DNA of 64,000 bases from Ancylobacter polymorphus (GTDB lineage: Bacteria > Pseudomonadota > Alphaproteobacteria > Rhizobiales > Xanthobacteraceae), in contig NZ_CP083239.1 of the NCBI RefSeq assembly GCF_022836935.1, forward strand, positions 2,618,001 through 2,682,000, in the 5' to 3' direction. Made by a program: the position numbers and the translations under genes. The notes beneath the pieces are model-generated. The model saw only the letters and a list, made by a program, of their open reading frames with translations. It did no database searches and was not told where the DNA came from. Positions 1 through 64,000 of this stretch are shown here, piece by piece (within the stretch, counting starts at the first letter, position 1; each line of letters opens with the position of its first letter).

Positions 1-289
1 GGTTGAGGGCGACGGAGCGCTTGTTGCGGTTCATGTTGAGAAAGCCCATGGAATCCGGGCCCTTCATCTTGAACCCCATGGCGCCGCGCGTCTGGTCCCC
101 GGTGCCGGGCGGCTCGATCTTGATGACATCGGCGCCGAGATCGCCCAGCAGCATGCAGCTATAGGGCCCGGCCATCACCTGACTGACATCGAGCACCCGC
201 ACGCCGGCGAGCGGCAGCGGGCGCGGCGCTTTAGCAGCCTCGGAGGCCGGCGCGGCGTCCGGCGGCGCCTGATCGAGTACGTCGCTCAT
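1..289 (-). CDS. CaiB/BaiF-family CoA-transferase, N-terminal fragment (runs off the window edge)
   Basis: About 96 N-terminal residues are visible; the rest lies beyond base 1. Reading the minus strand from the ATG at 287-289 gives a low-complexity Ala/Pro leader, then a block with the class III CoA-transferase signature: 'LAGVRVLDVSQVMAGPY', then 'GADVIKIEPP', then a G-D-Q-T-R stretch and 'MNRNKRS'. Members of this family move CoA between a carboxylic acid and an acyl-CoA without a covalent CoA-enzyme ester of the class I type. The catalytic Asp expected near residue 170 is outside the window, so activity and substrate cannot be judged. The gene is transcribed away from the GntR regulator at 367-1089 but on the same strand, with an AT-rich gap between them that probably carries its promoter. 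Confidence 0.85.
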   Translation of the reverse strand, partial: MSDVLDQAPPDAAPASEAAKAPRPLPLAGVRVLDVSQVMAGPYSCMLLGDLGADVIKIEPPGTGDQTRGAMGFKMKGPDSMGFLNMNRNKRSVALN

Positions 290-312
290 GGGGTCTCTCT
301 CCGCTCACTTAT

Positions 313-332
313 GATTTTAAATCAATAATTAT
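313..332. promoter_or_regulatory. AT-rich candidate operator upstream of the CoA-transferase
   Basis: In this otherwise GC-rich gap there is a short palindrome GATTT-T-AAATC (313-323) followed by ATCAATAATTAT (321-332), which contains the palindrome ATAATTAT. The same 12-mer recurs exactly at 1140-1151, upstream of the GntR gene 367-1089. Two exact copies flanking one regulator gene suggest a binding site for that regulator. This is inference from position and identity only. Confidence 0.4.
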
Positions 333-366
333 AGATTGGTCGTTCACGCCCATGTGAGCCCTTTGC

Positions 367-1089
367 TCAGGCCTCCTGCGGGGCCGGCACGGACCCGCTG
401 CGCGGCGAAGGGTCGCCGGCGCCCGCGCGCATCCGCTCTATGAAGGCGCGGGCAATGCCGGCGGTGGTGCCCATGACGTGGCGTTCCATCAGCGCGCCGA
501 GGCGCGGGGCGTCGCGCGCCTCCAGCGCCTCGATCATCGCCTTGTGCTCCTCCACCGCCGCCGCCCAGTGATAGCGGCTCTTGCGCACCACGAAGCGGCA
601 GGCATGGATGCGGGTGAGGATCTGCTGGTAATAGGCGGAGAGGGTGGCATTGCCGGCGATGGCGAAAAAGGCTTCGTGGATCAGCCGGTTATGCCGCAGA
701 TACTCCGCCTCCTCGTCCTTCTCGAAATGCCCCATCATGGCGTCGTGCAGGGCGCGCACGCGGGCGATGTCCTCATCCGAGGCCTGGGCGCAGGCCAGCA
801 AGCCGGCCAGTCGCTCCAGCGAGGCCATGATCGGGAAAAGCTCGTCGATCTGCTCCTCGGTGATGCGGGCGACGATGGCGCCGCGATGCGGCAGGATCTG
901 CAGCACCCCTTCCGCCGCCAGCACCTTCAACGCCTCGCGGATGGGGGTACGCGAGACGCCGAAGCGCTCGCAAAGCTGTTCCTCCGGCACCTTTTCCCCA
1001 GGGCGCAATTCGCCCTGCAGGATCATCTCACGCAGCGGAGCGACCAGCGATTCGTGCAGGGAATGACGGATGATCGGCGAGGAGGGCAT
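367..1089 (-). CDS. GntR-family transcriptional regulator, FCD (FadR) subfamily
   Basis: 240 residues. An N-terminal winged helix (residues about 10-75) carries the typical 'FGVSRTPIREALKVLAAEG' recognition-helix block. A C-terminal all-helical FCD domain (about 90-215) contains spaced His residues ('HNRLIHEAFF', 'EHKAM', 'RHVMG') of the kind that bind a metal and an organic-acid effector. Such proteins usually repress nearby catabolic genes until a carboxylate effector binds. It is clearly paralogous to the regulator at 2416-3102, sharing the 'ELFPIM', 'IHEAFF.IAGN' and 'IHA.RFV' blocks. The shared 12-mer on both sides points to autoregulation and control of the CoA-transferase gene. The last 20 or so residues are disordered and Pro/Ser-rich. 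Effector unknown. Confidence 0.9.
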   Translation of the reverse strand: MPSSPIIRHSLHESLVAPLREMILQGELRPGEKVPEEQLCERFGVSRTPIREALKVLAAEGVLQILPHRGAIVARITEEQIDELFPIMASLERLAGLLACAQASDEDIARVRALHDAMMGHFEKDEEAEYLRHNRLIHEAFFAIAGNATLSAYYQQILTRIHACRFVVRKSRYHWAAAVEEHKAMIEALEARDAPRLGALMERHVMGTTAGIARAFIERMRAGAGDPSPRSGSVPAPQEA

Positions 1090-1139
1090 GGGCGTTTCCG
1101 GCGGGGTGGGCGTTCAGCCTAGCGCGCCGGTCAGATTGC

Positions 1140-1151
1140 ATCAATAATTAT
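1140..1151. promoter_or_regulatory. Second copy of the ATCAATAATTAT candidate operator
   Basis: An exact copy of the 12-mer found at 321-332, lying 51 bases upstream of the start codon of the GntR gene 367-1089, where an autoregulatory site would be expected. Inference from repetition and placement. Confidence 0.4.
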
Positions 1152-1177
1152 CGTCGGGGCGCACCCCGGCGCGGCGG

Positions 1178-1591
1178 TCACAGCCCCGCCGCGCGCTGCA
1201 ACGGCCGCTCGTCGGGATCGGGCGCGGTGCGCCGGTCGAACGCCGCCTGTGCCTGCGCGATCTCATCGAGGTTCGCTTCCACCCACTGGCCGAGCGCCAT
1301 CACCGGGCCGCGCAGGGAATGGCCGAGCGGGGTCAGCTCATAATCGACGCGCGGCGGAATGGTGGGGTAGACGGTACGCGAGACCAGCCCGTCGCGCTCC
1401 AACCCGCGCAAGGTCAGGGTGAGCATGCGCTGGGAGATGCCGTTGACCATGCGCTTCATCTCGTTGAAGCGGCGCGGCCCGCCGGCCAGCAGCATGACGA
1501 TGAGCACGCTCCATTTGTCGCCGACGCGGGCCAGCACGCGGCTGACCGCGAGGCAGCCCTCAGTATGGAAAGGTGGATGTTCCTCAGTCAC
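1178..1591 (-). CDS. HxlR-family transcriptional regulator
   Basis: 137 residues, the usual size for HxlR/YodB winged-helix regulators. The hallmark region '[19 protein letters not shown]' is followed by '[16 protein letters not shown]' and '[10 protein letters not shown]'. A single Cys at about residue 13 ('TEGC') is where redox-sensing members of the family (YodB, HypR) carry their quinone- or diamide-reactive Cys. The start is a GTG at 1589-1591. It is divergent from the azoreductase at 1694-2290, the classic arrangement in which the regulator represses a quinone/azo reductase until it is modified by electrophiles. Function is inferred from family and context. Confidence 0.9.
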
Positions 1592-1658
1592 TTCCGTGTG
1601 CCTCAGGGTGAGCGATGTGCGTTCTTGCGGAGTTTATCGCAGGTATCTAGTTGGGTCA

Positions 1659-1673
1659 GTTACAAATCGTAAC
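1659..1673. promoter_or_regulatory. Inverted repeat between the HxlR regulator and azoR
   Basis: GTTAC-AAATC-GTAAC is a perfect 5-bp inverted repeat with a 5-base spacer, 20 bases before the azoR start codon in the divergent intergenic region. Position and symmetry make it a good candidate operator for the HxlR-type dimer. Not matched to any published motif here. Confidence 0.5.
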
Positions 1674-1693
1674 CAGCCAATCACGGTGGCATC

Positions 1694-2290
1694 ATGTCCA
1701 AGACCCTCCTTCACCTCGATTCATCCATTCTCGGCGACCATTCGGTGAGCCGGCAGGTCAGCGCCGCCATCGTGGCGCGGCTCACCGCCGCCGATCCCTC
1801 GCTTACCGTCGTGTATCGCGATCTCGCTGCCGCCCCGCTGCCGCACGCGACGCCCGCCTCCATGCCGGCCGACCATCCGCTGTCCGGCGGCAAGGGCGAT
1901 GCGGCGAGCCAGCAGGCGCTCGACGACTTCCTCGCTGCGGACATCGTGGTGGTGGGCGCGCCGATGTACAATTTCTCGGTCCCCACCCAGTTGCGGGCCT
2001 GGATCGACCGCATCCTCGTGCCGGGCAAGACCTTCGCCTATGGCGCGGGCGGCGCGGTGGAGGGGCTCGCCAAGGGCAAGCGGGTGATCGTGGCGCTGGC
2101 GCGCGGCGGCAGCTATGCCGATCCGTCCTTCGCCGCCGTGGCCGAGCACGCGGAGACCTATCTGCGCTGGGTGTTCGGCTTCATCGGGGTCGAGCCCGAA
2201 CTCATCATCGCCGAGGGCATCGCCGCCGGCCGGCGCGAGGCGGCGCTCGAAGCCGCGCTGAAGGATGCGGCCGCGCTGAAGGCGGCATGA
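1694..2290 (+). CDS. azoR: FMN-dependent NADH-azoreductase
   Basis: 198 residues, the standard AzoR length. It begins with the flavodoxin-like '[18 protein letters not shown]' phosphate-binding segment. It continues with '[20 protein letters not shown]' and 'RGGSY', which form the FMN and active-site loops of this family. The enzyme is a cytosolic homodimer reducing quinones and azo compounds by two electrons from NADH, mainly as protection from quinone stress. It is divergent from the HxlR regulator with a palindrome between them. The upstream ribosome-binding signal is weak. Strong family match. Confidence 0.93.
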
Positions 2291-2306
2291 GGGAAATTGT
2301 TAGAGC

Positions 2307-2393
2307 GTCATCCCGGACGGCATAGGCCGATCCGGGATCGCCTGCAGGACGGAGAGCTATCCCGGCTCTCCGCTTCGCTGCGGCCGGGATGAC
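2307..2393. repeat. Dispersed palindromic repeat, family A (copy 1)
   Basis: An 87-base element bounded by GTCATCCCGG at one end and CCGGGATGAC at the other, so the ends are inverted repeats. It contains internal CCCGG-rich hairpins and a 'TCTCCGCTTCGCT' stretch. Related copies lie at about 19121-19173 and 19993-20097. It sits between the convergent azoR and GntR genes, where it could also act in 3'-end formation. Confidence 0.75.
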
Positions 2394-2415
2394 GTTCGGT
2401 CTGGAGGTCGCCCGC

Positions 2416-3102
2416 CTATTCCGCCGCCTGCGAATCCGTGCCTTCCAGCGATTCATGCACCATCGCCGCCTTGTGGCGCAGGTGCAGCTTGAGGATGGCC
2501 CCGAGCCGGGCGCCATCCCGCGCTTTCAGGGCGGCCATCATCTCCTCATGGTCGTCCACCGCCTCGCGCCAGCGCTCGCTGGACTTCTGGGCGACGAAGC
2601 GCACCGCGTGGATACGTACCATCAGCGTCTGGTAGAGTTGGGCCAGCGCATGGTTGCCGGCGATGTCGAAGAAGGCCTCGTGGATGCGCCGGTTGAGCCT
2701 GAGGTAGGCGGCCGGGTCGCCGGCACGGTAATGCACCAGCATCTCGTCATGCATCGCCTGCACGCGGGCGATGTCGGCATCGGTGGCGCGGGCGCAGGCG
2801 GCTTCGCCGGCCAGCGCCTCCATCGCCCCCATGATGGGGAAAAGCTCGTCCACCTCGTCGGGCGAGACGCGGGCGACGCTGGCGCCGCGATTGGGGGAGA
2901 GGATGACTAGCCCCTCATTGGCCAGCACCTTCAATGCCTCGCGAAGTGGGGTGCGGGAGACGCCGAAGCGCTGGCACAGCGCCTGTTCGGAAATCTTGTC
3001 GCCGGCCTTCAGATCGCCGCGCATCAGCATGTCGCGCAGCTGCGCGGCCAGCTCGTCATGCAGGCTGCGCCGCGGAATGATGGCCGTGTCCGACATCGCC
3101 AT
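2416..3102 (-). CDS. GntR-family transcriptional regulator, FCD subfamily (probable regulator of the hydroxy-acid/TTT cluster)
   Basis: 228 residues from the ATG at 3100-3102, chosen because GGAG lies 9 bases upstream; a longer in-frame start at 3141 is less convincing. The N-terminal winged helix includes 'QRFGVSRTPLREALKVLANE'. The FCD domain carries the His positions 'LNRRIHEAFFDIAGNH' and 'DDHEEMMAALKARD'. It resembles the regulator at 367-1089 so closely that the two probably arose by duplication. It lies just downstream of the aminotransferase and faces the dehydrogenase/transporter genes. The palindrome shared by 4525-4539 and 7616-7630 is its most likely target. The metal and carboxylate effector are expected from the family, not shown. 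Confidence 0.9.
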   Translation of the reverse strand: MAMSDTAIIPRRSLHDELAAQLRDMLMRGDLKAGDKISEQALCQRFGVSRTPLREALKVLANEGLVILSPNRGASVARVSPDEVDELFPIMGAMEALAGEAACARATDADIARVQAMHDEMLVHYRAGDPAAYLRLNRRIHEAFFDIAGNHALAQLYQTLMVRIHAVRFVAQKSSERWREAVDDHEEMMAALKARDGARLGAILKLHLRHKAAMVHESLEGTDSQAAE

Positions 3103-3220
3103 ATGGCGAATCTCCAAATGGCCGCGCGCCCGGCGCGGCACCTGCGCAAATCTACCCCTAAATCGCTCCGGCCGGCGAATTTCGCAAGGTCAACGAAGGT
3201 CGCGCGGCCGGAGCTGAGGC

Positions 3221-4426
3221 TCACGCGGCGGCGCTGAGCGTGCCGCGGGCGCAGTCGGTGAGGTAGTCCATCGCCGCCTGCACGCCGCCCTTCTTGTGCG
3301 GCACGCCGGCGACCGACAGGCCCATCTCGACGCCGGACAGCGCGCCGAGAATGGTGAGGTCGTTGGTGTCGCCGAGATGGCCGATGCGGAAGACGCGGCC
3401 GGACAGCTTGGTGAGGCCGGTGCCGAGCGACATGTCGAAATGGTTCAGCGTCTTCTCGCGGAAGGCGTCAGCGTCGTGCCCTTCGGGCATCAGCACGGCG
3501 GTGAGCGAGGACGAGTAGTACTTCGGATCGCGGCAAAGCACTTCCAGCCCCCAGGCGCGCACGGCGCGGCGGGTGGCCTCGGCATGGCGGTCGTGGCGGG
3601 CGAAGACGTTGTCCAGCCCCTCCTCATGCAGCATGTCGATGGCCTCGGCGAGGCCGTAGAGCAGGTTGGTGCCGGGCGTGTAGGGGAAATAGCCCTTCTC
3701 ATTGTGGGGAAGCATTTCCTCCCACGACCAGAACAGCTTGGGCATGGTCGACTTCTTCGCCGCCGCCAGCGCCTTGGGCGACAGGGCGTTGAAGGAGAGG
3801 CCCGGCGGCAGCATCAGGCCCTTCTGCGAGCCGGAGACGGTGACATCGACGCCCCATTCGTCGTGGCGGAAGTCGATGGAGGCCAGGGAGGAGATGGTGT
3901 CGACCAGAAGCAGCGCCGGATGGCCGGCGGCGTCGATGGCCTTGCGCACCTCGGGGATGAGCGAGATGCAGCCGGTCGAGGTCTCGTTATGAACCACGCA
4001 GACCGCCTTGATCTCGTGGTTCTTGTCCTCGCGCAGCCGCGCCTCGATGGCGTCGGCATCGGCGCCGATGCGCCAGTCCGAGGCGATGAATTCCGGGTGC
4101 AGGCCGAGCTTGATCGCCATGTTCTTCCACAGCGTGGCGAAATGGCCGGTTTCGAACATCAGCACCTTGTCGCCGGGCGAGAGCACGTTGGCGAGGGCGG
4201 CTTCCCACGCGCCGGTGCCGGAGGCGGGGTAGATGATGACCGGGTTGGCGGTCTTGAAGACGCTCTTCATGCCTTCCAGGACGCGCTTGCCGAGCTTCTG
4301 GAACTCGGGTCCGCGATGGTCGATGGTCGGCATGTCCATCGCGCGCAGGATGCGATCAGGCACCGGCGTGGGGCCCGGAATCTGCAGGAAATGACGACCC
4401 GCCACCCGGGCGGCATTGCTGGACAT
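3221..4426 (-). CDS. Class V aminotransferase, serine/alanine/aspartate-glyoxylate type
   Basis: 401 residues from the ATG at 4424-4426, preceded by GGGAGAG at a good distance; a 27-residue upstream extension is not needed. This PLP enzyme of fold type I shows 'IPGPTPVPDRILRAMDMP', the cofactor-binding 'SGTGAWEAAL', and the PLP lysine in 'SGSQKGLMLPPG'. A C-terminal 'FRIGHLGD' is shared with serine-glyoxylate aminotransferase and the BhcA aspartate-glyoxylate enzyme. The expected reaction is glyoxylate to glycine using serine, alanine or aspartate. The donor cannot be fixed from sequence; the other bhc genes are absent here. It is divergent from the dehydrogenase at 4606, which could supply the glyoxylate. 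Confidence 0.88.
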   Translation of the reverse strand: MSSNAARVAGRHFLQIPGPTPVPDRILRAMDMPTIDHRGPEFQKLGKRVLEGMKSVFKTANPVIIYPASGTGAWEAALANVLSPGDKVLMFETGHFATLWKNMAIKLGLHPEFIASDWRIGADADAIEARLREDKNHEIKAVCVVHNETSTGCISLIPEVRKAIDAAGHPALLLVDTISSLASIDFRHDEWGVDVTVSGSQKGLMLPPGLSFNALSPKALAAAKKSTMPKLFWSWEEMLPHNEKGYFPYTPGTNLLYGLAEAIDMLHEEGLDNVFARHDRHAEATRRAVRAWGLEVLCRDPKYYSSSLTAVLMPEGHDADAFREKTLNHFDMSLGTGLTKLSGRVFRIGHLGDTNDLTILGALSGVEMGLSVAGVPHKKGGVQAAMDYLTDCARGTLSAAA

Positions 4427-4524
4427 CTTTTTCTCTCCCTTGGTCGGCGCTGATGCGCGCGCCTCTTCACGGCTGCGAGCGGGCGGCTGGTGACGACCCG
4501 CTTCCACGCCCCATCTTGCATAAA

Positions 4525-4539
4525 TGAATTATGAATGCA
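4525..4539. promoter_or_regulatory. Candidate operator (TGAATTATGAATGCA) in the aminotransferase/dehydrogenase divergent region
   Basis: This 15-mer differs by two bases from the perfect palindrome TGCATTATGAATGCA found at 7616-7630 before the transporter genes. It lies in the 179-base gap between the aminotransferase and dehydrogenase start codons, and a wider inverted repeat TTGCAT-N13-ATGCAA (4517-4541) overlaps it. Likely target of the FCD regulator 2416-3102. Confidence 0.5.
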
Positions 4540-4605
4540 AAATGCGTTTCAGTCCATGGCGGCGCGCCGGCGTCGCGAAAAAGGACATGAGGGAGCGAGA
4601 CCATC

Positions 4606-7581
4606 ATGGCGGCACGGCTGACGCCCGGACTGGAGCGGCGTCTGAAGGCGGAAGTTTCGGGAGATGTGTGGTTCGACCGCTTCAACCGCGGGCGCTACGC
4701 CACCGATGCGTCGTTCTACCAGATCATGCCGCTGGGCGTCGTCGTGCCGCGCACGACGGAAGAGGCCGAACGCGCCATCGCTCTGGCGCGGGCCGAGGGC
4801 ATTGCCGTCACGCCGCGCGGCGGCGGCACCTCGCAATGCGGCCAGACGATCAACGATTCGCTCGTCATTGACGGGTCGAAGCACCTCAACCGCATTCTCG
4901 AACTCGATGTGGCGAACCGGCGCTGCGTGGTCGAGCCGGGCATCGTGCTCGACGACCTCAACCGGGCGCTGAAGAAGCACGGGCTGTGGTTTCCGGTCGA
5001 TGTGTCCACCGCCTCGCGCGCCACCATCGGCGGCATGGCCGGCAACAATAGCTGCGGCGGCCGCTCGCTGCGCTACGGCACGATGCGCGACAATGTGCTG
5101 TCCATCGACGCCATGCTGGCGGATGGGGCCAAGGCGCATTTCGGCCCGGTGGACCACAACCTTTCCAGCCTGCCGCCGGACGCGCCGCTGGCGCCGCTCG
5201 CCCGCGACCTGTTCGACCTTGGCGCGCGCGAAGCCGAAGAGGTGGCGGCGCGCTTCCCCGCCGTGCAGCGGCGCGTCGGCGGCTATAATCTCGACGCGCT
5301 GGTGCCGAAGGCAAGCGGCACCAACCTCGCCCATATCCTTGTCGGCTCCGAGGGCACGCTCGCTTATTCCACGCGGATCGAGCTGAAGCTGTGGCCGCTG
5401 ATCGGCAAGAAGGTGATCGGCGCCTGCCATTTCGGCAGCTTCTACCAGGCGATGGACGCGGCGCAGCATCTGGTGAAGCTCAAGCCCATCGCGGTCGAGC
5501 TGGTGGATTCGACGCTGCTGGCGCTCGCCAGCGAAATCCCGATGTTCCAGGCGACGCTGAAGCAGTTCGTGCGCGGCACGCCCGACGCCATCCTTCTGGT
5601 CGAGTTCGCCGAGGACGAGGCGGAGAATGAGCGGCGGCTGAAGCTGCTGGACGACACGATGGGCGATCTCGGCTTCGGCTGGGACCGCGACGGCGCGCGC
5701 TGGGGCGGCGTCGTGCCGGTGCGCGAGGCCGGGCTGCAGGCGGCGATTGCCGATGTGCGCACCTCCGGCCTCAACATCATGATGTCGATGAAGCAGGCGG
5801 GCAAACCGGTCTCCTTCGTCGAGGACTGCGCCGTGCCGCTGCCGCACCTCGCCGACTACACGGCGCGGCTGACGGAGGTGTTCGAGAAGAACGGCACCAA
5901 GGGCACCTGGTACGCCCACGCCTCCGAGGGCTGCCTGCATGTGCGGCCGGTGCTGAATCTGCGGCTGGAGAAGGACGTGAAGGCGATGCGCGCCATCGCC
6001 GAGGAAGCCTTCGCCATGGTGCGCGAGTACAAGGGCTCGCATTCCGGCGAGCATGGCGACGGCATCGTCCGCTCGGAATTCCACGAGACCATGTTCGGCA
6101 CCCGGCTGGTCCGCGCTTTCGAGGAGGTGAAGGACCGCTTCGACCCGAACGGGCTCTACAATCCCGGCAAGATCGTCCGCGCGCCGAAATTCGACGACCG
6201 CACCATCTTCCGCTACGCGCCCGACTACAAGGTGGCGCCGATCGCGGCGGCGCTCGACTGGTCCGGCTATTCCGGCGAGGGCGGCGGCCTGCAGGGCGCC
6301 ATCGAGATGTGCAACAACAATGGCGCCTGCCGCAAGGCGGTGGGCGGCGTCATGTGCCCGAGCTACCGCGTCACCCGCGACGAGAAGGACGTGACGCGCG
6401 GGCGCGCCAACACACTGCGCCTTGCCATTTCCGGCCGGCTCGGTCCCGACGCTCTCGCCTCGGACGAGATGATGGAGACGCTGAAGCTGTGCGTCTCCTG
6501 CAAGGGGTGCCGGCGCGAATGCCCGACCGGCGTCGACATGGCGAAGATGAAGATCGAGGCACTGGCGGCGCGGGCGAAGGCCAAGGGCATCAGCCTGCAC
6601 CAGCGGCTGGTCGCCTATCTGCCGCGCTATGCCGGCCTTGCCGCGCGGATGCCGTGGCTGCTCAACCTGCGCGACCGGCTGCCGGGGGCGGCGCAATTGT
6701 CGGAGCGGATCGCCCAGTTCAGCGCCCGCCGCACGCTGCCGCGCTGGCGGGCGGATGCTTTCCGCGAGGAGGCGGTGGCGTTTGGGCCGGAGGGCGGGCG
6801 CGAGGTGGTGCTGTTTGCCGACACCTTCAACCGCTGGTTCGAGAAGGAGAACGTCGTCGCCGCGCTGGAGGTGCTGACCGCGGCCGGCTATCGCGTGCAC
6901 ATGCCGCGCCCGGTGGACGGTAGCAAGCGCGCGCTGTGCTGCGGGCGCACCTTCCTTTCCGCCGGGCTGGTGGATGAGGCCAAGGCCGAGGCGCGGCGGG
7001 TGGTCGACACATACGCTCCCTTCGTGGCGCGCGGCGTGCCGGTGGTGGGGCTGGAGCCGAGCTGCCTGCTCGCCTTCCGCGACGAACTGCCCTCCATGCT
7101 GCCGGGGGAGGGGACGCAGACGCTTTCCGCCCATGCGCTGCTGATCGAGGAATTCATCGCCCGCGAGATCGACGCCGGCCGCTTCGACCTGCCACTTGCG
7201 CCGCTGGCGGAGAAGGCGCTGCTGCACGGCCATTGCCACCAGAAGAGCTTCGGCGCCATGGGCGCGGTGGAGAAGGCGCTGCGGCTGGTGCCGGGGCTGC
7301 AGGTCGAGACGGTGGAGTCGAGCTGCTGCGGCATGGCCGGCGCGTTCGGCTATCACAGCGAGACCATCGACACCTCGCTCGCCATGGCCGAGCTCTCGCT
7401 GCTGCCGGCGGTGCGCAAGGCGGAGCCGGGAACGCTCATCGTCGCCGACGGCACGTCCTGCCGTCACCAGATCCATGACGGCGCCGCCCGCGACGCGGTG
7501 CATGTGGTGCAGGTGCTCGCGCAAAGCCTTGCGGCGGCACGTGTTGGTCTTCCCCATCGGCAGTTGGAGGCGGCGGAGTAG
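4606..7581 (+). CDS. FAD-linked oxidase / Fe-S protein, D-2-hydroxyacid dehydrogenase (YdiJ/GlcD-GlcF fusion type)
   Basis: 991 residues. Residues about 1-560 form a PCMH-type FAD domain: 'TPRGGGTSQCGQ' flavin loop, 'IGGMAGNNSCGGRSLRYG', 'LVGSEGTLAYSTRIELKLWPL', then the FAD_oxidase_C part with 'HSGEHGDGIVRSEF'. Residues about 565-665 carry two 4Fe-4S segments, 'NNNGACRKAVGGVMCPS' and 'CVSCKGCRRECPTGVDMAK'. The C-terminal part holds two CCG-type domains ('LEPSCLLAFRDELP', 'SSCCGMAGAFGYHSE'). In effect it is GlcD and GlcF in one chain, like E. coli YdiJ. It oxidises a D-2-hydroxy acid (glycolate, D-lactate or 2-hydroxyglutarate class) and passes electrons to the membrane quinone pool. With a GlcG-like protein and a glyoxylate aminotransferase nearby, glycolate is the favoured but unproven substrate. 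Confidence 0.88.
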   Translation: MAARLTPGLERRLKAEVSGDVWFDRFNRGRYATDASFYQIMPLGVVVPRTTEEAERAIALARAEGIAVTPRGGGTSQCGQTINDSLVIDGSKHLNRILELDVANRRCVVEPGIVLDDLNRALKKHGLWFPVDVSTASRATIGGMAGNNSCGGRSLRYGTMRDNVLSIDAMLADGAKAHFGPVDHNLSSLPPDAPLAPLARDLFDLGAREAEEVAARFPAVQRRVGGYNLDALVPKASGTNLAHILVGSEGTLAYSTRIELKLWPLIGKKVIGACHFGSFYQAMDAAQHLVKLKPIAVELVDSTLLALASEIPMFQATLKQFVRGTPDAILLVEFAEDEAENERRLKLLDDTMGDLGFGWDRDGARWGGVVPVREAGLQAAIADVRTSGLNIMMSMKQAGKPVSFVEDCAVPLPHLADYTARLTEVFEKNGTKGTWYAHASEGCLHVRPVLNLRLEKDVKAMRAIAEEAFAMVREYKGSHSGEHGDGIVRSEFHETMFGTRLVRAFEEVKDRFDPNGLYNPGKIVRAPKFDDRTIFRYAPDYKVAPIAAALDWSGYSGEGGGLQGAIEMCNNNGACRKAVGGVMCPSYRVTRDEKDVTRGRANTLRLAISGRLGPDALASDEMMETLKLCVSCKGCRRECPTGVDMAKMKIEALAARAKAKGISLHQRLVAYLPRYAGLAARMPWLLNLRDRLPGAAQLSERIAQFSARRTLPRWRADAFREEAVAFGPEGGREVVLFADTFNRWFEKENVVAALEVLTAAGYRVHMPRPVDGSKRALCCGRTFLSAGLVDEAKAEARRVVDTYAPFVARGVPVVGLEPSCLLAFRDELPSMLPGEGTQTLSAHALLIEEFIAREIDAGRFDLPLAPLAEKALLHGHCHQKSFGAMGAVEKALRLVPGLQVETVESSCCGMAGAFGYHSETIDTSLAMAELSLLPAVRKAEPGTLIVADGTSCRHQIHDGAARDAVHVVQVLAQSLAAARVGLPHRQLEAAE

Positions 7582-7615
7582 GGGGAAAACTCCGCTTGAT
7601 ATGACGCGTCGATTC

Positions 7616-7630
7616 TGCATTATGAATGCA
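7616..7630. promoter_or_regulatory. Perfect 15-bp palindromic operator candidate before tctC
   Basis: TGCATT-ATG-AATGCA is a perfect inverted repeat about 70 bases before the solute-binding protein start. A near copy lies at 4525-4539. FCD-type GntR dimers commonly bind short AT-rich palindromes of this size, so this is the best candidate site for the regulator at 2416-3102. Confidence 0.55.
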
Positions 7631-7702
7631 TAACTCAAAAAATATAACGGAAACGCTGTGGTGCCGGCCCGTTCCGGCTCAACGACAAGAGAGGAAATGT
7701 CC

Positions 7703-8710
7703 ATGCTGGAGAAGCTCGTCTCCAAACGCGCCGCGCTGGTCGCGGCCTGCCTGTCCGGCTTCACCGTCTCGTCCGCCATGGCGGCGTGGGAGCCGACCAA
7801 GCCGATCGAGATCATCGTTCCCGCCGGTGCCGGCGGCGCCTCGGATCAGATGGCGCGCATGATGCAGGCGGCGATCCAGAACAATAAGCTCTCGCCGACG
7901 CCGATCGTGGTGACGCTCAAGGGCGGCGCCAATGGCGGCGAGGGCCTGATGGACATGCAGGCGAGCGCCGGCGACCCCTACAAGATGGTCATCTCCAATT
8001 CGGCCATCTACACGCTGCCGCTCGCCAACAAGCTGCCTTTCGACTGGCGCAAGCTGACCCCGGTCAGCATACTCGCCTTCGACAATTTCGTGCTGTGGGT
8101 GAACGCCAACGCGCCCTACAACACGGCCCAGGAACTCGTCGAGGCAATGAAGAAGGAGCCGGCGGGCGCCTACAAGCTCGGCGGCACCGGCTCCAAGCGC
8201 GAAGACCACATTCTCGCGGCCGCTGTCGAGCGGATCTCGGGCGTCAAGTTCAGCTACATCCCCTACAAGTCGGGCGGCGAAGCGGCCACCCAGCTGGTCG
8301 GCGACCACATCAAGGTCAACGTCAACAACCCCTCGGAAAACGTCGCCGTGTGGCGCGCCGGGCAGGTGAAGGCGCTGTGCGTGTTCGACAATGAGCCGAT
8401 GGACTACCCGGCCAAGGTCGCGGGCGACAAGTCGTGGAAGGACATCCCGACCTGCAAGTCGCAGGGCATCGACTTCCAGTGGATCATGCTGCGCGGCGTG
8501 TTCCTGCCGGCGGGCGTGACCCCCGACCAGGTGGCTTTCTACCAGGACATGCTGGGCAAGCTGGTCGAGACTAAGGAATTCAAGGAATATCTTGAGAAGC
8601 AGGCGCTCAAGCCGTCCGATCTCAAGGGCGCCGAGATGGTCAAGTTCCTGGAGCAGGACGAGGCTCTCTACAAGGACCTGATGACCCAGTCGGGTTTCGT
8701 CGCCAACTGA
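7703..8710 (+). CDS. Tripartite tricarboxylate transporter solute-binding protein (TctC/Bug family)
   Basis: 335 residues from the ATG at 7703, chosen because GAGAGG lies the right distance upstream; ATGs at 7697 and 7658 are alternatives. A Sec signal peptide covers residues 1 to about 28 ('ALVAACLSGFTVSSAMAA'), giving a periplasmic protein. The mature part starts 'WEPTKPIEIIVPAGAGGASD', the canonical Bug-family ligand loop, and includes 'YIPYKSGGEAATQLVGDHI'. Bug proteins bind carboxylates and deliver them to the TctAB membrane complex. The ligand is unknown; the neighbouring dehydrogenase suggests a 2-hydroxy carboxylate. A GC-rich hairpin follows the gene, which may let it be made in excess over the membrane subunits. 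Confidence 0.92.
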   Translation: MLEKLVSKRAALVAACLSGFTVSSAMAAWEPTKPIEIIVPAGAGGASDQMARMMQAAIQNNKLSPTPIVVTLKGGANGGEGLMDMQASAGDPYKMVISNSAIYTLPLANKLPFDWRKLTPVSILAFDNFVLWVNANAPYNTAQELVEAMKKEPAGAYKLGGTGSKREDHILAAAVERISGVKFSYIPYKSGGEAATQLVGDHIKVNVNNPSENVAVWRAGQVKALCVFDNEPMDYPAKVAGDKSWKDIPTCKSQGIDFQWIMLRGVFLPAGVTPDQVAFYQDMLGKLVETKEFKEYLEKQALKPSDLKGAEMVKFLEQDEALYKDLMTQSGFVAN

Positions 8711-8720
8711 CCCTTGCGGC

Positions 8721-8749
8721 CGCCGGCGCGCCCTCGGGCCGCGCCGGCG
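8721..8749 (+). promoter_or_regulatory. GC-rich stem-loop between tctC and tctB
   Basis: CGCCGGCGC pairs perfectly with GCGCCGGCG across an 11-base loop and is not followed by a T tract. Intercistronic hairpins after solute-binding protein genes often stabilise the upstream message, so a role in differential expression is plausible. Confidence 0.45.
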
Positions 8750-8821
8750 CTTGCCTTGATGCGATGACGCCAGCGCCGGGCGCGGCGTCCGGCCGGCTGC
8801 ACTTTTCTCTGGAGAATACCG

Positions 8822-9334
8822 ATGTCCGATGACCCGAACGTGGGAGTGGATCCCGCGCTGGTGTCGACGCGCAGCGTCGAAGTCGTGGTGATGGCGCTCC
8901 TTCTGGGCGTCGCCGTGTTCCTGGGCTGGGACAATCTGCGCATCGGTGCCGGCTGGGCACCGGACGGCCCGCAGGCCGGCTATTTCCCCTTCTATCTCTC
9001 GGTGCTGCTCGGCGGCGCCAGCGTGGTCGGCATCATCTCGGCGCTGCGCCATCCCGACCTGAAAGACGAGATCTTCGTCGGCCGCAGCGCCTTCGGCCGC
9101 GTGCTGCGGGTGTTCATCCCGACCATCCTGTTCGTGTTCCTGGTGCAGGTCATCGGGCTCTATGTCGCCAGCTTCATCTTCGTGGCGCTGTTCATGATCG
9201 TCATCGGCAAGCTCTCGCCGTGGAAGTCGGTGCTCACCGGCCTGATCTTCTCGGCGCTGATGTTCTACGTCTTCGACGTTCAGTTCAACGTTCTGCTGCC
9301 CAAGGGCCCGCTCGAAGCGGCATTCGGTTTCTGA
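8822..9334 (+). CDS. Tripartite tricarboxylate transporter small membrane subunit (TctB family)
   Basis: 170 residues with GGAG upstream. Four hydrophobic segments fit the TctB topology: about residues 20-40, 55-75 (after 'DGPQAGYFPFYLS'), 90-125 ('FIPTILFVFLVQVIGLYVASFIFVALF') and 130-155. The motif 'GPQAGYFP' is typical of the DUF1468/TctB family. It partners the large channel subunit encoded 10 bases downstream and is needed for proton- or sodium-coupled uptake with TctC. Membrane protein; substrate follows TctC and is unknown. Confidence 0.9.
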   Translation: MSDDPNVGVDPALVSTRSVEVVVMALLLGVAVFLGWDNLRIGAGWAPDGPQAGYFPFYLSVLLGGASVVGIISALRHPDLKDEIFVGRSAFGRVLRVFIPTILFVFLVQVIGLYVASFIFVALFMIVIGKLSPWKSVLTGLIFSALMFYVFDVQFNVLLPKGPLEAAFGF

Positions 9335-9344
9335 GGAGGGCCCG

Positions 9345-10883
9345 ATGGAAGCACTTGATTCCCTGTTCCACGGCTTCGGCGTTCTGCTGACCTTCCACAA
9401 TATGGTGCTGATGCTCATCGGCATCTGCCTCGGCATTCTGGTCGGCGTGCTGCCGGGCCTCGGCGGCCCCAACGGCGTCGCCATCCTGCTGCCGCTGACC
9501 TTCACCATGGACCCGACCTCGGCCATCGTGCTGCTGTCGTGCATCTATTGGGGGGCGCTGTTCGGCGGCGCCATCACCTCGATCCTGTTCAACATTCCGG
9601 GCGAGGCCTGGTCGGTGGCCACCACCTTCGACGGCTATCCGATGGCCCAGAAGGGCGAGGCCGCCGAGGCGCTGACCGCCGCCTTCACCGCCTCCTTCGT
9701 CGGCTCCATCGTCGCGGTGATGCTCATCACCTTCCTTGCGCCGTGGATCGCCAGCTTCGCGCTGCGCTTCGGCCCGCCGGAATTCTTTGCCGTCTATATG
9801 CTGACCTTCTGTTCCTTCGTCGGTCTCGGCAAGGAAGCGCGCCACAAGATCGTCATCTCGCTGACCATCGGCTTTCTGCTGGCGGCGGTCGGCATGGACA
9901 CGGTGTCGGGCGAACTGCGCATGACCTTCGGCTCGGTCGAACTGCTGCGCGGCTTCGACTTCCTGGTCGCGGTGATCGGCCTGTTCGGCATTTCCGAAAT
10001 CCTGCTGGCGATGGAAGAGCACCTCGCCTTCAAGGGCCAGGAGGCGAAGATCCGCTTCACCGTCGTCTGGCGCACCTGGATGACGCTGCCGCGCTACTGG
10101 ATGACGCTGCTGCGCTCCAGCGCCATCGGCTGCTGGCTCGGCGTGACGCCGGGCGGCGCCATCGCCGCCTCCTTCATGGGCTACAACCTCGCCAAGCGTT
10201 TCTCCCGCGACGGGGCGAGCTTCGGCAAGGGCAAGATCGAGGGCGTGCTCGCCCCCGAGACCGCCGCCCATGCCGCCGGCACCTCCGCCCTGCTGCCCAT
10301 GCTGGCCCTCGGCATTCCCGGCTCCGGTACGGCGGCGGTGCTGCTCGGCGGCCTGATGGTGTGGGGCCTCCAGCCCGGCCCGCTGCTCTTCGTCGAGCAG
10401 AAGGACTTCGTCTGGGGCCTCATCGCCTCGATGTATCTCGGCAACATCGCCGGCCTGATCATCGTGCTCGCCACCGTACCGCTGTTCGCCTCGGTGCTGC
10501 GCGTGCCCTTCGCCACCATTGCGCCGATGATCATCGTCTCCTGCGCGGTCGGTGCCTTCGCGGTGCAGAACGCCATGTTCGATATCTGGCTCATGCTCGG
10601 CTTCGGTATTGTCGGCTATGTCTTCAAGAAGATCGGCATCCCGCTGGCGCCGATGACGCTGGCGCTGGTGCTGGGCGACAAGGCGGAGGACGCCTTCCGC
10701 CAGTCCATGATCGGGCTTGATGGCGGGCTGGGCATCTTCTGGTCCAACAAGCTGGTCGGCACCATCTCGACCCTGGCCTTGATCATGCTGTTCTGGCCGC
10801 TTATCGGAAAGGCCATCGACATGATCCGTGGTTCGGGCCGCTCGGCGCCGGGCGCGGCCAGCAGCGGGAGCAGCCGTCCATGA
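9345..10883 (+). CDS. Tripartite tricarboxylate transporter large permease subunit (TctA family)
   Basis: 512 residues with about twelve membrane segments. It opens with the TctA signature 'GVLPGLGGPNGVAILLPLTF' and has the second conserved loop 'HAAGTSALLPMLALGIPGSG'. Both are inverted-topology re-entrant repeats of the permease. It is the main channel of the TTT system and works with TctB (8822-9334) and the periplasmic TctC (7703-8710). The stop codon overlaps the start of the GlcG-like gene by 4 bases (ATGA), so the two are translationally coupled. Confidence 0.95.
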   Translation: MEALDSLFHGFGVLLTFHNMVLMLIGICLGILVGVLPGLGGPNGVAILLPLTFTMDPTSAIVLLSCIYWGALFGGAITSILFNIPGEAWSVATTFDGYPMAQKGEAAEALTAAFTASFVGSIVAVMLITFLAPWIASFALRFGPPEFFAVYMLTFCSFVGLGKEARHKIVISLTIGFLLAAVGMDTVSGELRMTFGSVELLRGFDFLVAVIGLFGISEILLAMEEHLAFKGQEAKIRFTVVWRTWMTLPRYWMTLLRSSAIGCWLGVTPGGAIAASFMGYNLAKRFSRDGASFGKGKIEGVLAPETAAHAAGTSALLPMLALGIPGSGTAAVLLGGLMVWGLQPGPLLFVEQKDFVWGLIASMYLGNIAGLIIVLATVPLFASVLRVPFATIAPMIIVSCAVGAFAVQNAMFDIWLMLGFGIVGYVFKKIGIPLAPMTLALVLGDKAEDAFRQSMIGLDGGLGIFWSNKLVGTISTLALIMLFWPLIGKAIDMIRGSGRSAPGAASSGSSRP

Positions 10884-11314
10884 GTCTCACCCTCGACGCC
10901 GCCCAGACCATCCTTTCCACCGCGCTCGGCCATTGCCGCGCCGGCAATTTCAAGCCGATGGCCGTGGTCGTGCTCGACGCGCGCGGTGCGGTGAAGGTCT
11001 CCGCCGCCGAAGACGGCACCAGCCTCAAGCGCTTCGAGGTCGCCCATGGCAAGGCCTATGGCGCGCTGGCGCTCGGCATGGGTTCGCGCTCGATCTTCAA
11101 GCGGGCGAAGGAGCAGGCCTTCTTCGTCGCTTCGGTGACGGATGTGGTGGGCGGGGCGCTGGTGCCGGTGCCCGGCGGCGTGCTGATCCGCGACGAAAGC
11201 GGCGCGGTGATCGGCGCGGTCGGCATTTCCGGCGACACGTCGGAGAATGACGAGGCGGCGGCGAGCGCCGGCATTGCGGCGGCGGGTTTTGTCGCCGATC
11301 CCGGCGCGGACTGA
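10880..11314 (+). CDS. GlcG/HbpS (DUF336) family protein
   Basis: 144 residues, usual length for the family. Visible blocks are 'KPMAVVVLDARGAVKVSAAEDG', 'AHGKAYGALALGMGSR' and 'GGVLIRDESGAVIGAVGISGDTSENDEAAA'. These form the compact alpha/beta fold seen in GlcG, HbpS and PduO-C proteins, some of which bind haem or corrinoid. GlcG is encoded in the E. coli glycolate operon but its exact job is unsettled. Here it is last in the dehydrogenase/TTT operon and overlaps tctA by 4 bases, which strengthens the glycolate-like reading of the cluster. Confidence 0.88.
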   Translation: MSLTLDAAQTILSTALGHCRAGNFKPMAVVVLDARGAVKVSAAEDGTSLKRFEVAHGKAYGALALGMGSRSIFKRAKEQAFFVASVTDVVGGALVPVPGGVLIRDESGAVIGAVGISGDTSENDEAAASAGIAAAGFVADPGAD

Positions 11315-11347
11315 CGCGTCGCTCACACGACCTTGATACCGCCAGAT

Positions 11348-11376
11348 GAGGGCGCGCGGGAACTCCGCGCGCCCTC
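11348..11376 (+). terminator. Strong hairpin after the TTT/GlcG operon
   Basis: A 12-bp perfect stem (GAGGGCGCGCGG / CCGCGCGCCCTC) with a 5-base loop lies 33 bases after the stop codon and is followed by GTGCGTTT. The T tract is poor, so it may be a weak intrinsic terminator or a 3'-protecting structure. Confidence 0.6.
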
Positions 11377-11411
11377 GTGCGTTTGGGCTTCTGGAATGCC
11401 GTGTCTGACTA

Positions 11412-11431
11412 TTCTGAACGCAGGTTCAGAA
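11412..11431. promoter_or_regulatory. Perfect 8-bp inverted repeat upstream of the BA14K gene
   Basis: TTCTGAAC-GCAG-GTTCAGAA, about 90 bases before the start codon. A second inverted repeat, GAAATC-N8-GATTTC (11436-11455), follows directly. Two adjacent dyads ahead of a cell-envelope gene look like regulator sites. The regulator is unknown. Confidence 0.5.
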
Positions 11432-11522
11432 ATCTGAAATCTTGCTGCAGATTTCGTTCAGGGAGCATTCATGGAACAGCCGTTACATCCTGTGTAACGA
11501 TTGTCATTCGGAGGAAGCTACT

Positions 11523-12020
11523 ATGAAGAAGCTCTCTATTGCTATCGCGACAGCGGCCATGGTCATCACCTCAAGCGTGATGCCGGCGATGTCCGCGCCG
11601 TTCATCCCGCAGCCGGTGGCGCAGTCGACCTCGAATATCGAGCCGGTGCAGTACCGTCCGGGCTATCGCCAGGGCAACCGGCAGGGCTATCGCCAGGGTT
11701 ACCGTCAGGGCTACAGGCAGGGCAACCGCCACGGCTATTGGCGCAGCGGCCGCAACCATTATTACAATGGCTATCGCGGCTACAATTATTACCGCCCCGG
11801 CTACCGCCAGTATAATGGCTGGTGGTTCCCGGCCGGTGCCTTCGCGGCCGGCGCGCTCATCGGCGGAGCTCTGGGCGCGGCGGCGAGCCAGCCGACCTAT
11901 TCCGGCGGCGGCAACGCCCATGTCCAGTGGTGCGCCAGCCAGTATCGCTCGTACCGCGCTTCGGACAACACGTTCCAGCCTTACAACGGCCCGCGCCAGC
12001 AGTGCGTCTCGCCCTACTGA
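11523..12020 (+). CDS. BA14K-family secreted protein with Gly-Tyr-Arg-Gln repeats
   Basis: 165 residues from the ATG at 11523, preceded by GGAGG. Signal peptide residues 1 to about 24 ('[13 protein letters not shown]'). Residues about 45-75 are a tandem four-residue GYRQ/GNRQ repeat, followed by Tyr/Asn/Arg-rich sequence. A Gly/Ala-rich hydrophobic segment (about 100-125, '[15 protein letters not shown]') comes next. The C-terminus has the BA14K signature '[16 protein letters not shown]', ending in a Cys-containing tail. BA14K proteins are alphaproteobacterial envelope proteins first known as a Brucella immunoreactive antigen; their biochemical role is unclear. Monocistronic, with its own terminator at 12043-12070. 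Confidence 0.85.
11660..11740 (+). repeat. Tandem 12-bp coding repeat (GYRQ/GNRQ units)
   Basis: About six degenerate 12-base units of the type GGCTATCGCCAG encode the basic, Tyr-rich repeat of the BA14K protein. Synonymous differences among units suggest an old expansion. Slippage could vary the copy number between strains. Confidence 0.7.
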
Positions 12021-12042
12021 GCCGCCGTTAGCGCCACAAACG

Positions 12043-12070
12043 AAAAGCCCGGCTTCGGCCGGGCTTTTTG
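12043..12070. terminator. Bidirectional intrinsic terminator
   Basis: AAAAGCCCGGC-TTCG-GCCGGGCTTTTT: a stem closed by a stable TTCG tetraloop, with A and T tracts on the two sides. It lies between the BA14K gene (plus strand) and the 3' end of the tRNA gene (minus strand), and could serve both. Confidence 0.9.
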
Positions 12071-12100
12071 CGTTCTGGCACATCGTCACAGAGAGGGTTG

Positions 12101-12177
12101 TGGTAGCGGGAGAGGGACTTGAACCCCCGACCCCAGGATTATGATTCCCGTGCTCTAACCAGCTGAGCTACCCCGCC
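12101..12177 (-). tRNA. tRNA-Met (anticodon CAT), elongator type
   Basis: Read on the minus strand the 77 bases fold as a cloverleaf. The acceptor stem is GGCGGGG with TCCCGCT, with G-U pairs at both ends. The D-arm has TAGCTCAGCTGGTTAGAGC, the anticodon stem CGGGA/TCCTG encloses loop ATCATAA with anticodon CAT, and the T-arm carries GGGGG-TTCAAGT-CCCTC. The terminal CCA is encoded. The absence of the initiator hallmark (three G-C pairs in the anticodon stem) favours the elongator. A lysidine-modified tRNA-Ile2 also carries a CAT anticodon and cannot be fully excluded. Confidence 0.93.
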
Positions 12178-12271
12178 ACAGCGAACCGGCGAACCGATGC
12201 GCGAAGTGGCGCGATATAAGGAAGCGGGCCGGACGGTGTCAAGGCGGGAAAGCGCATTGCCCCCCACAGTG

Positions 12272-12733
12272 TCACCAATGCGCGGCGGCGGGCCGGCCCT
12301 CCAGCACTTCCGCAAGGCGTCGGCAGGTTGCCGGGGAAGTGTCCGGTGGCAGGGCAGAGACGGGGAAGAAGCCGATCTCGGCGATTTCGCGGTTCGGCGT
12401 CCAGGCGCCGCGCTGGAAGCTCTCGATGACATAGACCGCGACATGGTCGCGCGCGCCGAGATGGTGGTTGAGCAGCAGGCCGTGGAGGCGCGGCGCGGCG
12501 GTGACGGTGATTCCGGCTTCTTCGAACAGTTCCCTCACCACGGCATCGGCGGCGCTCTCGCCGCGATCGACACCGCCGCCCGGCAGGTGCCAGCCCGGCA
12601 CATAGGTGTGGCGCAGCAGGAGAAAGGCGCCGTCCTGATCCCTCACCACGGCGCGCACACCGAGGGTGACGCTGCGGGTCAGTCGGGTCCAGCGGTGGAC
12701 GAGCCGGACGAAAAGCCGCTGGAAAGCCGTCAT
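12272..12733 (-). CDS. NUDIX hydrolase
   Basis: 153 residues from the ATG at 12731-12733. The NUDIX box is complete: 'GGGVDRGESAADAVVRELFEEAGI', matching Gx5Ex7REUxEExGU, within residues about 57-80. It is preceded by 'LLLRHTYVPGWHLPGGG'. These enzymes hydrolyse nucleoside diphosphates linked to another moiety, using Mg2+ held by the Glu cluster. Substrate cannot be told from sequence. It is divergent from the metallophosphatase at 12809 with only 75 bases between starts, so a shared promoter region is likely. Longer in-frame readings upstream have no family support. Confidence 0.9.
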   Translation of the reverse strand: MTAFQRLFVRLVHRWTRLTRSVTLGVRAVVRDQDGAFLLLRHTYVPGWHLPGGGVDRGESAADAVVRELFEEAGITVTAAPRLHGLLLNHHLGARDHVAVYVIESFQRGAWTPNREIAEIGFFPVSALPPDTSPATCRRLAEVLEGRPAAAHW

Positions 12734-12808
12734 TCGCGTGGGCGGACTGCCCAAAGGGTGACCGCCGGCGCTTTCCTTTCCCCGCTCCGGGCTGATAAGG
12801 ATGCCCGC

Positions 12809-13738
12809 GTGTTTGTTCTCGCCCATGTCACCGACGCTCATCTGGGACCGCTGCCGCGCGCTCGCTTCGCCGAGCTGGCGGGAAAGCGGGCGCTTGGCGT
12901 GCTCAACTGGCGGCGCGGCCGCCAGCACCGTTTCTCCGTCGCCACGATCGACCTGCTGGTCGACGACATCAAGGCGATGGCGCCCGATCATATCGCGGTG
13001 ACCGGCGATCTCGTGAATGTCGGCCTCGCGGCCGAATTCGCCACCGGGCTCAACTTCCTCAAATCGCTGGGCGACGGCCTCGATGTGACGGTCGTGCCTG
13101 GCAATCACGACGCCTATGTCCGCTCCACCGCTCACCATTCGCTCCTCAACTGGGGCGACTATATGCGTGGCGACGGGGTAAATGGCGATGTGACCGATGA
13201 AAGCGCCTTCCCCTTCGTGCGCCGACGCGGCGAGGTGGCGCTGATCGGCGTGTCCTCCGCCATTCCCACCCGTCCCTTCATGGCGACCGGCAAGGTGGGG
13301 CGGGCGCAGTGCGAGCGGCTTGGCGCGGCGCTGGACCAACTGGGCGCCGAGGGGCTGTTCCGGGTGGTGATGATCCATCACCCCCCTGCGGGTCTGCGCG
13401 CCGGGCACAAGCGGCTGATCGACGAGGAGCGCGTGCGCGGGGTTCTGGCCCGCCACGGGGCGGAACTCGTCATTTGCGGCCATGACCATGTGCCGATGGT
13501 GGAGATGATTCCCGGCCCGCATTCGGGCCTGATTCCGGTCGTCGAGGCGCCATCCTTCGCCGCCGGGCCGGAAGACCGCCACTGGCCGGGCGGCTACCAC
13601 CTCTACCGCATCGAGCGCGTCTCGGACGGCGGCTTTCCGTGGCGCTGCACGCTGGAGGCGCGCGGCTTCCAGCAGGGCGAGACCACCGTGGCCTCGCGCG
13701 GGACACGGGTGATCACGGAAGCGATAAGCGGGCGGTGA
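12809..13738 (+). CDS. Calcineurin-like metallophosphatase
   Basis: 309 residues from a GTG at 12809-12811, chosen because AAGGA lies 7 bases upstream and the conserved domain begins at once: 'VLAHVTDAHLGPL'. Further metal-binding motifs of the family follow in order: 'DHIAVTGDLVN' (GD), 'VVPGNHDAYV' (GNHD), 'VVMIHHPP' and 'ELVICGHDHVP' (GHxH-like). All ligands of the dimetal centre appear present. The likely role is a cytosolic phosphodiesterase or phosphomonoesterase. The C-terminus overlaps the convergent gene 13713-14372 by 26 bases. Confidence 0.9.
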   Translation: MFVLAHVTDAHLGPLPRARFAELAGKRALGVLNWRRGRQHRFSVATIDLLVDDIKAMAPDHIAVTGDLVNVGLAAEFATGLNFLKSLGDGLDVTVVPGNHDAYVRSTAHHSLLNWGDYMRGDGVNGDVTDESAFPFVRRRGEVALIGVSSAIPTRPFMATGKVGRAQCERLGAALDQLGAEGLFRVVMIHHPPAGLRAGHKRLIDEERVRGVLARHGAELVICGHDHVPMVEMIPGPHSGLIPVVEAPSFAAGPEDRHWPGGYHLYRIERVSDGGFPWRCTLEARGFQQGETTVASRGTRVITEAISGR

Positions 13739-14372
13739 TCTCGGGGTAGAAGCTCGTCAGCGCGAACATGACCAGCGCGCCGAGAACGAGGCCCAGCAGG
13801 AAGGGCAGGGCGCGCCCGCCGCCCTCGGCCCGGTCGGTTTCGGGCGGTGCAGGCGGCGCCGGGGCGGGGTGGTGCGGCGCCGGGTGCGGTTCGGCCGCCG
13901 CGATCTCCGGCGGCGCGCCGACGCTGACCATCGCCTGTTCGCGCGCGATCAGCCGGCGGGCGATGTAGCGCGTCACCGCGTCGACGATGTCGTTGGCATT
14001 GGCGCTCTCGGCCAGCACGTGGCGGCCTGAGCGCGTATCCTGCAGGAAGCGGTAGGTGCGGCGGTCGCGCGCCAGCGTCACATGCGCGACCATGTCGATG
14101 AACAGACGCGGGATTTCGCCCGGCATGAGGCCGCGGTCGAACAGGTCGACATGCTCCAGCGGTACCTGGGCGAAGACCGGGTCGAGCAGTTCGTTCAGCA
14201 TGGAAAGGCGGGCGAGGGTCGCGTCGCGCAGCTCGACGATGACGCCGGAACGCTCCGCCGCCTCCATCCGCGCGGCGCGAATCGCGTCGCGCAGCGAGAG
14301 GCCGGGCGTCTCGCCCCGCAGGCGCTCGTCGTCCATCGCGCTTTCGTCCCCGTTTCCCGTGCGTCCCATCAT
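13713..14372 (-). CDS. Hypothetical tail-anchored membrane protein
   Basis: 219 residues. No family recognised. Residues about 25-145 are a soluble, mostly helical region with an Arg-rich stretch ('VTLARDRRTYRFLQDT'). Residues about 155-185 are Ala/Pro/His-rich linker. Residues about 188-212 form one hydrophobic helix ('ALPFLLGLVLGALVMFALTSF'), close to the C-terminus, as in tail-anchored proteins. It converges on and overlaps the end of the metallophosphatase gene. Codon usage looks native and the translation is well behaved, so it is probably real. Confidence 0.7.
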   Translation of the reverse strand: MMGRTGNGDESAMDDERLRGETPGLSLRDAIRAARMEAAERSGVIVELRDATLARLSMLNELLDPVFAQVPLEHVDLFDRGLMPGEIPRLFIDMVAHVTLARDRRTYRFLQDTRSGRHVLAESANANDIVDAVTRYIARRLIAREQAMVSVGAPPEIAAAEPHPAPHHPAPAPPAPPETDRAEGGGRALPFLLGLVLGALVMFALTSFYPEITARLSLP

Positions 14373-14427
14373 GGCGACATCGGGTTAATGGGCCGTTGGT
14401 GGGGCGCCACCCCGTGCGAGCGCGGCC

Positions 14428-15036
14428 TCAGTACAGCGTGGCGCGGTAGCGCTCCAGCATCTCCGCCTGGGTTTCGGCGCTGGCCATGCCGAGTTGGTCG
14501 CGCATCATCTCGCCCATGCTGGGCAGGCGGTCGCGCGGCAGGAAGCTCTCTGGATTCCATGCACCCGACCGCATGAACGCCTTGGCGCAGTGCAGGTAAA
14601 CCTCCTCCACCGCGATGCGCAGCACCGTCGTCGGCGCCTTGCCGTTGACGATGAAGCGGGCGAGCAGGTCCGCATCGTCGTGGATCTCGGCGCGGCCATT
14701 CACGCGCAGTGTCTCGTCGACGCCGGGAATGAGGAAGAGCAGGCCCACCGCTGGGTTGCCGATCAGATTGGTGAGCGTGTCCAGCCGGTTATTGCCCGGC
14801 CGGTCCGGCAGCAGCAGGGTGGAGGGGTCTTCGACCACGACGAAGCCGGGCGCGTCGCCGCGCGGGGTGACATCGGCGCGGCCATCCGCGCCCATGGACG
14901 ACAGCATGACCAGCGGCGAGAAGCTGATGAAGGTGCGGGAGTGCGGATCGATGGCCGGCAGCACCTTGCGGCGGCTGCGCTCGCGCACCTCGCCATAGAG
15001 CGCGCGGAGGTCCTCAAGGCGGGTGAGGGCGGCCAT
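14428..15036 (-). CDS. Pyridoxamine 5'-phosphate oxidase-family FMN protein (DR2398/MSMEG_1061-like)
   Basis: 202 residues from the ATG at 15034-15036, with AAGGA upstream. The split-barrel flavin-binding fold is indicated by 'FISFSPLVMLSSMGADGRADVTPRGD', 'LLLPDRPGNNRLDTLTNLIGNPAVGLLFLIPG' and 'RVNGRAEI'. The last is the segment that contacts FMN in this subgroup. A C-terminal 'YLHCAKAFMRSGAW' is typical of the TIGR04025-type subfamily. Members are small cytosolic flavoproteins, often of unknown reductase activity. It lies just downstream of phnF on the same strand (11 bases), so it is probably cotranscribed with the phosphonate regulator. Any link with C-P lyase is speculative. Confidence 0.85.
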   Translation of the reverse strand: MAALTRLEDLRALYGEVRERSRRKVLPAIDPHSRTFISFSPLVMLSSMGADGRADVTPRGDAPGFVVVEDPSTLLLPDRPGNNRLDTLTNLIGNPAVGLLFLIPGVDETLRVNGRAEIHDDADLLARFIVNGKAPTTVLRIAVEEVYLHCAKAFMRSGAWNPESFLPRDRLPSMGEMMRDQLGMASAETQAEMLERYRATLY

Positions 15037-15047
15037 GATCGGTCCTT

Positions 15048-15818
15048 TCAGTTCTTCACCACAAGCTGCACCCGGTCGGCGCAGAAGCGGGCACGCGAAT
15101 ATTGAATCGGGCGGCGCTGGGCGTCGCCATTGATGGCATCCAGTACCATGACGGTGCGGCCGGCGGGGAGGGCGAGCAGGCGGCAATCCTCCTCATCGGC
15201 GGGGCGGGCGGTGATGCGGGTTTCAAGGCGGCGGTAATCGCCGAGGCCGAGCGTCTCCAGCGCCCGTGTCACCGAGCCGGTGGCGGCGACCAGGAGGTCG
15301 AGGTCGCGGCAGCGGTCGGCCTCGTACCAGTGCGAGGCGACGGTGATCGGCACGCCATCGGCCTCGCGGATCATGTCCACCCGCAGCACTTCGGCGCCGG
15401 GGGCGAGCCCCAGAGCCTGCGCGATCTCGGACGAGGACGGCTCGATGCGCGAGCCGATGAGCCGGCCGCCGGGCGCGCGGCCTTCGCGCGAGACGATCTC
15501 GGAAAAGCGGGTGCGCGGCCCGATCGGGTAGCGGATCGGCGGCTCCTTGACGAAGGTGCCGCGCCCAGGCGTGGCCTCGATCAGTCGCCGCTCGGTGAGG
15601 TGGGCCAGTGCCCGGCGCAGCGTGTGGCGATTGACGCCAAAGCGTTCCGCCAGCTCGTTTTCTGTCGGCAGGCGGGCGCCGGCGGCGAGGCGGCCTTCGA
15701 TGATATCCGCCTCGATCCGCTCCGCGATCTGTTTCCACAGCGCGACGCCCGTGCCGCGCGCCACGTCTTCCGCCGGGGAGGGGGGCGTCGTCACGGCGCT
15801 GTCGTTTGTCGGGTCCAT
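15048..15818 (-). CDS. phnF: Phosphonate metabolism transcriptional regulator PhnF (GntR, HutC subfamily)
   Basis: 256 residues from the ATG at 15816-15818. An upstream start at 15872 would run through the operator-like dyad and is unlikely. Residues about 25-95 are the GntR winged helix ('LPTENELAERFGVNRHTLRRALAHL'), followed by 'GRGTFV'. Residues about 110-250 are a UTRA effector domain ending in 'PIQYSRARFCADRVQLVV'. PhnF represses C-P lyase genes in response to phosphonate or phosphate status. It is divergent from phnG with a perfect inverted repeat between them, consistent with autorepression and control of the phn operon. Confidence 0.93.
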   Translation of the reverse strand: MDPTNDSAVTTPPSPAEDVARGTGVALWKQIAERIEADIIEGRLAAGARLPTENELAERFGVNRHTLRRALAHLTERRLIEATPGRGTFVKEPPIRYPIGPRTRFSEIVSREGRAPGGRLIGSRIEPSSSEIAQALGLAPGAEVLRVDMIREADGVPITVASHWYEADRCRDLDLLVAATGSVTRALETLGLGDYRRLETRITARPADEEDCRLLALPAGRTVMVLDAINGDAQRRPIQYSRARFCADRVQLVVKN

Positions 15819-15851
15819 ATTTCTACCGCGCTGCAAAACCACTCTTGCCTG

Positions 15852-15873
15852 TTTGTATAGATGAATATACAAA
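15852..15873. promoter_or_regulatory. PhnF operator candidate
   Basis: TTTGTATA-N6-TATACAAA is a perfect 8-bp inverted repeat in the phnF/phnG divergent gap. The TATA-containing half-sites resemble the AT-rich dyads bound by HutC-type GntR proteins, and no other strong dyad lies in this gap. It would block both promoters when occupied. Confidence 0.7.
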
Positions 15874-15921
15874 TCCGTCGAAATGTAAACGGCCTTGACG
15901 GCAGGTCAGCGGATTTTTCCA

Positions 15922-16398
15922 ATGCAGCCTTCCCCTTCAAAACCCAACAATGGCGCGGCTTCCCGCTCGCCCCGGCAGGACGCGATGGCGCTGATGGCGC
16001 GGGCCGAGGCGGGCGAGCTTGAAGCCGTTCTGGCCGGCTTCGCCCCGCTGCCGGTGGCCTCCGATCTCAAGCCGCCGGAGGTCGGGCTGGTGATGCTGCG
16101 CGGACGTACCGGAGGCGACGGCGCCGCATTCAATCTCGGCGAGGCGACGGTTTCCCGCGCCGCCGTGCGGCTTGAAGGGGGCGCCAGCGGCTTCGCCTAT
16201 CGCCTCGGTCGCGATGTGAAGGCGGCCCGCGCCGCCGCCATTCTCGACGCGCTGTGGCAGGACGAGACGCGCCGGGCCGAGGTCGATGCGGCGCTGGCGC
16301 CGGTGCGGGCGCGGCTGGCGGTGCAGGCGGCGCAGGTGCGGGCCGAGACGGCGGCCACCAAGGTCGATTTCTTCACCCTCGTGCGCGGGGAAGATTGA
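15922..16398 (+). CDS. phnG: C-P lyase subunit PhnG
   Basis: 158 residues from the ATG at 15922; a TTG at 15895 would add nine residues and cannot be excluded, and neither has a strong Shine-Dalgarno. Visible blocks are 'RQDAMALMARAEAGEL', 'PPEVGLVMLRGRTGGDG', 'FNLGEATVSRAAVRLEGG' and 'GRDVKAARAAAILDALWQ', all typical of PhnG. PhnG is part of the PhnGHIJ core complex. With PhnI it catalyses transfer of the phosphonate to ATP, making ribose-1-phosphonate-5-triphosphate. First gene of the operon, one base before phnH. Confidence 0.93.
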   Translation: MQPSPSKPNNGAASRSPRQDAMALMARAEAGELEAVLAGFAPLPVASDLKPPEVGLVMLRGRTGGDGAAFNLGEATVSRAAVRLEGGASGFAYRLGRDVKAARAAAILDALWQDETRRAEVDAALAPVRARLAVQAAQVRAETAATKVDFFTLVRGED

Positions 16399-16399
16399 T

Positions 16400-16993
16400 A
16401 TGTCCCAGACACTTATGGCCGCTGGCTTCGCCGATCCCGTCTTCGACCAGCAGGCGACCTTCCGCGCCGCCATGTGGGCGCTGTCACGCCCCGGGCGGGT
16501 GGAACCGATCCGCGCCGGGTTGACCCCGCCGGCACCGCTCAATGCGGAAGCGGCGGCGCTGGTGCTGGCGCTGTGCGACTATGAAACCCCGCTCTGGCTC
16601 GATCCCGCCCTCGCGGGCGCGCCCGCTGTGGTCGACTTTCTGCGCTTCCACACCGGCGCGCCGATCGTGGCGGAGGCGCGCGAGGCGCGCTTCGCGCTGA
16701 TCGCCGAACCCGTTGACATGCCTGATTTTTTCGACTTCGCCCAGGGCTCACCCGAGTTTCCGGACATCTCCGCGACGCTGATCCTGCAGGTCGACTCCTT
16801 CACCGCCGGGCTGGTGCTGGAAGGGCCGGGAATCAACGGCCGCACCGCTTTCGGCGCGGCGCCGTTGCCGGCGGACTTTATCGAGCGGATGGCGGCCAAT
16901 CGGGCGGGCTTTCCGCTCGGGGTCGACCTGCTGCTGGCGGGGGCGGGCGGGGTTGCCGGCCTGCCGCGTTCCGTCACCGTGAAGGAGGGTTGA
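16400..16993 (+). CDS. phnH: C-P lyase subunit PhnH
   Basis: 197 residues from the ATG at 16400. PhnH features seen are 'ADPVFDQQATFRAAMWALSRPGR', 'LALCDYETPLWLD', 'GSPEFPDISATLILQVDSF' and 'LEGPGINGRTAFG', ending 'LPRSVTVKEG'. PhnH has a PLP-transferase-like fold without the catalytic lysine and forms the dimeric core around which PhnGIJ assemble. It is needed for the nucleosidase/phosphonate transfer step. One base separates it from phnG and three from phnI. Confidence 0.95.
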   Translation: MSQTLMAAGFADPVFDQQATFRAAMWALSRPGRVEPIRAGLTPPAPLNAEAAALVLALCDYETPLWLDPALAGAPAVVDFLRFHTGAPIVAEAREARFALIAEPVDMPDFFDFAQGSPEFPDISATLILQVDSFTAGLVLEGPGINGRTAFGAAPLPADFIERMAANRAGFPLGVDLLLAGAGGVAGLPRSVTVKEG

Positions 16994-16996
16994 GCC

Positions 16997-18118
16997 ATGT
17001 ATGTGGCGGCCAAAGGCGGCGAAAAGGCCATCCGCAACGCCCACGCGCTTCTCGCTAAGTGTCGACGCGGAAACAGGAATCTGCCCTCGGTCAGCCTCGC
17101 CCAGATCGCGCAGCAATTGACGCTGGCGGTGGACCGGGTGATGGCGGAGGGGTCGCTTTATGACGTGGAGCTTGCGGCGCTGGCGGTGAAGCAGGCGCGC
17201 GGCGACCTGATCGAGGCGATCTTCCTCATCCGCGCCTTCCGCACCACCCTGCCGCGCTTCGGCTATGCGCAAGCCCTTGATACGTCTGAGATGCTTGTGC
17301 GCCGGCGCGTTTCCGCGACCTATAAGGACCTGCCGGGTGGCCAGCTTCTCGGGCCCACTTTCGACTACACCCACCGGCTTCTGGACACCTCTCTTGGTGT
17401 GACCGATGAGGCCGGTGAGGTGGACGATGAGGCCAGACAGGCCGATCCGCCCGCCGACGCCCCCGTCGCCATGCCGCGCGTCACCGACCTGCTGGGGCAG
17501 GAGGGGCTGATCGAGGCCGCCCCCGCCGATGACGGCGCCGAACCCTTCGACATCACCCGCGCGCCCGTCTCCTTCCCCGTCGACCGCTCCACCCGGCTGC
17601 AGACGCTGGCGCGCGGCGATGAGGGCTATCTGCTGGCGCTCGGCTATTCCACCCAGCGTGGCTATGCCCGCTCGCATCCCTTTGTCGGCGAAATCCGCTT
17701 CGGCGATGTCGAGGTGATCTTCGAGGCGCCGGAACTCGGCTTCGAACTCTCGCTCGGCACGGTGCAGGTGACCGAATGCCAGAGCGTGAACCAGTTCAAA
17801 GGCTCGGCGACCACGCCACCGCAGTTCACGCGCGGCTATGGCCTCGTCTTCGGGCAATGCGAGCGCAAGGCGCTGTCCATGGCGCTGGTGGAGCGGGCGC
17901 TGCGCTGGAAGGAGCTGGGCGAGGAGCCCGGCGCCCCGGCGCAGGACGAGGAATTCGTGCTCTCCCATTGCGACAATGTGCAGGCGACTGGCTTCGTCGA
18001 GCACCTCAAGCTGCCGCATTACGTCGACTTCCAAGCGGAACTCGACCTCGTGCGCCGCATGCGCGCGGAACAGGCAGCCGAGCGGCCGGCGGACGGGATC
18101 AAGGAGGCGGCGGAATGA
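16997..18118 (+). CDS. phnI: C-P lyase subunit PhnI (purine ribonucleoside triphosphate nucleosidase component)
   Basis: 373 residues, matching the family. It starts 'YVAAKGGEKAIRNAHALL', the invariant PhnI N-terminus, and has 'EGSLYDVELAALAVKQARGD', 'FGYAQALDTSEMLV' and 'ALGYSTQRGYARSHPFVGE'. PhnI displaces adenine from ATP and, with PhnGHL, attaches the phosphonate to C1 of ribose. The stop codon overlaps the phnJ start (ATGA, 18115-18118), so translation is coupled. Confidence 0.96.
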   Translation: MYVAAKGGEKAIRNAHALLAKCRRGNRNLPSVSLAQIAQQLTLAVDRVMAEGSLYDVELAALAVKQARGDLIEAIFLIRAFRTTLPRFGYAQALDTSEMLVRRRVSATYKDLPGGQLLGPTFDYTHRLLDTSLGVTDEAGEVDDEARQADPPADAPVAMPRVTDLLGQEGLIEAAPADDGAEPFDITRAPVSFPVDRSTRLQTLARGDEGYLLALGYSTQRGYARSHPFVGEIRFGDVEVIFEAPELGFELSLGTVQVTECQSVNQFKGSATTPPQFTRGYGLVFGQCERKALSMALVERALRWKELGEEPGAPAQDEEFVLSHCDNVQATGFVEHLKLPHYVDFQAELDLVRRMRAEQAAERPADGIKEAAE

Positions 18119-19179
18119 ACGCCCACGCGACCGGGGCCATGCCCGAAATCACCTACAACTTCGCCTATCTCGACGAGCAGACCAAGCGGATGATTCGCCG
18201 GGCGATCCTCAAGGCGATCGCCGTACCCGGCTATCAGGTGCCGTTCGCCGCCCGCGAAATGCCCATGCCCTATGGCTGGGGCACGGGCGGCGTACAGGTC
18301 ACCGCCGCCGTGCTGGGGCCGGACGATGTTCTCAAGGTCATCGACCAGGGCGCCGACGACACCACCAATGCGGTGGCCATTCGCGGCTTCTTCGAGAAGA
18401 CGGCGCGGGTCGCCACCACCACCTCGGCACGCGAGGCGACCGTCATCCAGACCCGCCACCGCATTCCCGAAACGCCGCTCGCCGAGCACCAGATCCTCGT
18501 CTACCAGGTGCCGATTCCCGAGCCGCTACGCTTTCTGGAACCGCGCGAGACCGAGACGCGGCAGCTGCACGCGCTGGCGGAATATGGCCTCATGCATGTG
18601 AAGCTCTATGAGGACATCGCCCGCCACGGCCATATCGCCACCACCTATGCCTACCCTGTGGAGGTGGCGGGGCGCTATGTGATGGACCCGTCCCCCATCC
18701 CGAAATTCGACAACCCGAAGCTCGACGACTGCCCGGCTTTGCAGCTGTTCGGTGCCGGGCGCGAGAAGCGCATCTACGCCATTCCGCCTTACACGAAGGT
18801 GCGCTCGCTCGATTTCGAGGATCATCCCTTCCGGGTGCAGCGCTTCGCCCAGCCCTGCGCGCTGTGCGCGGCGAGCGGGGTCTATCTCGACGAGGTGATC
18901 CTCGACGACAAGGGCGGGCGGATGTTCGTCTGCTCGGACACCGATTACTGCAACGGGCGGCAGGAAGCCGGCCATCGGGGCGAGATGTCCGGCGCTTCCC
19001 CCTCACCCCAACTCTCTCCCCCGCGGGGAGAGGGAGCAGACGGCGCGCTTCACCTCTCCCCGTCGGGGAGAGGTCGGCCCGAAGGGCCGGGTGAGGGGGC
19101 TTCGGGCGTGCCTGCCACGCCTTTATCGGCAAGCGATCCCGGATCGGCGCGTGCCGCGCCGTCCGGGATGACGAAGTAG
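18115..19179 (+). CDS. phnJ: C-P lyase PhnJ with a repeat-encoded C-terminal extension
   Basis: 354 residues, against roughly 280-300 usual. The radical SAM carbon-phosphorus lyase signature is intact: C248, C251 and C273 hold the 4Fe-4S cluster and C279 is the expected thiyl Cys, spaced CX2CX21CX5C. It cleaves ribose-1-phosphonate-5-phosphate to a hydrocarbon and the cyclic phosphate, within the PhnGHIJ complex. Up to about residue 293 ('CNGRQEAGHRGEMSG') it looks like a normal PhnJ. From there to the stop, about 61 residues are encoded by two dispersed palindromic repeats (18995-19102 and 19121-19173), giving a Ser/Pro/Gly-rich tail. The original stop was apparently lost on insertion. Whether the tail is tolerated is unknown; the core should still fold. 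Confidence 0.95.
   Translation: MNAHATGAMPEITYNFAYLDEQTKRMIRRAILKAIAVPGYQVPFAAREMPMPYGWGTGGVQVTAAVLGPDDVLKVIDQGADDTTNAVAIRGFFEKTARVATTTSAREATVIQTRHRIPETPLAEHQILVYQVPIPEPLRFLEPRETETRQLHALAEYGLMHVKLYEDIARHGHIATTYAYPVEVAGRYVMDPSPIPKFDNPKLDDCPALQLFGAGREKRIYAIPPYTKVRSLDFEDHPFRVQRFAQPCALCAASGVYLDEVILDDKGGRMFVCSDTDYCNGRQEAGHRGEMSGASPSPQLSPPRGEGADGALHLSPSGRGRPEGPGEGASGVPATPLSASDPGSARAAPSGMTK
18995..19102. repeat. Dispersed palindromic repeat, family B, inside the 3' end of phnJ
   Basis: Two hairpins built on CTCTCCC(CC)/GGGGAGAG-type arms, separated by a short spacer and ended by CCGGGTGAGGGG. A related element lies at 33270-33390 between two other genes. It is in frame and open, so it is translated as part of PhnJ. 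Confidence 0.75.
19121..19173. repeat. Dispersed palindromic repeat, family A (copy 2, partial)
   Basis: Contains GATCCCGGATCGGCG and the GTCCGGGATGACG end seen in the copies at 2307-2393 and 19993-20097. It follows the family B repeat and encodes the last residues of the PhnJ extension; the stop codon at 19177 lies just outside it. Confidence 0.7.
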
Positions 19180-19193
19180 AAGAGAGGCGCGTC

Positions 19194-19970
19194 ATGAACG
19201 AACAACCCCTCCTCATCGCCGAGGGTCTTTCCAAGAATTACGGCGCCCGCCTCGGCTGCCGCGACGTGTCGCTGGAGGTCTATCCCGGCGAGGTGCTGGC
19301 CGTGGTCGGGGAATCCGGCTCCGGCAAGTCGACCCTGCTCGGCCTGCTTTCCACCGAGCTGGAAGCCAGCGCCGGAAGCGTCTCCTACCGGCTGCGCGAC
19401 GGACGGATGGCCGACCTCGCCAGCCTCGGCGCCGCCGAGAAGCGGCTGCTGATGCGCACCGATTGGGGCTTCGTGCGGCAGAACCCGGCGGACGGGCTGC
19501 GCATGGCGGTCTCGGCCGGCGGCAATGTTGGCGAGCGGCTGATGGCGGTCGGCTGGCGGCACTATGGCCATATCCGCAATGAGGCGATCGACTGGCTGGC
19601 CAAGGTCGAAATCGCCGCCGACCGGGTGGATGACGACCCGCGCGCCTTTTCCGGCGGCATGCGCCAGCGGCTGCAGATCGCCCGCAACCTCGTCACCCGC
19701 CCGCGCCTCGTGTTCATGGACGAGCCCACCGGCGGGCTCGATGTGTCGGTGCAGGCGCGGCTGCTCGATCTCATCCGCCAGCTGGTGGCGGAGCTGGGGC
19801 TGGCGGTGATCATCGTCACCCACGACCTCGCCGTGGCCCGGCTGCTCTCGCACCGCATGGTGGTGATGCGGCACGGGCGGGTGATCGAGACCGGCATCAC
19901 CGACCAGGTGCTGGACGACCCGCGCGAGCCCTACACCCAGCTGCTCGTCTCCTCGGTGCTGGCGGCGTGA
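19194..19970 (+). CDS. phnK: C-P lyase accessory ABC-type ATPase PhnK
   Basis: 258 residues with AGAGAGG upstream. ABC ATPase motifs in order: Walker A 'GESGSGKSTLLG' (about 40-50), Q-loop 'RQNPADGLRM', signature 'FSGGMRQRLQIARNLV', Walker B 'LVFMDEPTGGLDVSV', H-loop 'IIVTHDLAVARLL'. The insert 'RTDWGFVRQNPADGLRM' is specific to PhnK. PhnK binds the PhnGHIJ core and, with PhnL, couples ATP turnover to opening of the lyase; it has no membrane partner. It follows phnJ after 14 bases. Confidence 0.95.
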   Translation: MNEQPLLIAEGLSKNYGARLGCRDVSLEVYPGEVLAVVGESGSGKSTLLGLLSTELEASAGSVSYRLRDGRMADLASLGAAEKRLLMRTDWGFVRQNPADGLRMAVSAGGNVGERLMAVGWRHYGHIRNEAIDWLAKVEIAADRVDDDPRAFSGGMRQRLQIARNLVTRPRLVFMDEPTGGLDVSVQARLLDLIRQLVAELGLAVIIVTHDLAVARLLSHRMVVMRHGRVIETGITDQVLDDPREPYTQLLVSSVLAA

Positions 19971-19992
19971 GCATGGCGCCCCCCTCTTCACC

Positions 19993-20097
19993 GTCATCCC
20001 GGACGGCGCGGCACGCGCCGAGCCGGGATCGTCTGCCGACGGGAGCGCGCGGTCGGCCCGCGATCCCGGCTCTCCGCTTCGCTTCGGCCGGGTTGAC
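19993..20097. repeat. Dispersed palindromic repeat, family A (copy 3, full length)
   Basis: A 105-base element starting GTCATCCCGGACGGCGCGG and ending CCGGGTTGAC, with the same internal 'CCCGGCTCTCCGCTTCGCTTCGGCC' core as copy 1. It fills most of the phnK-phnL gap and leaves phnL only a short leader. Confidence 0.75.
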
Positions 20098-20111
20098 AAG
20101 GAAGACACGAC

Positions 20112-20819
20112 ATGGCGACTAACCCCATCCTTTCCGTTTCCGGCGTCGCCAAGACCTTCATCCTGCATCTGCGCGAAGGGGCACGGCTGCCCGTGGTCAA
20201 CGGCGCCGGCTTCGACCTCTATGCCGGCGAGTGCGTGGCGCTCGGCGGGCCTTCGGGCGCGGGCAAAAGCTCGCTGCTGAAGATGGTGTACGGCAATTAC
20301 CGCGTCGATGACGGCGCGATCCGCGTGCGCGATGGCGACGAGGTGGTGGATGTCGCCACCGCGCCGCCGCGCCGGCTGATCCGCTTGCGCGACACCGCCA
20401 TGGGCTATGTCAGCCAGTTCCTGCGGGTGATCCCCCGCGTCGGCGCCCTCGACGTGGTGGCCGAACCGCTGATCCATGACGGCGTGGCGGCGGAGGAGGC
20501 GGTGGCGCGGGCGGGCGAGCTGCTCGCCCGGCTGAACCTGCCGGAGCGGCTGTGGGCCCTGCCGCCCGCCACCTTCTCCGGCGGCGAGCAGCAGCGGGTG
20601 AACATCGCGCGCGGGCTCATCGCCCATCGCCCGCTGCTCCTGATGGACGAGCCGACCGCCTCGCTGGACGCGGCCAATCGTGCCGTGGTGGTGGAACTGA
20701 TCGAGGAGAAGAAGCGGGCCGGCGTCGCCATTCTCGGCATTTTCCACGATGCGGAAGTGCGCGAGGCGGTGTGCGACCGGGTGATCGACGTGACGAGCTT
20801 CGGCCAGGTGGCGGCGTGA
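20112..20819 (+). CDS. phnL: C-P lyase accessory ABC-type ATPase PhnL
   Basis: 235 residues; AAGGAAGACACG precedes the ATG. Walker A 'GGPSGAGKSSLLKMVYG', signature 'FSGGEQQRVNIARGLI', Walker B 'LLLMDEPTASLDAANR', H-loop region 'ILGIFHDAEVREAVCDR'. The 'YVSQFLRVIPRVGALDVVAEPL' block separates PhnL from LolD-type proteins. PhnL binds PhnK on the lyase core and takes part in the ATP-dependent steps. It is separated from phnK by a 105-base palindromic repeat, which could affect downstream expression. Confidence 0.94.
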   Translation: MATNPILSVSGVAKTFILHLREGARLPVVNGAGFDLYAGECVALGGPSGAGKSSLLKMVYGNYRVDDGAIRVRDGDEVVDVATAPPRRLIRLRDTAMGYVSQFLRVIPRVGALDVVAEPLIHDGVAAEEAVARAGELLARLNLPERLWALPPATFSGGEQQRVNIARGLIAHRPLLLMDEPTASLDAANRAVVVELIEEKKRAGVAILGIFHDAEVREAVCDRVIDVTSFGQVAA

Positions 20820-20837
20820 AAGCGGCGGCGTGAGGGA

Positions 20838-21983
20838 ATGATGAACGAGACGGTCTACGCCAACGCCCTGCTGGTGCTGGAAGACGAGGTGCGCCCCGGC
20901 CATCTCGTGGTGCGCGACGGGATCATCGCCGAGATCGGCGAGGGCACGGCACCGCGCGGCGCCATCGACATGGGCGGCGACCATGTGCTGCCCGGCTTTG
21001 TCGAACTGCACACCGATCATGTGGAAGGCCATCTCTACCCGCGCCCGCGCGTGACCTGGAACGCCTTCGCGGCGGTGACCGCCTATGACGCGCAGATCGC
21101 CGCTTCCGGCATCACCACCGTGTTCGATTCGCTGCGGGTGTGGCCGGACAAGCGCGCGGCCGGCATGGATGGCGACGCGGCGCTGCTCGCCGCCACGGTG
21201 CGCGAGGCGGGCGACGCCGGCGTGCTGCGGGCGGAACATTTCGTGCATCTGCGCTGCGAAGTGACCGCCGACGGCGTGGTGGAGGAAGCGGGCGCGCTGC
21301 TCGACGAGGCCGGCGTGCGGCTGATCTCGCTGATGGACCACACGCCGGGGCAGCGCCAGTTCATGACAGAGGCGCAGTTCCGCAGCTATTACAAGAAGAA
21401 GAGCGGCATGAGCGACGCCGAGCTCGACCTCATCGTTTCCGAGCGGCAGGAGGCGCATGCCCGCTACGCCCGACCCAACCGCGCCCGGCTGGTGGAGATG
21501 GCCCGCGCGCAGGGCATCGTGCTGGCGAGCCATGACGACGCCACCGACGATCACGTCGCCGAGGCGATCGGGGACGGGGTGGCGATCGCCGAATTTCCCA
21601 CCACCGACCGCGCGGCGGACGCCTCGCATGCCGCTGGCATCCGCGTGCTGATGGGCGCGCCCAACATCGTGCGCGGCGGCTCGCACACCGGCAATGTCGC
21701 CGCCGAGAGCCTGGCGCGGCGGGGCGTGCTCGACATTCTCTCCTCCGACTATGTGCCCGGCAGCCTGCTGCTGGCGGCGTTCGACCTGCCGGCGCGTACG
21801 GAAGGCGTCATCACCCTGCCGCAGGCGGTGGCGATGGTGAGCGCCAATCCGGCGCAGGCGGCGGGGCTCAGCGATCGCGGCCGGCTGGCGCCGGGGCTGC
21901 GGGCGGATTTCATCCGCGTCTCGGCGGCCGGGGCCGGCCCGGCGGCGCGGGCGGTGTGGCGGCAGGGGGAGCGCGTGGCGTGA
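20838..21983 (+). CDS. phnM: Alpha-D-ribose 1-methylphosphonate 5-triphosphate diphosphatase PhnM
   Basis: 381 residues; an ATG at 20841 is an alternative start. This amidohydrolase-fold enzyme shows 'VLPGFVELHTDHVEGHLYPRPRV' (metal-binding His/Asp), 'SLMDHTPGQRQF', 'LASHDDATDDHVAEA' and 'GAPNIVRGGSHTGNVAA'. It also has the late Asp motif 'DILSSDYVPGS'. It releases pyrophosphate from the 5-triphosphate intermediate, giving the monophosphate substrate of PhnJ. It overlaps phnN by 4 bases. Confidence 0.96.
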   Translation: MMNETVYANALLVLEDEVRPGHLVVRDGIIAEIGEGTAPRGAIDMGGDHVLPGFVELHTDHVEGHLYPRPRVTWNAFAAVTAYDAQIAASGITTVFDSLRVWPDKRAAGMDGDAALLAATVREAGDAGVLRAEHFVHLRCEVTADGVVEEAGALLDEAGVRLISLMDHTPGQRQFMTEAQFRSYYKKKSGMSDAELDLIVSERQEAHARYARPNRARLVEMARAQGIVLASHDDATDDHVAEAIGDGVAIAEFPTTDRAADASHAAGIRVLMGAPNIVRGGSHTGNVAAESLARRGVLDILSSDYVPGSLLLAAFDLPARTEGVITLPQAVAMVSANPAQAAGLSDRGRLAPGLRADFIRVSAAGAGPAARAVWRQGERVA

Positions 21984-22570
21984 ACGGCGAGGCAATGGTG
22001 GCGCAGGCTCTGGACGTGGGCGAAAAACTCGGCCCCGGCCTGCTGGTGCTGGTGGTCGGCCCCTCGGGCGCCGGCAAGGACACGCTGCTCGCCTATGCCC
22101 GCGCGCGGCTGGCCGAGCGCACCGACCTGCGCTTCGCCCGCCGGCGCATCACCCGGCCGGCGGATGCCACCGAGAACCATATCGCGCTGGACGAGCGCGA
22201 TTTCGCGCAAGGCGTCGCGCTTGGCAGCTTCCCGCTCTACTGGCGGGCCAACGGGCTCAGCTACGCGCTGGGGGCGGAGGTGGCGGAGGATATTCTCGCC
22301 GGCTGCACCGTGGTCGCCAATGGCTCGCGCGCGGCGGTGAGCGAGGCGCGCCGCCGCTTCGCCCGGGTGAAGATTGTGCATGTCACCGCGCCGGTGGAGA
22401 TGCTGGCCGCGCGCATCGCCGCGCGGGGGCGCGAGAGCGCGCAGGACGTGCTCGCCCGGCTGAAGCGCGAGCCCGCGCTCGACGCCCCGCCGGACCTCAC
22501 CGTGCTGAATGTCGGGACGGTGGAGACCGCCGGCGCGGCGCTGGCGGATTTTCTGGGCGGGCTCGGCTGA
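21980..22570 (+). CDS. phnN: Ribose 1,5-bisphosphokinase PhnN
   Basis: 196 residues from the GTG at 21980, which overlaps the phnM stop (GTGA) and has AGGGGGA 9 bases upstream; an ATG at 21995 is an alternative. Guanylate-kinase-like fold with P-loop 'VVGPSGAGKDTLL', 'RRITRPADATENHIALDERDF' and 'FPLYWRANGLSYALG'. PhnN phosphorylates ribose 1,5-bisphosphate to PRPP, recycling the ribose from phosphonate breakdown. Last recognisable phn gene of the operon; phnO and phnP are not seen. Confidence 0.94.
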   Translation: MNGEAMVAQALDVGEKLGPGLLVLVVGPSGAGKDTLLAYARARLAERTDLRFARRRITRPADATENHIALDERDFAQGVALGSFPLYWRANGLSYALGAEVAEDILAGCTVVANGSRAAVSEARRRFARVKIVHVTAPVEMLAARIAARGRESAQDVLARLKREPALDAPPDLTVLNVGTVETAGAALADFLGGLG

Positions 22571-22611
22571 GGGGGGGCGACGAGGGCCCGCCGCGCCAGC
22601 TAAGCTGCGGC

Positions 22612-23247
22612 ATGATCCGCGCGTCGCTCGTCGATTTTCTCAACACTGGCTGCCTCGGGCCTGTCCGGCCGGGCGCTTCGATGGAGGAAATCGTCGCCCT
22701 GCTGGGGGAGCCGACCAAGACGATCGGTGAGCCGGCGCCGCATGCGACGCGGCAGCCCTACTGGCTATACGGCAATCTTGAAATTAGCTTCGCGCAGCCC
22801 GAGGGAGCGGCGCCCTTTGTCGAGTTCCTGCAGCTCGACAGGCCGGAGCGTCTGCACGGCGTCGCCCGCCGCGTGGCGCCTCGCCTCATGCTCGACCTTC
22901 ACGGGTTCCATGCACGCTCACGTCCCTCCGCGTTCATTCGTGCGGTGGATGAGATCGACAAGGTGAGCGTGTGTCTGGTCGACATCGCCCATTACCCCGC
23001 CGTGACGGTGTATGTCGGTGAAGAAATCGAGATCAATTTCGACCTTGGCGCCGAAGATCCCGTCGAGACCTTGCCGGCGCTTGCCGGTTATGCGCGCCGG
23101 CTCGACGGTGAGGCGAGCTGGGCCGATTTCTATTCTTATGATCCCCGCTGCCGACCCAGCCGGCGCGCGCGGGAAGAGACCTGGCCGGGCCGCTATGCAC
23201 CGTTCATGCTGACGGGGCGCGACTATCTCGCGGCGCTGGAGGGCTGA
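22612..23247 (+). CDS. Hypothetical protein after the phn operon
   Basis: 211 residues, no family recognised. The N-terminus 'FLNTGCLGPVRPGASMEEIVALLGEP' resembles the opening of small proteins sometimes annotated as immunity-like or of unknown function. The middle is rich in beta-strand and ends with 'DYLAALEG'. No signal peptide or membrane segment. It begins 41 bases after phnN on the same strand, so it could be cotranscribed, but nothing in it suggests phosphonate chemistry. Translation and composition are consistent with a real gene. Confidence 0.65.
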   Translation: MIRASLVDFLNTGCLGPVRPGASMEEIVALLGEPTKTIGEPAPHATRQPYWLYGNLEISFAQPEGAAPFVEFLQLDRPERLHGVARRVAPRLMLDLHGFHARSRPSAFIRAVDEIDKVSVCLVDIAHYPAVTVYVGEEIEINFDLGAEDPVETLPALAGYARRLDGEASWADFYSYDPRCRPSRRAREETWPGRYAPFMLTGRDYLAALEG

Positions 23248-23328
23248 GGCCGAGGGGGAAGCCGGCTTGCGGGCTTATGGGGAGACGTCGGGCGGCGGCG
23301 GCCGGAAATGTCGGACGCCGTCGCCGCT

Positions 23329-23604
23329 TTACTGCCGGTATTGCTGGATGCGCGTGGTGCGCAGGCCGGCGAGGCCGTGGCGGTCGATGGAGGCCTGCCA
23401 GGACAGAAATTCTTCCGTGGTCAACGTATAGCGGCTGCAGGCTTCCTCCAGGCTGAGGAGCCCGCCGCGGACGGCGGCAACGACTTCCGCCTTGCGGCGG
23501 ATGACCCAGCGCCGGGTGTTCGGCGGGGGCAGATCGGCAATGGTCAACGGACTTCCGTCCGGCCCGATTACATACTTCACCCTCGGGCGATAGGGTTCTG
23601 TCAT
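23329..23604 (-). CDS. sciP: DUF1153 helix-turn-helix protein, SciP-type CtrA inhibitor
   Basis: 91 residues. The conserved opening 'RVKYVIGPDGSPLTIADLPPPNTRRWV' and the HTH 'RRKAEVVAAVRGGLLSLEEACSRYTLTTEEFLSW' match the small alphaproteobacterial SciP/DUF1153 family almost end to end. In Caulobacter, SciP binds CtrA or CtrA-bound promoters and blocks activation in G1 cells. A cell-cycle role here is by homology only. It is monocistronic and divergent from mnmA. A near-miss to a CtrA box in the upstream gap was noticed but not accepted. Confidence 0.88.
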   Translation of the reverse strand: MTEPYRPRVKYVIGPDGSPLTIADLPPPNTRRWVIRRKAEVVAAVRGGLLSLEEACSRYTLTTEEFLSWQASIDRHGLAGLRTTRIQQYRQ

Positions 23605-23895
23605 GTTTCACTCACTCAATACACACGACCAATGAAAGTGAGCATAGCGATGGAGATTTAAATATTCTCCTAAGCGAATCACCACCCCGTGAGCGCTAAG
23701 TGATTGCTGCTTCGTTAATAGTTGCGAAGGAGTTTGTTTACTTTTCGTGCCGCAACGGCAACACCTCCGGCGTCTGCGCTTGGGCAAAATGTTACCGCAG
23801 ACGCCCGGGCGCGCCGCGCAGGGTTCATGAAATCGCCGAGGTGCCCTATATAGTGCGTCGCACGCGTCCTTTTTTCTCCCGGTTTCCGCCCCGCC

Positions 23896-25083
23896 ATGAT
23901 CCGTCTCGACGACACCGACCGAGCCCCCAGCCAGACGCGCGTCGTGGTCGCGATGTCGGGCGGCGTGGATTCCTCCGTCGTCGCCGCGCTTTACGCGCAG
24001 GCGGGCTATGATGTGGTGGGGGTGACGCTGCAGCTCTACGACCATGGCGAGGCGATGCACCACCGCCCCGGCGCCTGCTGCGCCGGGCAGGACATCTATG
24101 ACGCGCGCACCGTGGCCGAAAAGCTCGGCATTCCCCATTACGTGCTCGACTATGAAAGCCGCTTCCGCCACGCGGTGATCGAGCGCTTCGCCGATGCCTA
24201 TGCGGCCGGCGAGACGCCCATTCCCTGCGTCGACTGCAATCGCACGGTGAAGTTCCGCGATTTGCTGGAGACCGCGCGCGACCTCGGCGCCGACATTCTC
24301 GCCACCGGCCATTATGTCGCCAGCCGGACGATGGACGGCGGGCGGCGCGGCCTGTTCCGCCCGCTGGATGAGAACCGCGACCAGAGCTATTTCCTCTACG
24401 CCACCACCCAGGCGCAGATCGACATGCTGCGCTTTCCGCTCGGCGAGACCACCAAGCCGGAAGTGCGGGCGCTGGCCGAGGGCTTCGGGCTGAAGGTGGC
24501 GGACAAGCCGGACAGCCAGGACATCTGCTTCGTGCCCAATGGCCATTACACCGCCATTGTCGAGAAGCTGCGCCCGGAGGCGGCCGAGCCGGGCGAGATC
24601 GTGCATCTCGACGGGCGGGTGCTGGGCCGGCATGCCGGGGTGATGCGCTTCACCATCGGCCAGCGCAAGGGGCTGGGCATCGCCGCTTCCGAGCCGCTCT
24701 ATGTGGTGGGCATCGATGCCGGCCGCCGGCAGGTGGTGGTGGGCCCGCGCGCCGCGCTCGGCGTTTCCGCCATCCGCATCGACGAGGTGAACTGGCTCGG
24801 CGAGGAAACGCTTGAGGAGGCCGCCGCGCGCGAGCGCGAGCTTTATGTGAAGGTGCGTTCCTCCCGCGCGCCGGTGCCCGGTCATCTTGCCCCCGCCGAG
24901 GGCGGCGGGGTGGAGGTGCGGCTGCACGGCACCGAGGAAGGCGTGGCGCCGGGGCAGGCCTGCGTGTTCTACGAGGATGGCGAGGCCGGTACCCGCATGC
25001 TCGGCGGCGGCGTGATCCGCCGCAAGCTGGCGCCGTTCACCACACTGACACGTGACGCGGAGATGATGGCACATTCGGCCTGA
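23896..25083 (+). CDS. mnmA: tRNA-uridine 2-sulfurtransferase MnmA
   Basis: 395 residues, slightly long for MnmA because of a 15-residue N-terminal extension. The PP-loop '[10 protein letters not shown]' lies at residues 19-28. C111 in 'PCVDCN' and C211 in 'SQDICFVP' are the pair expected to carry the persulfide and resolve it. 'TGHYV', 'DQSYFL' and '[11 protein letters not shown]' are further signatures. The enzyme thiolates U34 of tRNA-Lys, -Glu and -Gln with ATP and relayed sulfur. It is preceded by a 291-base divergent gap shared with sciP. Confidence 0.96.
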
Positions 25084-25096
25084 GTTGACGTTACGT

Positions 25097-25146
25097 TAGA
25101 GCCCTTTCCGATCCGGTGAATTCACCGGATCGATAAGAAAGTGCTC
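25097..25146. repeat. Long interrupted palindrome after mnmA
   Basis: A perfect 22-base palindrome (25110-25131; half-site GATCCGGTGAA) is flanked by partly complementary arms AGAGCCCTTTCC and GAAAGTGCTC. The whole can fold into a long hairpin. It resembles the small palindromic elements scattered in rhizobial genomes. No second copy was noticed here. It may also serve as the mnmA terminator. Confidence 0.6.
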
Positions 25147-25232
25147 CAAGATCAGGAAACTGCAGCCGCGTCGCATCGCGACAAGGCTGCAGGAATGGGC
25201 GCGCCGGCCCGGGGTTGTGCAAGGGGAACCGC

Positions 25233-25916
25233 ATGAAGACCGATCTCGATCACGCCACCGTTCAAGAGGCCTATGCCGGCTGGGCGCCGATTTACGATAT
25301 CGTCTTCGGCGCGGTGTTCGAGCCCGGCCGCAAGGCGGCGCTGCAGGCGGCGGAAAAGATCGGCGGGCGGATCCTCGATTTCGGTGTCGGCACCGGCTTC
25401 GCCCTGCCGGCCTATAAGCGCAGCAACCGCATCGTCGGCGTCGACATTTCCGAGCCCATGCTGCGCAAGGCGCATGAGAAGGTGGCGAAGGAAAACCTCA
25501 CCCATGTCGAGGGCCTTTGCCTGATGGACGGCGCCCATATGGGTTTTGCCGACAATTCCTTCGACGTGGTGATGGCGCAGTTCGTCATCACCGTGGTGCC
25601 GCACCCCGAGGAGACGCTGGACGAGATGGCCCGCGTGCTGAAGCCCGGCGGCGAGATCATTCTGGTGAACCATCTCGGCGCCGAGGACGGCCCGCGCGCC
25701 GCTTTCGAGCGCTGGTTCGCCCGCCGCGCCCGCAAGCTCGGCTGGCGCCCGGAATTCCAGTTCGCCCGGCTGCACAATTGGGCGGTGCGCAACGGCACGG
25801 TGGATTTGCCCGTTAAGCGCGACGTGGCGCTCGGCATGTACACCATGGTGCGCTTCCGCAAGCGCACCGAGGCGGAGATGGCCTCCGCCCACGAGAGCGT
25901 GGCGCTGGTCGGCTGA
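25233..25916 (+). CDS. pmtA: Class I SAM-dependent methyltransferase, probable phosphatidylethanolamine N-methyltransferase
   Basis: 227 residues from the ATG at 25233, preceded by AAGGGGAA; an upstream start would add six residues. SAM-binding motif I 'ILDFGVGTGFALP' (about residue 48), motif II 'IVGVDISEPMLRKA', acidic/post motifs 'GAHMGFADNSFDVVMAQFVITVVP' and 'RVLKPGGEIILVNHLG'. The opening 'VQEAYAGWAPIYDIVFGAVFEPGR' and the 'LGWRPEFQFARL' block are those of the Rhodobacter/Bradyrhizobium-type PmtA. That enzyme makes phosphatidylcholine by three methylations at the membrane surface. A related UbiE-like activity is possible. Confidence 0.8.
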   Translation: MKTDLDHATVQEAYAGWAPIYDIVFGAVFEPGRKAALQAAEKIGGRILDFGVGTGFALPAYKRSNRIVGVDISEPMLRKAHEKVAKENLTHVEGLCLMDGAHMGFADNSFDVVMAQFVITVVPHPEETLDEMARVLKPGGEIILVNHLGAEDGPRAAFERWFARRARKLGWRPEFQFARLHNWAVRNGTVDLPVKRDVALGMYTMVRFRKRTEAEMASAHESVALVG

Positions 25917-25991
25917 GGGTGGTATCTGGCGGGGGCGTGCCGGCGCCCTGCCGGTCCGCGGCCCGCCACCCCCCCCAGCTTCCGGCAGATC

Positions 25992-27224
25992 ATGGCCCTG
26001 TTCTCCCGCCGTCGCGGCATCGCCGCGCCTTTCGCCCTGTTCTTCAGCCTGCTCGCCCTTGCCATCGCCGCCCCGGCGCGGGCGCAGGAGGCCGGCGCCG
26101 TCACTGTGGCCGGCGGCGTGCGTTATGAATTTCTCGAACGCTGGGATGTCGCGCGCCTGAACGAGGTGCTCAACAAGCAGATTCCGGCCTTTGCCGGCAT
26201 TAGCGTCAGCTACACGCCTGCGAAGAACGCGGTGAAGCTCTATCGCGTCACCTATCCCAGCCTCATTCCCGAACGCGGTAACCGGCCGACCGTGGCCACG
26301 GGGCTGATCGCCATTCCCGATCTGCCCGGCAGCCGCTTCCCGCTGGTGTCCTACCAGCACGGCACGGTGTACGGGAAACAGGAGGTGCCGTCCTTCATCG
26401 CCCAGTCGCCGGAGACGGCGCTGATGGTCGCCCAGTTCGCCGGGCAGGGCTATGTGGTGATCGGCGCCGATTATTTCGGCCTCGGCCTCTCCACCGAGCC
26501 GGAGGGCTATATGGTGAAGGCGAGTCACCAGCAGGCCACCGCCGACATGCTCGCCGCCAGCCGGCAGGTACTGGCGGCGCTGAAGATCGACACGCCGAAG
26601 CTCTATCTCGCCGGGTGGTCGCAGGGCGGCTTCGTCACCATGGCGCTCTTGGAAAAGCTGGAGGCGGAGGGCGTGAAGGTGGACGCCGCCGCCACCGCCA
26701 GCGCGCCGGTGGACATCTATGTCGCGCTGAGCGGGTTTCTCGACTTTCCCCGCCCCAATGACGCGTCATGGGTGACCTCGCTGTTCATCCTCTCCTCTTT
26801 CTCGTTCGAGAATTACTATGGCGTGCCGGGGCTGGCGCGGGCGCTGCTGACGGACGAGACCTATGAGATCGCCCGCAAGGCCTATGCGCGCGAGCCCTAT
26901 GACCCCGCCGCCATTCCCACCGACCTCAAGAAGCTGATCCGCCCGGCCTATTTCGACCCGCAGTTCTTTGCCGAGTCGGCCTATGGGCGGCTGGTCAAGG
27001 CGACCACCGCCTATCGCTGGGTCATCAAGTCGCCGGTGCGGAATTACTACGGCGAGGCCGACGAGGTGATCACCCCCGGCCTCGGCCAGCTGGCGCAGAC
27101 CTATCAGCGGGCGATGGGCACGGGCAACCCGGCGGTGGAGGCGGTCTCGACCGGCAAGACCACCCATCGCGGCACCTTCGCCACCGCCGTGCCGCAGTGG
27201 AAGGCGTGGTTCGACGGGAAGTGA
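25992..27224 (+). CDS. Secreted alpha/beta-hydrolase (lipase-like)
   Basis: 410 residues. Signal peptide residues 1 to about 31 ('ALFFSLLALAIAAPARAQ'). The hydrolase domain includes 'LVSYQHGTVYGKQEVPS' (oxyanion-type strand-loop), the nucleophile elbow 'LYLAGWSQGGFV' (Ser near residue 217), and 'YYGEADEVITPGLGQ' with the likely acid Asp. A late His near 'TTHRGTF' completes a plausible triad. It resembles secretory lipase (LIP)-type esterases. Periplasmic or secreted; substrate unknown. It ends 5 bases from the convergent gene 27230-27853. Confidence 0.8.
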   Translation: MALFSRRRGIAAPFALFFSLLALAIAAPARAQEAGAVTVAGGVRYEFLERWDVARLNEVLNKQIPAFAGISVSYTPAKNAVKLYRVTYPSLIPERGNRPTVATGLIAIPDLPGSRFPLVSYQHGTVYGKQEVPSFIAQSPETALMVAQFAGQGYVVIGADYFGLGLSTEPEGYMVKASHQQATADMLAASRQVLAALKIDTPKLYLAGWSQGGFVTMALLEKLEAEGVKVDAAATASAPVDIYVALSGFLDFPRPNDASWVTSLFILSSFSFENYYGVPGLARALLTDETYEIARKAYAREPYDPAAIPTDLKKLIRPAYFDPQFFAESAYGRLVKATTAYRWVIKSPVRNYYGEADEVITPGLGQLAQTYQRAMGTGNPAVEAVSTGKTTHRGTFATAVPQWKAWFDGK

Positions 27225-27229
27225 GGGGG

Positions 27230-27853
27230 CTAGGGGCGCCCATCGCTGGCGACCCATTGCTTCATCGCCACCAACAATTCAGCGGTCGGGTAATCTCTGA
27301 TGTCGCGCTCGGAGAACCCTGCCGCCAGTTGCTGCTCATAATACCACGTCTGGAAGTCTTCATAGGCCGCGAGTATGCGCGTGGCGCCATCGGCCCGGAT
27401 GTCGGCTTCGCTCACCAGCCAGTTGCGGACTTTGCGGATGGCGGTGGCAAACTGTCCCGCATGAGCCTGGATGTCGCAGCCGGCGAGATCCGAAATGGCG
27501 GCCTGATAACGATAAGGCTTTTCTTCCAGGATGAGGATTCTCTTGGCCCGGTGCTCGCCACCCGAGAACTGCCGGCAGCCATAGTCGAGGCCAAGTTCGA
27601 ACGGCATGTTGAGCCGAAAATGCTCGCCCCGGCGGCGTGCCTGAATGCGGCTGAGATCGTGGATCGAGTATTTCGACTCCGCGATAAGCGTTTTGATTTT
27701 CTCTAGCCGCACCGCCCCAGAATCGGCACTTTCCGTGGCGATCCGCGGCGTAAAGCCGAGATAGATCGTGCAGAACAGCACCGCCTGAAGGATCGGCTCG
27801 AATTCTTCATCGAATGGGCAATTGATAAAGACGCTTCTGGCGAAGTCCGACAA
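27230..27853 (-). CDS. TIR-like / nucleotide-binding domain protein of unknown function, paired with DUF2188
   Basis: 207 residues, start TTG at 27851-27853 with AGGG a few bases upstream; no in-frame ATG fits. The N-terminus 'SVFINCPFDEEFEPILQAVLF' is followed by 'SADSGAVRLEKIKTLIAESKYSIHDLSR' and 'RLNMPFELGLDYG'. That order of a hydrophobic strand with C-P-F-D, a DSG loop, a D-L-S strand and an acidic 'PFELG' helix recalls TIR and nucleoside-2-deoxyribosyltransferase folds. In those folds such a Glu is catalytic. No characterised homologue is known to me. It starts 3 bases after the DUF2188 gene, so the two form one unit. A nucleotide-hydrolase or stress/defence role is inference. Confidence 0.65.
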   Translation of the reverse strand: MSDFARSVFINCPFDEEFEPILQAVLFCTIYLGFTPRIATESADSGAVRLEKIKTLIAESKYSIHDLSRIQARRRGEHFRLNMPFELGLDYGCRQFSGGEHRAKRILILEEKPYRYQAAISDLAGCDIQAHAGQFATAIRKVRNWLVSEADIRADGATRILAAYEDFQTWYYEQQLAAGFSERDIRDYPTAELLVAMKQWVASDGRP

Positions 27854-27856
27854 GCA

Positions 27857-28081
27857 TCACCCTTTGGGCGGGAAGGGATCCTTGCCGTAGGACAAGCGCT
27901 CGCGAATGCGGCCATCGGTGCCGTGAATGTAAAGCTCGGTGCCGCGCTCCTTGGCAATCGAGCGTGCGCGCGCAACGGCTTCCTGTTGGGTGGCGAATGT
28001 CGCACTGGCGCGGCCGGCACCCGTCGTCCGGACGATCCATTTGTCGCCACGCGGCGCGACATGTTGCGATTTCGTCGACAT
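27857..28081 (-). CDS. DUF2188 domain protein
   Basis: 74 residues from the ATG at 28079-28081; an earlier ATG at 28102 would add seven. The whole protein is one DUF2188 domain: 'SQHVAPRGDKWIVRTTGAG', then 'TFATQQEAVARARSIAKERG', then 'TELYIHGTDGRIRERLSYG', ending 'DPFPPKG'. DUF2188 proteins are small, often found singly or beside toxin-like or phage-related genes, and have no assigned function. Here it is the first gene of a two-gene unit with the TIR-like protein. Confidence 0.8.
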   Translation of the reverse strand: MSTKSQHVAPRGDKWIVRTTGAGRASATFATQQEAVARARSIAKERGTELYIHGTDGRIRERLSYGKDPFPPKG

Positions 28082-28180
28082 GGCTATGCCTGATCTGGTC
28101 AATGCCTCTCACGGAATATAGGCGCCGCTTCGCACCGCGCAATCGAATTCCCGTCGGGGAAGTGGCTGAAGCGAGGCCCC

Positions 28181-29149
28181 TCACCCCCACCACACCTCCG
28201 GCCCCACCGGCACCACGCCGGTGGGGTTGATGGTCTTGTGGCTCTCGTAATAGTGCCGCTTGATGTGGGTGAGGTTCACCGTGCCCGCGACCCCCGGCAA
28301 CGCGTAGAACGCCCGCACGAAGCGCGACAGGTTCGGATAGTCGAAGATGCGGCGGATATTGCACTTGAAGTGGCCGACATAGACCGGGTCGAAGCGGATC
28401 AGCGTGGTGAACAGGCGGATATCGGCCTCGGTCAGCGCCTCGCCCAGCAGCCAGTCGCGGCCCTCAAGCCGAGCTTCCAGCGCGTCCAGCTCCTTGAACA
28501 GGGCGGTGACCGCCTCCTCATAGGCGTCCTGCGCGGTGGCGAAGCCGGCCTTGTAGACGCCGTTGTTCACCGCGTCATAGACGCGGGCGTTCAGCGCGTC
28601 GATCTCGCCGGCGAGGGCGGCGGGGTAATAGTCGTGCCGGTCCTCGGTGAAGGCGGCGAAGGCGGTGTTGAGCATGCGGATGATTTCCGCCGACTCGTTG
28701 CTGACAATGGTGCCGCGCTTTTTGTCCCACAGCACCGGCACGGTGACGCGGCCGGAATAGGCGGGATCGGCGGCGAGATAGACCTCGTAGAGCCGCTGCT
28801 TGCCGAGCACGGCATCGGTGGTGGCGCCCTCGCTCCGGCGGGCGGCGTGGTCGGCGAACACCCAGCCTTCCGCGCCCATGAAGGGATCGACCACCGAGAC
28901 GGAGACGATGTCTTCGAGCCCCTTCAGCGCCCGCATGATGAGGGTGCGGTGGGCCCAGGGGCAGGCGAGCGAGACATAGAGATGGTAACGCCCGGCCTCG
29001 GCGGGAAAGCCGCCTTCACCGGAAGGGCCGGGGCTGCCGTCCGCCGTGATCCAGTTGCGGAAGCTCGTCGTGGTGCGCACGAAGCGCCCGCCCGTGCTCT
29101 TGGTGTCGTACCATTTGTCGACCCACTTGCCTTCGACCAGCAGTCCCAT
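28181..29149 (-). CDS. Glutathionyl-hydroquinone reductase (Xi-class GST, YqjG/ECM4 type)
   Basis: 322 residues from the ATG at 29147-29149, with AGGGAGA upstream. The N-terminal thioredoxin-like domain has the catalytic Cys in 'SLACPWAHRTLIMR' (about residue 63-76). 'VTVPVLWDKKRGTIVSNESAEIIRML' is the GSH site. The C-terminal helical domain includes 'LTEADIRLFTTLIRFDPVYVGHFKCN' and 'NLSRFVRAFYALPGV', then 'HIKRHYYESH', all diagnostic of this class. It reduces glutathionyl-hydroquinones with GSH, releasing GSSG. Monocistronic. Confidence 0.93.
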   Translation of the reverse strand: MGLLVEGKWVDKWYDTKSTGGRFVRTTTSFRNWITADGSPGPSGEGGFPAEAGRYHLYVSLACPWAHRTLIMRALKGLEDIVSVSVVDPFMGAEGWVFADHAARRSEGATTDAVLGKQRLYEVYLAADPAYSGRVTVPVLWDKKRGTIVSNESAEIIRMLNTAFAAFTEDRHDYYPAALAGEIDALNARVYDAVNNGVYKAGFATAQDAYEEAVTALFKELDALEARLEGRDWLLGEALTEADIRLFTTLIRFDPVYVGHFKCNIRRIFDYPNLSRFVRAFYALPGVAGTVNLTHIKRHYYESHKTINPTGVVPVGPEVWWG

Positions 29150-29249
29150 GCGCGCTCTCCCTGTTGCCGCTGACAATAGGGCGCGCGGCGGAGGAGGCCA
29201 GCTTTCCCGTTTGCACGAAGGAGAGGGCGGTCTTGCGCGGATGCCGGTA

Positions 29250-29777
29250 TCAGCCGGCCGGGGCGAGGCGCTTCACATAGAGCAGCGTCGCGGTCAGCCC
29301 GCCATGCGGCTTCAGTGCGAAATCCGGGATGGCGCCGACGCGTGTGAAGCCGGCTTTCTCATAGAGCCCGGCGGCGCCTTCCTCTTCGGCGGTGTCGAGC
29401 ACCAGCAGGGTGCGGCCGCGCAGGGTGGCCTGCCGCTCGGCCTCAATCAGCAGCGCGCGGGCCAGGCCCCGGCCGCGAAAGGCAGGCGCGGTCATCATCT
29501 TGGCGATCTCGGCGCGGTGCGGCTGGTTCTCCGGCAGAGCGAGCAGCAGCGTCACGGTGCTGGCGAGCGTGCCGTCGACGAAGGCGCCGAACACGATGCG
29601 TTCCCCGCGCGCCGCCGCTTCCAGGCTGGCGCGGGCGAAGGCGGCGGCTTTTTCCGGCGCCACGGGATGCATGAAGCCGACCGAGCCGCCCCCCGCCACC
29701 GTCTCGATGAGCAGGGCGGCGAGAGCGTCGATGGTGGCGGTGTCGGGGCCGAGGGGGCGGATGTCGGGCGCGGTCAT
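29250..29777 (-). CDS. GNAT-family N-acetyltransferase
   Basis: 175 residues. The acetyl-CoA-binding motif A is 'MMTAPAFRGRGLARALLIEAE' (R-G-x-G-x-A, about residues 94-114). It is followed by 'LLVLDTAEEEGAAGLYEKAGFTRVG', the usual beta5 region. A conserved 'GSVGFMHPV' lies near the N-terminus. Cytosolic; acceptor unknown. Confidence 0.85.
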   Translation of the reverse strand: MTAPDIRPLGPDTATIDALAALLIETVAGGGSVGFMHPVAPEKAAAFARASLEAAARGERIVFGAFVDGTLASTVTLLLALPENQPHRAEIAKMMTAPAFRGRGLARALLIEAERQATLRGRTLLVLDTAEEEGAAGLYEKAGFTRVGAIPDFALKPHGGLTATLLYVKRLAPAG

Positions 29778-30018
29778 GCCGGGAGCCTATTCCATGCCCT
29801 TCGTGCCCGGCAACGGCTCGACCTCGCGCGCTGTCCGTGCTATCGGGCGCGTCCGATCGAGGAAAGCCCGATGTTCCGGTTGCCGGCCCAGCGACGACGA
29901 GACGAGCGAGCCCGCCGCGCCTTTGCGCGCGTGTGCCTGCCCGTTCGCGCCCGCCGGCGGCCGTGATCCACGGCCGCTCGGTGCGGCGAACCGCCGATCC
30001 TGAGCGCCGAGAGTCCCG

Positions 30019-30564
30019 ATGACCGAGCTTTCCATTTCCCTGCTGCCCGAAACCCCCGCCGACGATGCCGCCATCGAGCGGCTGATCGCCCGCACCTTCG
30101 GCCCCGGCCGCTATGCCCGCACCGCCTTCCGGCTGCGCGAGGGCAATCCGCACCGGCGCGACCTCTCCTTCACCGCTTCCATCGGCACCATGCTGGTCGG
30201 CTCGGTGCGGCTGACGCCGATCGTCATCGGCGAACTGCCGGCGCTGCTGCTCGGGCCGCTGACGGTGGAACCGCCCTTCCGCTCGCACGGCATCGGCCGG
30301 CGGCTGGTGGAACGGGCGCTGGACGCGGCGAAGGCGGTGCTGGCGCAGGGCGACGGCGCGGCGCGGCTGGTGCTGCTGGTGGGCGACGAGCCCTATTATG
30401 GCCGCATGGGCTTTCAGCGCGTGCCGCGCGGGCAGGTGAGCCTGCCCGGCCCGGTTGACCCGGCGCGGGTGCTGGTGTGCCCGCTCGACGCCACGCCGCT
30501 GGACGAGGTGCGCGGCGCCGTGCGCAAGGCCTTCGCCCCGGCGGCGCTTCAGGAAAGCGCGTAG
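30019..30564 (+). CDS. GNAT-family N-acetyltransferase (YhbS-like)
   Basis: 181 residues. It opens with 'PETPADDAAIERLIARTFGPGRYARTA', followed by 'LLLGPLTVEPPFRSHGIGRRLVERALDAAK' (motif A, about residues 75-105). 'LVLLVGDEPYYGRMGFQRVP' is the stretch typical of YhbS-type acetyltransferases. Acceptor unknown. The end overlaps the convergent reductase gene by 16 bases. The 241 bases upstream contain no convincing gene. Confidence 0.87.
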   Translation: MTELSISLLPETPADDAAIERLIARTFGPGRYARTAFRLREGNPHRRDLSFTASIGTMLVGSVRLTPIVIGELPALLLGPLTVEPPFRSHGIGRRLVERALDAAKAVLAQGDGAARLVLLVGDEPYYGRMGFQRVPRGQVSLPGPVDPARVLVCPLDATPLDEVRGAVRKAFAPAALQESA

Positions 30565-31073
30565 CGCAGGCGCGCCATGCCATTGGCGTAGCGTTCGGTG
30601 TCTTCAAGCTGCAGCCGCCGGGCCGGCGTTGCGCCCGGCGGAAACAGCGGAATGCCGCCCCCGAGCAGCACGGGGATCACGAACAGGTCCAGCCGGTCGA
30701 GGGCGTCGGCGGCGATGAAGGCCGCCTGCAGCCCGCCGCCGCCGACCACCCACGCGGCGCCGTCTCCGTTCGTCCGCACATGGTCGATGAGCGCCGGGAC
30801 GCCTTCCGTCCAGGCGGCAACGCCGGCAGGGGCGTCGTCGAGCGGGCGCGAGGTGACGATGAGCCCGCGCCGTCCGGCATAGGGCCAGCCGCCCGGCATG
30901 GCCATGATCGCCTCATAGGTCGCGCGGCCCATCACCACCGTGCCGATTTCGGCAATGAAGGCGTGATAGCCGGAATCGACATCGTCGAACGGGGTGAGCC
31001 AGTCGAGGCCGCCATTACGGTCGGCGATGTAGCCATCAAGGCTGGCGGCGATGAAGCCATAGATGCGGGTCAT
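30549..31073 (-). CDS. Dihydrofolate reductase / RibD-C family protein
   Basis: 174 residues from the ATG at 31071-31073, with GGAG upstream. Family blocks: 'IYGFIAASLDGYIADRNGGLDWL', 'VVMGRATYEAIM', 'LIVTSRPLD', 'AWVVGGGGLQAAFIAADALDRLDLFVIPVLLGGGIPLF'. The fold binds NADPH, as in DHFR and the RibD reductase domain. Residues specific for folate are lacking, so the substrate is unknown. Likely a cytosolic NADPH-dependent reductase. Confidence 0.88.
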   Translation of the reverse strand: MTRIYGFIAASLDGYIADRNGGLDWLTPFDDVDSGYHAFIAEIGTVVMGRATYEAIMAMPGGWPYAGRRGLIVTSRPLDDAPAGVAAWTEGVPALIDHVRTNGDGAAWVVGGGGLQAAFIAADALDRLDLFVIPVLLGGGIPLFPPGATPARRLQLEDTERYANGMARLRYALS

Positions 31074-31171
31074 GGGTGCTCCGACTCGTTGGCGCACGAA
31101 CATGACCGGTCGCGGGCGCGGGGGCCAGCCCCGGCGTCCGCTTATGCAGAAGCCAAGCCGCCGGGTCGGCC

Positions 31172-33253
31172 TTACCGTCCCTCGCGGGCCCAGGCGGCGG
31201 CGACGCCGGCGAGCAGGATGAGCAGGCCGGACAGGCCGGCAAAGAGCGGGAACAGGCCGAGCCCGCGCACGACGGAAACCTCGCGCATCTGCAGGCCCAT
31301 CCAGTCCTCGCCGGCGAAGCGCTCGCCCGAGCGCACCGCGACGACACGCGGGACAAAGCCGGCGAGGTCCGCCATGCGCCAGACGCCGCCGCCGGTCGCT
31401 TCCAGGATCGGGCGCAGCGTCTGCGTGGTCGAGGTCACCTCGGCGAATTCGAGCGGGTTGAGCGGGCCGATATTCACCAGCGCCGTGTGGGTGCCGTCGC
31501 TGGCGCGCCACAGGCCGAGCATGTCGGCGGGGAAGGTGACGCGGAACAGGCCGGGCGCGGCGGGTTCCAGCGTCACGCGCCGCGTGGCGCCGGTGGGTGT
31601 GGTGATGGTGACGGGCGGGGCGCTGTCGCCCATGGTCTGGCGCTCGACCATGATGTCGCCGCCGCTGGCCACCATGCGCAGCCGCTCCTCCTCCAGATCC
31701 GGCTCCTTCATCAGCCAGTGCGAGAGCCGGCGCAGCAGGTCGATATGCGGGCCGCCGCCCTCATAGCCGCGCGCCCACAGCCAGAAATGATCGGACAGCA
31801 GCAAGGCGACGCGGCCTTCGCCGACGCGGTCGAGCAGCACCACGGGCTTGCCGTTCGGCCCGTCCATCACGCTGGTGCCGCGCGCGGCATCGGTGTCGAC
31901 CAGACGGAAGAAGCGCGACCAGGCCGGCGGCGTGCTCTCCGAGCCCGGCAGAGCGCGGGTGACGGGGTGGCGCTGGCCGGCTTCGGTCAGTTGCGGGCGG
32001 TAGGGCGTCTCGGTCATCTGCCCCGTCGGGCCGGCGGGCAGGATGGCGTCGAGCGGGGTGTAATAGACCGAGCCGTCGGAGATGTAGTCGGTGCCGGCGG
32101 AAACCAGCAGCGCGCCGCCCTCCTGCACATAGCGCACGATATTGTCGAAATAGATCATCGGCAGCACGCCCTGCTGGGCGTAGCGGTCGAAGATGATGAG
32201 ATCGAAATCCTTGATCTTTTGCTGGAACAGCTCGCGCGTCGGGAAGGCGATGAGCGACAGCTCGTTGATCGGCGTGCCGTCCTGCTTTTCCGGCGGGCGC
32301 AGGATAGTGAAGTGGACGAGATCGACATTCGCGTCGGATTTCAGGAGGTTGCGCCAGGTGCGCTCGCCGACATGCGGCTCGCCGGAGACGAGCAGCACGC
32401 GCAGCTTGTCGCGCACGCCGTCAATGGAGACGGCGGCGCGGTTGTTGACCGGGGTGAGTTCGCCCTCCAGCCCGGCGGCCTCGATCTCGACGATGTTGGC
32501 GCCGGCATGGGTGATCTCGACATCCACCTGCGCCGGCTGGCCCGAGGTGACGATGGGGCGGGCCACCACCTCGCCGTCGCGGCGCACGGTGACGGCGACG
32601 CGCGCCCCGGCCGGGGCGCCCTCGTCCTCGACGCGGTAGCCGATGGTCTGGTTCTGCCCGACAATGCCGAAGCGCGGGGTGGAGGTGAGCGCCACGCGCC
32701 GGTCGCGCTCGCCCTCATGGCCGGAGATGATGGCATGCACCGGCGCGCGGAAGCCGAGCGCGGCGACGGTAGCGGGGATGTCGTGCACCCGCCCGTCGGT
32801 GAGGAAGATGGCGCCGGCCACCCGCTCGGGCGGCACATCGGCGAGGCCGGCGGAAAGCGCGGTGAACAGGCGCGTGCCGTCCACCTCGCCGGCGCCGCCG
32901 CCAGCGTCGATGAAGCGGATCTCGGCGCCCTGTTCCTTCAGCCGGGCGAGGCGGCTGTCCAGCTCGGCGCGGGCGGCCTGCGTCATCTGCGTGCGCTCGC
33001 CGAAATCCTGGCTGGCGCTCTGGTCGACGACGACGGCGACCACGGTGGAGAGCGGCTCGCGTTCCTCGCGGGTCAGCGAGGGATTGGCCAGCGCCAGCAC
33101 GGCCAGCGCAATGGCGAGCGCGCGCAGCAGCGAGCCGCGCGTGCGCGAGACAATGACCAGAAGCGCCACCGCGCTGGCGATCACCGCCGCGGCGATCAGC
33201 CAGGGCAGCGGGATCAGCGGATCGAAGGCGAGGCCGAGATTCATGGGAGGCAT
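31172..33253 (-). CDS. Membrane protein with VWA/glutamine-amidotransferase-like domains (MoxR cluster)
   Basis: 693 residues; the ATG at 33244 is an equally possible start. Two N-terminal membrane helices (about 15-32 and 40-58) precede a VWA-like region 'VVAVVVDQSASQDFG' with the DxS metal-site pattern. A class-I gatase-like fold follows ('LRVLLVSGEPHVGERTWRN', 'FDLIIFDRYAQQGVLP', 'GGALLVSAGTDY'), and there is one C-terminal helix (about 665-688). The bulk is probably periplasmic. It is the last of the minus-strand set moxR-DUF58-DUF4159-this gene, which in alphaproteobacteria forms a conserved envelope-linked ATPase cluster of unclear purpose. A family B repeat separates it from DUF4159. 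Confidence 0.8.
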   Translation of the reverse strand: MPPMNLGLAFDPLIPLPWLIAAAVIASAVALLVIVSRTRGSLLRALAIALAVLALANPSLTREEREPLSTVVAVVVDQSASQDFGERTQMTQAARAELDSRLARLKEQGAEIRFIDAGGGAGEVDGTRLFTALSAGLADVPPERVAGAIFLTDGRVHDIPATVAALGFRAPVHAIISGHEGERDRRVALTSTPRFGIVGQNQTIGYRVEDEGAPAGARVAVTVRRDGEVVARPIVTSGQPAQVDVEITHAGANIVEIEAAGLEGELTPVNNRAAVSIDGVRDKLRVLLVSGEPHVGERTWRNLLKSDANVDLVHFTILRPPEKQDGTPINELSLIAFPTRELFQQKIKDFDLIIFDRYAQQGVLPMIYFDNIVRYVQEGGALLVSAGTDYISDGSVYYTPLDAILPAGPTGQMTETPYRPQLTEAGQRHPVTRALPGSESTPPAWSRFFRLVDTDAARGTSVMDGPNGKPVVLLDRVGEGRVALLLSDHFWLWARGYEGGGPHIDLLRRLSHWLMKEPDLEEERLRMVASGGDIMVERQTMGDSAPPVTITTPTGATRRVTLEPAAPGLFRVTFPADMLGLWRASDGTHTALVNIGPLNPLEFAEVTSTTQTLRPILEATGGGVWRMADLAGFVPRVVAVRSGERFAGEDWMGLQMREVSVVRGLGLFPLFAGLSGLLILLAGVAAAWAREGR

Positions 33254-33269
33254 CCGTCGGCGCGGGTTT

Positions 33270-33390
33270 TACCCCCTCTCCCCAGGGGGGAGAGGGATGG
33301 GGTGAGGGGGCTGCACGCACCGGCAGCGTCGTGGCCCCTCACCGACCCGCTGCGCGGGCCCCCTCTCCCCGACGGGGAGAGGGAGGCGGG
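33270..33390. repeat. Dispersed palindromic repeat, family B (copy 2)
   Basis: CCCCTCTCCCC/GGGGAGAGGG hairpins at both ends with a GTGAGGGG...CCCCTCAC dyad between them, the same layout as the element inside phnJ. It occupies the gap between the DUF4159 and VWA/gatase-like genes. Confidence 0.75.
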
Positions 33391-33410
33391 CGGGGTGACC
33401 TGAAAACAAC

Positions 33411-36311
33411 TCACTGCCCCAGCCTTTCCAGCAGCGCCGGCACATGCACCTGATCGGCCTTGTAGTTGCCGGTGAGCACATACATGACGAGGTTGGCGCC
33501 GGCGCGGAAGGCGAGTTCGCGCTGGCGCGGGCCGCCATCGGAGACCGGGAGCAGGGGCTGGCCGTATTCGTCCACCGCCCAGGCGCCGGCGAGGTCGTTG
33601 GAGGTGATGACGACCGGCGACACGCCGTCGCCGGCGCGGGCCGGGCGTTCCTCCGCCTCGTCGGCGGCGGGCAGCGCTTCCACCCAGGTGGTGCCGCCGG
33701 TGAAGCGGCCGGGGAAATCGCGCAGCAGATAGAACGCCTTGGTCAGCACATGGTCGCGCGGCACCGGCTCCAGCTCGGGAATGTCGAGCCCCTCCAGAAT
33801 GGCGCGCAGCGTCGCATTGGCGGGCGAACCGGCGCCGTTGGAGCCGGGCAACGTGGTCTCGGCGTCGCGCGTGTCGAAGATGACGGTGCCGCCCTGCTTC
33901 ATGAAGGCGTCGACGCGCGCCAGCGTCTGCGGGCTCGGGCGCTCGGCGCCGGGCACGATCGGCCAGTAGATCAGCGGGAAGAAGGAGAGCTCGTCGCGCG
34001 CGACGTCGACGCCCATCGGCTCGCCGGCTTCCAGCGCGGTGCGCTCACCGAGGAAATCGGTGAGCCCCTTCAGCCCGGCGCGGCTGACCGCGTCGGTCTC
34101 GGCATCGCCGGTGACGACATAGGCGAGGCGGGTGGAATTGGTCGCCTGCAGCGCGAAATCGATCTCGCCCGGCGTCATCGGCTTGTCCGGCGCGGCGGCC
34201 GGTGCAGGAGCCTGCGCGCTCTGGGCGAGCGGCGGGGTCATGGGCTTGGGCTGGGCATGGGCGTCGCCCGGCGCGCCGGTGGCGAGGCCGAGCGCCAGCA
34301 ACAGCGCGGCCGCACCCCCGGCCGTCCGACGGGAGGTGAGGCGGGAGGCGCCGCCGGCGAGCAGGAACACGATCATGGCGTCGACCAGAAGGAGGGCCAG
34401 CAGCGCCACCAAGAGCGGCGCGCGCAAATCGCGCGGGGCGGCGTCGCGGTAGGGCTCCAGCCGGCCGAGGCTTGAGAGGTCCAGCGCCACCAGCCGGTCG
34501 CGCGGCAACAGGGCGTTGACCGCCACCAGCCCGTCCGGCGGGCCGTAGAAGCCCGGCGGATGGTCGGCGCTGGCGCGGCCGCGATAGCCGACGGGAATCG
34601 CCTTGGCGGTGGGCAGGGTCGGGCGGAAGGCGCCGAAGCCGTCGAGCAGCCGGGTGGGGGCGAGCGTCTCGCCACTCAGCACCGGCCCGCCGGTGGCATC
34701 CGTCGCGGCTTCGCTGGCGGTGGCACCGCCCAGCGCCACCACCCGGCGCAGCATTTCCACGAAGGCGCCCGAGATCGGCAGGTTCGACCACGACGTGTCG
34801 GCGGTGACGTGGAACAGCACCAGCGTGCCGGCGCCGCGCCGCTCGCCGGTGACGAGCGGCGTGCCATCGGTGAGCGTCGCCCAGGTGCGGGAGGCCAACA
34901 GCCCGTCGGGTTCGGCCAGCACCTGGCGGTTTACGGTGATGTCGTTCGGAACCGCCACGTCGCGGAACGGGCCTTCGGCCGAAAAGCCGCCGAGCGCCTG
35001 CGGCTGTTCCCAGGACAGCGAGCCGCCGAGCACGCGCCCGCCGCGCCGCAGCGTCACCGGCACCAGCTCGTCCGAGCCATTGGCGAGGCGCGGGCCGGCG
35101 AAGCGGATGAGCACGCCGCCGCCCTCCACCCAGCGGGCGAGGCGGGCCTGCGTCTGCGCCGGCAGGGTACCGACATCGGAGAGAATGATCACCGGCAGCT
35201 TCTGCTCGATGAAGCGGTCCACCGCCTCGGCAGTGGAGGTGCCCTCGGCGGTGCGGATATCGGCGAAGGGGGCGAGCGCCCGCGTGAGGTAATAGGACGG
35301 CGCGAGCAAGGGCTGGCGCTGGTCGGCGGCGACGCCGGAGACCACGCCGACGGTGCGGCGGCGCCAGCGCTTGTCGAGCAGCTGCACCGCGCCGGCAGAG
35401 GCCTCGTCGCGAATGTCGAGCCGTGCCACCTCGTTGCGGATTTCCACCGGCAGGTCGAAGCGGGCCTCGCTCTCGCCGGCGCCGGCGGTGAAGGCGAAGG
35501 GCGCCTCGCCCAGCGGCAGGCCGCGCATGTCATAGGCGCGCACCATGCCGGCGCGAGGTGCGCTCTCGCGGCCGGCGCGCAGCACCTTCACGGTGAGCGC
35601 GTCCACCGCATTGTCGGCCGCCGCCAGCGCCAGCGGCTCGGTGACGCCATCGACCAGCGTGGTGAGCGGCCGGTTGCCAATGATGGCGGCGAGATCGGCC
35701 GGGGCGGTGCCGGCGCTGTCGAGGGCGACGCCGTCGGAGAGATAGATCACGCTCGCCTCCGGCGCGGCGGCGAGCGCCTTGGCCAGGCTGGCGAAAGCCG
35801 GGGCGCGGTCGGGCACGAAGGCCGCGGGGGCGAGCGTGCGCAGCCGCTCGCGCGCCTCGCGCGGGGAGATCACGCGGGGCTCCAGCGGCGGCTCGCCGGT
35901 GGGGATGAGGATGACGCCGCGCCCTTCGAGATCGGCATCGGCGACCACGCCCTCGGCGCTGGCGAGGCGCGCAGACCAGCCGGCGGCGGCGGGCCAACCG
36001 GAATCGATGAGCAGCACCACCGGGCCGGACGAGGCCGGGCCGGCGACGGGCGGATTCCAGATCGGCCCGGCGGCGGCAAGGATGATGAGCGCGGCCAGCA
36101 GGAGCCGCAGCACGGTGAGCCACCACGGCGTGCGGGCCGGGGTTTCTTCCTTTGGCGGAATGTCGAGCAGCAGGCGCATTGGCGCGAAGGCGAGCTTGCG
36201 CGGACGCGGCGGCACGAGGCGCAGCAGGAACCAGAGCAGCGGCAGGGCGGCGAGCGCGGTCAGCAGCAGCGGGGTGGCGAAGGCGAGGGGCAGCCCGAAA
36301 AGTCCGGTCAT
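33411..36311 (-). CDS. BatA-type N-terminal / DUF4159 membrane protein
   Basis: 966 residues. N-terminal BatA-like region: two helices (about 8-30 and 63-83) around 'PPRPRKLAFAPMRLLLDIPPKEE', the hallmark of aerotolerance-type proteins. A long periplasmic or cytoplasmic mid-region follows, then a helix near 640-660. The C-terminal DUF4159 domain (about 735-960) shows 'EIDFALQATNSTRLAYVVTGD', 'ELSFFPLIYWPIVPG' and 'DAFMKQGGTVIFDTRD'. The ATGA overlap with DUF58 (36308-36311) shows tight coupling. It is probably an envelope platform working with the MoxR ATPase. Confidence 0.88.
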   Translation of the reverse strand: MTGLFGLPLAFATPLLLTALAALPLLWFLLRLVPPRPRKLAFAPMRLLLDIPPKEETPARTPWWLTVLRLLLAALIILAAAGPIWNPPVAGPASSGPVVLLIDSGWPAAAGWSARLASAEGVVADADLEGRGVILIPTGEPPLEPRVISPREARERLRTLAPAAFVPDRAPAFASLAKALAAAPEASVIYLSDGVALDSAGTAPADLAAIIGNRPLTTLVDGVTEPLALAAADNAVDALTVKVLRAGRESAPRAGMVRAYDMRGLPLGEAPFAFTAGAGESEARFDLPVEIRNEVARLDIRDEASAGAVQLLDKRWRRRTVGVVSGVAADQRQPLLAPSYYLTRALAPFADIRTAEGTSTAEAVDRFIEQKLPVIILSDVGTLPAQTQARLARWVEGGGVLIRFAGPRLANGSDELVPVTLRRGGRVLGGSLSWEQPQALGGFSAEGPFRDVAVPNDITVNRQVLAEPDGLLASRTWATLTDGTPLVTGERRGAGTLVLFHVTADTSWSNLPISGAFVEMLRRVVALGGATASEAATDATGGPVLSGETLAPTRLLDGFGAFRPTLPTAKAIPVGYRGRASADHPPGFYGPPDGLVAVNALLPRDRLVALDLSSLGRLEPYRDAAPRDLRAPLLVALLALLLVDAMIVFLLAGGASRLTSRRTAGGAAALLLALGLATGAPGDAHAQPKPMTPPLAQSAQAPAPAAAPDKPMTPGEIDFALQATNSTRLAYVVTGDAETDAVSRAGLKGLTDFLGERTALEAGEPMGVDVARDELSFFPLIYWPIVPGAERPSPQTLARVDAFMKQGGTVIFDTRDAETTLPGSNGAGSPANATLRAILEGLDIPELEPVPRDHVLTKAFYLLRDFPGRFTGGTTWVEALPAADEAEERPARAGDGVSPVVITSNDLAGAWAVDEYGQPLLPVSDGGPRQRELAFRAGANLVMYVLTGNYKADQVHVPALLERLGQ

Positions 36312-37255
36312 GCCAGATGCCCCGAAACATGCCCCGTCTCGTCAGCGGCGCCCTCGCGCGGCGGCACGGCGCCAAGGCCGCCGCTCATGCGCGCATGCAG
36401 CGCCAGCAGCACCTCGCTCGCCGGCCGGTCGGTGCGGTGGACGAGGAAGCTCCAGCGGTGGCGCTCGGCCTCGCGGCGAATGGCGTCGCGATGGGCCGCG
36501 ACGCGGGCGACATACTCCGCCCGCACCGTCTCGGCCCGGCCGATGGTCAGCGTGGCGCCGCTTTCCGGCTCGCGGAATTCGACGCGGCCGGAATAGGGGA
36601 AGGTCTCTTCCGCCGGATCGCACACCTGCACCACATGGCCGTTGGCGCCGGAGGAGGAGAGGCCGCCAAGGCTCGCCACCACCTCCCGCGTCGGGCTCCA
36701 CAGGTCGCCGAGCAGCACCACTTCCGCCAGCGGCGAGGGAGCGAAGGCGGGCGGCAGGCTTTGCGGCAGGCTGGCGGCGTGGATGAGCGATTCCGCCATC
36801 TTCTCGACGATGCGGCGCGAGGCGGAAGGGCGCATCACGCCGGGAATGCCGACCCGCTCGCCACCCCGCACCAGCAGGTCCGCCAGGGCGAAGGCGAGCA
36901 CGAGCGCGCGGTCGCGCTTGGTCTCCCACACCAGCGGCGAGGCAAACACCATGGAGGCGGAGAGGTCCGGCCAGATCCACACCGTGTGCGCGGCTTCCCA
37001 TTCGCGCTCGCGGACATAGAGATGATCGTCCCGGGCGGAGCGGCGCCAGTCGACGCGGGCCGAGGGCTCGCCATCGTTGAAGCGGCGGTACTGCCAGAAA
37101 TTCTCGCCCGTGCCGGCGCGGCGGCGCCCGTGCAGGCCGTGATAAACACTGGCGGCGATGCGGCGCGCTTCCAGCACCAGCCGGGGCATGGCCGCGACAA
37201 GGCCGGCCGCGTCCTGCGCGGCGCCTCGCACGGCGGTATCGGCGTCGAATTCCAC
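36308..37255 (-). CDS. DUF58 domain protein (MoxR partner)
   Basis: 315 residues from a GTG at 37253-37255. The DUF58 core 'VDWRRSARDDHLYVREREWE' (about residues 65-90) is followed by a VWA-like 'VWIWPDLSASMVFASPL' and 'LLGDLWSPTREVVASL'. DUF58 proteins are predicted MoxR clients or adaptors. No membrane segment is seen, unlike many relatives. It is separated from moxR by 86 bases carrying two tandem palindromic units. Confidence 0.9.
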   Translation of the reverse strand: MEFDADTAVRGAAQDAAGLVAAMPRLVLEARRIAASVYHGLHGRRRAGTGENFWQYRRFNDGEPSARVDWRRSARDDHLYVREREWEAAHTVWIWPDLSASMVFASPLVWETKRDRALVLAFALADLLVRGGERVGIPGVMRPSASRRIVEKMAESLIHAASLPQSLPPAFAPSPLAEVVLLGDLWSPTREVVASLGGLSSSGANGHVVQVCDPAEETFPYSGRVEFREPESGATLTIGRAETVRAEYVARVAAHRDAIRREAERHRWSFLVHRTDRPASEVLLALHARMSGGLGAVPPREGAADETGHVSGHLA

Positions 37256-37278
37256 CCGGTCAGGTCTCCGTCACACGG

Positions 37279-37335
37279 TTGGCGGCTCGCGCCGCCGTTA
37301 CAACACAGGCTTGGCGGCGCGCGCCGCCGTTACAA
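37279..37335. repeat. Two tandem 32-bp palindromic units between moxR and DUF58
   Basis: The core TTGGCGGC-N4-GCCGCCGTTACAA starts at 37279 and again at 37311. Each unit forms a GGCGGC/GCCGCC hairpin with a 4-base loop, TCGC in one and GCGC in the other. They lie in the intercistronic RNA. Confidence 0.75.
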
Positions 37336-37341
37336 ACAGCT

Positions 37342-38352
37342 TCAGCCGATCCGCTTCGCCAGCTTGGCGATCACGCCCGGCACCGTCTCGCCATCGGCGC
37401 GGGCGGCGAAGGTGAGCGCCATGCGGTGCTTGAGCACGGGTTCGGCCAGCGCCACCACATCGTCCACCGACGGGGCGTAGCGCCCGTCCAGCAGCGCGCG
37501 GGCGCGCACCGCCAGCATCAGCGACTGCGAGGCGCGCGGGCCGGGGCCCCAGGCGATGAACTTCGAGAGGTCGCCCGCCTCCGACCCCGGACGGGCGGAG
37601 CGGACCAAGGTGAGGATGGCCTCGACTACGGATTCGCCCACGGGGAGGCGGCGCACCAGACGCTGGGCGGCGGCGAGTTCGTCCGCCGTCATCACCGCGC
37701 GCGGCTTGGTCTCTTCCGCGCTTGTGGTGTCGAACAGGATTTTCCGCTCGGACTCACGGTCGGGGTAATCGACATCGATTTCCATGAGGAAGCGGTCGAG
37801 CTGGGCTTCGGGCAGGGGATAGGTGCCCTCCTGCTCCAGCGGGTTCTGCGTCGCCAGCACATGGAAGGGCTTCGGCAGATCATGGCGCACGCCGGCGACC
37901 GTGACATGGCCCTCCTGCATCGACTGCAGCAGCGCCGACTGGGTGCGCGGCGAGGCGCGGTTGATCTCGTCCGCCATCAGGAGCTGGGCGAAGACCGGGC
38001 CGGGAATGAAGCGGAAGGAACGCCGCCCGCCGGCGCTTTCCTCCAGCACCTCGGCGCCGAGAATGTCGGAGGGCATGAGGTCGGGCGTGAACTGCACGCG
38101 CCGGGCGTCGAGCCCCAGCACCACGCCGAGCGTTTCCACCAGCTTGGTCTTGGCAAGGCCCGGCACGCCGACCAAGAGGCCGTGGCCGCCGGACAGCAGG
38201 GTGATGAGCGTGCGCTCGACCACCGCTTCCTGGCCGAAAATCACCGCGCCGATGCCGGCCCGGGCGGCGCGGACATTGGCGGCGGTGGATTCCGCCGTGC
38301 GGATGATCATGTCATCGAGGGATTCGAAATTCTCGCCGGTGGCGGATGTCAT
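37342..38352 (-). CDS. MoxR-family AAA+ ATPase
   Basis: 336 residues from the ATG at 38350-38352, with AGGAGC upstream; the longer open frame has no support. Walker A 'GVPGLAKTKLVETL' (about 62-75), Walker B 'LLMADEINRASPRTQSALL', sensor 1 'VLATQNPLEQEGTYPLPEAQLDRF' and a C-terminal lid. MoxR ATPases are thought to act as chaperones that activate metal- or VWA-containing partners. First gene of the four-gene membrane cluster. Confidence 0.95.
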   Translation of the reverse strand: MTSATGENFESLDDMIIRTAESTAANVRAARAGIGAVIFGQEAVVERTLITLLSGGHGLLVGVPGLAKTKLVETLGVVLGLDARRVQFTPDLMPSDILGAEVLEESAGGRRSFRFIPGPVFAQLLMADEINRASPRTQSALLQSMQEGHVTVAGVRHDLPKPFHVLATQNPLEQEGTYPLPEAQLDRFLMEIDVDYPDRESERKILFDTTSAEETKPRAVMTADELAAAQRLVRRLPVGESVVEAILTLVRSARPGSEAGDLSKFIAWGPGPRASQSLMLAVRARALLDGRYAPSVDDVVALAEPVLKHRMALTFAARADGETVPGVIAKLAKRIG

Positions 38353-38612
38353 GGCGTGCTCCTGCAATTCCAAATCCCGCGTCCCCGCCCGGCCCGAAGG
38401 CCGCACCGCGAGACGCCCCGTCGCTTCCACCCCGCGCCGATTGTGCGCTGCAACACGAACGAGTGCAACGCGTGGAACGCACAACCGCGCGAGGGATTCG
38501 CGCGCCGGCTTGGGCTTCCGCAGGGCTGAGCTTACGCTATCCTGCAACCGCGTCGACTATCGGGCGGGGGATCACGACTGCGCGATTGCATGCGTGTGAC
38601 AGGGATTTCCCC

Positions 38613-39209
38613 ATGAACTCAGAAACTTCCGCGCGGATTGACGATTTGGTGCGCGCGCTCGGAAACAGCCCCGCGCAAGCCCTGCCGCCGGTGGAGCGGT
38701 GGAATCCGCCCGATTGTGGCGAGATCGACATCGTGATCGACCGCGAGGGCGTGTGGCACCATGAGGGCCGGCCGATCCGCCGCCCGGCGCTGGTGCGCCT
38801 GTTCGCCTCGGTGCTGCGGCGCGAGGGCGAACGCTACGTGCTGGTGACGCCGGTGGAGAAGCTGGGCATCCGGGTGGAGGACGCGCCCTTCCTCGCCGTC
38901 GCGATGGCGGTGGAGCCGGAAGGGGCGGGGGAGGGCGCGCCGCGCCTTATCTTCCGCACCAATCTCGACGATGTCGTCGCCTGCGACCGCGACCATAAGC
39001 TGCGGGTCGACATACGGGCGGATGGCGAGCCGCGACCCTATGTCTATATCCGTCGCGGCCTGTGGGCGCGGCTGACCCGCGCCGTCTTCCTCGATCTCGC
39101 CGAGCGGGCGGAAGAGCGCGTGATGGACGGGCGGCGCGTCTTCGGCGTCGCCTCGGGCGGGGCGTTCTTCGCGCTGGCGCCCGCCGAAGAGCTGGACGAG
39201 GAGGGATGA
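38613..39209 (+). CDS. DUF1285 domain protein
   Basis: 198 residues from the ATG at 38613, with AGGGA upstream. DUF1285 features: 'GEIDIVIDREGVWHHEGRPIRRPALVRLFASVLRREGERYVLVTPVEKL' and 'PRLIFRTNLDDVVACDRDH', then 'PYVYIRRGLWARLTRAVFLDL'. Function of the family is unknown; the fold is a double-psi-type beta barrel in solved members. Its stop overlaps the NUDIX start by 4 bases, heading a four-gene operon. Confidence 0.88.
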   Translation: MNSETSARIDDLVRALGNSPAQALPPVERWNPPDCGEIDIVIDREGVWHHEGRPIRRPALVRLFASVLRREGERYVLVTPVEKLGIRVEDAPFLAVAMAVEPEGAGEGAPRLIFRTNLDDVVACDRDHKLRVDIRADGEPRPYVYIRRGLWARLTRAVFLDLAERAEERVMDGRRVFGVASGGAFFALAPAEELDEEG

Positions 39210-39880
39210 ACGCCTTGCCTGTGAACGTGCTGACGACGCCGGAGACGACCGACGCGGCGCCGCTCGACCTCGGCGACTTTCTCGCCCGCGCCCGTGCCCG
39301 CCTGCTCGCCGTGCCGGACCTCGATGGCGACCCGGTGCGCGGCGACCATGAGCTGACGCCGGAATTCCGCGCGCTGGTCGATGCCCGCCCGGTGCGCGGG
39401 GCGGCGGTGCTGGTGCCGATCATCGCCCGCGAGCGGCCGACCGTGCTGCTCACCCTGCGCTCGGCGCATCTTTCCAGCCATGCGGCGCAGATCGCCTTTC
39501 CCGGCGGCAAGATCGACCCGCAGGACGACGGCCCGCTCGGCGCGGCGCTGCGCGAGGCGCAGGAGGAGGTGGGGCTGGCGGCTGATCTGGTGGACCCGCT
39601 CGGCTATCTCGACCCCTATCTCGCCCGCACCGGCTATCGCATCGTGCCTGTCGTGGGGCTCGTCCAGCCGGATTTCGGGCTGACGCTGAACCCCGGCGAG
39701 GTGGACGAAGCCTTCGAGGTGCCGCTGGATTTTCTGATGAATGACGGCAACCACCAGCGCGAAAGCCGCGAATGGCTCGGCATGGTCCGCACCTTCCACG
39801 CCATGACCTATGAGAAGCGCCGCATCTGGGGCATCACCGCCGGCATATTGCGCAGCCTTTACGAGAGGATCTACGCCTGA
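39206..39880 (+). CDS. CoA pyrophosphatase-like NUDIX hydrolase
   Basis: 224 residues from the ATG at 39206 (ATGA overlap with the DUF1285 stop). 'LLTLRSAHLSSHAAQIAFPGGKIDPQDDG' is the CoA-NUDIX (NudL-type) motif. The NUDIX box 'GALREAQEEVGL' carries the metal-binding Glu residues. These enzymes cleave CoA and its derivatives to 3',5'-ADP and phosphopantetheine. In rhizobial genomes it is commonly next to a CCA-adding enzyme, as here. Confidence 0.92.
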   Translation: MNALPVNVLTTPETTDAAPLDLGDFLARARARLLAVPDLDGDPVRGDHELTPEFRALVDARPVRGAAVLVPIIARERPTVLLTLRSAHLSSHAAQIAFPGGKIDPQDDGPLGAALREAQEEVGLAADLVDPLGYLDPYLARTGYRIVPVVGLVQPDFGLTLNPGEVDEAFEVPLDFLMNDGNHQRESREWLGMVRTFHAMTYEKRRIWGITAGILRSLYERIYA

Positions 39881-40140
39881 TGGCCCGTATCCTCGCCCAG
39901 CTCGCGCTGTTCGTCCTGCCTTTCCTCGCCTTCGCGCTGTATCTGCGCTACGGCCGCAAGGTCGATTCCTGGCTTTCCGGCTGGTCGCTGCGGGCGATGC
40001 TGGTGTGTTCCGTCATCGCCGTGCTGCTGGTGGCGGGCAGCCTTTATGTGTTCGAATCCTCCTCGCGCGGGCCGACCACCGGCCGCTATGTGCCGCCGAC
40101 CTGGAAGGACGGGGTGATGGTGCCGGGGCATATCGAATGA
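39880..40140 (+). CDS. DUF6111-type small membrane protein
   Basis: 86 residues with two membrane helices, about 5-23 ('LALFVLPFLAFALYL') and 37-57 ('AMLVCSVIAVLLVAGSLYVF'), separated by a basic loop. The C-terminal 'GRYVPPTWKDGVMVPGHI' is the conserved tail of this alphaproteobacterial family. Function unknown. It shares one base with the NUDIX stop and overlaps the CCA transferase start by 4 bases, so all are cotranslated. Confidence 0.85.
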   Translation: MARILAQLALFVLPFLAFALYLRYGRKVDSWLSGWSLRAMLVCSVIAVLLVAGSLYVFESSSRGPTTGRYVPPTWKDGVMVPGHIE

Positions 40141-41348
40141 ACCCGCTTCTTGAAGGGCGCCCGGGCCTGGCCCGCGTGCTCGCCGCGCTCGATGGGGACG
40201 GCGAAGAGGCGCGCATCGTCGGCGGCGCGGTGCGCGACTGGCTGATCGGGCGCGGGCTCCGCTCGGATATCGACATCGCCACCACCGCTCTGCCGGACGA
40301 GATCACGCGCCGCGCCCACGCCGCCGGGCTGAAGCCGGTGCCGACCGGCATCGAGCACGGTACGATCACGGTCATCGCCGAGGGCGAGCCCTATGAAGTG
40401 ACCACGCTGCGCGAGGATGTGGAGACCGACGGGCGGCGGGCGCGCGTCGTCTTCGGCCGCAGCTGGGAGCATGACGCGCAGCGGCGCGACTTCAGCATGA
40501 ACGCGCTTTACCTCACCCGCACCGGCGCGGTGGTCGATCTCGTCGGCGGCGTGGAAGATGCCAGGGCCGGGCGCGTGCGCTTCATCGGCGATGCCGATAC
40601 CCGCATCCGCGAGGATTACTTACGCATCCTTCGGCTGTTCCGCTTCCACGCCTCGTTCGGCCGGGGACCGCTCGATGCGGACGCGCTGGCGGCGGCGGCG
40701 CGCCACCGCGCCGGGCTGGGCCAGCTTTCGCGCGAGCGGGTGCGGGCGGAGCTGATGAAGCTGCTTGTCGCCCCCCGCGCCGCCGAGACGCTGGCGCAGA
40801 TGCAGGCGGCCGGGCTGCTGGCGCCGGTGCTGGGGCGGGAGGGCGCCGTCGCCACCTTCGCCCGCCTCGCCGAGGTGGAGGCGGCGCTGGGGCTGCCGCC
40901 CGACGCCGTGCGGCGGCTGGGCGCGCTTGGCGTGCGCGAGCCCGCGGACGCGGAGGCGCTGCGCGAGGGGCTGCGGCTGTCCAACACCGAAGCCGCGCGG
41001 CTTACCGCGCTGGCCGGCCCGGCACCGACGCCAGGCATGTGCGAGAAGGGGCAGAAGGCGTTTTTGTACCGCATGGGCCGGCAGGCGTTTCAGGACCGGG
41101 CGCTGATTGCCTTCGCCCGCGCCGGGGCGCCGCTTGACGATGAAGGCTGGCGCGCCCTGGCCGCCATCGCCGCCGACTGGCCGCTACCCGTGTTTCCGCT
41201 CAAGGCGGCGGATTTCCTCACGCGCGGCATGGCCCCCGGCCCGGCGCTCGGCGCGGCGCTGAGGCGGGCGGAGGAGGCGTGGGTCGAGGCCGGCTTCCCC
41301 TCCGGCGAGGCGGCTCTGGCGGAGATCGTCACGGGGGCGGTGGGCTGA
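40137..41348 (+). CDS. cca: CCA-adding tRNA nucleotidyltransferase / poly(A) polymerase family
   Basis: 403 residues from the ATG at 40137. The class II nucleotidyltransferase head contains 'ARIVGGAVRDWLIGRGLRSDIDIATTA', whose G-G-x-V-R-D and D-x-D motifs bind the metal ions. Also present are 'EVTTLREDVETDGRRARVVFG', 'RRDFSMNALYLT' and 'IREDYLRILRLFRFHASFG', the ERxxxE-like neck. It adds or repairs the 3' CCA of tRNA using CTP and ATP; the sequence alone does not exclude poly(A) polymerase activity. Last gene of the operon, followed by a 636-base repeat-filled gap. Confidence 0.93.
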   Translation: MNPLLEGRPGLARVLAALDGDGEEARIVGGAVRDWLIGRGLRSDIDIATTALPDEITRRAHAAGLKPVPTGIEHGTITVIAEGEPYEVTTLREDVETDGRRARVVFGRSWEHDAQRRDFSMNALYLTRTGAVVDLVGGVEDARAGRVRFIGDADTRIREDYLRILRLFRFHASFGRGPLDADALAAAARHRAGLGQLSRERVRAELMKLLVAPRAAETLAQMQAAGLLAPVLGREGAVATFARLAEVEAALGLPPDAVRRLGALGVREPADAEALREGLRLSNTEAARLTALAGPAPTPGMCEKGQKAFLYRMGRQAFQDRALIAFARAGAPLDDEGWRALAAIAADWPLPVFPLKAADFLTRGMAPGPALGAALRRAEEAWVEAGFPSGEAALAEIVTGAVG

Positions 41349-41416
41349 ACGCCAGCGCCCCCTGCCGGGGTGTGGCGGGGGCGTGCCAGGGTTCAGCGCG
41401 GGCATGCCCCTCTTTT

Positions 41417-41915
41417 CCCTCATGCCCGGGCTTGACCCGGGCACCCAGAGACGGCGCCAGTCGGGGCTGCTGTGAGTGGCGGAGCGGCGGGAAGGCTTGA
41501 CCCGGGCACCTAGAGACGGCCCCAGTCGGGGTTGAGGGGTGAGTGCGCGAGCGGCGGGAAGGCTGGGTCCCCGGGTCAAGCCCGGGGATGAGGGCGTGCG
41601 GCAGGGGCGGGTCGCGCTCCGCCTTCTCCGGAGCCGCCCATACTCCTCATGCCCGGGCTTGACCCGGGCACCCAGAGACATTCCGGCCGGGGCTGAGATG
41701 GGAGTGGTGAGCGGCGGGAAGGCTGGGTCCCCGGGTCAAGCCCGGGGATGAGGGCGTGCGGGCGGGGCGGGTCGCGCTCCGCCTTCTCCGGGCCGCCCAT
41801 ACTCCTCATGCCCGGGCCTGACCCGGGCACCCAGATACGGTTCTCCCGGGGCTGAGACGTGAGTGCGGGAGGGGCGGCAAGGCTGGGTCCCCGGGTCACC
41901 CCCGGGGATGAGGGA
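41417..41915. repeat. Inverted-half repeat array, reverse orientation (family C)
   Basis: This 500-base stretch has no gene. It holds three units, each starting at CCTCATGCCCGGG (41418, 41645, 41804) and closing with a CTGGGTCCCCGGG...CCCGGGGATGAGG half. Between halves is a variable core with 'GGCGGGAAGGCTGGG'. The first unit contains a partial internal duplication. Each half folds into a hairpin with a 5-base loop. Orientation is opposite to the arrays near 50.5 kb. Between units is a separate conserved spacer ('GGTCGCGCTCCGCCTTCTCCGG'). Confidence 0.85.
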
Positions 41916-41926
41916 CGGCACAAATG

Positions 41927-41951
41927 CAAAAGGGCCCCTTGCGGGGCCCTT
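41927..41951 (-). terminator. Intrinsic terminator of the petABC operon
   Basis: On the minus strand AAGGGCCCC-GCAA-GGGGCCCTTTT: a 9-bp GC-rich stem with a T tract, about 35 bases beyond the petC stop codon. Confidence 0.88.
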
Positions 41952-41984
41952 CGCGTGTCGGTGTCTGGCGGGAGGGGGGGCGCC

Positions 41985-42836
41985 TTAGTGCGCGACGTCC
42001 TTCCACACCTTCTTCTTGGTGAAGTAGAGCAGGCCGGCGAAGATGATGAGGAAGATCATCACCTGGAAGCCGATACGCTTGCGCGCTTCGAGGTGCGGTT
42101 CCGCCATCCACATCATGAAGGCGGTGACGTCGCGCGAATACTGGTCGAGCGTCTCCGGCGAGCCGTCGGAATAGGTCACCTGCCCGTCGGAGATGGGCTG
42201 CGGCATCTTGATGGCGTGGCCGGGGAAGTACTTGTTGTAATGCGCGCCTTCCGGCAGGGCGAAGCCCTCCGGCGGCTCCTCATAGCCCACCAGCAGGGCG
42301 TGGATGTAGTCCGGGCCCTGCTCCTGATACTGGGTGAAGATGTCGATCAGGAAGCCGGGGAAGCCGACCTCATAGGTGCGCGCCTTGGCGAGCGTCGAGA
42401 AGTCCGGCGGGTAGGCGCCGCCATTGGAGGCGCGGGCCGCCTGCTCGTTCGGGAAGGGCGAGGGCCAGCGGTCGGACAGCCGGCCGGGGCGGTCGAACAT
42501 GTCGCCCGCATCGTTCGGCCCGTCCTGCACCTGGTAGCTCTCCGCCACCGCCTTGGCCTGCGCCTCGCTGAAGGAGGGACCGCCGGGCTGGGCGAGGTTG
42601 CGGAACGAGAACAGGTGCGCCGCGTGGCAGGAGGCGCAGACTTCCTTGAACACCTGGAAGCCGCGCTGCAGCTGCGCCTGATCGAACGTGCCGAACGGAC
42701 CGGCGAAGCTCCACTCCTCGCGGGGGGGCTTGGGCGCGCCCTCGGCGGCAAGCGCCGGGGCGGCCAGGCCGAACGCCAGCGCGGCGACGGCGAGCGGACG
42801 GAGAAGAGTGGAACGGAAGGACATGGTGGTGCTCAT
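41985..42836 (-). CDS. petC: Ubiquinol-cytochrome c reductase, cytochrome c1
   Basis: 283 residues; an alternative ATG at residue 5. Signal peptide 1 to about 31 ('VAALAFGLAAPALA'). The haem-binding CASCH motif is at residues 67-71, with a likely axial Met in 'GHAIKMPQPI'. One C-terminal membrane anchor spans about 256-275 ('FQVMIFLIIFAGLLYF'). It takes electrons from the Rieske protein and passes them to soluble or membrane cytochrome c. It is a separate gene, not fused to petB as in Bradyrhizobium. Third gene of petABC. Confidence 0.97.
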   Translation of the reverse strand: MSTTMSFRSTLLRPLAVAALAFGLAAPALAAEGAPKPPREEWSFAGPFGTFDQAQLQRGFQVFKEVCASCHAAHLFSFRNLAQPGGPSFSEAQAKAVAESYQVQDGPNDAGDMFDRPGRLSDRWPSPFPNEQAARASNGGAYPPDFSTLAKARTYEVGFPGFLIDIFTQYQEQGPDYIHALLVGYEEPPEGFALPEGAHYNKYFPGHAIKMPQPISDGQVTYSDGSPETLDQYSRDVTAFMMWMAEPHLEARKRIGFQVMIFLIIFAGLLYFTKKKVWKDVAH

Positions 42837-42846
42837 GATGATCCGC

Positions 42847-44121
42847 TCAACCCTTGGTCTGTGGCGCCGAGACGCCCGCCGAGGCCGGTGCCGCGCCCTT
42901 GTTCTTGCCCAGCACGGCCTCGGTGATGGAGGCCGGCACCGCCTTCGGCTTCTCGAACAGGCCGAGCAGCGGAAGGATGATGAGGAAATGGGCGAAGTAG
43001 TAGATGGTCAGGATGCGGCCGGCGATGACATAGCCGCCTTCCGCCGGCTTGGAACCGAGCCAGCCGAGACCGATGCACACCGCGATCCAGATCCAGAAGA
43101 ACTGCTTGAACAGCGGACGGTACACGCCCGAGCGCACCTTCGACGTGTCGAGCCACGGCACGAAGAACAGCACGATGATCGCGCCGAACATGGTGAGCAC
43201 GCCGCCGAGCTTGTCCGGCACCGCGCGCAGCATGGCGTAGAACGGCAGGTAGTACCATTCGGGCACGATGTGCGCGGGCGTCACCAGCGGGTTGGCCGGG
43301 ATGTAGTTGTCGGCATGGCCGAGATAGTTCGGGATGTAGAACAGGAACCAGGCGAAGAAGATGAGGAAGCACACCATGCCGAACGCGTCCTTGATGGTCG
43401 CGTAAGGGGTGAAGGGCACGGTGTCCTTGGCGCTCTTCGGCTCGACGCCGGTCGGGTTGTTCTGGCCGACCACATGCAGCGCCCAGACGTGCAGGACGAC
43501 GACGCCCGCGATCATGAAGGGCAGCAGATAGTGCAGCGAGAAGAAGCGGTTGAGCGTCGCGTTATCGACCGAGAAGCCGCCCCACAGCCATTCCACGATG
43601 GTCGGGCCGACGACCGGGAAGGCGGAGAACAGGTTGGTGATGACGGTGGCGCCCCAGAAGCTCATCTGGCCCCACGGCAGCACATAGCCCATGAAGGCGG
43701 TGGCCATCATCAGCAGATAGATGATGCAGCCGAGGATCCACAGCACCTCGCGCGGGGCCTTGTAGGACCCGTAATAGAGGCCGCGGAACATGTGGATGTA
43801 CACCGCGATGAAGAACATCGAGGCGCCGTTCGAGTGGATGTAGCGGATCAGCCAGCCATAGCTGACATCGCGCATGATGTGCTCGACGGAATCGAACGCC
43901 AGCGTGATGTGCGGCGTGTAGTGCATCACCAGCACCACGCCCGACAGAATCTGGCAGACCAGCATCAGCGACAGGATGCCGCCGAAGGTCCACCAGTAGT
44001 TCAGGTTGCGCGGCGTCGGATAGGCGACGAAGGAGGAATGGATCAGGCCGACCAGGGGCAGCCGGCTCTCGAACCACTTGAGCGCCGGGTGCTTCGGCTC
44101 GAACGTGGAATGTCCGCTCAT
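42847..44121 (-). CDS. petB: Ubiquinol-cytochrome c reductase, cytochrome b
   Basis: 424 residues with eight membrane helices. The PEWY motif of the Qo site is present ('[18 protein letters not shown]'). The bis-His haem ligands lie in helices II and IV ('[27 protein letters not shown]', 'HVWALHVVG'), and '[12 protein letters not shown]' is typical. It is the quinone-binding membrane core of complex III. It starts 24 bases after petA and ends 10 bases before petC. Confidence 0.97.
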
Positions 44122-44145
44122 CTTTGAATATCCCTGAACGCCGGC

Positions 44146-44706
44146 TCAGCCGATGGAGATCTTCGTGTCGGACACGAACTTGTAGGGCGGGACTTCGAGA
44201 TTGGTCGGCGCCGGCCCGCGACGGACCCGGCCGGCCGTGTCGTATTCCGACCCGTGGCAGGGGCAGAACCAGCCGTCATATTCGCCGGAATGGCCGATCG
44301 GCACGCAGCCGAGATGGGTGCAGATGCCGATGACGACCAGCCACTTCTCGTGGCCCTCGCCGGCGCGGTTCTCGTCGGTCGCCGGGGCGTCCGCCGCGAG
44401 ATTGGCATTGCGGGCGATCGGATCGAGCAGCGCGGTGAGCTGCACGCCCTTGGCCTCGGCAATGTCCTTCTCCGTGCGGTTCCACACGAAGACCGGCTTG
44501 CCGCGCCACTTCACCGTGACCATCTGGCCTTCGGCGACCTGCGACAGGTCCACCTCGGTGGAGGACAGCGCGAGGACCGAAGCGTCGGGCTGAAGCTGGG
44601 AGATGAAGGGCCACACGAGTGCGGCGGCGCCGACCGCGCCCATGGCGCCGGTGGCGATGTAGAGAAAGTCGCGGCGCGTGGTACCCGCCGTCTCAGTTGC
44701 TGCCAC
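44146..44706 (-). CDS. petA: Ubiquinol-cytochrome c reductase, Rieske iron-sulfur subunit
   Basis: 186 residues from the GTG at 44704-44706, chosen because AAAGGAAA lies just upstream; a farther ATG at 44736 would include that signal in the coding region. N-terminal '[27 protein letters not shown]' is a twin-arginine-type signal anchor. Rieske cluster motifs CTHLGC (129-134) and CPCHGS (148-153) give the 2Fe-2S His/Cys ligands and the disulfide. First gene of petABC; the 359 bases upstream hold its promoter. Confidence 0.96.
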
Positions 44707-45065
44707 GATGGTTTCCTTTCCCCTCGAACCCGTCACCGCTGCCTTGGCCCGCCGTCCGTCGCGGCGCCCAGCGCTCGCACGAAACAGGCAGGCGTCCGCG
44801 TGGCACGCGGTCGACCCTACCTTCGATTGCCTCTAATTGCATCCGGGCCGTCCCTTGTCCAGATGAACCCAGTGCGGCAACCCGTCCTGCCCCCAGCGCG
44901 CGAGGGGTCTTCGCGCCCGGCGGGGCGGGCCGGCCGGTCGCATCGGGCGCCGCACGCCGCGCGGCGGGCGCAGATTCCGGCGCCACCAGCCTTGCCGCCG
45001 GGCCGGTGGCTGGCCTAGGCAACGCACTCCTGCCGCGTCGCGGCCGGGCGAGGGAGGGGTTTCTC
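44707..45065. other. Gene-free divergent promoter region between petA and trmL
   Basis: About 360 bases with no convincing gene. A minus-strand open frame here is low-complexity and lacks family features. On the minus strand TGGACA and AATTAG with a 17-base spacer look like a weak housekeeping promoter for petABC, at about 44840-44870. No clear dyad or riboswitch was seen. Confidence 0.4.
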
Positions 45066-45539
45066 ATGACGCTGGCGCTGGCGCTCTATCAGCCGGATAT
45101 CGCGCCGAATGCCGGCACGCTGGCGCGCATGAGCGCCTGTTTCGGCCTGTCGCTGCACATTATCGAGCCGGCGGGCTTTCCTGTCGGTGATGCCGGCTTC
45201 CGCCGGGCGGGGATGGACTATCTCGACCGCGCCGCCATCACCCGCCATGCGAGCTTCGCGGCGTTCGAGGTCTGGCGGGCCGGGGAGGGGCGGCGCCTCG
45301 TTCTGTGCACCACGCGCGGCGCGGTGACCTACACCGCCTTCACCTTCGCGCCCGACGACGTGCTGCTGCTCGGTCGCGAAAGCGCCGGCGTGCCGGAGGA
45401 GGTGCATCAGGCGGCCGATGCGCGAATCGTCATCCCGCTGGTGGCGGGCGCCCGCTCGCTCAATGTCGCGCTGGCGGGGGCGATGATTCTCGGCGAGGCG
45501 CTGCGGCAGACGGGGGGATTGGGGGCGGTGCGGAGCTGA
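45066..45539 (+). CDS. trmL: tRNA (cytidine(34)-2'-O)-methyltransferase TrmL
   Basis: 157 residues from the ATG at 45066; GGGAGGGG is upstream. This minimal SPOUT methyltransferase shows 'LALYQPDIAPNAGTLARMSACFG', 'FRRAGMDYLD', 'VLLLGRESAGVPEEVHQAAD' and 'IPLVAGARSLNVALAGAMILGEALRQ', the trefoil knot that binds SAM. It methylates the wobble ribose of tRNA-Leu isoacceptors. Confidence 0.95.
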   Translation: MTLALALYQPDIAPNAGTLARMSACFGLSLHIIEPAGFPVGDAGFRRAGMDYLDRAAITRHASFAAFEVWRAGEGRRLVLCTTRGAVTYTAFTFAPDDVLLLGRESAGVPEEVHQAADARIVIPLVAGARSLNVALAGAMILGEALRQTGGLGAVRS

Positions 45540-45548
45540 TGTTGCGCG

Positions 45549-45569
45549 ACGTATCATGTTGAGATACGT
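45549..45569. promoter_or_regulatory. Inverted repeat before higBA
   Basis: ACGTATC-N7-GATACGT, a perfect 7-bp dyad 29 bases ahead of the toxin start. HigA-type antitoxins repress their own operon by binding such dyads, so this is the likely autoregulatory operator. Confidence 0.65.
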
Positions 45570-45598
45570 TTGCTGCGTCGTCCACGCCGCACGCCACG

Positions 45599-45880
45599 AT
45601 GATCGTCAGTTTCAGGGACAAGAGAACGGAGGCGGTGTGGAGTGGCCGTGTCGGCAAGGGTTTTCCTGCCGATCTGGTGCGGGTGGCGCAGCGCCGGCTC
45701 GCCATGCTCAACGCCGCGGTGACGCTGGAGTCGCTGCGCGTGCCGCCGGCCAACCGGTTGGAAGCGCTGAAGGGCGACCGTGCCGGCCAGCATTCCATCC
45801 GCATCAACGACCAGTTTCGCATCTGCTTTCTCTGGCGCGAGGGCAATGCGGCCGAGGTCGAGATCACCGACTATCACTGA
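45599..45880 (+). CDS. higB: HigB-type toxin (RelE/ParE superfamily)
   Basis: 93 residues. The full HigB pattern is seen: 'MIVSFRDKRTEAVWSG', 'RVAQRRLAMLNAAVTLESLRVPPANRLEALKGDRAGQHSIRINDQFRICF' and a C-terminal 'AAEVEITDYH'. The late Arg, Asp and His residues match those needed for ribosome-dependent mRNA cleavage. It precedes its antitoxin by 10 bases, the toxin-first order normal for higBA. Confidence 0.92.
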   Translation: MIVSFRDKRTEAVWSGRVGKGFPADLVRVAQRRLAMLNAAVTLESLRVPPANRLEALKGDRAGQHSIRINDQFRICFLWREGNAAEVEITDYH

Positions 45881-45890
45881 GGAGCGCGCG

Positions 45891-46184
45891 ATGATCGGCC
45901 CAACTCCGCCCATCCATCCCGGCGAAATCCTGCGCGAGGAGTTTTTGCTGCCGCTTGGGCTCAGGCCCTATGGCCTCGCCAAGGCGCTGCACGTGCCGCG
46001 TACCCGCATCGAGCGGCTGGCGCGCGAGGACGTGCCGGTCACGGCTGACACGGCGCTGCGGCTGGGCCGCTATTTCGGCACCGGCCCGGAATTCTGGATG
46101 AATCTCCAGACCGCGTTCGATCTCGCCAAGACGCAGGCGGAACGGCCGGAGCTCGCGAACATAACCCCGCGCGAGGCTGCCTGA
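45891..46184 (+). CDS. higA: HigA-type antitoxin (XRE-family HTH)
   Basis: 97 residues from the ATG at 45891, with GAGGAG upstream. 'PPIHPGEILREEFLLPLGL' is the HigA opening. The HTH is 'RPYGLAKALHVPRTRIERLAREDVPVTADTALRLGRYFGTGPEFWMNLQTAFDLAKTQ'. It neutralises HigB and represses the operon. Pairing and spacing are canonical. Confidence 0.92.
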   Translation: MIGPTPPIHPGEILREEFLLPLGLRPYGLAKALHVPRTRIERLAREDVPVTADTALRLGRYFGTGPEFWMNLQTAFDLAKTQAERPELANITPREAA

Positions 46185-46280
46185 GCCTTCGTCCTCGGTA
46201 TACGGCCCATAGCCCCTCCGCCCCGCGCGGTGCTAGCTGTGGGCCAGCACATGGTGAACGCCTGACAGGAGCCCGGCGAC

Positions 46281-46784
46281 GTGAGCGTTGCGTTTGCGAA
46301 GGAAGAGAGCGCCGAGGCGGCGTCGGAGACCATTCTGCCGCCGCGGCCGATTTCGGGGCGAATCAATCTGGTGACGCAGGCGGGGCTCGCGAGGCTGCAG
46401 GCGGAACTCGCCGCCGCGCAGCAGGCGCTGGCGGCCGCGAACGCGTTGGACGATGTCAATGAGCGGCGCCGGCAGGCGGCGATTCCGCTGCGCGATGTCA
46501 GCTACTATGCCCAGCGCGTGGAGACGGCCCAGCTTTCCCCGCCTCCCGCCTCGCACGAGGTCGTCGCCTTCGGCCACACGGTGAGTTTCGAGCGGGAAGA
46601 TGGCCGGGTGCAGACCTACCGCATTGTCGGCGAGGATGAGGCCGACCCGTCGCGGGCGACGATCTCGCATGGCTCCCCCGTCGCGCTCGCCCTGATGGGG
46701 AAGTCCGTCGGCGACGTGGTCGAGTTGGGGGGGCGCAGCCTCGAAATCCTCTCCATCGCCTGGGTCGACGAGGCCGGCGGCTAG
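46281..46784 (+). CDS. GreA/GreB-family elongation-factor-like protein
   Basis: 167 residues starting at a GTG with AGGAG upstream. An N-terminal coiled-coil region (about 35-80, 'LVTQAGLARLQAELAAAQQALAAANALDDVNERRRQAAI') resembles the Gre finger, though shorter than in GreA. The C-terminal domain (about 90-165) has 'VAFGHTVSFEREDGRVQTYRIVGEDEADPSRATISHGSPVALALMGKSVGDVV', as in Gre and Rnk. The acidic finger-tip pair of true GreA/B is less clear, so it may be a secondary-channel regulator rather than a cleavage factor. Confidence 0.82.
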   Translation: MSVAFAKEESAEAASETILPPRPISGRINLVTQAGLARLQAELAAAQQALAAANALDDVNERRRQAAIPLRDVSYYAQRVETAQLSPPPASHEVVAFGHTVSFEREDGRVQTYRIVGEDEADPSRATISHGSPVALALMGKSVGDVVELGGRSLEILSIAWVDEAGG

Positions 46785-46791
46785 AACGCCC

Positions 46792-48654
<1,863 letters not shown>

Positions 48655-48804
48655 GGGCCGCCTTCTGCGCTCGCGATGCGGCACCTTTGTGTCCCCCGGC
48701 GGGGGACGGTTTCCCCTGGGGGCCGGCGGTATCATAAGAATGTAATGGTTCCGGCGCAGCCTCCCGCGCCTTGCCGATTGCGCCTTGACCGACGGAGACC
48801 CCGC

Positions 48805-49500
48805 ATGCGCCCGCGCCACGCCGAGAATCACTATGTCGACCGTGCCGGCTGGCTGCGTGCCGCCGTGCTGGGGGCCAATGACGGCATCCTCTCCACCGCC
48901 AGCCTCATCGTCGGTGTCGCCGCCGCCAATGCTGAGCGCGACGCCGTGCTGCTCGCCGGCATTGCCGGGCTGGTGGCGGGCGCCATGTCGATGGCGGCGG
49001 GCGAATATGTCTCCGTCTCCTCGCAATCCGACACCGAGCGTGCCGACCTCGCGCGCGAGACCGCCGAGCTCGCCGCCGACCCCGCCGGCGAGGAGGAGGA
49101 ACTGGCGCAGATCTATGTCGGGCGCGGGCTCGATCCGGCGCTCGCCCGCCAGGTGGCGCGGCAATTGATGGCCAAGGACGCGCTGGAGGCGCATGCGCGC
49201 GACGAACTCGGCATGAACGAGATCACCGCCGCCCGCCCGGTGCAGGCGGCGCTGGCCTCCGCCGCCAGCTTTGCCGCCGGCGCGGCGCTGCCGCTGGCGA
49301 CCGCGCTGCTGATGCCGCTCTCCGGCCTGCCGCTGACGGTGTCGGGCGCCGCGCTGGCCTTCCTCGCTTTGCTCGGCGTCGCCGGGGCGAAGGCGGGCGG
49401 GGCCGATCCCGTGAAGGCGGCGCTGCGCGTCACCTTCTGGGGCGCGCTGGCCATGGCCGCCACCGCCGCCATCGGCGCGGTCTCCGGCACGATGGTGTAG
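48805..49500 (+). CDS. VIT1/CCC1-family transporter
   Basis: 231 residues from the ATG at 48805. '[28 protein letters not shown]' is the first helix signature, and '[25 protein letters not shown]' the second, as in Fe2+/Mn2+ vacuolar-type transporters. An amphipathic insert with acidic residues (about 80-130) is the metal-binding region. Five membrane helices in total. Likely role is iron or manganese export/detoxification. Confidence 0.9.
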
Positions 49501-49568
49501 CCCGCCCTTCCGGCGCGCGGCGGGAGAGGCTAGAAGCGGGCCTGCGTCCATCCGCAGGAAGAGCCGTC

Positions 49569-50462
49569 ATGAGTGCCGAGACCGCCGCCGACATCGAGGC
49601 CCGCAAGGCCGCCGCCCGCGCCTGGTTCGAGGAATTGCGCGACCGCATCTGCGCCGCCTTCGAGGCGCTGGAGATTGAGGCGCCGGAAGCGCTCTATCCC
49701 GGCGCCCCGGGCCGCTTCGAGCGCACGCCATGGCAGCGGACCGACCATTCCGGCGCGCCGGGCGGTGGCGGCGTGATGTCGCTGATGCGCGGGCGGCTGT
49801 TCGAGAAGGTGGGCGTGCACTGTTCCACCGTGCATGGCGAATTCGCGCCCGAATTCCGCAAGCAGATCCCCGGCGCGGAGGAAGACCCGCGCTTCCACGC
49901 GACCGGCATCTCGCTCATCGCCCATATGGCGAACCCGCATGTGCCGGCCGTGCACATGAACACGCGCTTCGTCGTCACCACCAAGGCTTGGTTCGGCGGT
50001 GGGGCGGACCTGACCCCGGTGCTCGACGCCCGCCGCACCCAGGAAGACCCGGATTCGGTGGCTTTCCACGCCGCGATGCGCGGCGCCTGCGAGGGGCGCC
50101 CGCACATCGACTATGCCCGCTATAAAGAGTGGTGCGACGAGTATTTCTATCTGCCGCACCGCAAGGAAATGCGCGGCATTGGCGGCATTTTCTACGACTG
50201 GCTGGACTCGGGCGACCGGGACGCGGATTTCCACTTCACCAAGGCGGTGGGCCTCGCCTTTCTCGATGTCTATCCGCGCCTCGTGCGCGCGAACATGATG
50301 ACACCGTGGAACGAGGCCGCGCGCGAGGAACAGCTGATCCGCCGCGGGCGCTATGTCGAGTTCAACCTGCTCTATGACCGCGGCACGCTGTTCGGGCTGA
50401 AGACCGGCGGCAATGTGGATTCGATCCTCTCCTCCATGCCGCCGGTGGTGAAGTGGCCGTGA
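49569..50462 (+). CDS. hemF: Oxygen-dependent coproporphyrinogen III oxidase
   Basis: 297 residues, usual length. Hallmarks: '[28 protein letters not shown]', '[27 protein letters not shown]', '[28 protein letters not shown]', '[35 protein letters not shown]'. It decarboxylates coproporphyrinogen III to protoporphyrinogen IX with O2 in aerobic haem synthesis. Monocistronic, followed by the 143-bp-period repeat array. Confidence 0.97.
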
Positions 50463-50490
50463 CGGCGCGAGCGCTGAATCCGATTCTGTC

Positions 50491-50919
50491 CCCTCATCCC
50501 CGGGCGTGACCCGGGGACCCAGCCTTCCCGCATCCGCATGGCGTGTTCGAGGGCTTGCCACGCGGAGGCGTCTCTGGGTGCCCGGGTCAAGCCCGGGCAT
50601 GAGGGAAGGGTAGCATGGCCTCATTCCCACACGCCCTCATCCCCGGGCGTGACCCGGGGACCCAGCCTTCCCGTATCCGTATCGCTTAAGCGAGGGCTTG
50701 GCACGCGGAGGCGTCTCTGGGTGCCCGGGTCAAGCCCGGGCATGAGGGAAGGGGAGTTTGGCCTCATTCCCTCACGCCCTCATCCCCGGGCTTGACCCGG
50801 GGACCCAGCCTTCCCGCATCCGCATGGAGTGGTCGAGAGCCTGGCAAGCGGAGCCGTCTCTGGGTGCCCGGGTCACGCCCGGGCATGAGGGAAGGGGAGT
50901 TTGGCCTCATCCCCACACG
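50491..50919. repeat. Three intact 143-bp repeat units, forward orientation (family C)
   Basis: Units begin with CCCTCATCCCCGGGC at 50491, 50634 and 50777, exactly 143 bases apart. A fourth left half begins at 50920. Each has a CCCCGGG/CCCGGGG hairpin half, a core ('CCAGCCTTCCCGCATCCG...GGCGTCTCTGGG') and a GCCCGGG/CCCGGGC hairpin half, then a linker ('GGCCTCATTCC'). The regular spacing implies recent tandem duplication. Confidence 0.92.
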
Positions 50920-51316
50920 CCCTCATCCCCGGGCTTGACCCGGGGACCCAGCTATTTGGCCGTCACAGCAGGTCGTCGTAAAGGTCCCGCCAGTCGGGAT
51001 TGTCGCGCTCGATCAGGGCAAGCTTCCAGCGGCGCGGCCAGTGCTTGAGGTTCTTTTCGCGCTGGATCGCGGCCATGGCGGTGTCGTGCGGCTCGGCAAA
51101 CACAAGCGTCTTCACCCCATGCTGCTCGGTAAACCCGCCGAACAGGCCTGTCCGATGCTCGTGCATGCGCTTGGGAAGATCTCGGGTCACGCCGACATAG
51201 AGCGTCCCGTTACGTTGGCTGGCGAGGATATAGACCCAGTGCGGCTTCATGGCCTGTCACGCCTCGTCGGTCAGAGTGTGAAGTCTGGGTGCCCGGGTCA
51301 AGCCCGGGCATGAGGG
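50920..51316. mobile_element. Candidate GIY-YIG element: nuclease gene between inverted repeat halves
   Basis: The left 33 bases (50920-50952) and the right 34 bases (51283-51316) are near-perfect inverted copies of each other. They equal the left and right halves of the neighbouring 143-bp units. In place of the normal core lies the GIY-YIG gene. This has the layout of a small element with terminal inverted repeats, the tandem units being gene-less derivatives. No flanking target duplication could be called, because the flanks are themselves repeats. Confidence 0.45.
50963..51250 (-). CDS. GIY-YIG nuclease domain protein
   Basis: 95 residues. The GIY-YIG core is 'WVYILASQRNGTLYVGVTRDLPKRMHEHR' (VYI...LYVG pair, catalytic-type Arg after it). 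It is followed by 'DTAMAAIQREKNLKHWPRRWKLALIERDNPDWRDLY', where the Glu of REK is the usual metal ligand and DNP the conserved Asn. It is a stand-alone single-domain member of the UPF0213/YhbQ-like group. Its stop codon lies about 12 bases from the left inverted half and its start about 33 bases from the right, so it fits within the repeat unit. A role in spreading or maintaining the repeats is inference. Confidence 0.92.
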   Translation of the reverse strand: MKPHWVYILASQRNGTLYVGVTRDLPKRMHEHRTGLFGGFTEQHGVKTLVFAEPHDTAMAAIQREKNLKHWPRRWKLALIERDNPDWRDLYDDLL

Positions 51317-51344
51317 AAGGGGAGTAAGGCCCAATCCCCTCACG

Positions 51345-51457
51345 CCCTCATCCCCCGGCTTGACCCGGGGACCCAGCTTTCCGCATTCGCATGGCGTGTT
51401 CGAGGGCTTGGCACGCGGAGGCGTCTCTGGGGGCCCGGGTCAAGCCCGGGCATGAGG
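51345..51457. repeat. Repeat unit after the GIY-YIG gene (family C)
   Basis: One more unit in the same orientation, from CCCTCATCCCCCGGC to GCCCGGGCATGAGG, with a few substitutions, including one in the left hairpin. It stops 17 bases before the end of the MaoC gene. Confidence 0.85.
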
Positions 51458-51474
51458 CGGAGCGCAGGCCCCCG

Positions 51475-51951
51475 TCACCCCTCCAGCCGTTCCACAAACA
51501 GGCTGTTGGTGAACTCCATCACCGGCGTGCCAGCGGGGTCGGTGGCGGTTTCGCGGGTGAAGACGAGGCCCCATTCCGGGCGGCTCGCGCTCGGCTTCTT
51601 CGCCGTCACCTCGCTGAGAAAGGTCAGCGTGTCGCCGGGGCGCACCGGGCGCAGCCAGCGCAGATCCTTGAAACCGGGGGAGGGACCAAGGCGCGGCACC
51701 GGCCTTCCCTCGCGCCGCAGCAGCTCATGCTCGCGGGCCCAGGCCTGCGCCCGCAGCCGCGCGGAAATCGCCACCACATGCCAGCCCGACGCCACCAGAC
51801 CGCCGAAATGGGTGCGCGCACCCGCCGCCGCGTCGAGATGGAAGGGCTGTGGATCGAAGGCGCGGGCGAAGGCGACGATCTCGTCTTCGGTGAAGCTGTG
51901 CGCGCCGAGCCGGGTGCGGGCGCCGATCTCGATATCCTCAAAGAACCGCAT
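51475..51951 (-). CDS. MaoC-like hot-dog fold dehydratase
   Basis: 158 residues from the ATG at 51949-51951. 'TFTEDEIVAFARAFDPQPFHLD'-type hydratase motif is present ('FTEDEIVAFARAFDPQPFHLD', catalytic Asp/His region). 'GGLVASGWHV' and 'LRPVRPGDTLTFLSEVTAKKPSASRPEWG' follow. Such proteins hydrate enoyl-CoA, often as pairs. It lies 8 bases after a second MaoC gene on the same strand, so a heteromeric enzyme is possible. Substrate unknown. Confidence 0.87.
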   Translation of the reverse strand: MRFFEDIEIGARTRLGAHSFTEDEIVAFARAFDPQPFHLDAAAGARTHFGGLVASGWHVVAISARLRAQAWAREHELLRREGRPVPRLGPSPGFKDLRWLRPVRPGDTLTFLSEVTAKKPSASRPEWGLVFTRETATDPAGTPVMEFTNSLFVERLEG

Positions 51952-51959
51952 CACACCCC

Positions 51960-52418
51960 TCAGGCCGGCCGGAAGCCGGGATTGCGCCGGCCGAACAGGA
52001 TGGTGCCGACAAGGTCCGCCATCACCTCGCCGGCGGCGTCGAGCAGTTCGAAGCGAAACTTCACCAGGCCCATTTCCGGCCGGCTTTTCGAGGAGCGGGT
52101 TTCCAGCACATGCCGGCGCAGGCTCAGTACCGTGCCGGGATGCACCGGCTTGAGGAAGCGCACCTCCTCCAGTCCCGGCGAGCCGAGGCAGTCGCTGCGG
52201 ATGAGGAAGCCGTCGGCGGCGAGGCGCATGAAGATGCAGCACAGATGCCAGCCGGAAGCCGAGAGCCCGCCGAGCCGCGTCGCTTCGGCGGCGGAATCGT
52301 CGAGATGGATCGGTTGCGGGTCATAGTCGCGGGCGAAGGCGAGGATTTCCTCGCGCCCGACCACATAGCGCCCGCAGGTCGCCACATGCCCCTCCTGAAA
52401 ATCCTCCCAGAACAGCAT
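51960..52418 (-). CDS. MaoC-like hot-dog fold dehydratase (partner)
   Basis: 152 residues. Same architecture as its neighbour: 'VGREEILAFARDYDPQPIHLDDSAA' hydratase motif, 'GGLSASGWHLCCIFMRLAADGFL', 'RFLKPVHPGTVLSLRRHVLETRSSKSRPEMGLVKFRFELL'. The two share about the same length and pattern and probably arose by duplication. They likely act on acyl-CoA esters. Confidence 0.88.
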   Translation of the reverse strand: MLFWEDFQEGHVATCGRYVVGREEILAFARDYDPQPIHLDDSAAEATRLGGLSASGWHLCCIFMRLAADGFLIRSDCLGSPGLEEVRFLKPVHPGTVLSLRRHVLETRSSKSRPEMGLVKFRFELLDAAGEVMADLVGTILFGRRNPGFRPA

Positions 52419-52491
52419 CGCGTCCCCCTCTGCGCCCGTCCATGACAGGCGAGCGGCGCGGCAAGGTCAAGAGCGGGGAGGGGTGGGTCGG

Positions 52492-52968
52492 CTACAGTTC
52501 CATCTTCACGATGGCGATCGGGTCGCCGCCGACGCCGTGGGAGAAAAAGCCCTGGCCGAGCGTGCGGAAGCCGTGGCGGCGGTAGAAGCCTTCGGCGTTG
52601 ACGGTCGCTTCCACCTTCACCGGGCCGTCATGGCCGCGCCGGGCGGCTTGGAGGCCGATCTCCAGCAGCCGGCGGCCGAGGCCGGCGCCGGCGGCGTCGG
52701 GCAGCAGGAAAAGCCGGGTGATCTCGCCCGGCTCGGCATCGACGAAGCCGACCACCACGCCGCCACGGTCGGCCACCACCACGCCGCCTTTGGCGATGAG
52801 CGCCTCGTAATAGGCCGGGGTGCGCGCCCCCATCCAGCCGTCGATCTGCGCGGCGGCATAATGCCCGCGCGCGAGGCCGGCGACGGAAAGGCGCGTCACC
52901 TCGAAAAGCGCGCCGCCCTCGCCGGGGCGGGCGGGGCGGAGCAGGGGCGCGCTGCCGGGGGCGGTCAT
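52492..52968 (-). CDS. GNAT-family N-acetyltransferase
   Basis: 158 residues from the ATG at 52966-52968. Motif A 'LFLLPDAAGAGLGRRLLEIGLQAARR' (about residues 88-113), preceded by 'GVVVGFVDAEPGEITR' and followed by 'VKVEATVNAEGFYRRHGFRTLGQGFF'. The beta4-alpha3 P-loop holds acetyl-CoA. Substrate unknown. It is 16 bases downstream of ychF and probably cotranscribed. Confidence 0.86.
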   Translation of the reverse strand: MTAPGSAPLLRPARPGEGGALFEVTRLSVAGLARGHYAAAQIDGWMGARTPAYYEALIAKGGVVVADRGGVVVGFVDAEPGEITRLFLLPDAAGAGLGRRLLEIGLQAARRGHDGPVKVEATVNAEGFYRRHGFRTLGQGFFSHGVGGDPIAIVKMEL

Positions 52969-52984
52969 GGCGCGCCGCGCCGGT

Positions 52985-54082
52985 TCAGGTGTTAAAGCGG
53001 AAATGCAGCACGTCGCCATCGGCGACGACATATTCCTTGCCTTCCAGCCGTAGCCGCCCGGCATCGCGCGCGCCGGCCTCGCCCTTGCCCTTGACATAGT
53101 CGTCAAAGGCGATGGTTTCGGCGCGGATGAAGCCCTTTTCGAAATCGGAATGGATGACGCCCGCCGCGCCCGGCGCCTTGGTGCCCGCCGTGATGGTCCA
53201 GGCGCGGGCTTCCTTGGGGCCGACGGTGAAATAGGTCACGAGCTTCAAGAGCTCGTAGCCGGTGCGGATGATGCGGTTGAGGCCGGGCTCTTCGAGGTCG
53301 ATGGCTTCGAGATAGTCCTTCTGCTCCTCGGCCGGCAGCACGGCGATCTCGCTCTCGATCTTGGCGGAGACCACGACAGCCTTGGCGCCTTCCTCCGCCG
53401 CGCGGGCGAAGACCTCAGCCGAGAGGGAATTGCCGTTCTTGGCCGAGGCTTCCTCGACATTGCAGACATAGAGCACGGGCTTGGAGGACAGCAGGCCGAG
53501 CATGCGGAAGGCCTTTTCCTCCTCCGGCTTCACCTCGACCAGACGCGCCGGCTTGCCGTCGCGCAGCAGCACGAGGGCGCGGTTCATCAGGTCGAGCAGT
53601 TCCTTGGCTTCCTTGTCGCCGCCCTTGGCCTTCTTCTCCAGCGCGGCCGCGCGCTTTTCCAGGCTTTCGAGGTCGGCGAGCATCAGCTCGGTCTCGATGG
53701 TCTCGATGTCGGATACCGGGGCGAGCTTGCCCTCGACATGGGTGACGTCCGAATCCTCGAAGCAGCGCACGACATGGGCGATGGCGTCGCATTCGCGGAT
53801 ATTGGCGAGGAACTGGTTGCCGAGGCCCTCACCCTTCGAAGCGCCGCGCACCAGGCCGGCAATGTCGACGAAGGTGAGGCGGGTGGGGATGATCTGCTGC
53901 GAGCCGGCGATCTGCGCCAGCGTTTCCAGCCGCGCATCCGGCACCGCCACGTCGCCGACATTCGGCTCGATGGTGCAGAACGGGTAGTTCGCCGCCTGCG
54001 CCGCCGCCGTCTGCGTCAGCGCGTTGAAGAGGGTCGACTTGCCGACGTTGGGCAGGCCGACAATGCCGCATTTGAAGCCCAT
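52985..54082 (-). CDS. ychF: Redox-regulated ATPase YchF (Obg-like)
   Basis: 365 residues from the ATG at 54080-54082. G1 'GIVGLPNVGKSTLFNALT', switch region 'NYPFCTIEPNVGDVAVPD', G3 'FVDIAGLVRGASKGEGLGNQFL', and the atypical N-x-x-E 'CNVEEAS' in place of NKxD, which gives ATP specificity. A coiled-coil insert (about 125-160) and a C-terminal TGS domain follow ('VTYFTVGPKEARAWTI', 'DGDVLHFRFNT'). It binds the 70S ribosome and is linked to oxidative stress. Confidence 0.97.
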   Translation of the reverse strand: MGFKCGIVGLPNVGKSTLFNALTQTAAAQAANYPFCTIEPNVGDVAVPDARLETLAQIAGSQQIIPTRLTFVDIAGLVRGASKGEGLGNQFLANIRECDAIAHVVRCFEDSDVTHVEGKLAPVSDIETIETELMLADLESLEKRAAALEKKAKGGDKEAKELLDLMNRALVLLRDGKPARLVEVKPEEEKAFRMLGLLSSKPVLYVCNVEEASAKNGNSLSAEVFARAAEEGAKAVVVSAKIESEIAVLPAEEQKDYLEAIDLEEPGLNRIIRTGYELLKLVTYFTVGPKEARAWTITAGTKAPGAAGVIHSDFEKGFIRAETIAFDDYVKGKGEAGARDAGRLRLEGKEYVVADGDVLHFRFNT

Positions 54083-54180
54083 GATGCGATGCTCGGTCGA
54101 GAGGAACAATTGCCGCCGTGGTTAGGCAGAATGGCGGGCGAGTGCAAGTGAGGGGTGCCCCGGCGGGTGCTGTCCGGTGT

Positions 54181-54792
54181 TCAGCCCGGCTTCTTGCCGG
54201 GCTTTTCCGCCGGGCCGACGCCGCGCGCTTCCAGAAACAGGTGCATGCGGTTCTGAAACTCGTCCAGCCGGTGAGTGGCGAGCAGGCCGGCAAGTTCGGC
54301 GCAGCCGTCGCACACCGCCTCTACCCAGTCGCGTTCGGCCTTGGCGAAGTCGCTCAGCACATAGTTGTGCACCAGCGCCTTGTCGCCGGGATGACCGATG
54401 CCGAGCCGCACGCGGGCATAGTCATTGCCGCAATGGGCGGTGATGGAGCGCAGGCCATTATGCCCGGCATTGCCGCCGCCGACCTTGTAGCGCACCTTGG
54501 CGGGCGGCAGGTCGAGCTCGTCATGGAAGGCGAACACGTCGCGCAGCTCGATCTTGTAGAAGCGCTGGGCTTCGGCGACGGCGCGGCCGCTCTCGTTCAT
54601 GTAGGTTTCCGGCAGCAAGGCGAGCACCTTCTGGCCCTCGATCTCGCCTTCGCAGGCCGCGCCCTGAAAGCGGCGGCGCCAGGGCGAGAAACGGTGCCGG
54701 CGGGCGATGGCGTCCACCGCCATGAAGCCGATATTGTGCCGGTTGCCGGCATATTTGGACCCGGGATTGCCGAGCCCGGTGAACAGCAGCAC
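54181..54792 (-). CDS. pth: Peptidyl-tRNA hydrolase
   Basis: 203 residues from a GTG at 54790-54792. GGAGG lies 7 bases before it and the conserved N-terminus '[22 protein letters not shown]' begins at once, so the upstream ATG at 54813 is not used. The catalytic His is in 'NRHNIGF'. '[12 protein letters not shown]', '[31 protein letters not shown]' and '[11 protein letters not shown]' complete the family pattern. It releases tRNA from prematurely dropped peptidyl-tRNA. A hairpin overlaps the 3' end of the gene. Confidence 0.96.
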
Positions 54793-54832
54793 CGCGCGCC
54801 TCCTGCAGTTCATGCCTCGCCGCGAAACGACA

Positions 54833-54858
54833 AGAGCCGGAAGCGGGCTTCCGGCTCT
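54833..54858. terminator. Perfect hairpin in the rplY-pth gap
   Basis: AGAGCCGGAAGC-GG-GCTTCCGGCTCT, 12-bp arms with a 2-base loop centre. On the minus strand it is followed by TGTCGTTTCG, so it may partly terminate rplY transcripts or regulate the pth leader. Confidence 0.6.
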
Positions 54859-54924
54859 CCTCGCGGGATGGGCGGGCGGCACCGCGAAGGGCCGCCCGGA
54901 TCAGCCGTTTCAGCCGTAAAGGCG

Positions 54925-55548
54925 TCAGCCCTTGGCGGCGTCCGCCGCGGCAGCCGCGGCTTCGTCTTCCTCGGCTTCCTTCAGGCCCGACGGGGCGGTG
55001 ATGGTGGCCAGCGTGTCGTCGCCATGGCCGGCCCAGGTCACGCCCGCCGGCAGCTTGACCGCCGAGAGGTGGATCGAGTCGCCGAAATTGTAGCCGGAGA
55101 GATCGACCTCGATCGCGTCGGGGATCGCGTCCGCCGGCACGTTGAGGGAAACGGTGTGGCTGACGATGTTCAGCGTGCCGCCCTGCTTGATCGCCGGGGC
55201 CGTCTCGGCGTTCAGGAAGTGCACCGGCACGTCGACCGCGAGGCTGGCGCCAACGGCGACGCGCAGGAAGTCGATGTGCAGCGGGAAGTCCTTGACCGGA
55301 TCGAGCTGGTAGTCGCGCGGGATCACCCGGTGCTTCTCGCCCTCGACCTCGACGTTGAACAGCGTGGTCAGGAAGTGGCCGGCATAGATGATCTTGTTGA
55401 TCTCGATATGATCGAGCGTGATGCCGACGGGGGCCTTGCCGTCGCCATAGATGACGGCGGGTACGCGACCGGCGCGGCGTTCTGCACGAGCGGCCCCCTT
55501 GCCGACCTTCGTGCGCGCCTGCGCCTTCAGTTCCTTGATGGCGGTCAT
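54925..55548 (-). CDS. rplY: 50S ribosomal protein L25 / general stress protein Ctc
   Basis: 207 residues from the ATG at 55546-55548, with GAGGA upstream. Two-domain long form: L25 N-terminal 'RTKVGKGAARAERRAGRVPAVIYGDGKAPVGI' and 'LDPVKDFPLHIDFLRV'. The TL5 C-terminal domain covers about 100-180 ('GGTLNIVSHTVSLNVPADAIPDAIEVDLSG'), then an Ala/Glu-rich tail. It binds 5S rRNA. rplY, pth and ychF follow one another on the minus strand. Confidence 0.96.
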   Translation of the reverse strand: MTAIKELKAQARTKVGKGAARAERRAGRVPAVIYGDGKAPVGITLDHIEINKIIYAGHFLTTLFNVEVEGEKHRVIPRDYQLDPVKDFPLHIDFLRVAVGASLAVDVPVHFLNAETAPAIKQGGTLNIVSHTVSLNVPADAIPDAIEVDLSGYNFGDSIHLSAVKLPAGVTWAGHGDDTLATITAPSGLKEAEEDEAAAAAADAAKG

Positions 55549-55715
55549 GATTGTCCTCAAATGGTTGCAAAAGGAGAAGGCCGCTTGCGCGGCCCGTTCC
55601 TTCAGGCTTGGTACGGTGAGCCCCGGCGCGCCTCCAGGGGTGCGGAAAGGCCGGAACCGGGCGGGCTCATAGCAGCAAAAGCCTTGGCCGGCAATGCGCG
55701 GCCCGCGTGGCGGGG

Positions 55716-56633
55716 TCAGAACTTGCCGAGCACGCCCGCCTTGACGAGGCCGCTCGCCTCCGAACCGGGCGCCTGCGAGCGCTCCACCGAGATGTAGCGC
55801 TCGGCACGGCCGGCCGGCGCGCGCAGCTCCACCCCGGTGACCACGTTGTTCCCCTTGTCCACCTCGACCTTCGTGCCGAGCTGTTCCGCGCCGAGGCCGA
55901 GCGGCGCCAGCGGCACCGACACGGTGCTGCCGACGGCGATATTGTCATAGAGCGAGGCGGAAGCCGGGTTCGGTCCGGCCGAGGCGCCGACCGTGCCGGT
56001 GCTGTAGACGGTGAGATTGTCCTGCTCCAGCCCGAGCCGACCTTTCAGCTCGCCCGAGCCGCTGGTGCTGGTGGTCGCGAGCGCGCCCGAGGCGGGAGCG
56101 GTGGCGTTGGCGCTGGAGGAAACCGACATGATCGCCGCGCCCTGGCGCAGTTCCATCTGCGTCGGCAGCTGGGCCCGCGCCCGCTGCACGGGGGCACTGC
56201 GCTGTTCGATGAGCTGGTAGGGCGTGGGCGCTTCCGGCTCCGGCTCCTCCGGCGGCCCGCCGAGGCCGAGCTCGATGGTCTCCCACAGCGAGGGCATGAC
56301 GGCGGTTTCCTGCGCGGGATCGAAGGTCACGGGCGCGTCCGCGACGGCCGGCGGGGTGGGCTGTGCCGCTTCCGCCGTCGCTTCCGCCGCGTCGTGCGCG
56401 GCGTCATAGGCCGAGCCTTCGGCCGCCGCCTCGTCATAGGGCGAGATCATGATCACCCCGAACCACGGGTCCGGCAGGCCGGGCTTGGTCACAGTGCCGA
56501 TGGACTGGGCGGCGGCGGGCAAGGCCAGGGCGAGCATCAGGCCCGTCGCGGGGGCGACGCGGCGGGCGAGGGGCGCGAGGCGGATCCCGAAGGGGCGCGG
56601 CAAGGAGAGACGCGGCAAGGGGGTACGCGGCAT
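55716..56633 (-). CDS. Hypothetical secreted protein
   Basis: 305 residues, no family recognised. A signal peptide ends near residue 43 ('GLMLALALPAAAQ'). Residues about 60-130 are Ala/Pro/Glu-rich and disordered. The C-terminal half is Ser/Thr/Gly-rich with a short beta-rich region ('LGTKVEVDKGNNVVTGVELRAP'). No catalytic motif. It may be a periplasmic structural or stress protein. Located between rplY and prs. Confidence 0.65.
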   Translation of the reverse strand: MPRTPLPRLSLPRPFGIRLAPLARRVAPATGLMLALALPAAAQSIGTVTKPGLPDPWFGVIMISPYDEAAAEGSAYDAAHDAAEATAEAAQPTPPAVADAPVTFDPAQETAVMPSLWETIELGLGGPPEEPEPEAPTPYQLIEQRSAPVQRARAQLPTQMELRQGAAIMSVSSSANATAPASGALATTSTSGSGELKGRLGLEQDNLTVYSTGTVGASAGPNPASASLYDNIAVGSTVSVPLAPLGLGAEQLGTKVEVDKGNNVVTGVELRAPAGRAERYISVERSQAPGSEASGLVKAGVLGKF

Positions 56634-56761
56634 CAGAACAGTCCGGTCGGTTTCAGCGAGCGGACAGGGTGCAGCCGAACTGTGGACGCAAGATGGCGCA
56701 GCGCAGCATTTTGACGCCGCCCGTTCAACATCAAGGGGTTAGGCGGTATTTCCGCGCCCGC

Positions 56762-57715
56762 TCAGTCGAACAGGCTGGAGACGCTTTCCTCATGCGCCGT
56801 GCGGCCGATGGCCTCCGCCAGCAGGCTGGCGATGGAGATGACGCGGATGTTGCGCGCCACCCGCACCGCTTCGGTCGGCTGGATCGAATCGGTGATCACC
56901 AGTTCCTTGAGATTCGAGGCGGTGACGCGCGAGACCGCGCCGCCCGACAGCACGCCATGGGTGATATAGGCGTAGACCTCGGTGGCGCCGCGCGCCAGCA
57001 GCGCGTCCGCCGCGTTCACCAGCGTGCCGCCGGAATCGATGATGTCGTCGACGAGGATGCAGCGCTTGCCCTCGACATCGCCGATGACGTTCATCACCTC
57101 GCTCTCGCCGGGGCGCTCGCGGCGCTTGTCGACAATGGCGAGCTGGGCGTCGATGCGCTTGGCCAGCGCGCGGGCGCGCACCACGCCGCCCACGTCGGGC
57201 GAGACGACGGTGATGTCGGACAGCTCGAACCGCGACTTGATGTCCGCCACCATGACGGGGGCGGAGAACAGGTTGTCGGTCGGAATGTCGAAGAAGCCCT
57301 GGATCTGGCCGGCATGCAGGTCGACGGTGAGCACGCGGTCGGCGCCGGCATGGGTGATGAGGTTGGCCACCAGCTTGGCGGAGATCGGCGTGCGGCCGGA
57401 GGACCGGCGGTCCTGGCGGGCATAGCCGAAATAGGGCAGCACGGCGGTGATGCGGCGGGCGGAGGAGCGGCGCAGCGCATCGGTGATGATGAGCAGCTCC
57501 ATCAGATGGTCATTGGTCGGGAAGGAGGTGGACTGCAGGACGAACACGTCCTTGCCGCGCACATTCTCCTGGATCTCGACGAAGATTTCCATGTCCGCGA
57601 AGCGGCGGACCACGGCCTTGGTCATCGAGGTGCGCAGATAGGCCCCGATCGCTTCCGCCAGCGGGCGGTTGGCATTGCCGGCGACGAGTTTGATCGAACC
57701 GTTATTGTCAGACAT
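56762..57715 (-). CDS. prs: Ribose-phosphate pyrophosphokinase
   Basis: 317 residues from the ATG at 57713-57715. '[15 protein letters not shown]', '[19 protein letters not shown]', '[22 protein letters not shown]' (ATP site), '[20 protein letters not shown]', and the PRPP loop '[21 protein letters not shown]'. It makes PRPP from ribose 5-phosphate and ATP, feeding purine, pyrimidine, NAD and His synthesis. Confidence 0.97.
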
Positions 57716-57864
57716 TCCCGGCGCGCTCCCAGCCGTCAACCTTCCGCCGGCCGTCTTATGGCCGTCGCGCAGACCTGATAGGCGGGCCGGCCCGGCCTGT
57801 AAAGGTTCCAGAGCCGCGTCGCGCCCGCTTGTCCCATGCGTTGCCGCATAGGTGCCACGCGGGT

Positions 57865-58542
57865 TCAGGGATGCGAGGCGAAGGTGAGGGCGCTGCTCGC
57901 GCCTTCGGTCGCGGAAGGTGCCGTTACGACATCGGCGGGGATGTCGTCCGGCACCGCGCTGGCGACGACGGGACCGTCGCCGGGGTTGACCGGCGGAGCG
58001 TCCGCCGGGTCGAGTTCGGGCGCGGCGGCCGGGGTCGTGGACGCGCCCGCAGGCGTGCCGCCGGCGAGGCGGGTCGAGATTTCGCTGAGGCTCTGGGCGG
58101 CGATGCGCTGCACCGTGGCGTCGTCCAGATTGTTCCAGACATCCTTGCCGGGGCCGACCTTCTCACGGCCGGCGACGCGCAGCACGCGGTCGCTGTCGGC
58201 ATCGAACACGTCCCACACCCAGTCGACCTCGCCCTTGCCATTGGCGACGGTGGCGGCGAGATAGCCGCGCACCCGGTAGGCCGCCTGCGACCCGCGCGAG
58301 ACGACGGGCATCTGCCGGGCCTTGGCCTGGTCGGAGAGGTCGGCCACCAGCCGGTTGAACACCGGCTCCGGCGGGCCGTCGATGGATTCGAAGGCGATGG
58401 TCTTGTTGCCCGAGGAGATGGCGGTCGCCGCCACTGGCTTGTTGCCCCCGCCATTGGTCTGGCAGGCGCCGAGGGCGAGGGCGGCAAGGAGAACCGCGGT
58501 CGTCGTGAGGCGTCGGCCCAGAGGGCGGAAGCGAGCGAGCAT
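57865..58542 (-). CDS. Hypothetical lipoprotein
   Basis: 225 residues with a type II signal peptide and lipobox 'LGAC' (Cys near residue 27). The mature part has '[38 protein letters not shown]' and '[39 protein letters not shown]', typical of small alphaproteobacterial lipoproteins of unknown role. The tail is Ala/Pro-rich. Membrane-anchored in the periplasm. Confidence 0.75.
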
Positions 58543-58628
58543 GAACCATTCCCTGTGGGCTGGTCGCGCCGCGTGTCCCTGCCGAAGCAGGGCCGCGAAC
58601 GTCGCCAGCGGACGGGAAAGGGTTAAAA

Positions 58629-59780
58629 CTAATTAACGATCAGGTCCAGAGGGGCGGGCGTTAAGCCCTCGTTAGCGTTAACGCCGACGAGATAGGTGCG
58701 CCCGAGGCACATGGCGGTGCCGGTGTCGCTGTCCATCAGAATCATGTGCGCGAACAGCACCATGCCGGGCTCCAGGACCCAGGGATTGTTCTCGTAGAAC
58801 ATCGGCGGGTCCATCCAGGAAGGGGTGAACTTGGCGCCCAGCGAATAGCCGCAGGCGGCCAGCCGGTGCTTTTCCAGCCCGTGCCCGTCCATCACATGCG
58901 CATGGGCGGCGAACACCTCGCCGGCGGTGCGGCCGGGCACCATGGCGTGGGCGCAGGCTTCCAGCGCCTGCTTCGCCGCCGCGAACAGTTCCAGATGCCG
59001 GTCGCGCGGCGGGCCGATCACCACCGTCTCCATCATCGCCGCATGGTAGTGGCGATAGGCGCCGGCCCATTCCAGCGTGAGCTGGTCTTCGTCGCCGAGC
59101 ACGCGCCGGCCGCTCTTGTAGCGGCAGAGCAGCGCGTCGGCGCCCGAGCCGATGATGAACTCATTGGCGGGATAATCGCCGCCACCTTTGAAGATGGCGC
59201 CCTGCATCGCCGCCAGCACCTCGCCCTCGTCGACGCCCGGCGCGATGGTGGCGAGCGCCGCCTCGCGCGCCGCCAGCGCCAGCTTGCCGGCTTGCCGGAC
59301 ATACAGGATTTCCGCCGCCGACTTCACCGCCCGCAGCCGGTCCACCAGCCGCGAGGCGTCGATGAGCGTGGCGATGCCGTCAAAGGCGGCGTCCAGTTTC
59401 CGGCCATTCGCGGCGGTGAGGCCATAGCTCTCATATTCCACGCCGATGCGCCCGCCCGCGCCGCCCAGCTCCGTCACCATGGCGCGCAATTGCTGCTGCG
59501 GCGTGGCGTCGGCGCGGTCGGTCCAGACGCGGATATCCTGGATCAGCGAGGTGTGCTGCGCCTGCCGCAGATCGGCCGAGCGGGTGAGGAGCGCGAGCCG
59601 CCCATCCGCGCCGAGCCACAGCGCCTGGAAGAAGCAGAAGCCGAACGTGTCATAGCCGGTGAGCCAGTACATGGACTCCTGCTGGAACATCAGCAGCCCG
59701 TCGAGCCGCTGTTCCGCCAGAACGGTCAGCAGGCGCTGGCGGCGGCGCTCGAATTCCGGTGCGGTGAAATGCAGGGTCAT
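58629..59780 (-). CDS. M24-family creatinase-like protein (pita-bread fold, metal ligands not conserved)
   Basis: 383 residues from the ATG at 59778-59780. The N-terminal creatinase domain is 'RLDGLLMFQQESMYWLTGYDTFGF'. In the C-terminal pita-bread domain the segment expected to carry two metal-binding Asp reads 'LTLEWAGAYRHYHAAMMETV', with Glu and Ala in their places. Later 'HGLEKHRLAACGYSLGAKF' and 'EPGMVLFAHMIL' keep the fold. This resembles creatinase or ectoine-hydrolase relatives that need no metal, rather than a true aminopeptidase P. Substrate unknown. Confidence 0.82.
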   Translation of the reverse strand: MTLHFTAPEFERRRQRLLTVLAEQRLDGLLMFQQESMYWLTGYDTFGFCFFQALWLGADGRLALLTRSADLRQAQHTSLIQDIRVWTDRADATPQQQLRAMVTELGGAGGRIGVEYESYGLTAANGRKLDAAFDGIATLIDASRLVDRLRAVKSAAEILYVRQAGKLALAAREAALATIAPGVDEGEVLAAMQGAIFKGGGDYPANEFIIGSGADALLCRYKSGRRVLGDEDQLTLEWAGAYRHYHAAMMETVVIGPPRDRHLELFAAAKQALEACAHAMVPGRTAGEVFAAHAHVMDGHGLEKHRLAACGYSLGAKFTPSWMDPPMFYENNPWVLEPGMVLFAHMILMDSDTGTAMCLGRTYLVGVNANEGLTPAPLDLIVN

Positions 59781-59788
59781 GGCGAAGC

Positions 59789-60550
59789 TCACACCAGGGT
59801 GATGGCGGCGATCAGGCGTCCATAGTCGGGCTCGCCGCGATGGGTGGCGCGGCGATAGGAGAAGAAGCGCGCCTCGTCGGCATAGGTGTCGAGACCGAGA
59901 TCGTCGATGGTGCCGACGCCCAGCGCGGTGAGCCGGGCGGCGATGTAGCCGGGCAGGTCGAACAGCGCATGGTCCGGCCGGGGCGAGGGGATGAGGAAGC
60001 GCGCATTGCCGGAGTCGAGGCCGGTGAGCGTTTCAATGAAATCCGGCCCGACCTCATAGCTTTCCTGCCGGATCAGCGGGCCGATGGCGGCGACGATGTT
60101 CTCCCGGCGGGCGCCGAGTTCTTCCATGCGGGCGAGCGTGGCGTCGAGCACGCCGCCGACCGCGCCCTTCCAGCCGGCATGGGCGGCACCGACGACGCGG
60201 GCGTGCGGGTCGGCGAACAGCACCGGCCCGCAATCGGCGATGGTGACGGCGGCGGCGATGCCCGGCGTGGCGGTGGCGACCGCATCGGCCTTCGGCCGCT
60301 CGTCCCACAGCCGGTCGACGATCACGCAATCGGGCGAGTGGATCTGCCAGGCGGTGAGCAAATGGCCGGACGGCACGCCGAGCGCGGCTTCCATGCGGGC
60401 GCGGTTCTCCGCGACATGGGCGGGCTCGTCGCGCGAGCCTGTGCCGCCATTGAGCCCGGCATAGAGGCCCTGCGAGACGCCGCCCTCGCGGGTGAAGAAG
60501 GCGTGGCGGATGCCCGGCAGGCCGCTCAGCGCGGGGGATTCGACCTTCAT
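59789..60550 (-). CDS. pgeF: Peptidoglycan editing factor PgeF (laccase-domain, DUF152)
   Basis: 253 residues from the ATG at 60548-60550, with AGGAC upstream. 'RHAFFTREGGVSQGLYAGLNGG', 'AWQIHSP', 'VTIADCGPVLFADPHARVVGAAHAGWKGAVGGVLDATLARM' and 'AAIGPLIRQESYEVG' contain the His/Cys zinc or copper site. PgeF removes wrong dipeptide stems from peptidoglycan precursors. It overlaps midA by 4 bases. Confidence 0.94.
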   Translation of the reverse strand: MKVESPALSGLPGIRHAFFTREGGVSQGLYAGLNGGTGSRDEPAHVAENRARMEAALGVPSGHLLTAWQIHSPDCVIVDRLWDERPKADAVATATPGIAAAVTIADCGPVLFADPHARVVGAAHAGWKGAVGGVLDATLARMEELGARRENIVAAIGPLIRQESYEVGPDFIETLTGLDSGNARFLIPSPRPDHALFDLPGYIAARLTALGVGTIDDLGLDTYADEARFFSYRRATHRGEPDYGRLIAAITLV

Positions 60551-61674
60551 GCGGGATTGTCCTCGAACAGTTCGGAGGGGGCGAATCCGGCCACCATGTC
60601 GAGCGCAGGATGCACCAGGGCGAGCGCCTTGAAGAGGGCGCCCATCTGCCCCTCCTCCGTGCCGGCGAGGCGCAGGCGCGCCGCCTCCACCATTTCCCGG
60701 TCGGCCTCGCTCGCCGCGCGCTTCAGCCGGAAGGCGCGCTCGTCCAGGCCGAGCCGCTCCAGCAGCGGGCCCTGGCCTATGGGGCCGAACACCCGTGCGC
60801 CGGCCGTGCGGGCGGCATGGGCGAGGGCGGCGAAGTCGACATGGGCGGTAAGGTCCGCTTCGCCGGGATGGGCCAGCACATCGTCGAAGGCCCGGCGATA
60901 AAGCGCCTGCAGCGTGTCGCCGAAGCCGCCGCCGCGCTCCTGCTCGCCGGCATGGCCGTAATCGACCAGCAGCGCCGCGCCGCCGCTCAAAGCGATGCGG
61001 GCACCGAGCGTGGCGGCGATGGAGAGGCCGAGCGGGCAGGTTTCCAGCACCGCGCCCAGCGGGGCGGCGGCGAGGCGGGCCTCGCCGCGCGCATCGAGCC
61101 GGGCGCCAGGGCGCAGGCCGAAGGCGAGGGTGCCGGCGGAATCGAGGCCGACCATGCGCTCGGCGATGCCGTCCGGCGTGCGGACGAACTGGCGGATCGG
61201 CAGCGCGTCGACGAATTCGTTGCCGAGCGCGATCAGCGGGCCGGGCGGCAGCGCCTCGATCCGCTCCACCCATTCGACGGCATGGCCGCGCAGCGTTTCC
61301 GCCTGCCGGGCGCGCAGGCGGGGCGAGGCTTCCAACAGCACCACGCGGGCGGCCTCATGCAGGCCGGGCACGCGGGCGGTGGCGCGCAGCATGTCGGCCA
61401 TCATCGTGCCGCGGCCGGGGCCGAATTCGGCAAGAACAAAAGGTGCGGGCGAGCCGAGGCGCAGCCAGGTTTCCGCCGCCCACAGGCCGATGAGCTCGCC
61501 GAACATCTGGCTGATTTCCGGCGCGGTGATGAAATCGCCTGACGTGCCGAAGGGCTCGCGCGTGGTGTAGTAGCCGAGCGTCGGGTGGAACAGGCACTGT
61601 TCCATATAATCGGCGACGGTGATCGGGCCGGTGAGGGCGATCTGCCGGGCGAGCTGTTCCGCCAGCGCGTTCAT
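60547..61674 (-). CDS. SAM-dependent methyltransferase, MidA/NDUFAF7 family
   Basis: 375 residues. 'MEQCLFHPTLGYYTTREPFGTSGDFITAPEISQMFGELIGLWAAETW' is the family opening. SAM-binding 'VLAEFGPGRGTMMADMLRAT', then 'ALGNEFVDALPIRQFV' and 'ALLVDYGHAG'. The mitochondrial relative methylates an Arg of a complex I subunit. Middle gene of lgt-midA-pgeF, each overlapping by 4 bases, a conserved alphaproteobacterial order. Confidence 0.93.
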   Translation of the reverse strand: MNALAEQLARQIALTGPITVADYMEQCLFHPTLGYYTTREPFGTSGDFITAPEISQMFGELIGLWAAETWLRLGSPAPFVLAEFGPGRGTMMADMLRATARVPGLHEAARVVLLEASPRLRARQAETLRGHAVEWVERIEALPPGPLIALGNEFVDALPIRQFVRTPDGIAERMVGLDSAGTLAFGLRPGARLDARGEARLAAAPLGAVLETCPLGLSIAATLGARIALSGGAALLVDYGHAGEQERGGGFGDTLQALYRRAFDDVLAHPGEADLTAHVDFAALAHAARTAGARVFGPIGQGPLLERLGLDERAFRLKRAASEADREMVEAARLRLAGTEEGQMGALFKALALVHPALDMVAGFAPSELFEDNPA

Positions 61675-62516
61675 GCGGCACCTGCGCTCAGCGCCGGGCG
61701 CTGGCGGGCGCGCCAGATGAGCCAGCTTCCCAGCGCCAGCATGGGCAGGGAGAGCAGCATGCCCATGGTCAGCCAGCCGCCGAAGAGATAGCCGAGCTGC
61801 GGGTCGGGCTCGCGGAAGAACTCGACGAAGATGCGGGCGCAGCCATAGAGAAACACGAACATGCCGGCCACCGTGCCCGGCCGGGCCAGCGCGCCGGCGC
61901 GGATGGCGAGCTGCAGGATGAGGAAGATCGCCAGCCCCTCCAGCCCCGCCTCATAGAGCTGGCTCGGATGGCGCGGCTCCGGCCCGCCATGCGGGAAGAC
62001 GAAGGCCCAGGCGACATCGGTCGGCCGGCCCCACAATTCGCCATTGATGAAATTCGCCAGCCGCCCCAGGAACAGGCCGACCGGCACCACCGAGGCGGCG
62101 ATATCCAGCATGGAGACGAAGGGCAGGCCGCGCCGCCGGCAGAACAGGTACATGGCGAGGATGGAGCCGAGGAAGCCGCCATGGAACGCCATGCCGCCAT
62201 GCCACAGGGTGAAGGCCTGCAACGGATTTTCGGCATAGAAGGGCAGGTTGTAGAACAGCACATAGCCGATGCGCCCGCCGAGGATGACGCCGACCGCGAT
62301 CCACACCACCGCGTCGTCGAACTCCTCCGGCTTGATCGGCGCCTGCCCGCCCCACAACGCCGGGCTGGAACACAGACGCTTGGCCATCCACCAGCCGAAC
62401 AGCAAGCCGCCAATATAGGCCAGCGCGTACCAGCGTATGGCGAAGGGGCCGAGCTCGATCAGCACCGGGTCGATGTTCGGGAAGGGCAAAGCGAGCAGCG
62501 GCGGTGTGAGCAGCAT
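61671..62516 (-). CDS. lgt: Prolipoprotein diacylglyceryl transferase
   Basis: 281 residues with seven membrane helices. Conserved 'FAIRWYALAYIGGLLFGWW', 'HGGMAFHGGF' (catalytic His region), the Lgt signature 'GLFLGRLANFINGELWGRPT', and 'HPSQLYEAGLEGLAIF'. It transfers diacylglycerol from phosphatidylglycerol to the lipobox Cys in the inner membrane. First gene of the lgt-midA-pgeF operon, divergent from ubiK. Confidence 0.97.
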   Translation of the reverse strand: MLLTPPLLALPFPNIDPVLIELGPFAIRWYALAYIGGLLFGWWMAKRLCSSPALWGGQAPIKPEEFDDAVVWIAVGVILGGRIGYVLFYNLPFYAENPLQAFTLWHGGMAFHGGFLGSILAMYLFCRRRGLPFVSMLDIAASVVPVGLFLGRLANFINGELWGRPTDVAWAFVFPHGGPEPRHPSQLYEAGLEGLAIFLILQLAIRAGALARPGTVAGMFVFLYGCARIFVEFFREPDPQLGYLFGGWLTMGMLLSLPMLALGSWLIWRARQRPALSAGAA

Positions 62517-62721
62517 CGGACCTCTCGGCGGAAGGGCGCGCGGCCGGCGGCGGACGTGCGGAAGGCGGCATCTTCGCTTTGCCCCCGTTGCGTGACGGGA
62601 TCAAGGCGCCTGTGGCCGCCGCGCACCGCGCAAAGGCCGCTCCCCTTGCGATCACCGCCCGGCCGCCCCATTGTTTCTGCAAAGGCACGGCATAGTACCG
62701 GCCTCATCCCGGGAGATGACC

Positions 62722-63009
62722 ATGACCCAGACCACCGGCCGGATCTTCGACGATTTTGCCAAGCTGATGAACGACGCGGCCGGCGTCGCCACCGGCGTGC
62801 GCCGCGAGGCGGAAGGCGTGATGCGCGCCCAGGCCGAGCGCATCCTGCGCGAGCTCGATGTCGTCACCCGCGAGGAATTCGAGACGGTGAAGGAACTCGC
62901 CGCCGCCGCGCGCGAGGAGAATGAGCGGCTCGCCGCCCGCATCGCCGCGCTGGAGGCCCGCGAGTCGAAGCTTGAGGCGACGATCGATCCGCCCGATTCG
63001 CTTGGTTGA
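62722..63009 (+). CDS. ubiK: Ubiquinone biosynthesis accessory factor UbiK (BMFP)
   Basis: 95 residues from the ATG at 62722, six bases after GGGAG; the ATG at 62716 overlaps that signal. 'RIFDDFAKLMNDAAGVATGVRREAEGVMRAQAERILRELDVVTREEFETVKELAAAAREENERLAARIAALEAR' is amphipathic helix plus C-terminal coiled coil, as in BMFP/UbiK. It aids the aerobic Ubi complex and binds lipid. Adjacent to lgt in reverse. Confidence 0.9.
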   Translation: MTQTTGRIFDDFAKLMNDAAGVATGVRREAEGVMRAQAERILRELDVVTREEFETVKELAAAAREENERLAARIAALEARESKLEATIDPPDSLG

Positions 63010-63267
63010 GCCGTTCATCCGCCTGGCTTGTGGACGCTTCGACACGGCGCTTGCCGCGCCGGGCCGAATCCCGCGACAAGTCAATGGTGCCAATTTTCGC
63101 CATGGCCCGTTTTTATACGGACCATGGTACAACGGTCGTAGCGAGGTACGGATTCAGCGCGATATAGTTGGGACGACGGCGATTCGTTCGATTCTTGAAC
63201 GGCTTGCCTCAGCCGTCGCGTTGCGTGCGTTCGACCCCCTCCGCGTCCCACCCTCGCGAGGTCGAGC

Positions 63268-63768
63268 ATGACCCATACTAGTGACTTCGAGACCGACATC
63301 AGCCTCAACCCGCTGGATCTCGTCGAGCGCATGGCCGCGCTCAACGAATGGGCGTTCGAGCGCTCGGCCGAGGACGAGATCACCATCTCCCTCGAAGGGC
63401 GGTGGACGGATTGCCATGTCTCGTTCCAGTGGATGGACGAGGTCGAGGCTCTGCACATCGCCTGCGCCTTCGACCTGAAGGTGCCGGAGAAGCGCAAGAC
63501 CGAGGTGCTGCGCCTGCTCTCGCTCATCAACGAGCAGATGTGGGTCGGCCATTTCGATCTCTGGTCGAAGGAAGGCGTCATCATGTTCCGCCACGCGCTG
63601 CTGCTGGCCGGGGCGGAAGCCACCGACCGCCAGTGCGAGGTGCTGATGGAATGCGCCATCGAGGCGGTGGAACGCTATTTCCCCGCCTTCCAGTTCGTCG
63701 TCTGGGCCGGCAAGACCGCCCGCGAGGCGATGGACGCCACCCTGTTCGAGACGGTGGGCGAGGCCTGA
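63268..63768 (+). CDS. YbjN-domain protein
   Basis: 166 residues. 'NEWAFERSAEDEITISLEGRWTDCHVSFQWMDEVEALHIACAFDLKVPEKRKTEVLRLLSLINEQMWVGHFDLW' is the YbjN core, the fold of type III secretion chaperone-like sensors. The C-terminus includes 'LMECAIEAVERYFPAFQFVVWAGKTAREAMDATLFET'. Function in alphaproteobacteria is unknown. The 258-base gap before it contains no clear gene. Confidence 0.88.
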   Translation: MTHTSDFETDISLNPLDLVERMAALNEWAFERSAEDEITISLEGRWTDCHVSFQWMDEVEALHIACAFDLKVPEKRKTEVLRLLSLINEQMWVGHFDLWSKEGVIMFRHALLLAGAEATDRQCEVLMECAIEAVERYFPAFQFVVWAGKTAREAMDATLFETVGEA

Positions 63769-63895
63769 CGCACAGGCCCGCCGATCCGGCGCACACTCCC
63801 ATTGCCAAAGCGGCGCGACGGCGGCAGTAAGACCGCTGACGGCGCGCATTCGCGCGGATGAAGACGCGCGCTCGCGCGGGCAGGGGAGTTCCACA

Positions 63896-64000
63896 ATGGC
63901 CACACTTTCCGACATTCCCGGGCGGGTGCTGCTTGTCGGCGCCGGCAAGATGGGCGGTGCCATGCTGGAAGGCTGGCTTGATCTCGGGCTCGATCCGGCG
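63896..64000 (+). CDS. proC: Pyrroline-5-carboxylate reductase, N-terminal fragment (runs off the window)
   Basis: The first 35 residues only: ATG at 63896 with AGGGGAG upstream. 'RVLLVGAGKMGGAMLEGWLDLGLDP' is the Rossmann GxGxMG dinucleotide-binding opening of ProC, which commonly follows a YbjN-domain gene in these bacteria. It reduces pyrroline-5-carboxylate to proline. Identity rests on this motif and the neighbour. Confidence 0.82.
   Translation, partial: MATLSDIPGRVLLVGAGKMGGAMLEGWLDLGLDPA

Follow-up and report, generated by a model that had tools for sequence, protein, structure and literature searches.

The GIY-YIG nuclease gene of Ancylobacter polymorphus described here lies inside a REP unit, enclosed by the same two inverted halves that build the ordinary REP dimers beside it. 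The partnership of nuclease gene and REPs is well supported, in this genome and around related genes elsewhere. In our view the GIY-YIG protein is probably the dedicated enzyme partner of the CGTC-type REPs, the gene and its two halves together forming one small element.

The nuclease gene and its REP unit

The window, a stretch of 64,000 nt from A. polymorphus contig NZ_CP083239.1, contains on its minus strand a 95-aa ORF matching PF01541 (50963..51250). A REP half precedes it on the plus strand (50920..50951), with a CCTC tag on the outside, 9-nt stem arms with one mismatch, a 5-nt loop and a CCA tail on the side of the gene. An inverted half follows on the minus strand (51285..51316). The halves are 94% complementary and 333 nt apart, and the ORF (51250..50963) is wholly contained between them. 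The original prediction had placed inverted halves around the gene and equated them with those of the neighbouring units; its coordinates were correct, and the halves measure 32 nt.

Four ordinary units, all read on the plus strand, adjoin the nuclease unit. Three of them (50491..50605, 50634..50748 and 50777..50891) are laid out alike as tag-outward dimers, with a left half, a 51-bp core and a right half, and the fourth (51345..51458), which lies beyond the nuclease unit, has a 50-bp core. The cores of 51, 51, 51 and 50 nt lie between identical left and right half types, which are told apart by a paired stem change (ATCCCC-type on the left, ATGCCC-type on the right). The array repeats with a period of 142-143 bp, made up of a 114-115 bp unit and a 28-bp spacer, in line with the 143 bp predicted. 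The prediction that the halves enclose a core also held, and the core is slightly longer than the "about 45" bases given for it. The nuclease unit and the four core units thus have terminal inverted repeats in common, as do the members of an IS/MITE pair, and may represent putative autonomous and non-autonomous copies. Both halves of the nuclease unit are predicted to form hairpins, with folding energies of -10.6 and -11.2 kcal/mol (z of -4.1 and -4.9, respectively), and ordinary unit 1 as a whole is predicted to form one long hairpin (z -7.55).

Sixteen REP halves were found in the window, all with at most four mismatches in a search that allowed up to eight, and the identical search of three base-shuffled windows returned none. 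At up to three mismatches the genome holds 110 copies (55 + 55) of the core of the half, and no copies of the same pattern read backwards. Among the 100 of these 110 copies that were listed, 32 adjacent pairs within 160 bp are tag-outward and 10 are tag-inward; exactly one tag-outward adjacent pair is spaced 160-1500 bp apart, and it encloses the nuclease gene.

These repeats correspond to the published CGTC REPs, which have a CGTC, TGTC or CCTC tag, an 8-9 bp stem, a 4-5 nt loop and a CCA tail and occur mostly as HH dimers (Di Nocera et al. 2013, PMC3733652). The window halves share every one of these features, with a CCTC tag, 9-nt arms carrying one mismatch (8 pairs when folded), a 5-nt loop and CCA, and the dimers are mainly tag-outward (HH) and present in many genome copies. 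The GTAG tag is absent from the window REPs. No match to the Y1 transposase profile (PF01797) was found in this genome; the same profile matches five of 14 control genomes.

The nuclease scores 51.5 bits against PF01541 (cut-off 22.6), and a 99% identical protein is present in A. polymorphus. We tentatively assign it to COG2827. In an alignment of 37 sequences from two subfamilies, the window protein included, Y7, Y18, G20, R28, H32, E65, K69, K76 and W87 are invariant. Among these are the two Tyr, the Arg and the Glu of stand-alone GIY-YIG nucleases (Y7, Y18, R28 and E65), the presumed catalytic residues of the superfamily. An AlphaFold2 model of the protein (pLDDT 91.2) has UPF0213 structures (1zg2, 1ywl), Slx1, which cuts branched DNA, I-TevI and UvrC among its nearest solved folds. 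In four of five comparisons with genus orthologues dN/dS is 0.056-0.074, the fifth being saturated, which indicates that purifying selection has kept the gene working. A comparison with the anti-phage families of PADLOC-DB gave no match at E 0.1. The uvrC-like GIY-YIG gene of the same genome has a flank inverted-repeat score of 12, comparable to background.

Palindromes around related nuclease genes

Eighty loci encoding relatives of the nuclease were sampled from named genomes, of which 75 were usable and five too short. The REP detector required a (G/C)TC tag, a stem-loop of any stem sequence and a CCA-like tail, and yielded 378 REPs in 1.24 Mb versus 45 after shuffling. When REPs of other orientation were disregarded, 40 of the 75 loci had outward-tagged REPs within 200 bp of the gene on either side; two of the others were mixed on both sides, one was tag-inward, 16 had REPs on one side and 16 had none. 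With the count limited to the closest REP on either side, 36 loci were outward, two inward, five mixed, 16 one-sided and 16 empty. A stricter detector (289 REPs versus 7 after shuffling) left 35 of the 75 loci with outward REPs on both sides within 300 bp. Of the REPs lying no more than 70 bp from a nuclease gene, 83 are tag-outward and 13 tag-inward, and the element has a median length of 396 bp between its outer edges.

Controls were drawn from the same loci. Outward REPs on both sides were found for 11 of 16,681 windows of matched length (0.066%), and for two of 905 other ORFs, or one of 340 when only ORFs up to 200 aa are counted; the difference between 40/75 nuclease loci and 2/905 ORFs gives a Fisher probability of 1e-47. 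An independent test, in which inverted arms were sought by local alignment, found a score of at least 26 at 48 of 78 loci versus 47 of 5,240 control windows. One control window (L074) scored as a complete 400-bp inverted repeat, which may reflect mirroring in the assembly. Altogether 55 of the 78 relatives pass the palindrome test, the inverted-repeat test or both, and 23 pass neither. A search of 40 relatives added 29 further loci, 21 of which reach the score of 26, a count that stands without a matched control; three of these loci repeat L033-L035 and one belongs to the distant subfamily.

A separate, even draw across the class covered 142 genomes, of which 57, the window's own included, had a match, so that the gene is patchily distributed. 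Among the loci of the 29 best-matching of the 56 other genomes, 11 had outward REPs on both sides within 200 bp, four had inward REPs on both sides, six had REPs on one side and eight had none, and 14 of these 29 reach the inverted-arm score of 26. Any REP beside the gene was seen at 21 of the 29 class-draw loci versus 124 of the 905 control ORFs. The check suggested with the original prediction, on the frequency of inverted halves around relatives of the gene, gave a strongly positive answer in the sampled loci (40/75 versus 2/905 ORFs) and again in the class draw (11/29).

The association recurs in many families; the plan of the palindromes is constant and the stems differ. In Sphingomonas, Sinorhizobium/Rhizobium, Magnetospirillum, Bradyrhizobium and Ancylobacter the arms have different stems and the same kind of tag and tail, the tags of the relatives' arms being mostly CGTC or TGTC as read by a detector that accepts (G/C)TC tags only. 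For the 38 loci having both arms and distal REPs, the similarity between an arm and the distal REPs of its own locus is 0.316, compared with 0.164 for arms of other loci (sd 0.027 over 200 shuffles, the best reaching 0.248). Similarity of the arms tracks similarity of the proteins weakly, with a Mantel coefficient of 0.165 (permutation sd 0.058; best of 500 permutations 0.193).

Elsewhere the arrangement varies. One genome (G163; loci L206 and L231-L240) has 11 GIY-YIG paralogues, of which five have REPs on both sides within 220 bp and two on one side, with differing stems; the nearest REPs are tag-inward in four of the five copies with REPs on both sides. A Neisseria gonorrhoeae homologue (positions 1290-1814 of the L138 record), without a listed feature in the collection, is set among repeats of the dRS3 plan; a nuclease may reside with dRS3 repeats as well. 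The Azospirillum and Neisseria genes are each placed between a pair of dimers, not within a single one.

Within the genus, a distant GIY-YIG subfamily (B) is 33-34% identical to the window protein (A). Ten of the 25 genus genomes have the B gene, in one case as a partial copy. At 10 of the 11 loci examined (12 found; L029, L170-L179), copies of a different palindrome, CATCCTGAGG...CCTCGAAGGATG, lie on its two sides in inverted orientation. Across the 25 genomes, the A-type repeat has a median of 153.5 copies with the A gene versus 4 without it (p = 0.020), and the B-type repeat 63 copies with the B gene versus 2 without it (p = 0.0008), both with relatedness ignored. The cross tests, with relatedness likewise ignored, gave p = 0.24 for the A repeat and the B gene and a weak p = 0.045 for the B repeat and the A gene. 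Because the genomes are related, all of these p-values are optimistic. There are exceptions in both directions: A-type REPs are abundant without the A gene in two of the seven genus members lacking it (G009, 340 copies; G023, 113 copies), the A gene occurs with few A-type REPs in G004 (1 copy) and G016 (3 copies), and no B gene was found in G020, whose B-type copies number 382. A third, REP-like repeat with a long loop (TCATCCCGGCCG..AGAGCCGGGATC) occurs in 21 of the 25 genomes and flanks some nuclease genes (L022, L154); G004 and G016 have just 2 and 7 copies of it.

Sites with and without the nuclease

In Azospirillum lipoferum 4B, sufB and sufC are separated by a 617-bp space containing a dimer, the nuclease gene and a second dimer. 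The corresponding space was scanned in A. ramasamyi (91 bp), A. oryzae (87 bp), Azospirillum sp. B510 (129 bp) and A. thermophilum (55 bp), and neither REP nor gene was found in it. On grounds of parsimony, the dimer-nuclease-dimer block was probably gained in A. lipoferum. The alignment of the intergenic space is too diverged for a target-site duplication to be read.

In Ancylobacter the array adjoins a plus-strand ORF (49569..50462) that we take, from its sequence, to be hemF-like, and this gene, present in all 25 genus genomes, served as the marker for comparing filled and empty sites. On the hemF side there is no REP in G021, a dimer belonging, by its sequence, to another repeat type in G010, a core unit with a single half in G023, the nuclease unit with a single half in G013, and an array with the nuclease in G015. 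In several relatives a convergent gene, presumably cca-like, lies beyond hemF (in G010 and G021, for example, the 3′ end of hemF adjoins it). A rearrangement has altered this order in G008 and the window, where putative MaoC-like genes instead of cca follow the nuclease-bearing array at hemF. In the window these are two adjacent, similar minus-strand ORFs after the array (51475-52418), 43% identical to each other, the second of which has a match in all 25 genus genomes. Filled and empty sites were seen both in Azospirillum, where the block is present in one species and absent from four relatives, and at hemF within the genus.

A second REP array on the plus strand of the window (41417..41914) has six halves in alternating orientation and lies downstream of the putative cca-like gene, which ends here near 41348. 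The two arrays (41417-41914 and 50491-51458) bracket about 9 kb, and from the gene order this segment looks as if it had been inverted between them.

These sites bear on an alternative in which the nuclease has no action on REPs, its small gene being either useful in its own right or passed on horizontally. Host recombination would insert, move or lose this gene by way of the REPs, used as homology arms or landing pads. Such a reading would account for the sites of the gene differing even inside the genus (beside hemF/cca, mutS-like and polA-like genes, all tentatively named from sequence), for the REPs at the rearrangement breakpoint beside the gene, and for the persistence of REPs in G009 and G023 without the A gene. 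Against it, just two of 905 other ORFs are flanked likewise, so REPs are not general gene carriers; two nuclease subfamilies pair with two different palindromes; and the four scanned Azospirillum relatives have no REP at the site for recombination to use. We regard this account as unlikely.

A possible role for the nuclease

Under the reading we prefer, that of a dedicated enzyme partner, the nuclease would serve CGTC REPs in the way presumed for RAYT tyrosine transposases and GTAG REPs. We infer that the protein binds and cuts REPs and that the cutting drives their spread. It would recognise the REP hairpin or cruciform, in which the tag and CCA tail are fixed and the stem is variable, and would cut one strand at or next to the hairpin; host repair or replication would then copy or re-insert the hairpin-bounded segment at new intergenic sites. 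GIY-YIG enzymes are DNA hydrolases and are not known to join strands, so the host would have to supply the re-insertion step. Segments with a short core would be non-autonomous units, and the gene-bearing segment the autonomous copy.

The original prediction, that the protein mobilises or maintains the repeats, gains partial support from the association, within the genus, of repeat number with presence of the gene (uncorrected for relatedness) and from the Azospirillum block that is present in one species and absent from four relatives. It is weakened by the 23 of 78 relatives that pass neither flank test and by the two of seven gene-less genus members that are rich in repeats. Its analogy with the layout of REPs and their RAYT fits, the repeats being of the published CGTC type that is said to lack a transposase (PMC3733652).

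The protein could instead be a host DNA-repair enzyme that opens REP cruciforms or hairpins and is kept nearby because the REPs are its substrate or regulate its expression. In Caulobacter, COG2827 genes, one of them preceded or accompanied by an SOS box, were interpreted as encoding UvrC-like repair enzymes (PMC1839093, in its passages on these genes), and the branched-DNA nuclease Slx1 is among the closest solved folds. A repair enzyme, though, acts in trans and has no need of a position within its substrate. The gene is patchily distributed, being found in 57 of 142 class-draw genomes, and seven of the 11 copies in G163 have a REP no more than 220 bp away, the stems differing. This explanation appears distinctly unlikely to us. 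Coincidence, by which short genes would fall by chance between REPs that are common at gene ends (most are intergenic, often near gene 3′ ends; PMC3733652), is highly improbable and is refuted for this sample by the matched controls, in which one of 340 ORFs up to 200 aa and 11 of 16,681 windows were flanked.

The proposed REP-nuclease element resembles REPtrons (RAYT/TnpA-REP with GTAG REPs or REPINs) in its single small REP-flanked enzyme gene and its many REP copies throughout the genome, and differs from them in that the enzyme is a GIY-YIG nuclease instead of an HUH/Y1 tyrosine transposase and that the tag is not GTAG. Free-standing GIY-YIG homing endonucleases and Penelope elements are known cases of GIY-YIG enzymes serving selfish DNA. 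A homing endonuclease cuts alleles that lack its gene, which is then copied into them. Neither group is known to have palindromic inverted ends, and Penelope also has a reverse transcriptase; the nuclease element here does have palindromic inverted ends. Both groups appear in PMC1564403. Stand-alone GIY-YIG proteins of the COG2827/UPF0213 kind share the fold and catalytic residues of the window protein, and are described as UvrC-like repair domains (PMC1839093, in the passages cited above) or as hypothetical, without a link to repeats. In the open-licence literature, preprints excluded, we found no paper linking GIY-YIG nucleases with REPs or palindromes; PMC9465073, in the portion bearing on the subject, has GIY-YIG and REP-related genes as separate table rows.

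CGTC REPs occur mostly in alphaproteobacteria, in all orders, and also in other phyla, and they include Neisseria dRS3 (= CGTC-1) and Rickettsia conorii RPE-6/RPE-4 (PMC3733652). According to the relevant passages of that survey they "apparently lack a dedicated transposase", the few associations with transposase genes being judged fortuitous. What makes and moves CGTC REPs was left open there. The survey considered transposase genes and, in those passages, reported no enzyme partner, whereas here a GIY-YIG gene lies inside a dimer. The nuclease offers a named, small, expressible candidate enzyme whose presumed substrate is adjacent at many loci; with candidate and substrate side by side, the question is directly testable.

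More tentatively, and as a proposal that may well prove too broad, REP-nuclease elements could be an unrecognised class of mobile DNA, in which a nuclease and its own hairpin family co-diversify, each subfamily (two seen) reading its own tag and stem, and which, needing no DDE, tyrosine, serine or HUH transposase, could disseminate the palindromic repeats of alphaproteobacteria as well as Neisseria dRS3. If true, a very large repeat family would be kept alive by a hydrolytic nuclease and not by a transposase.
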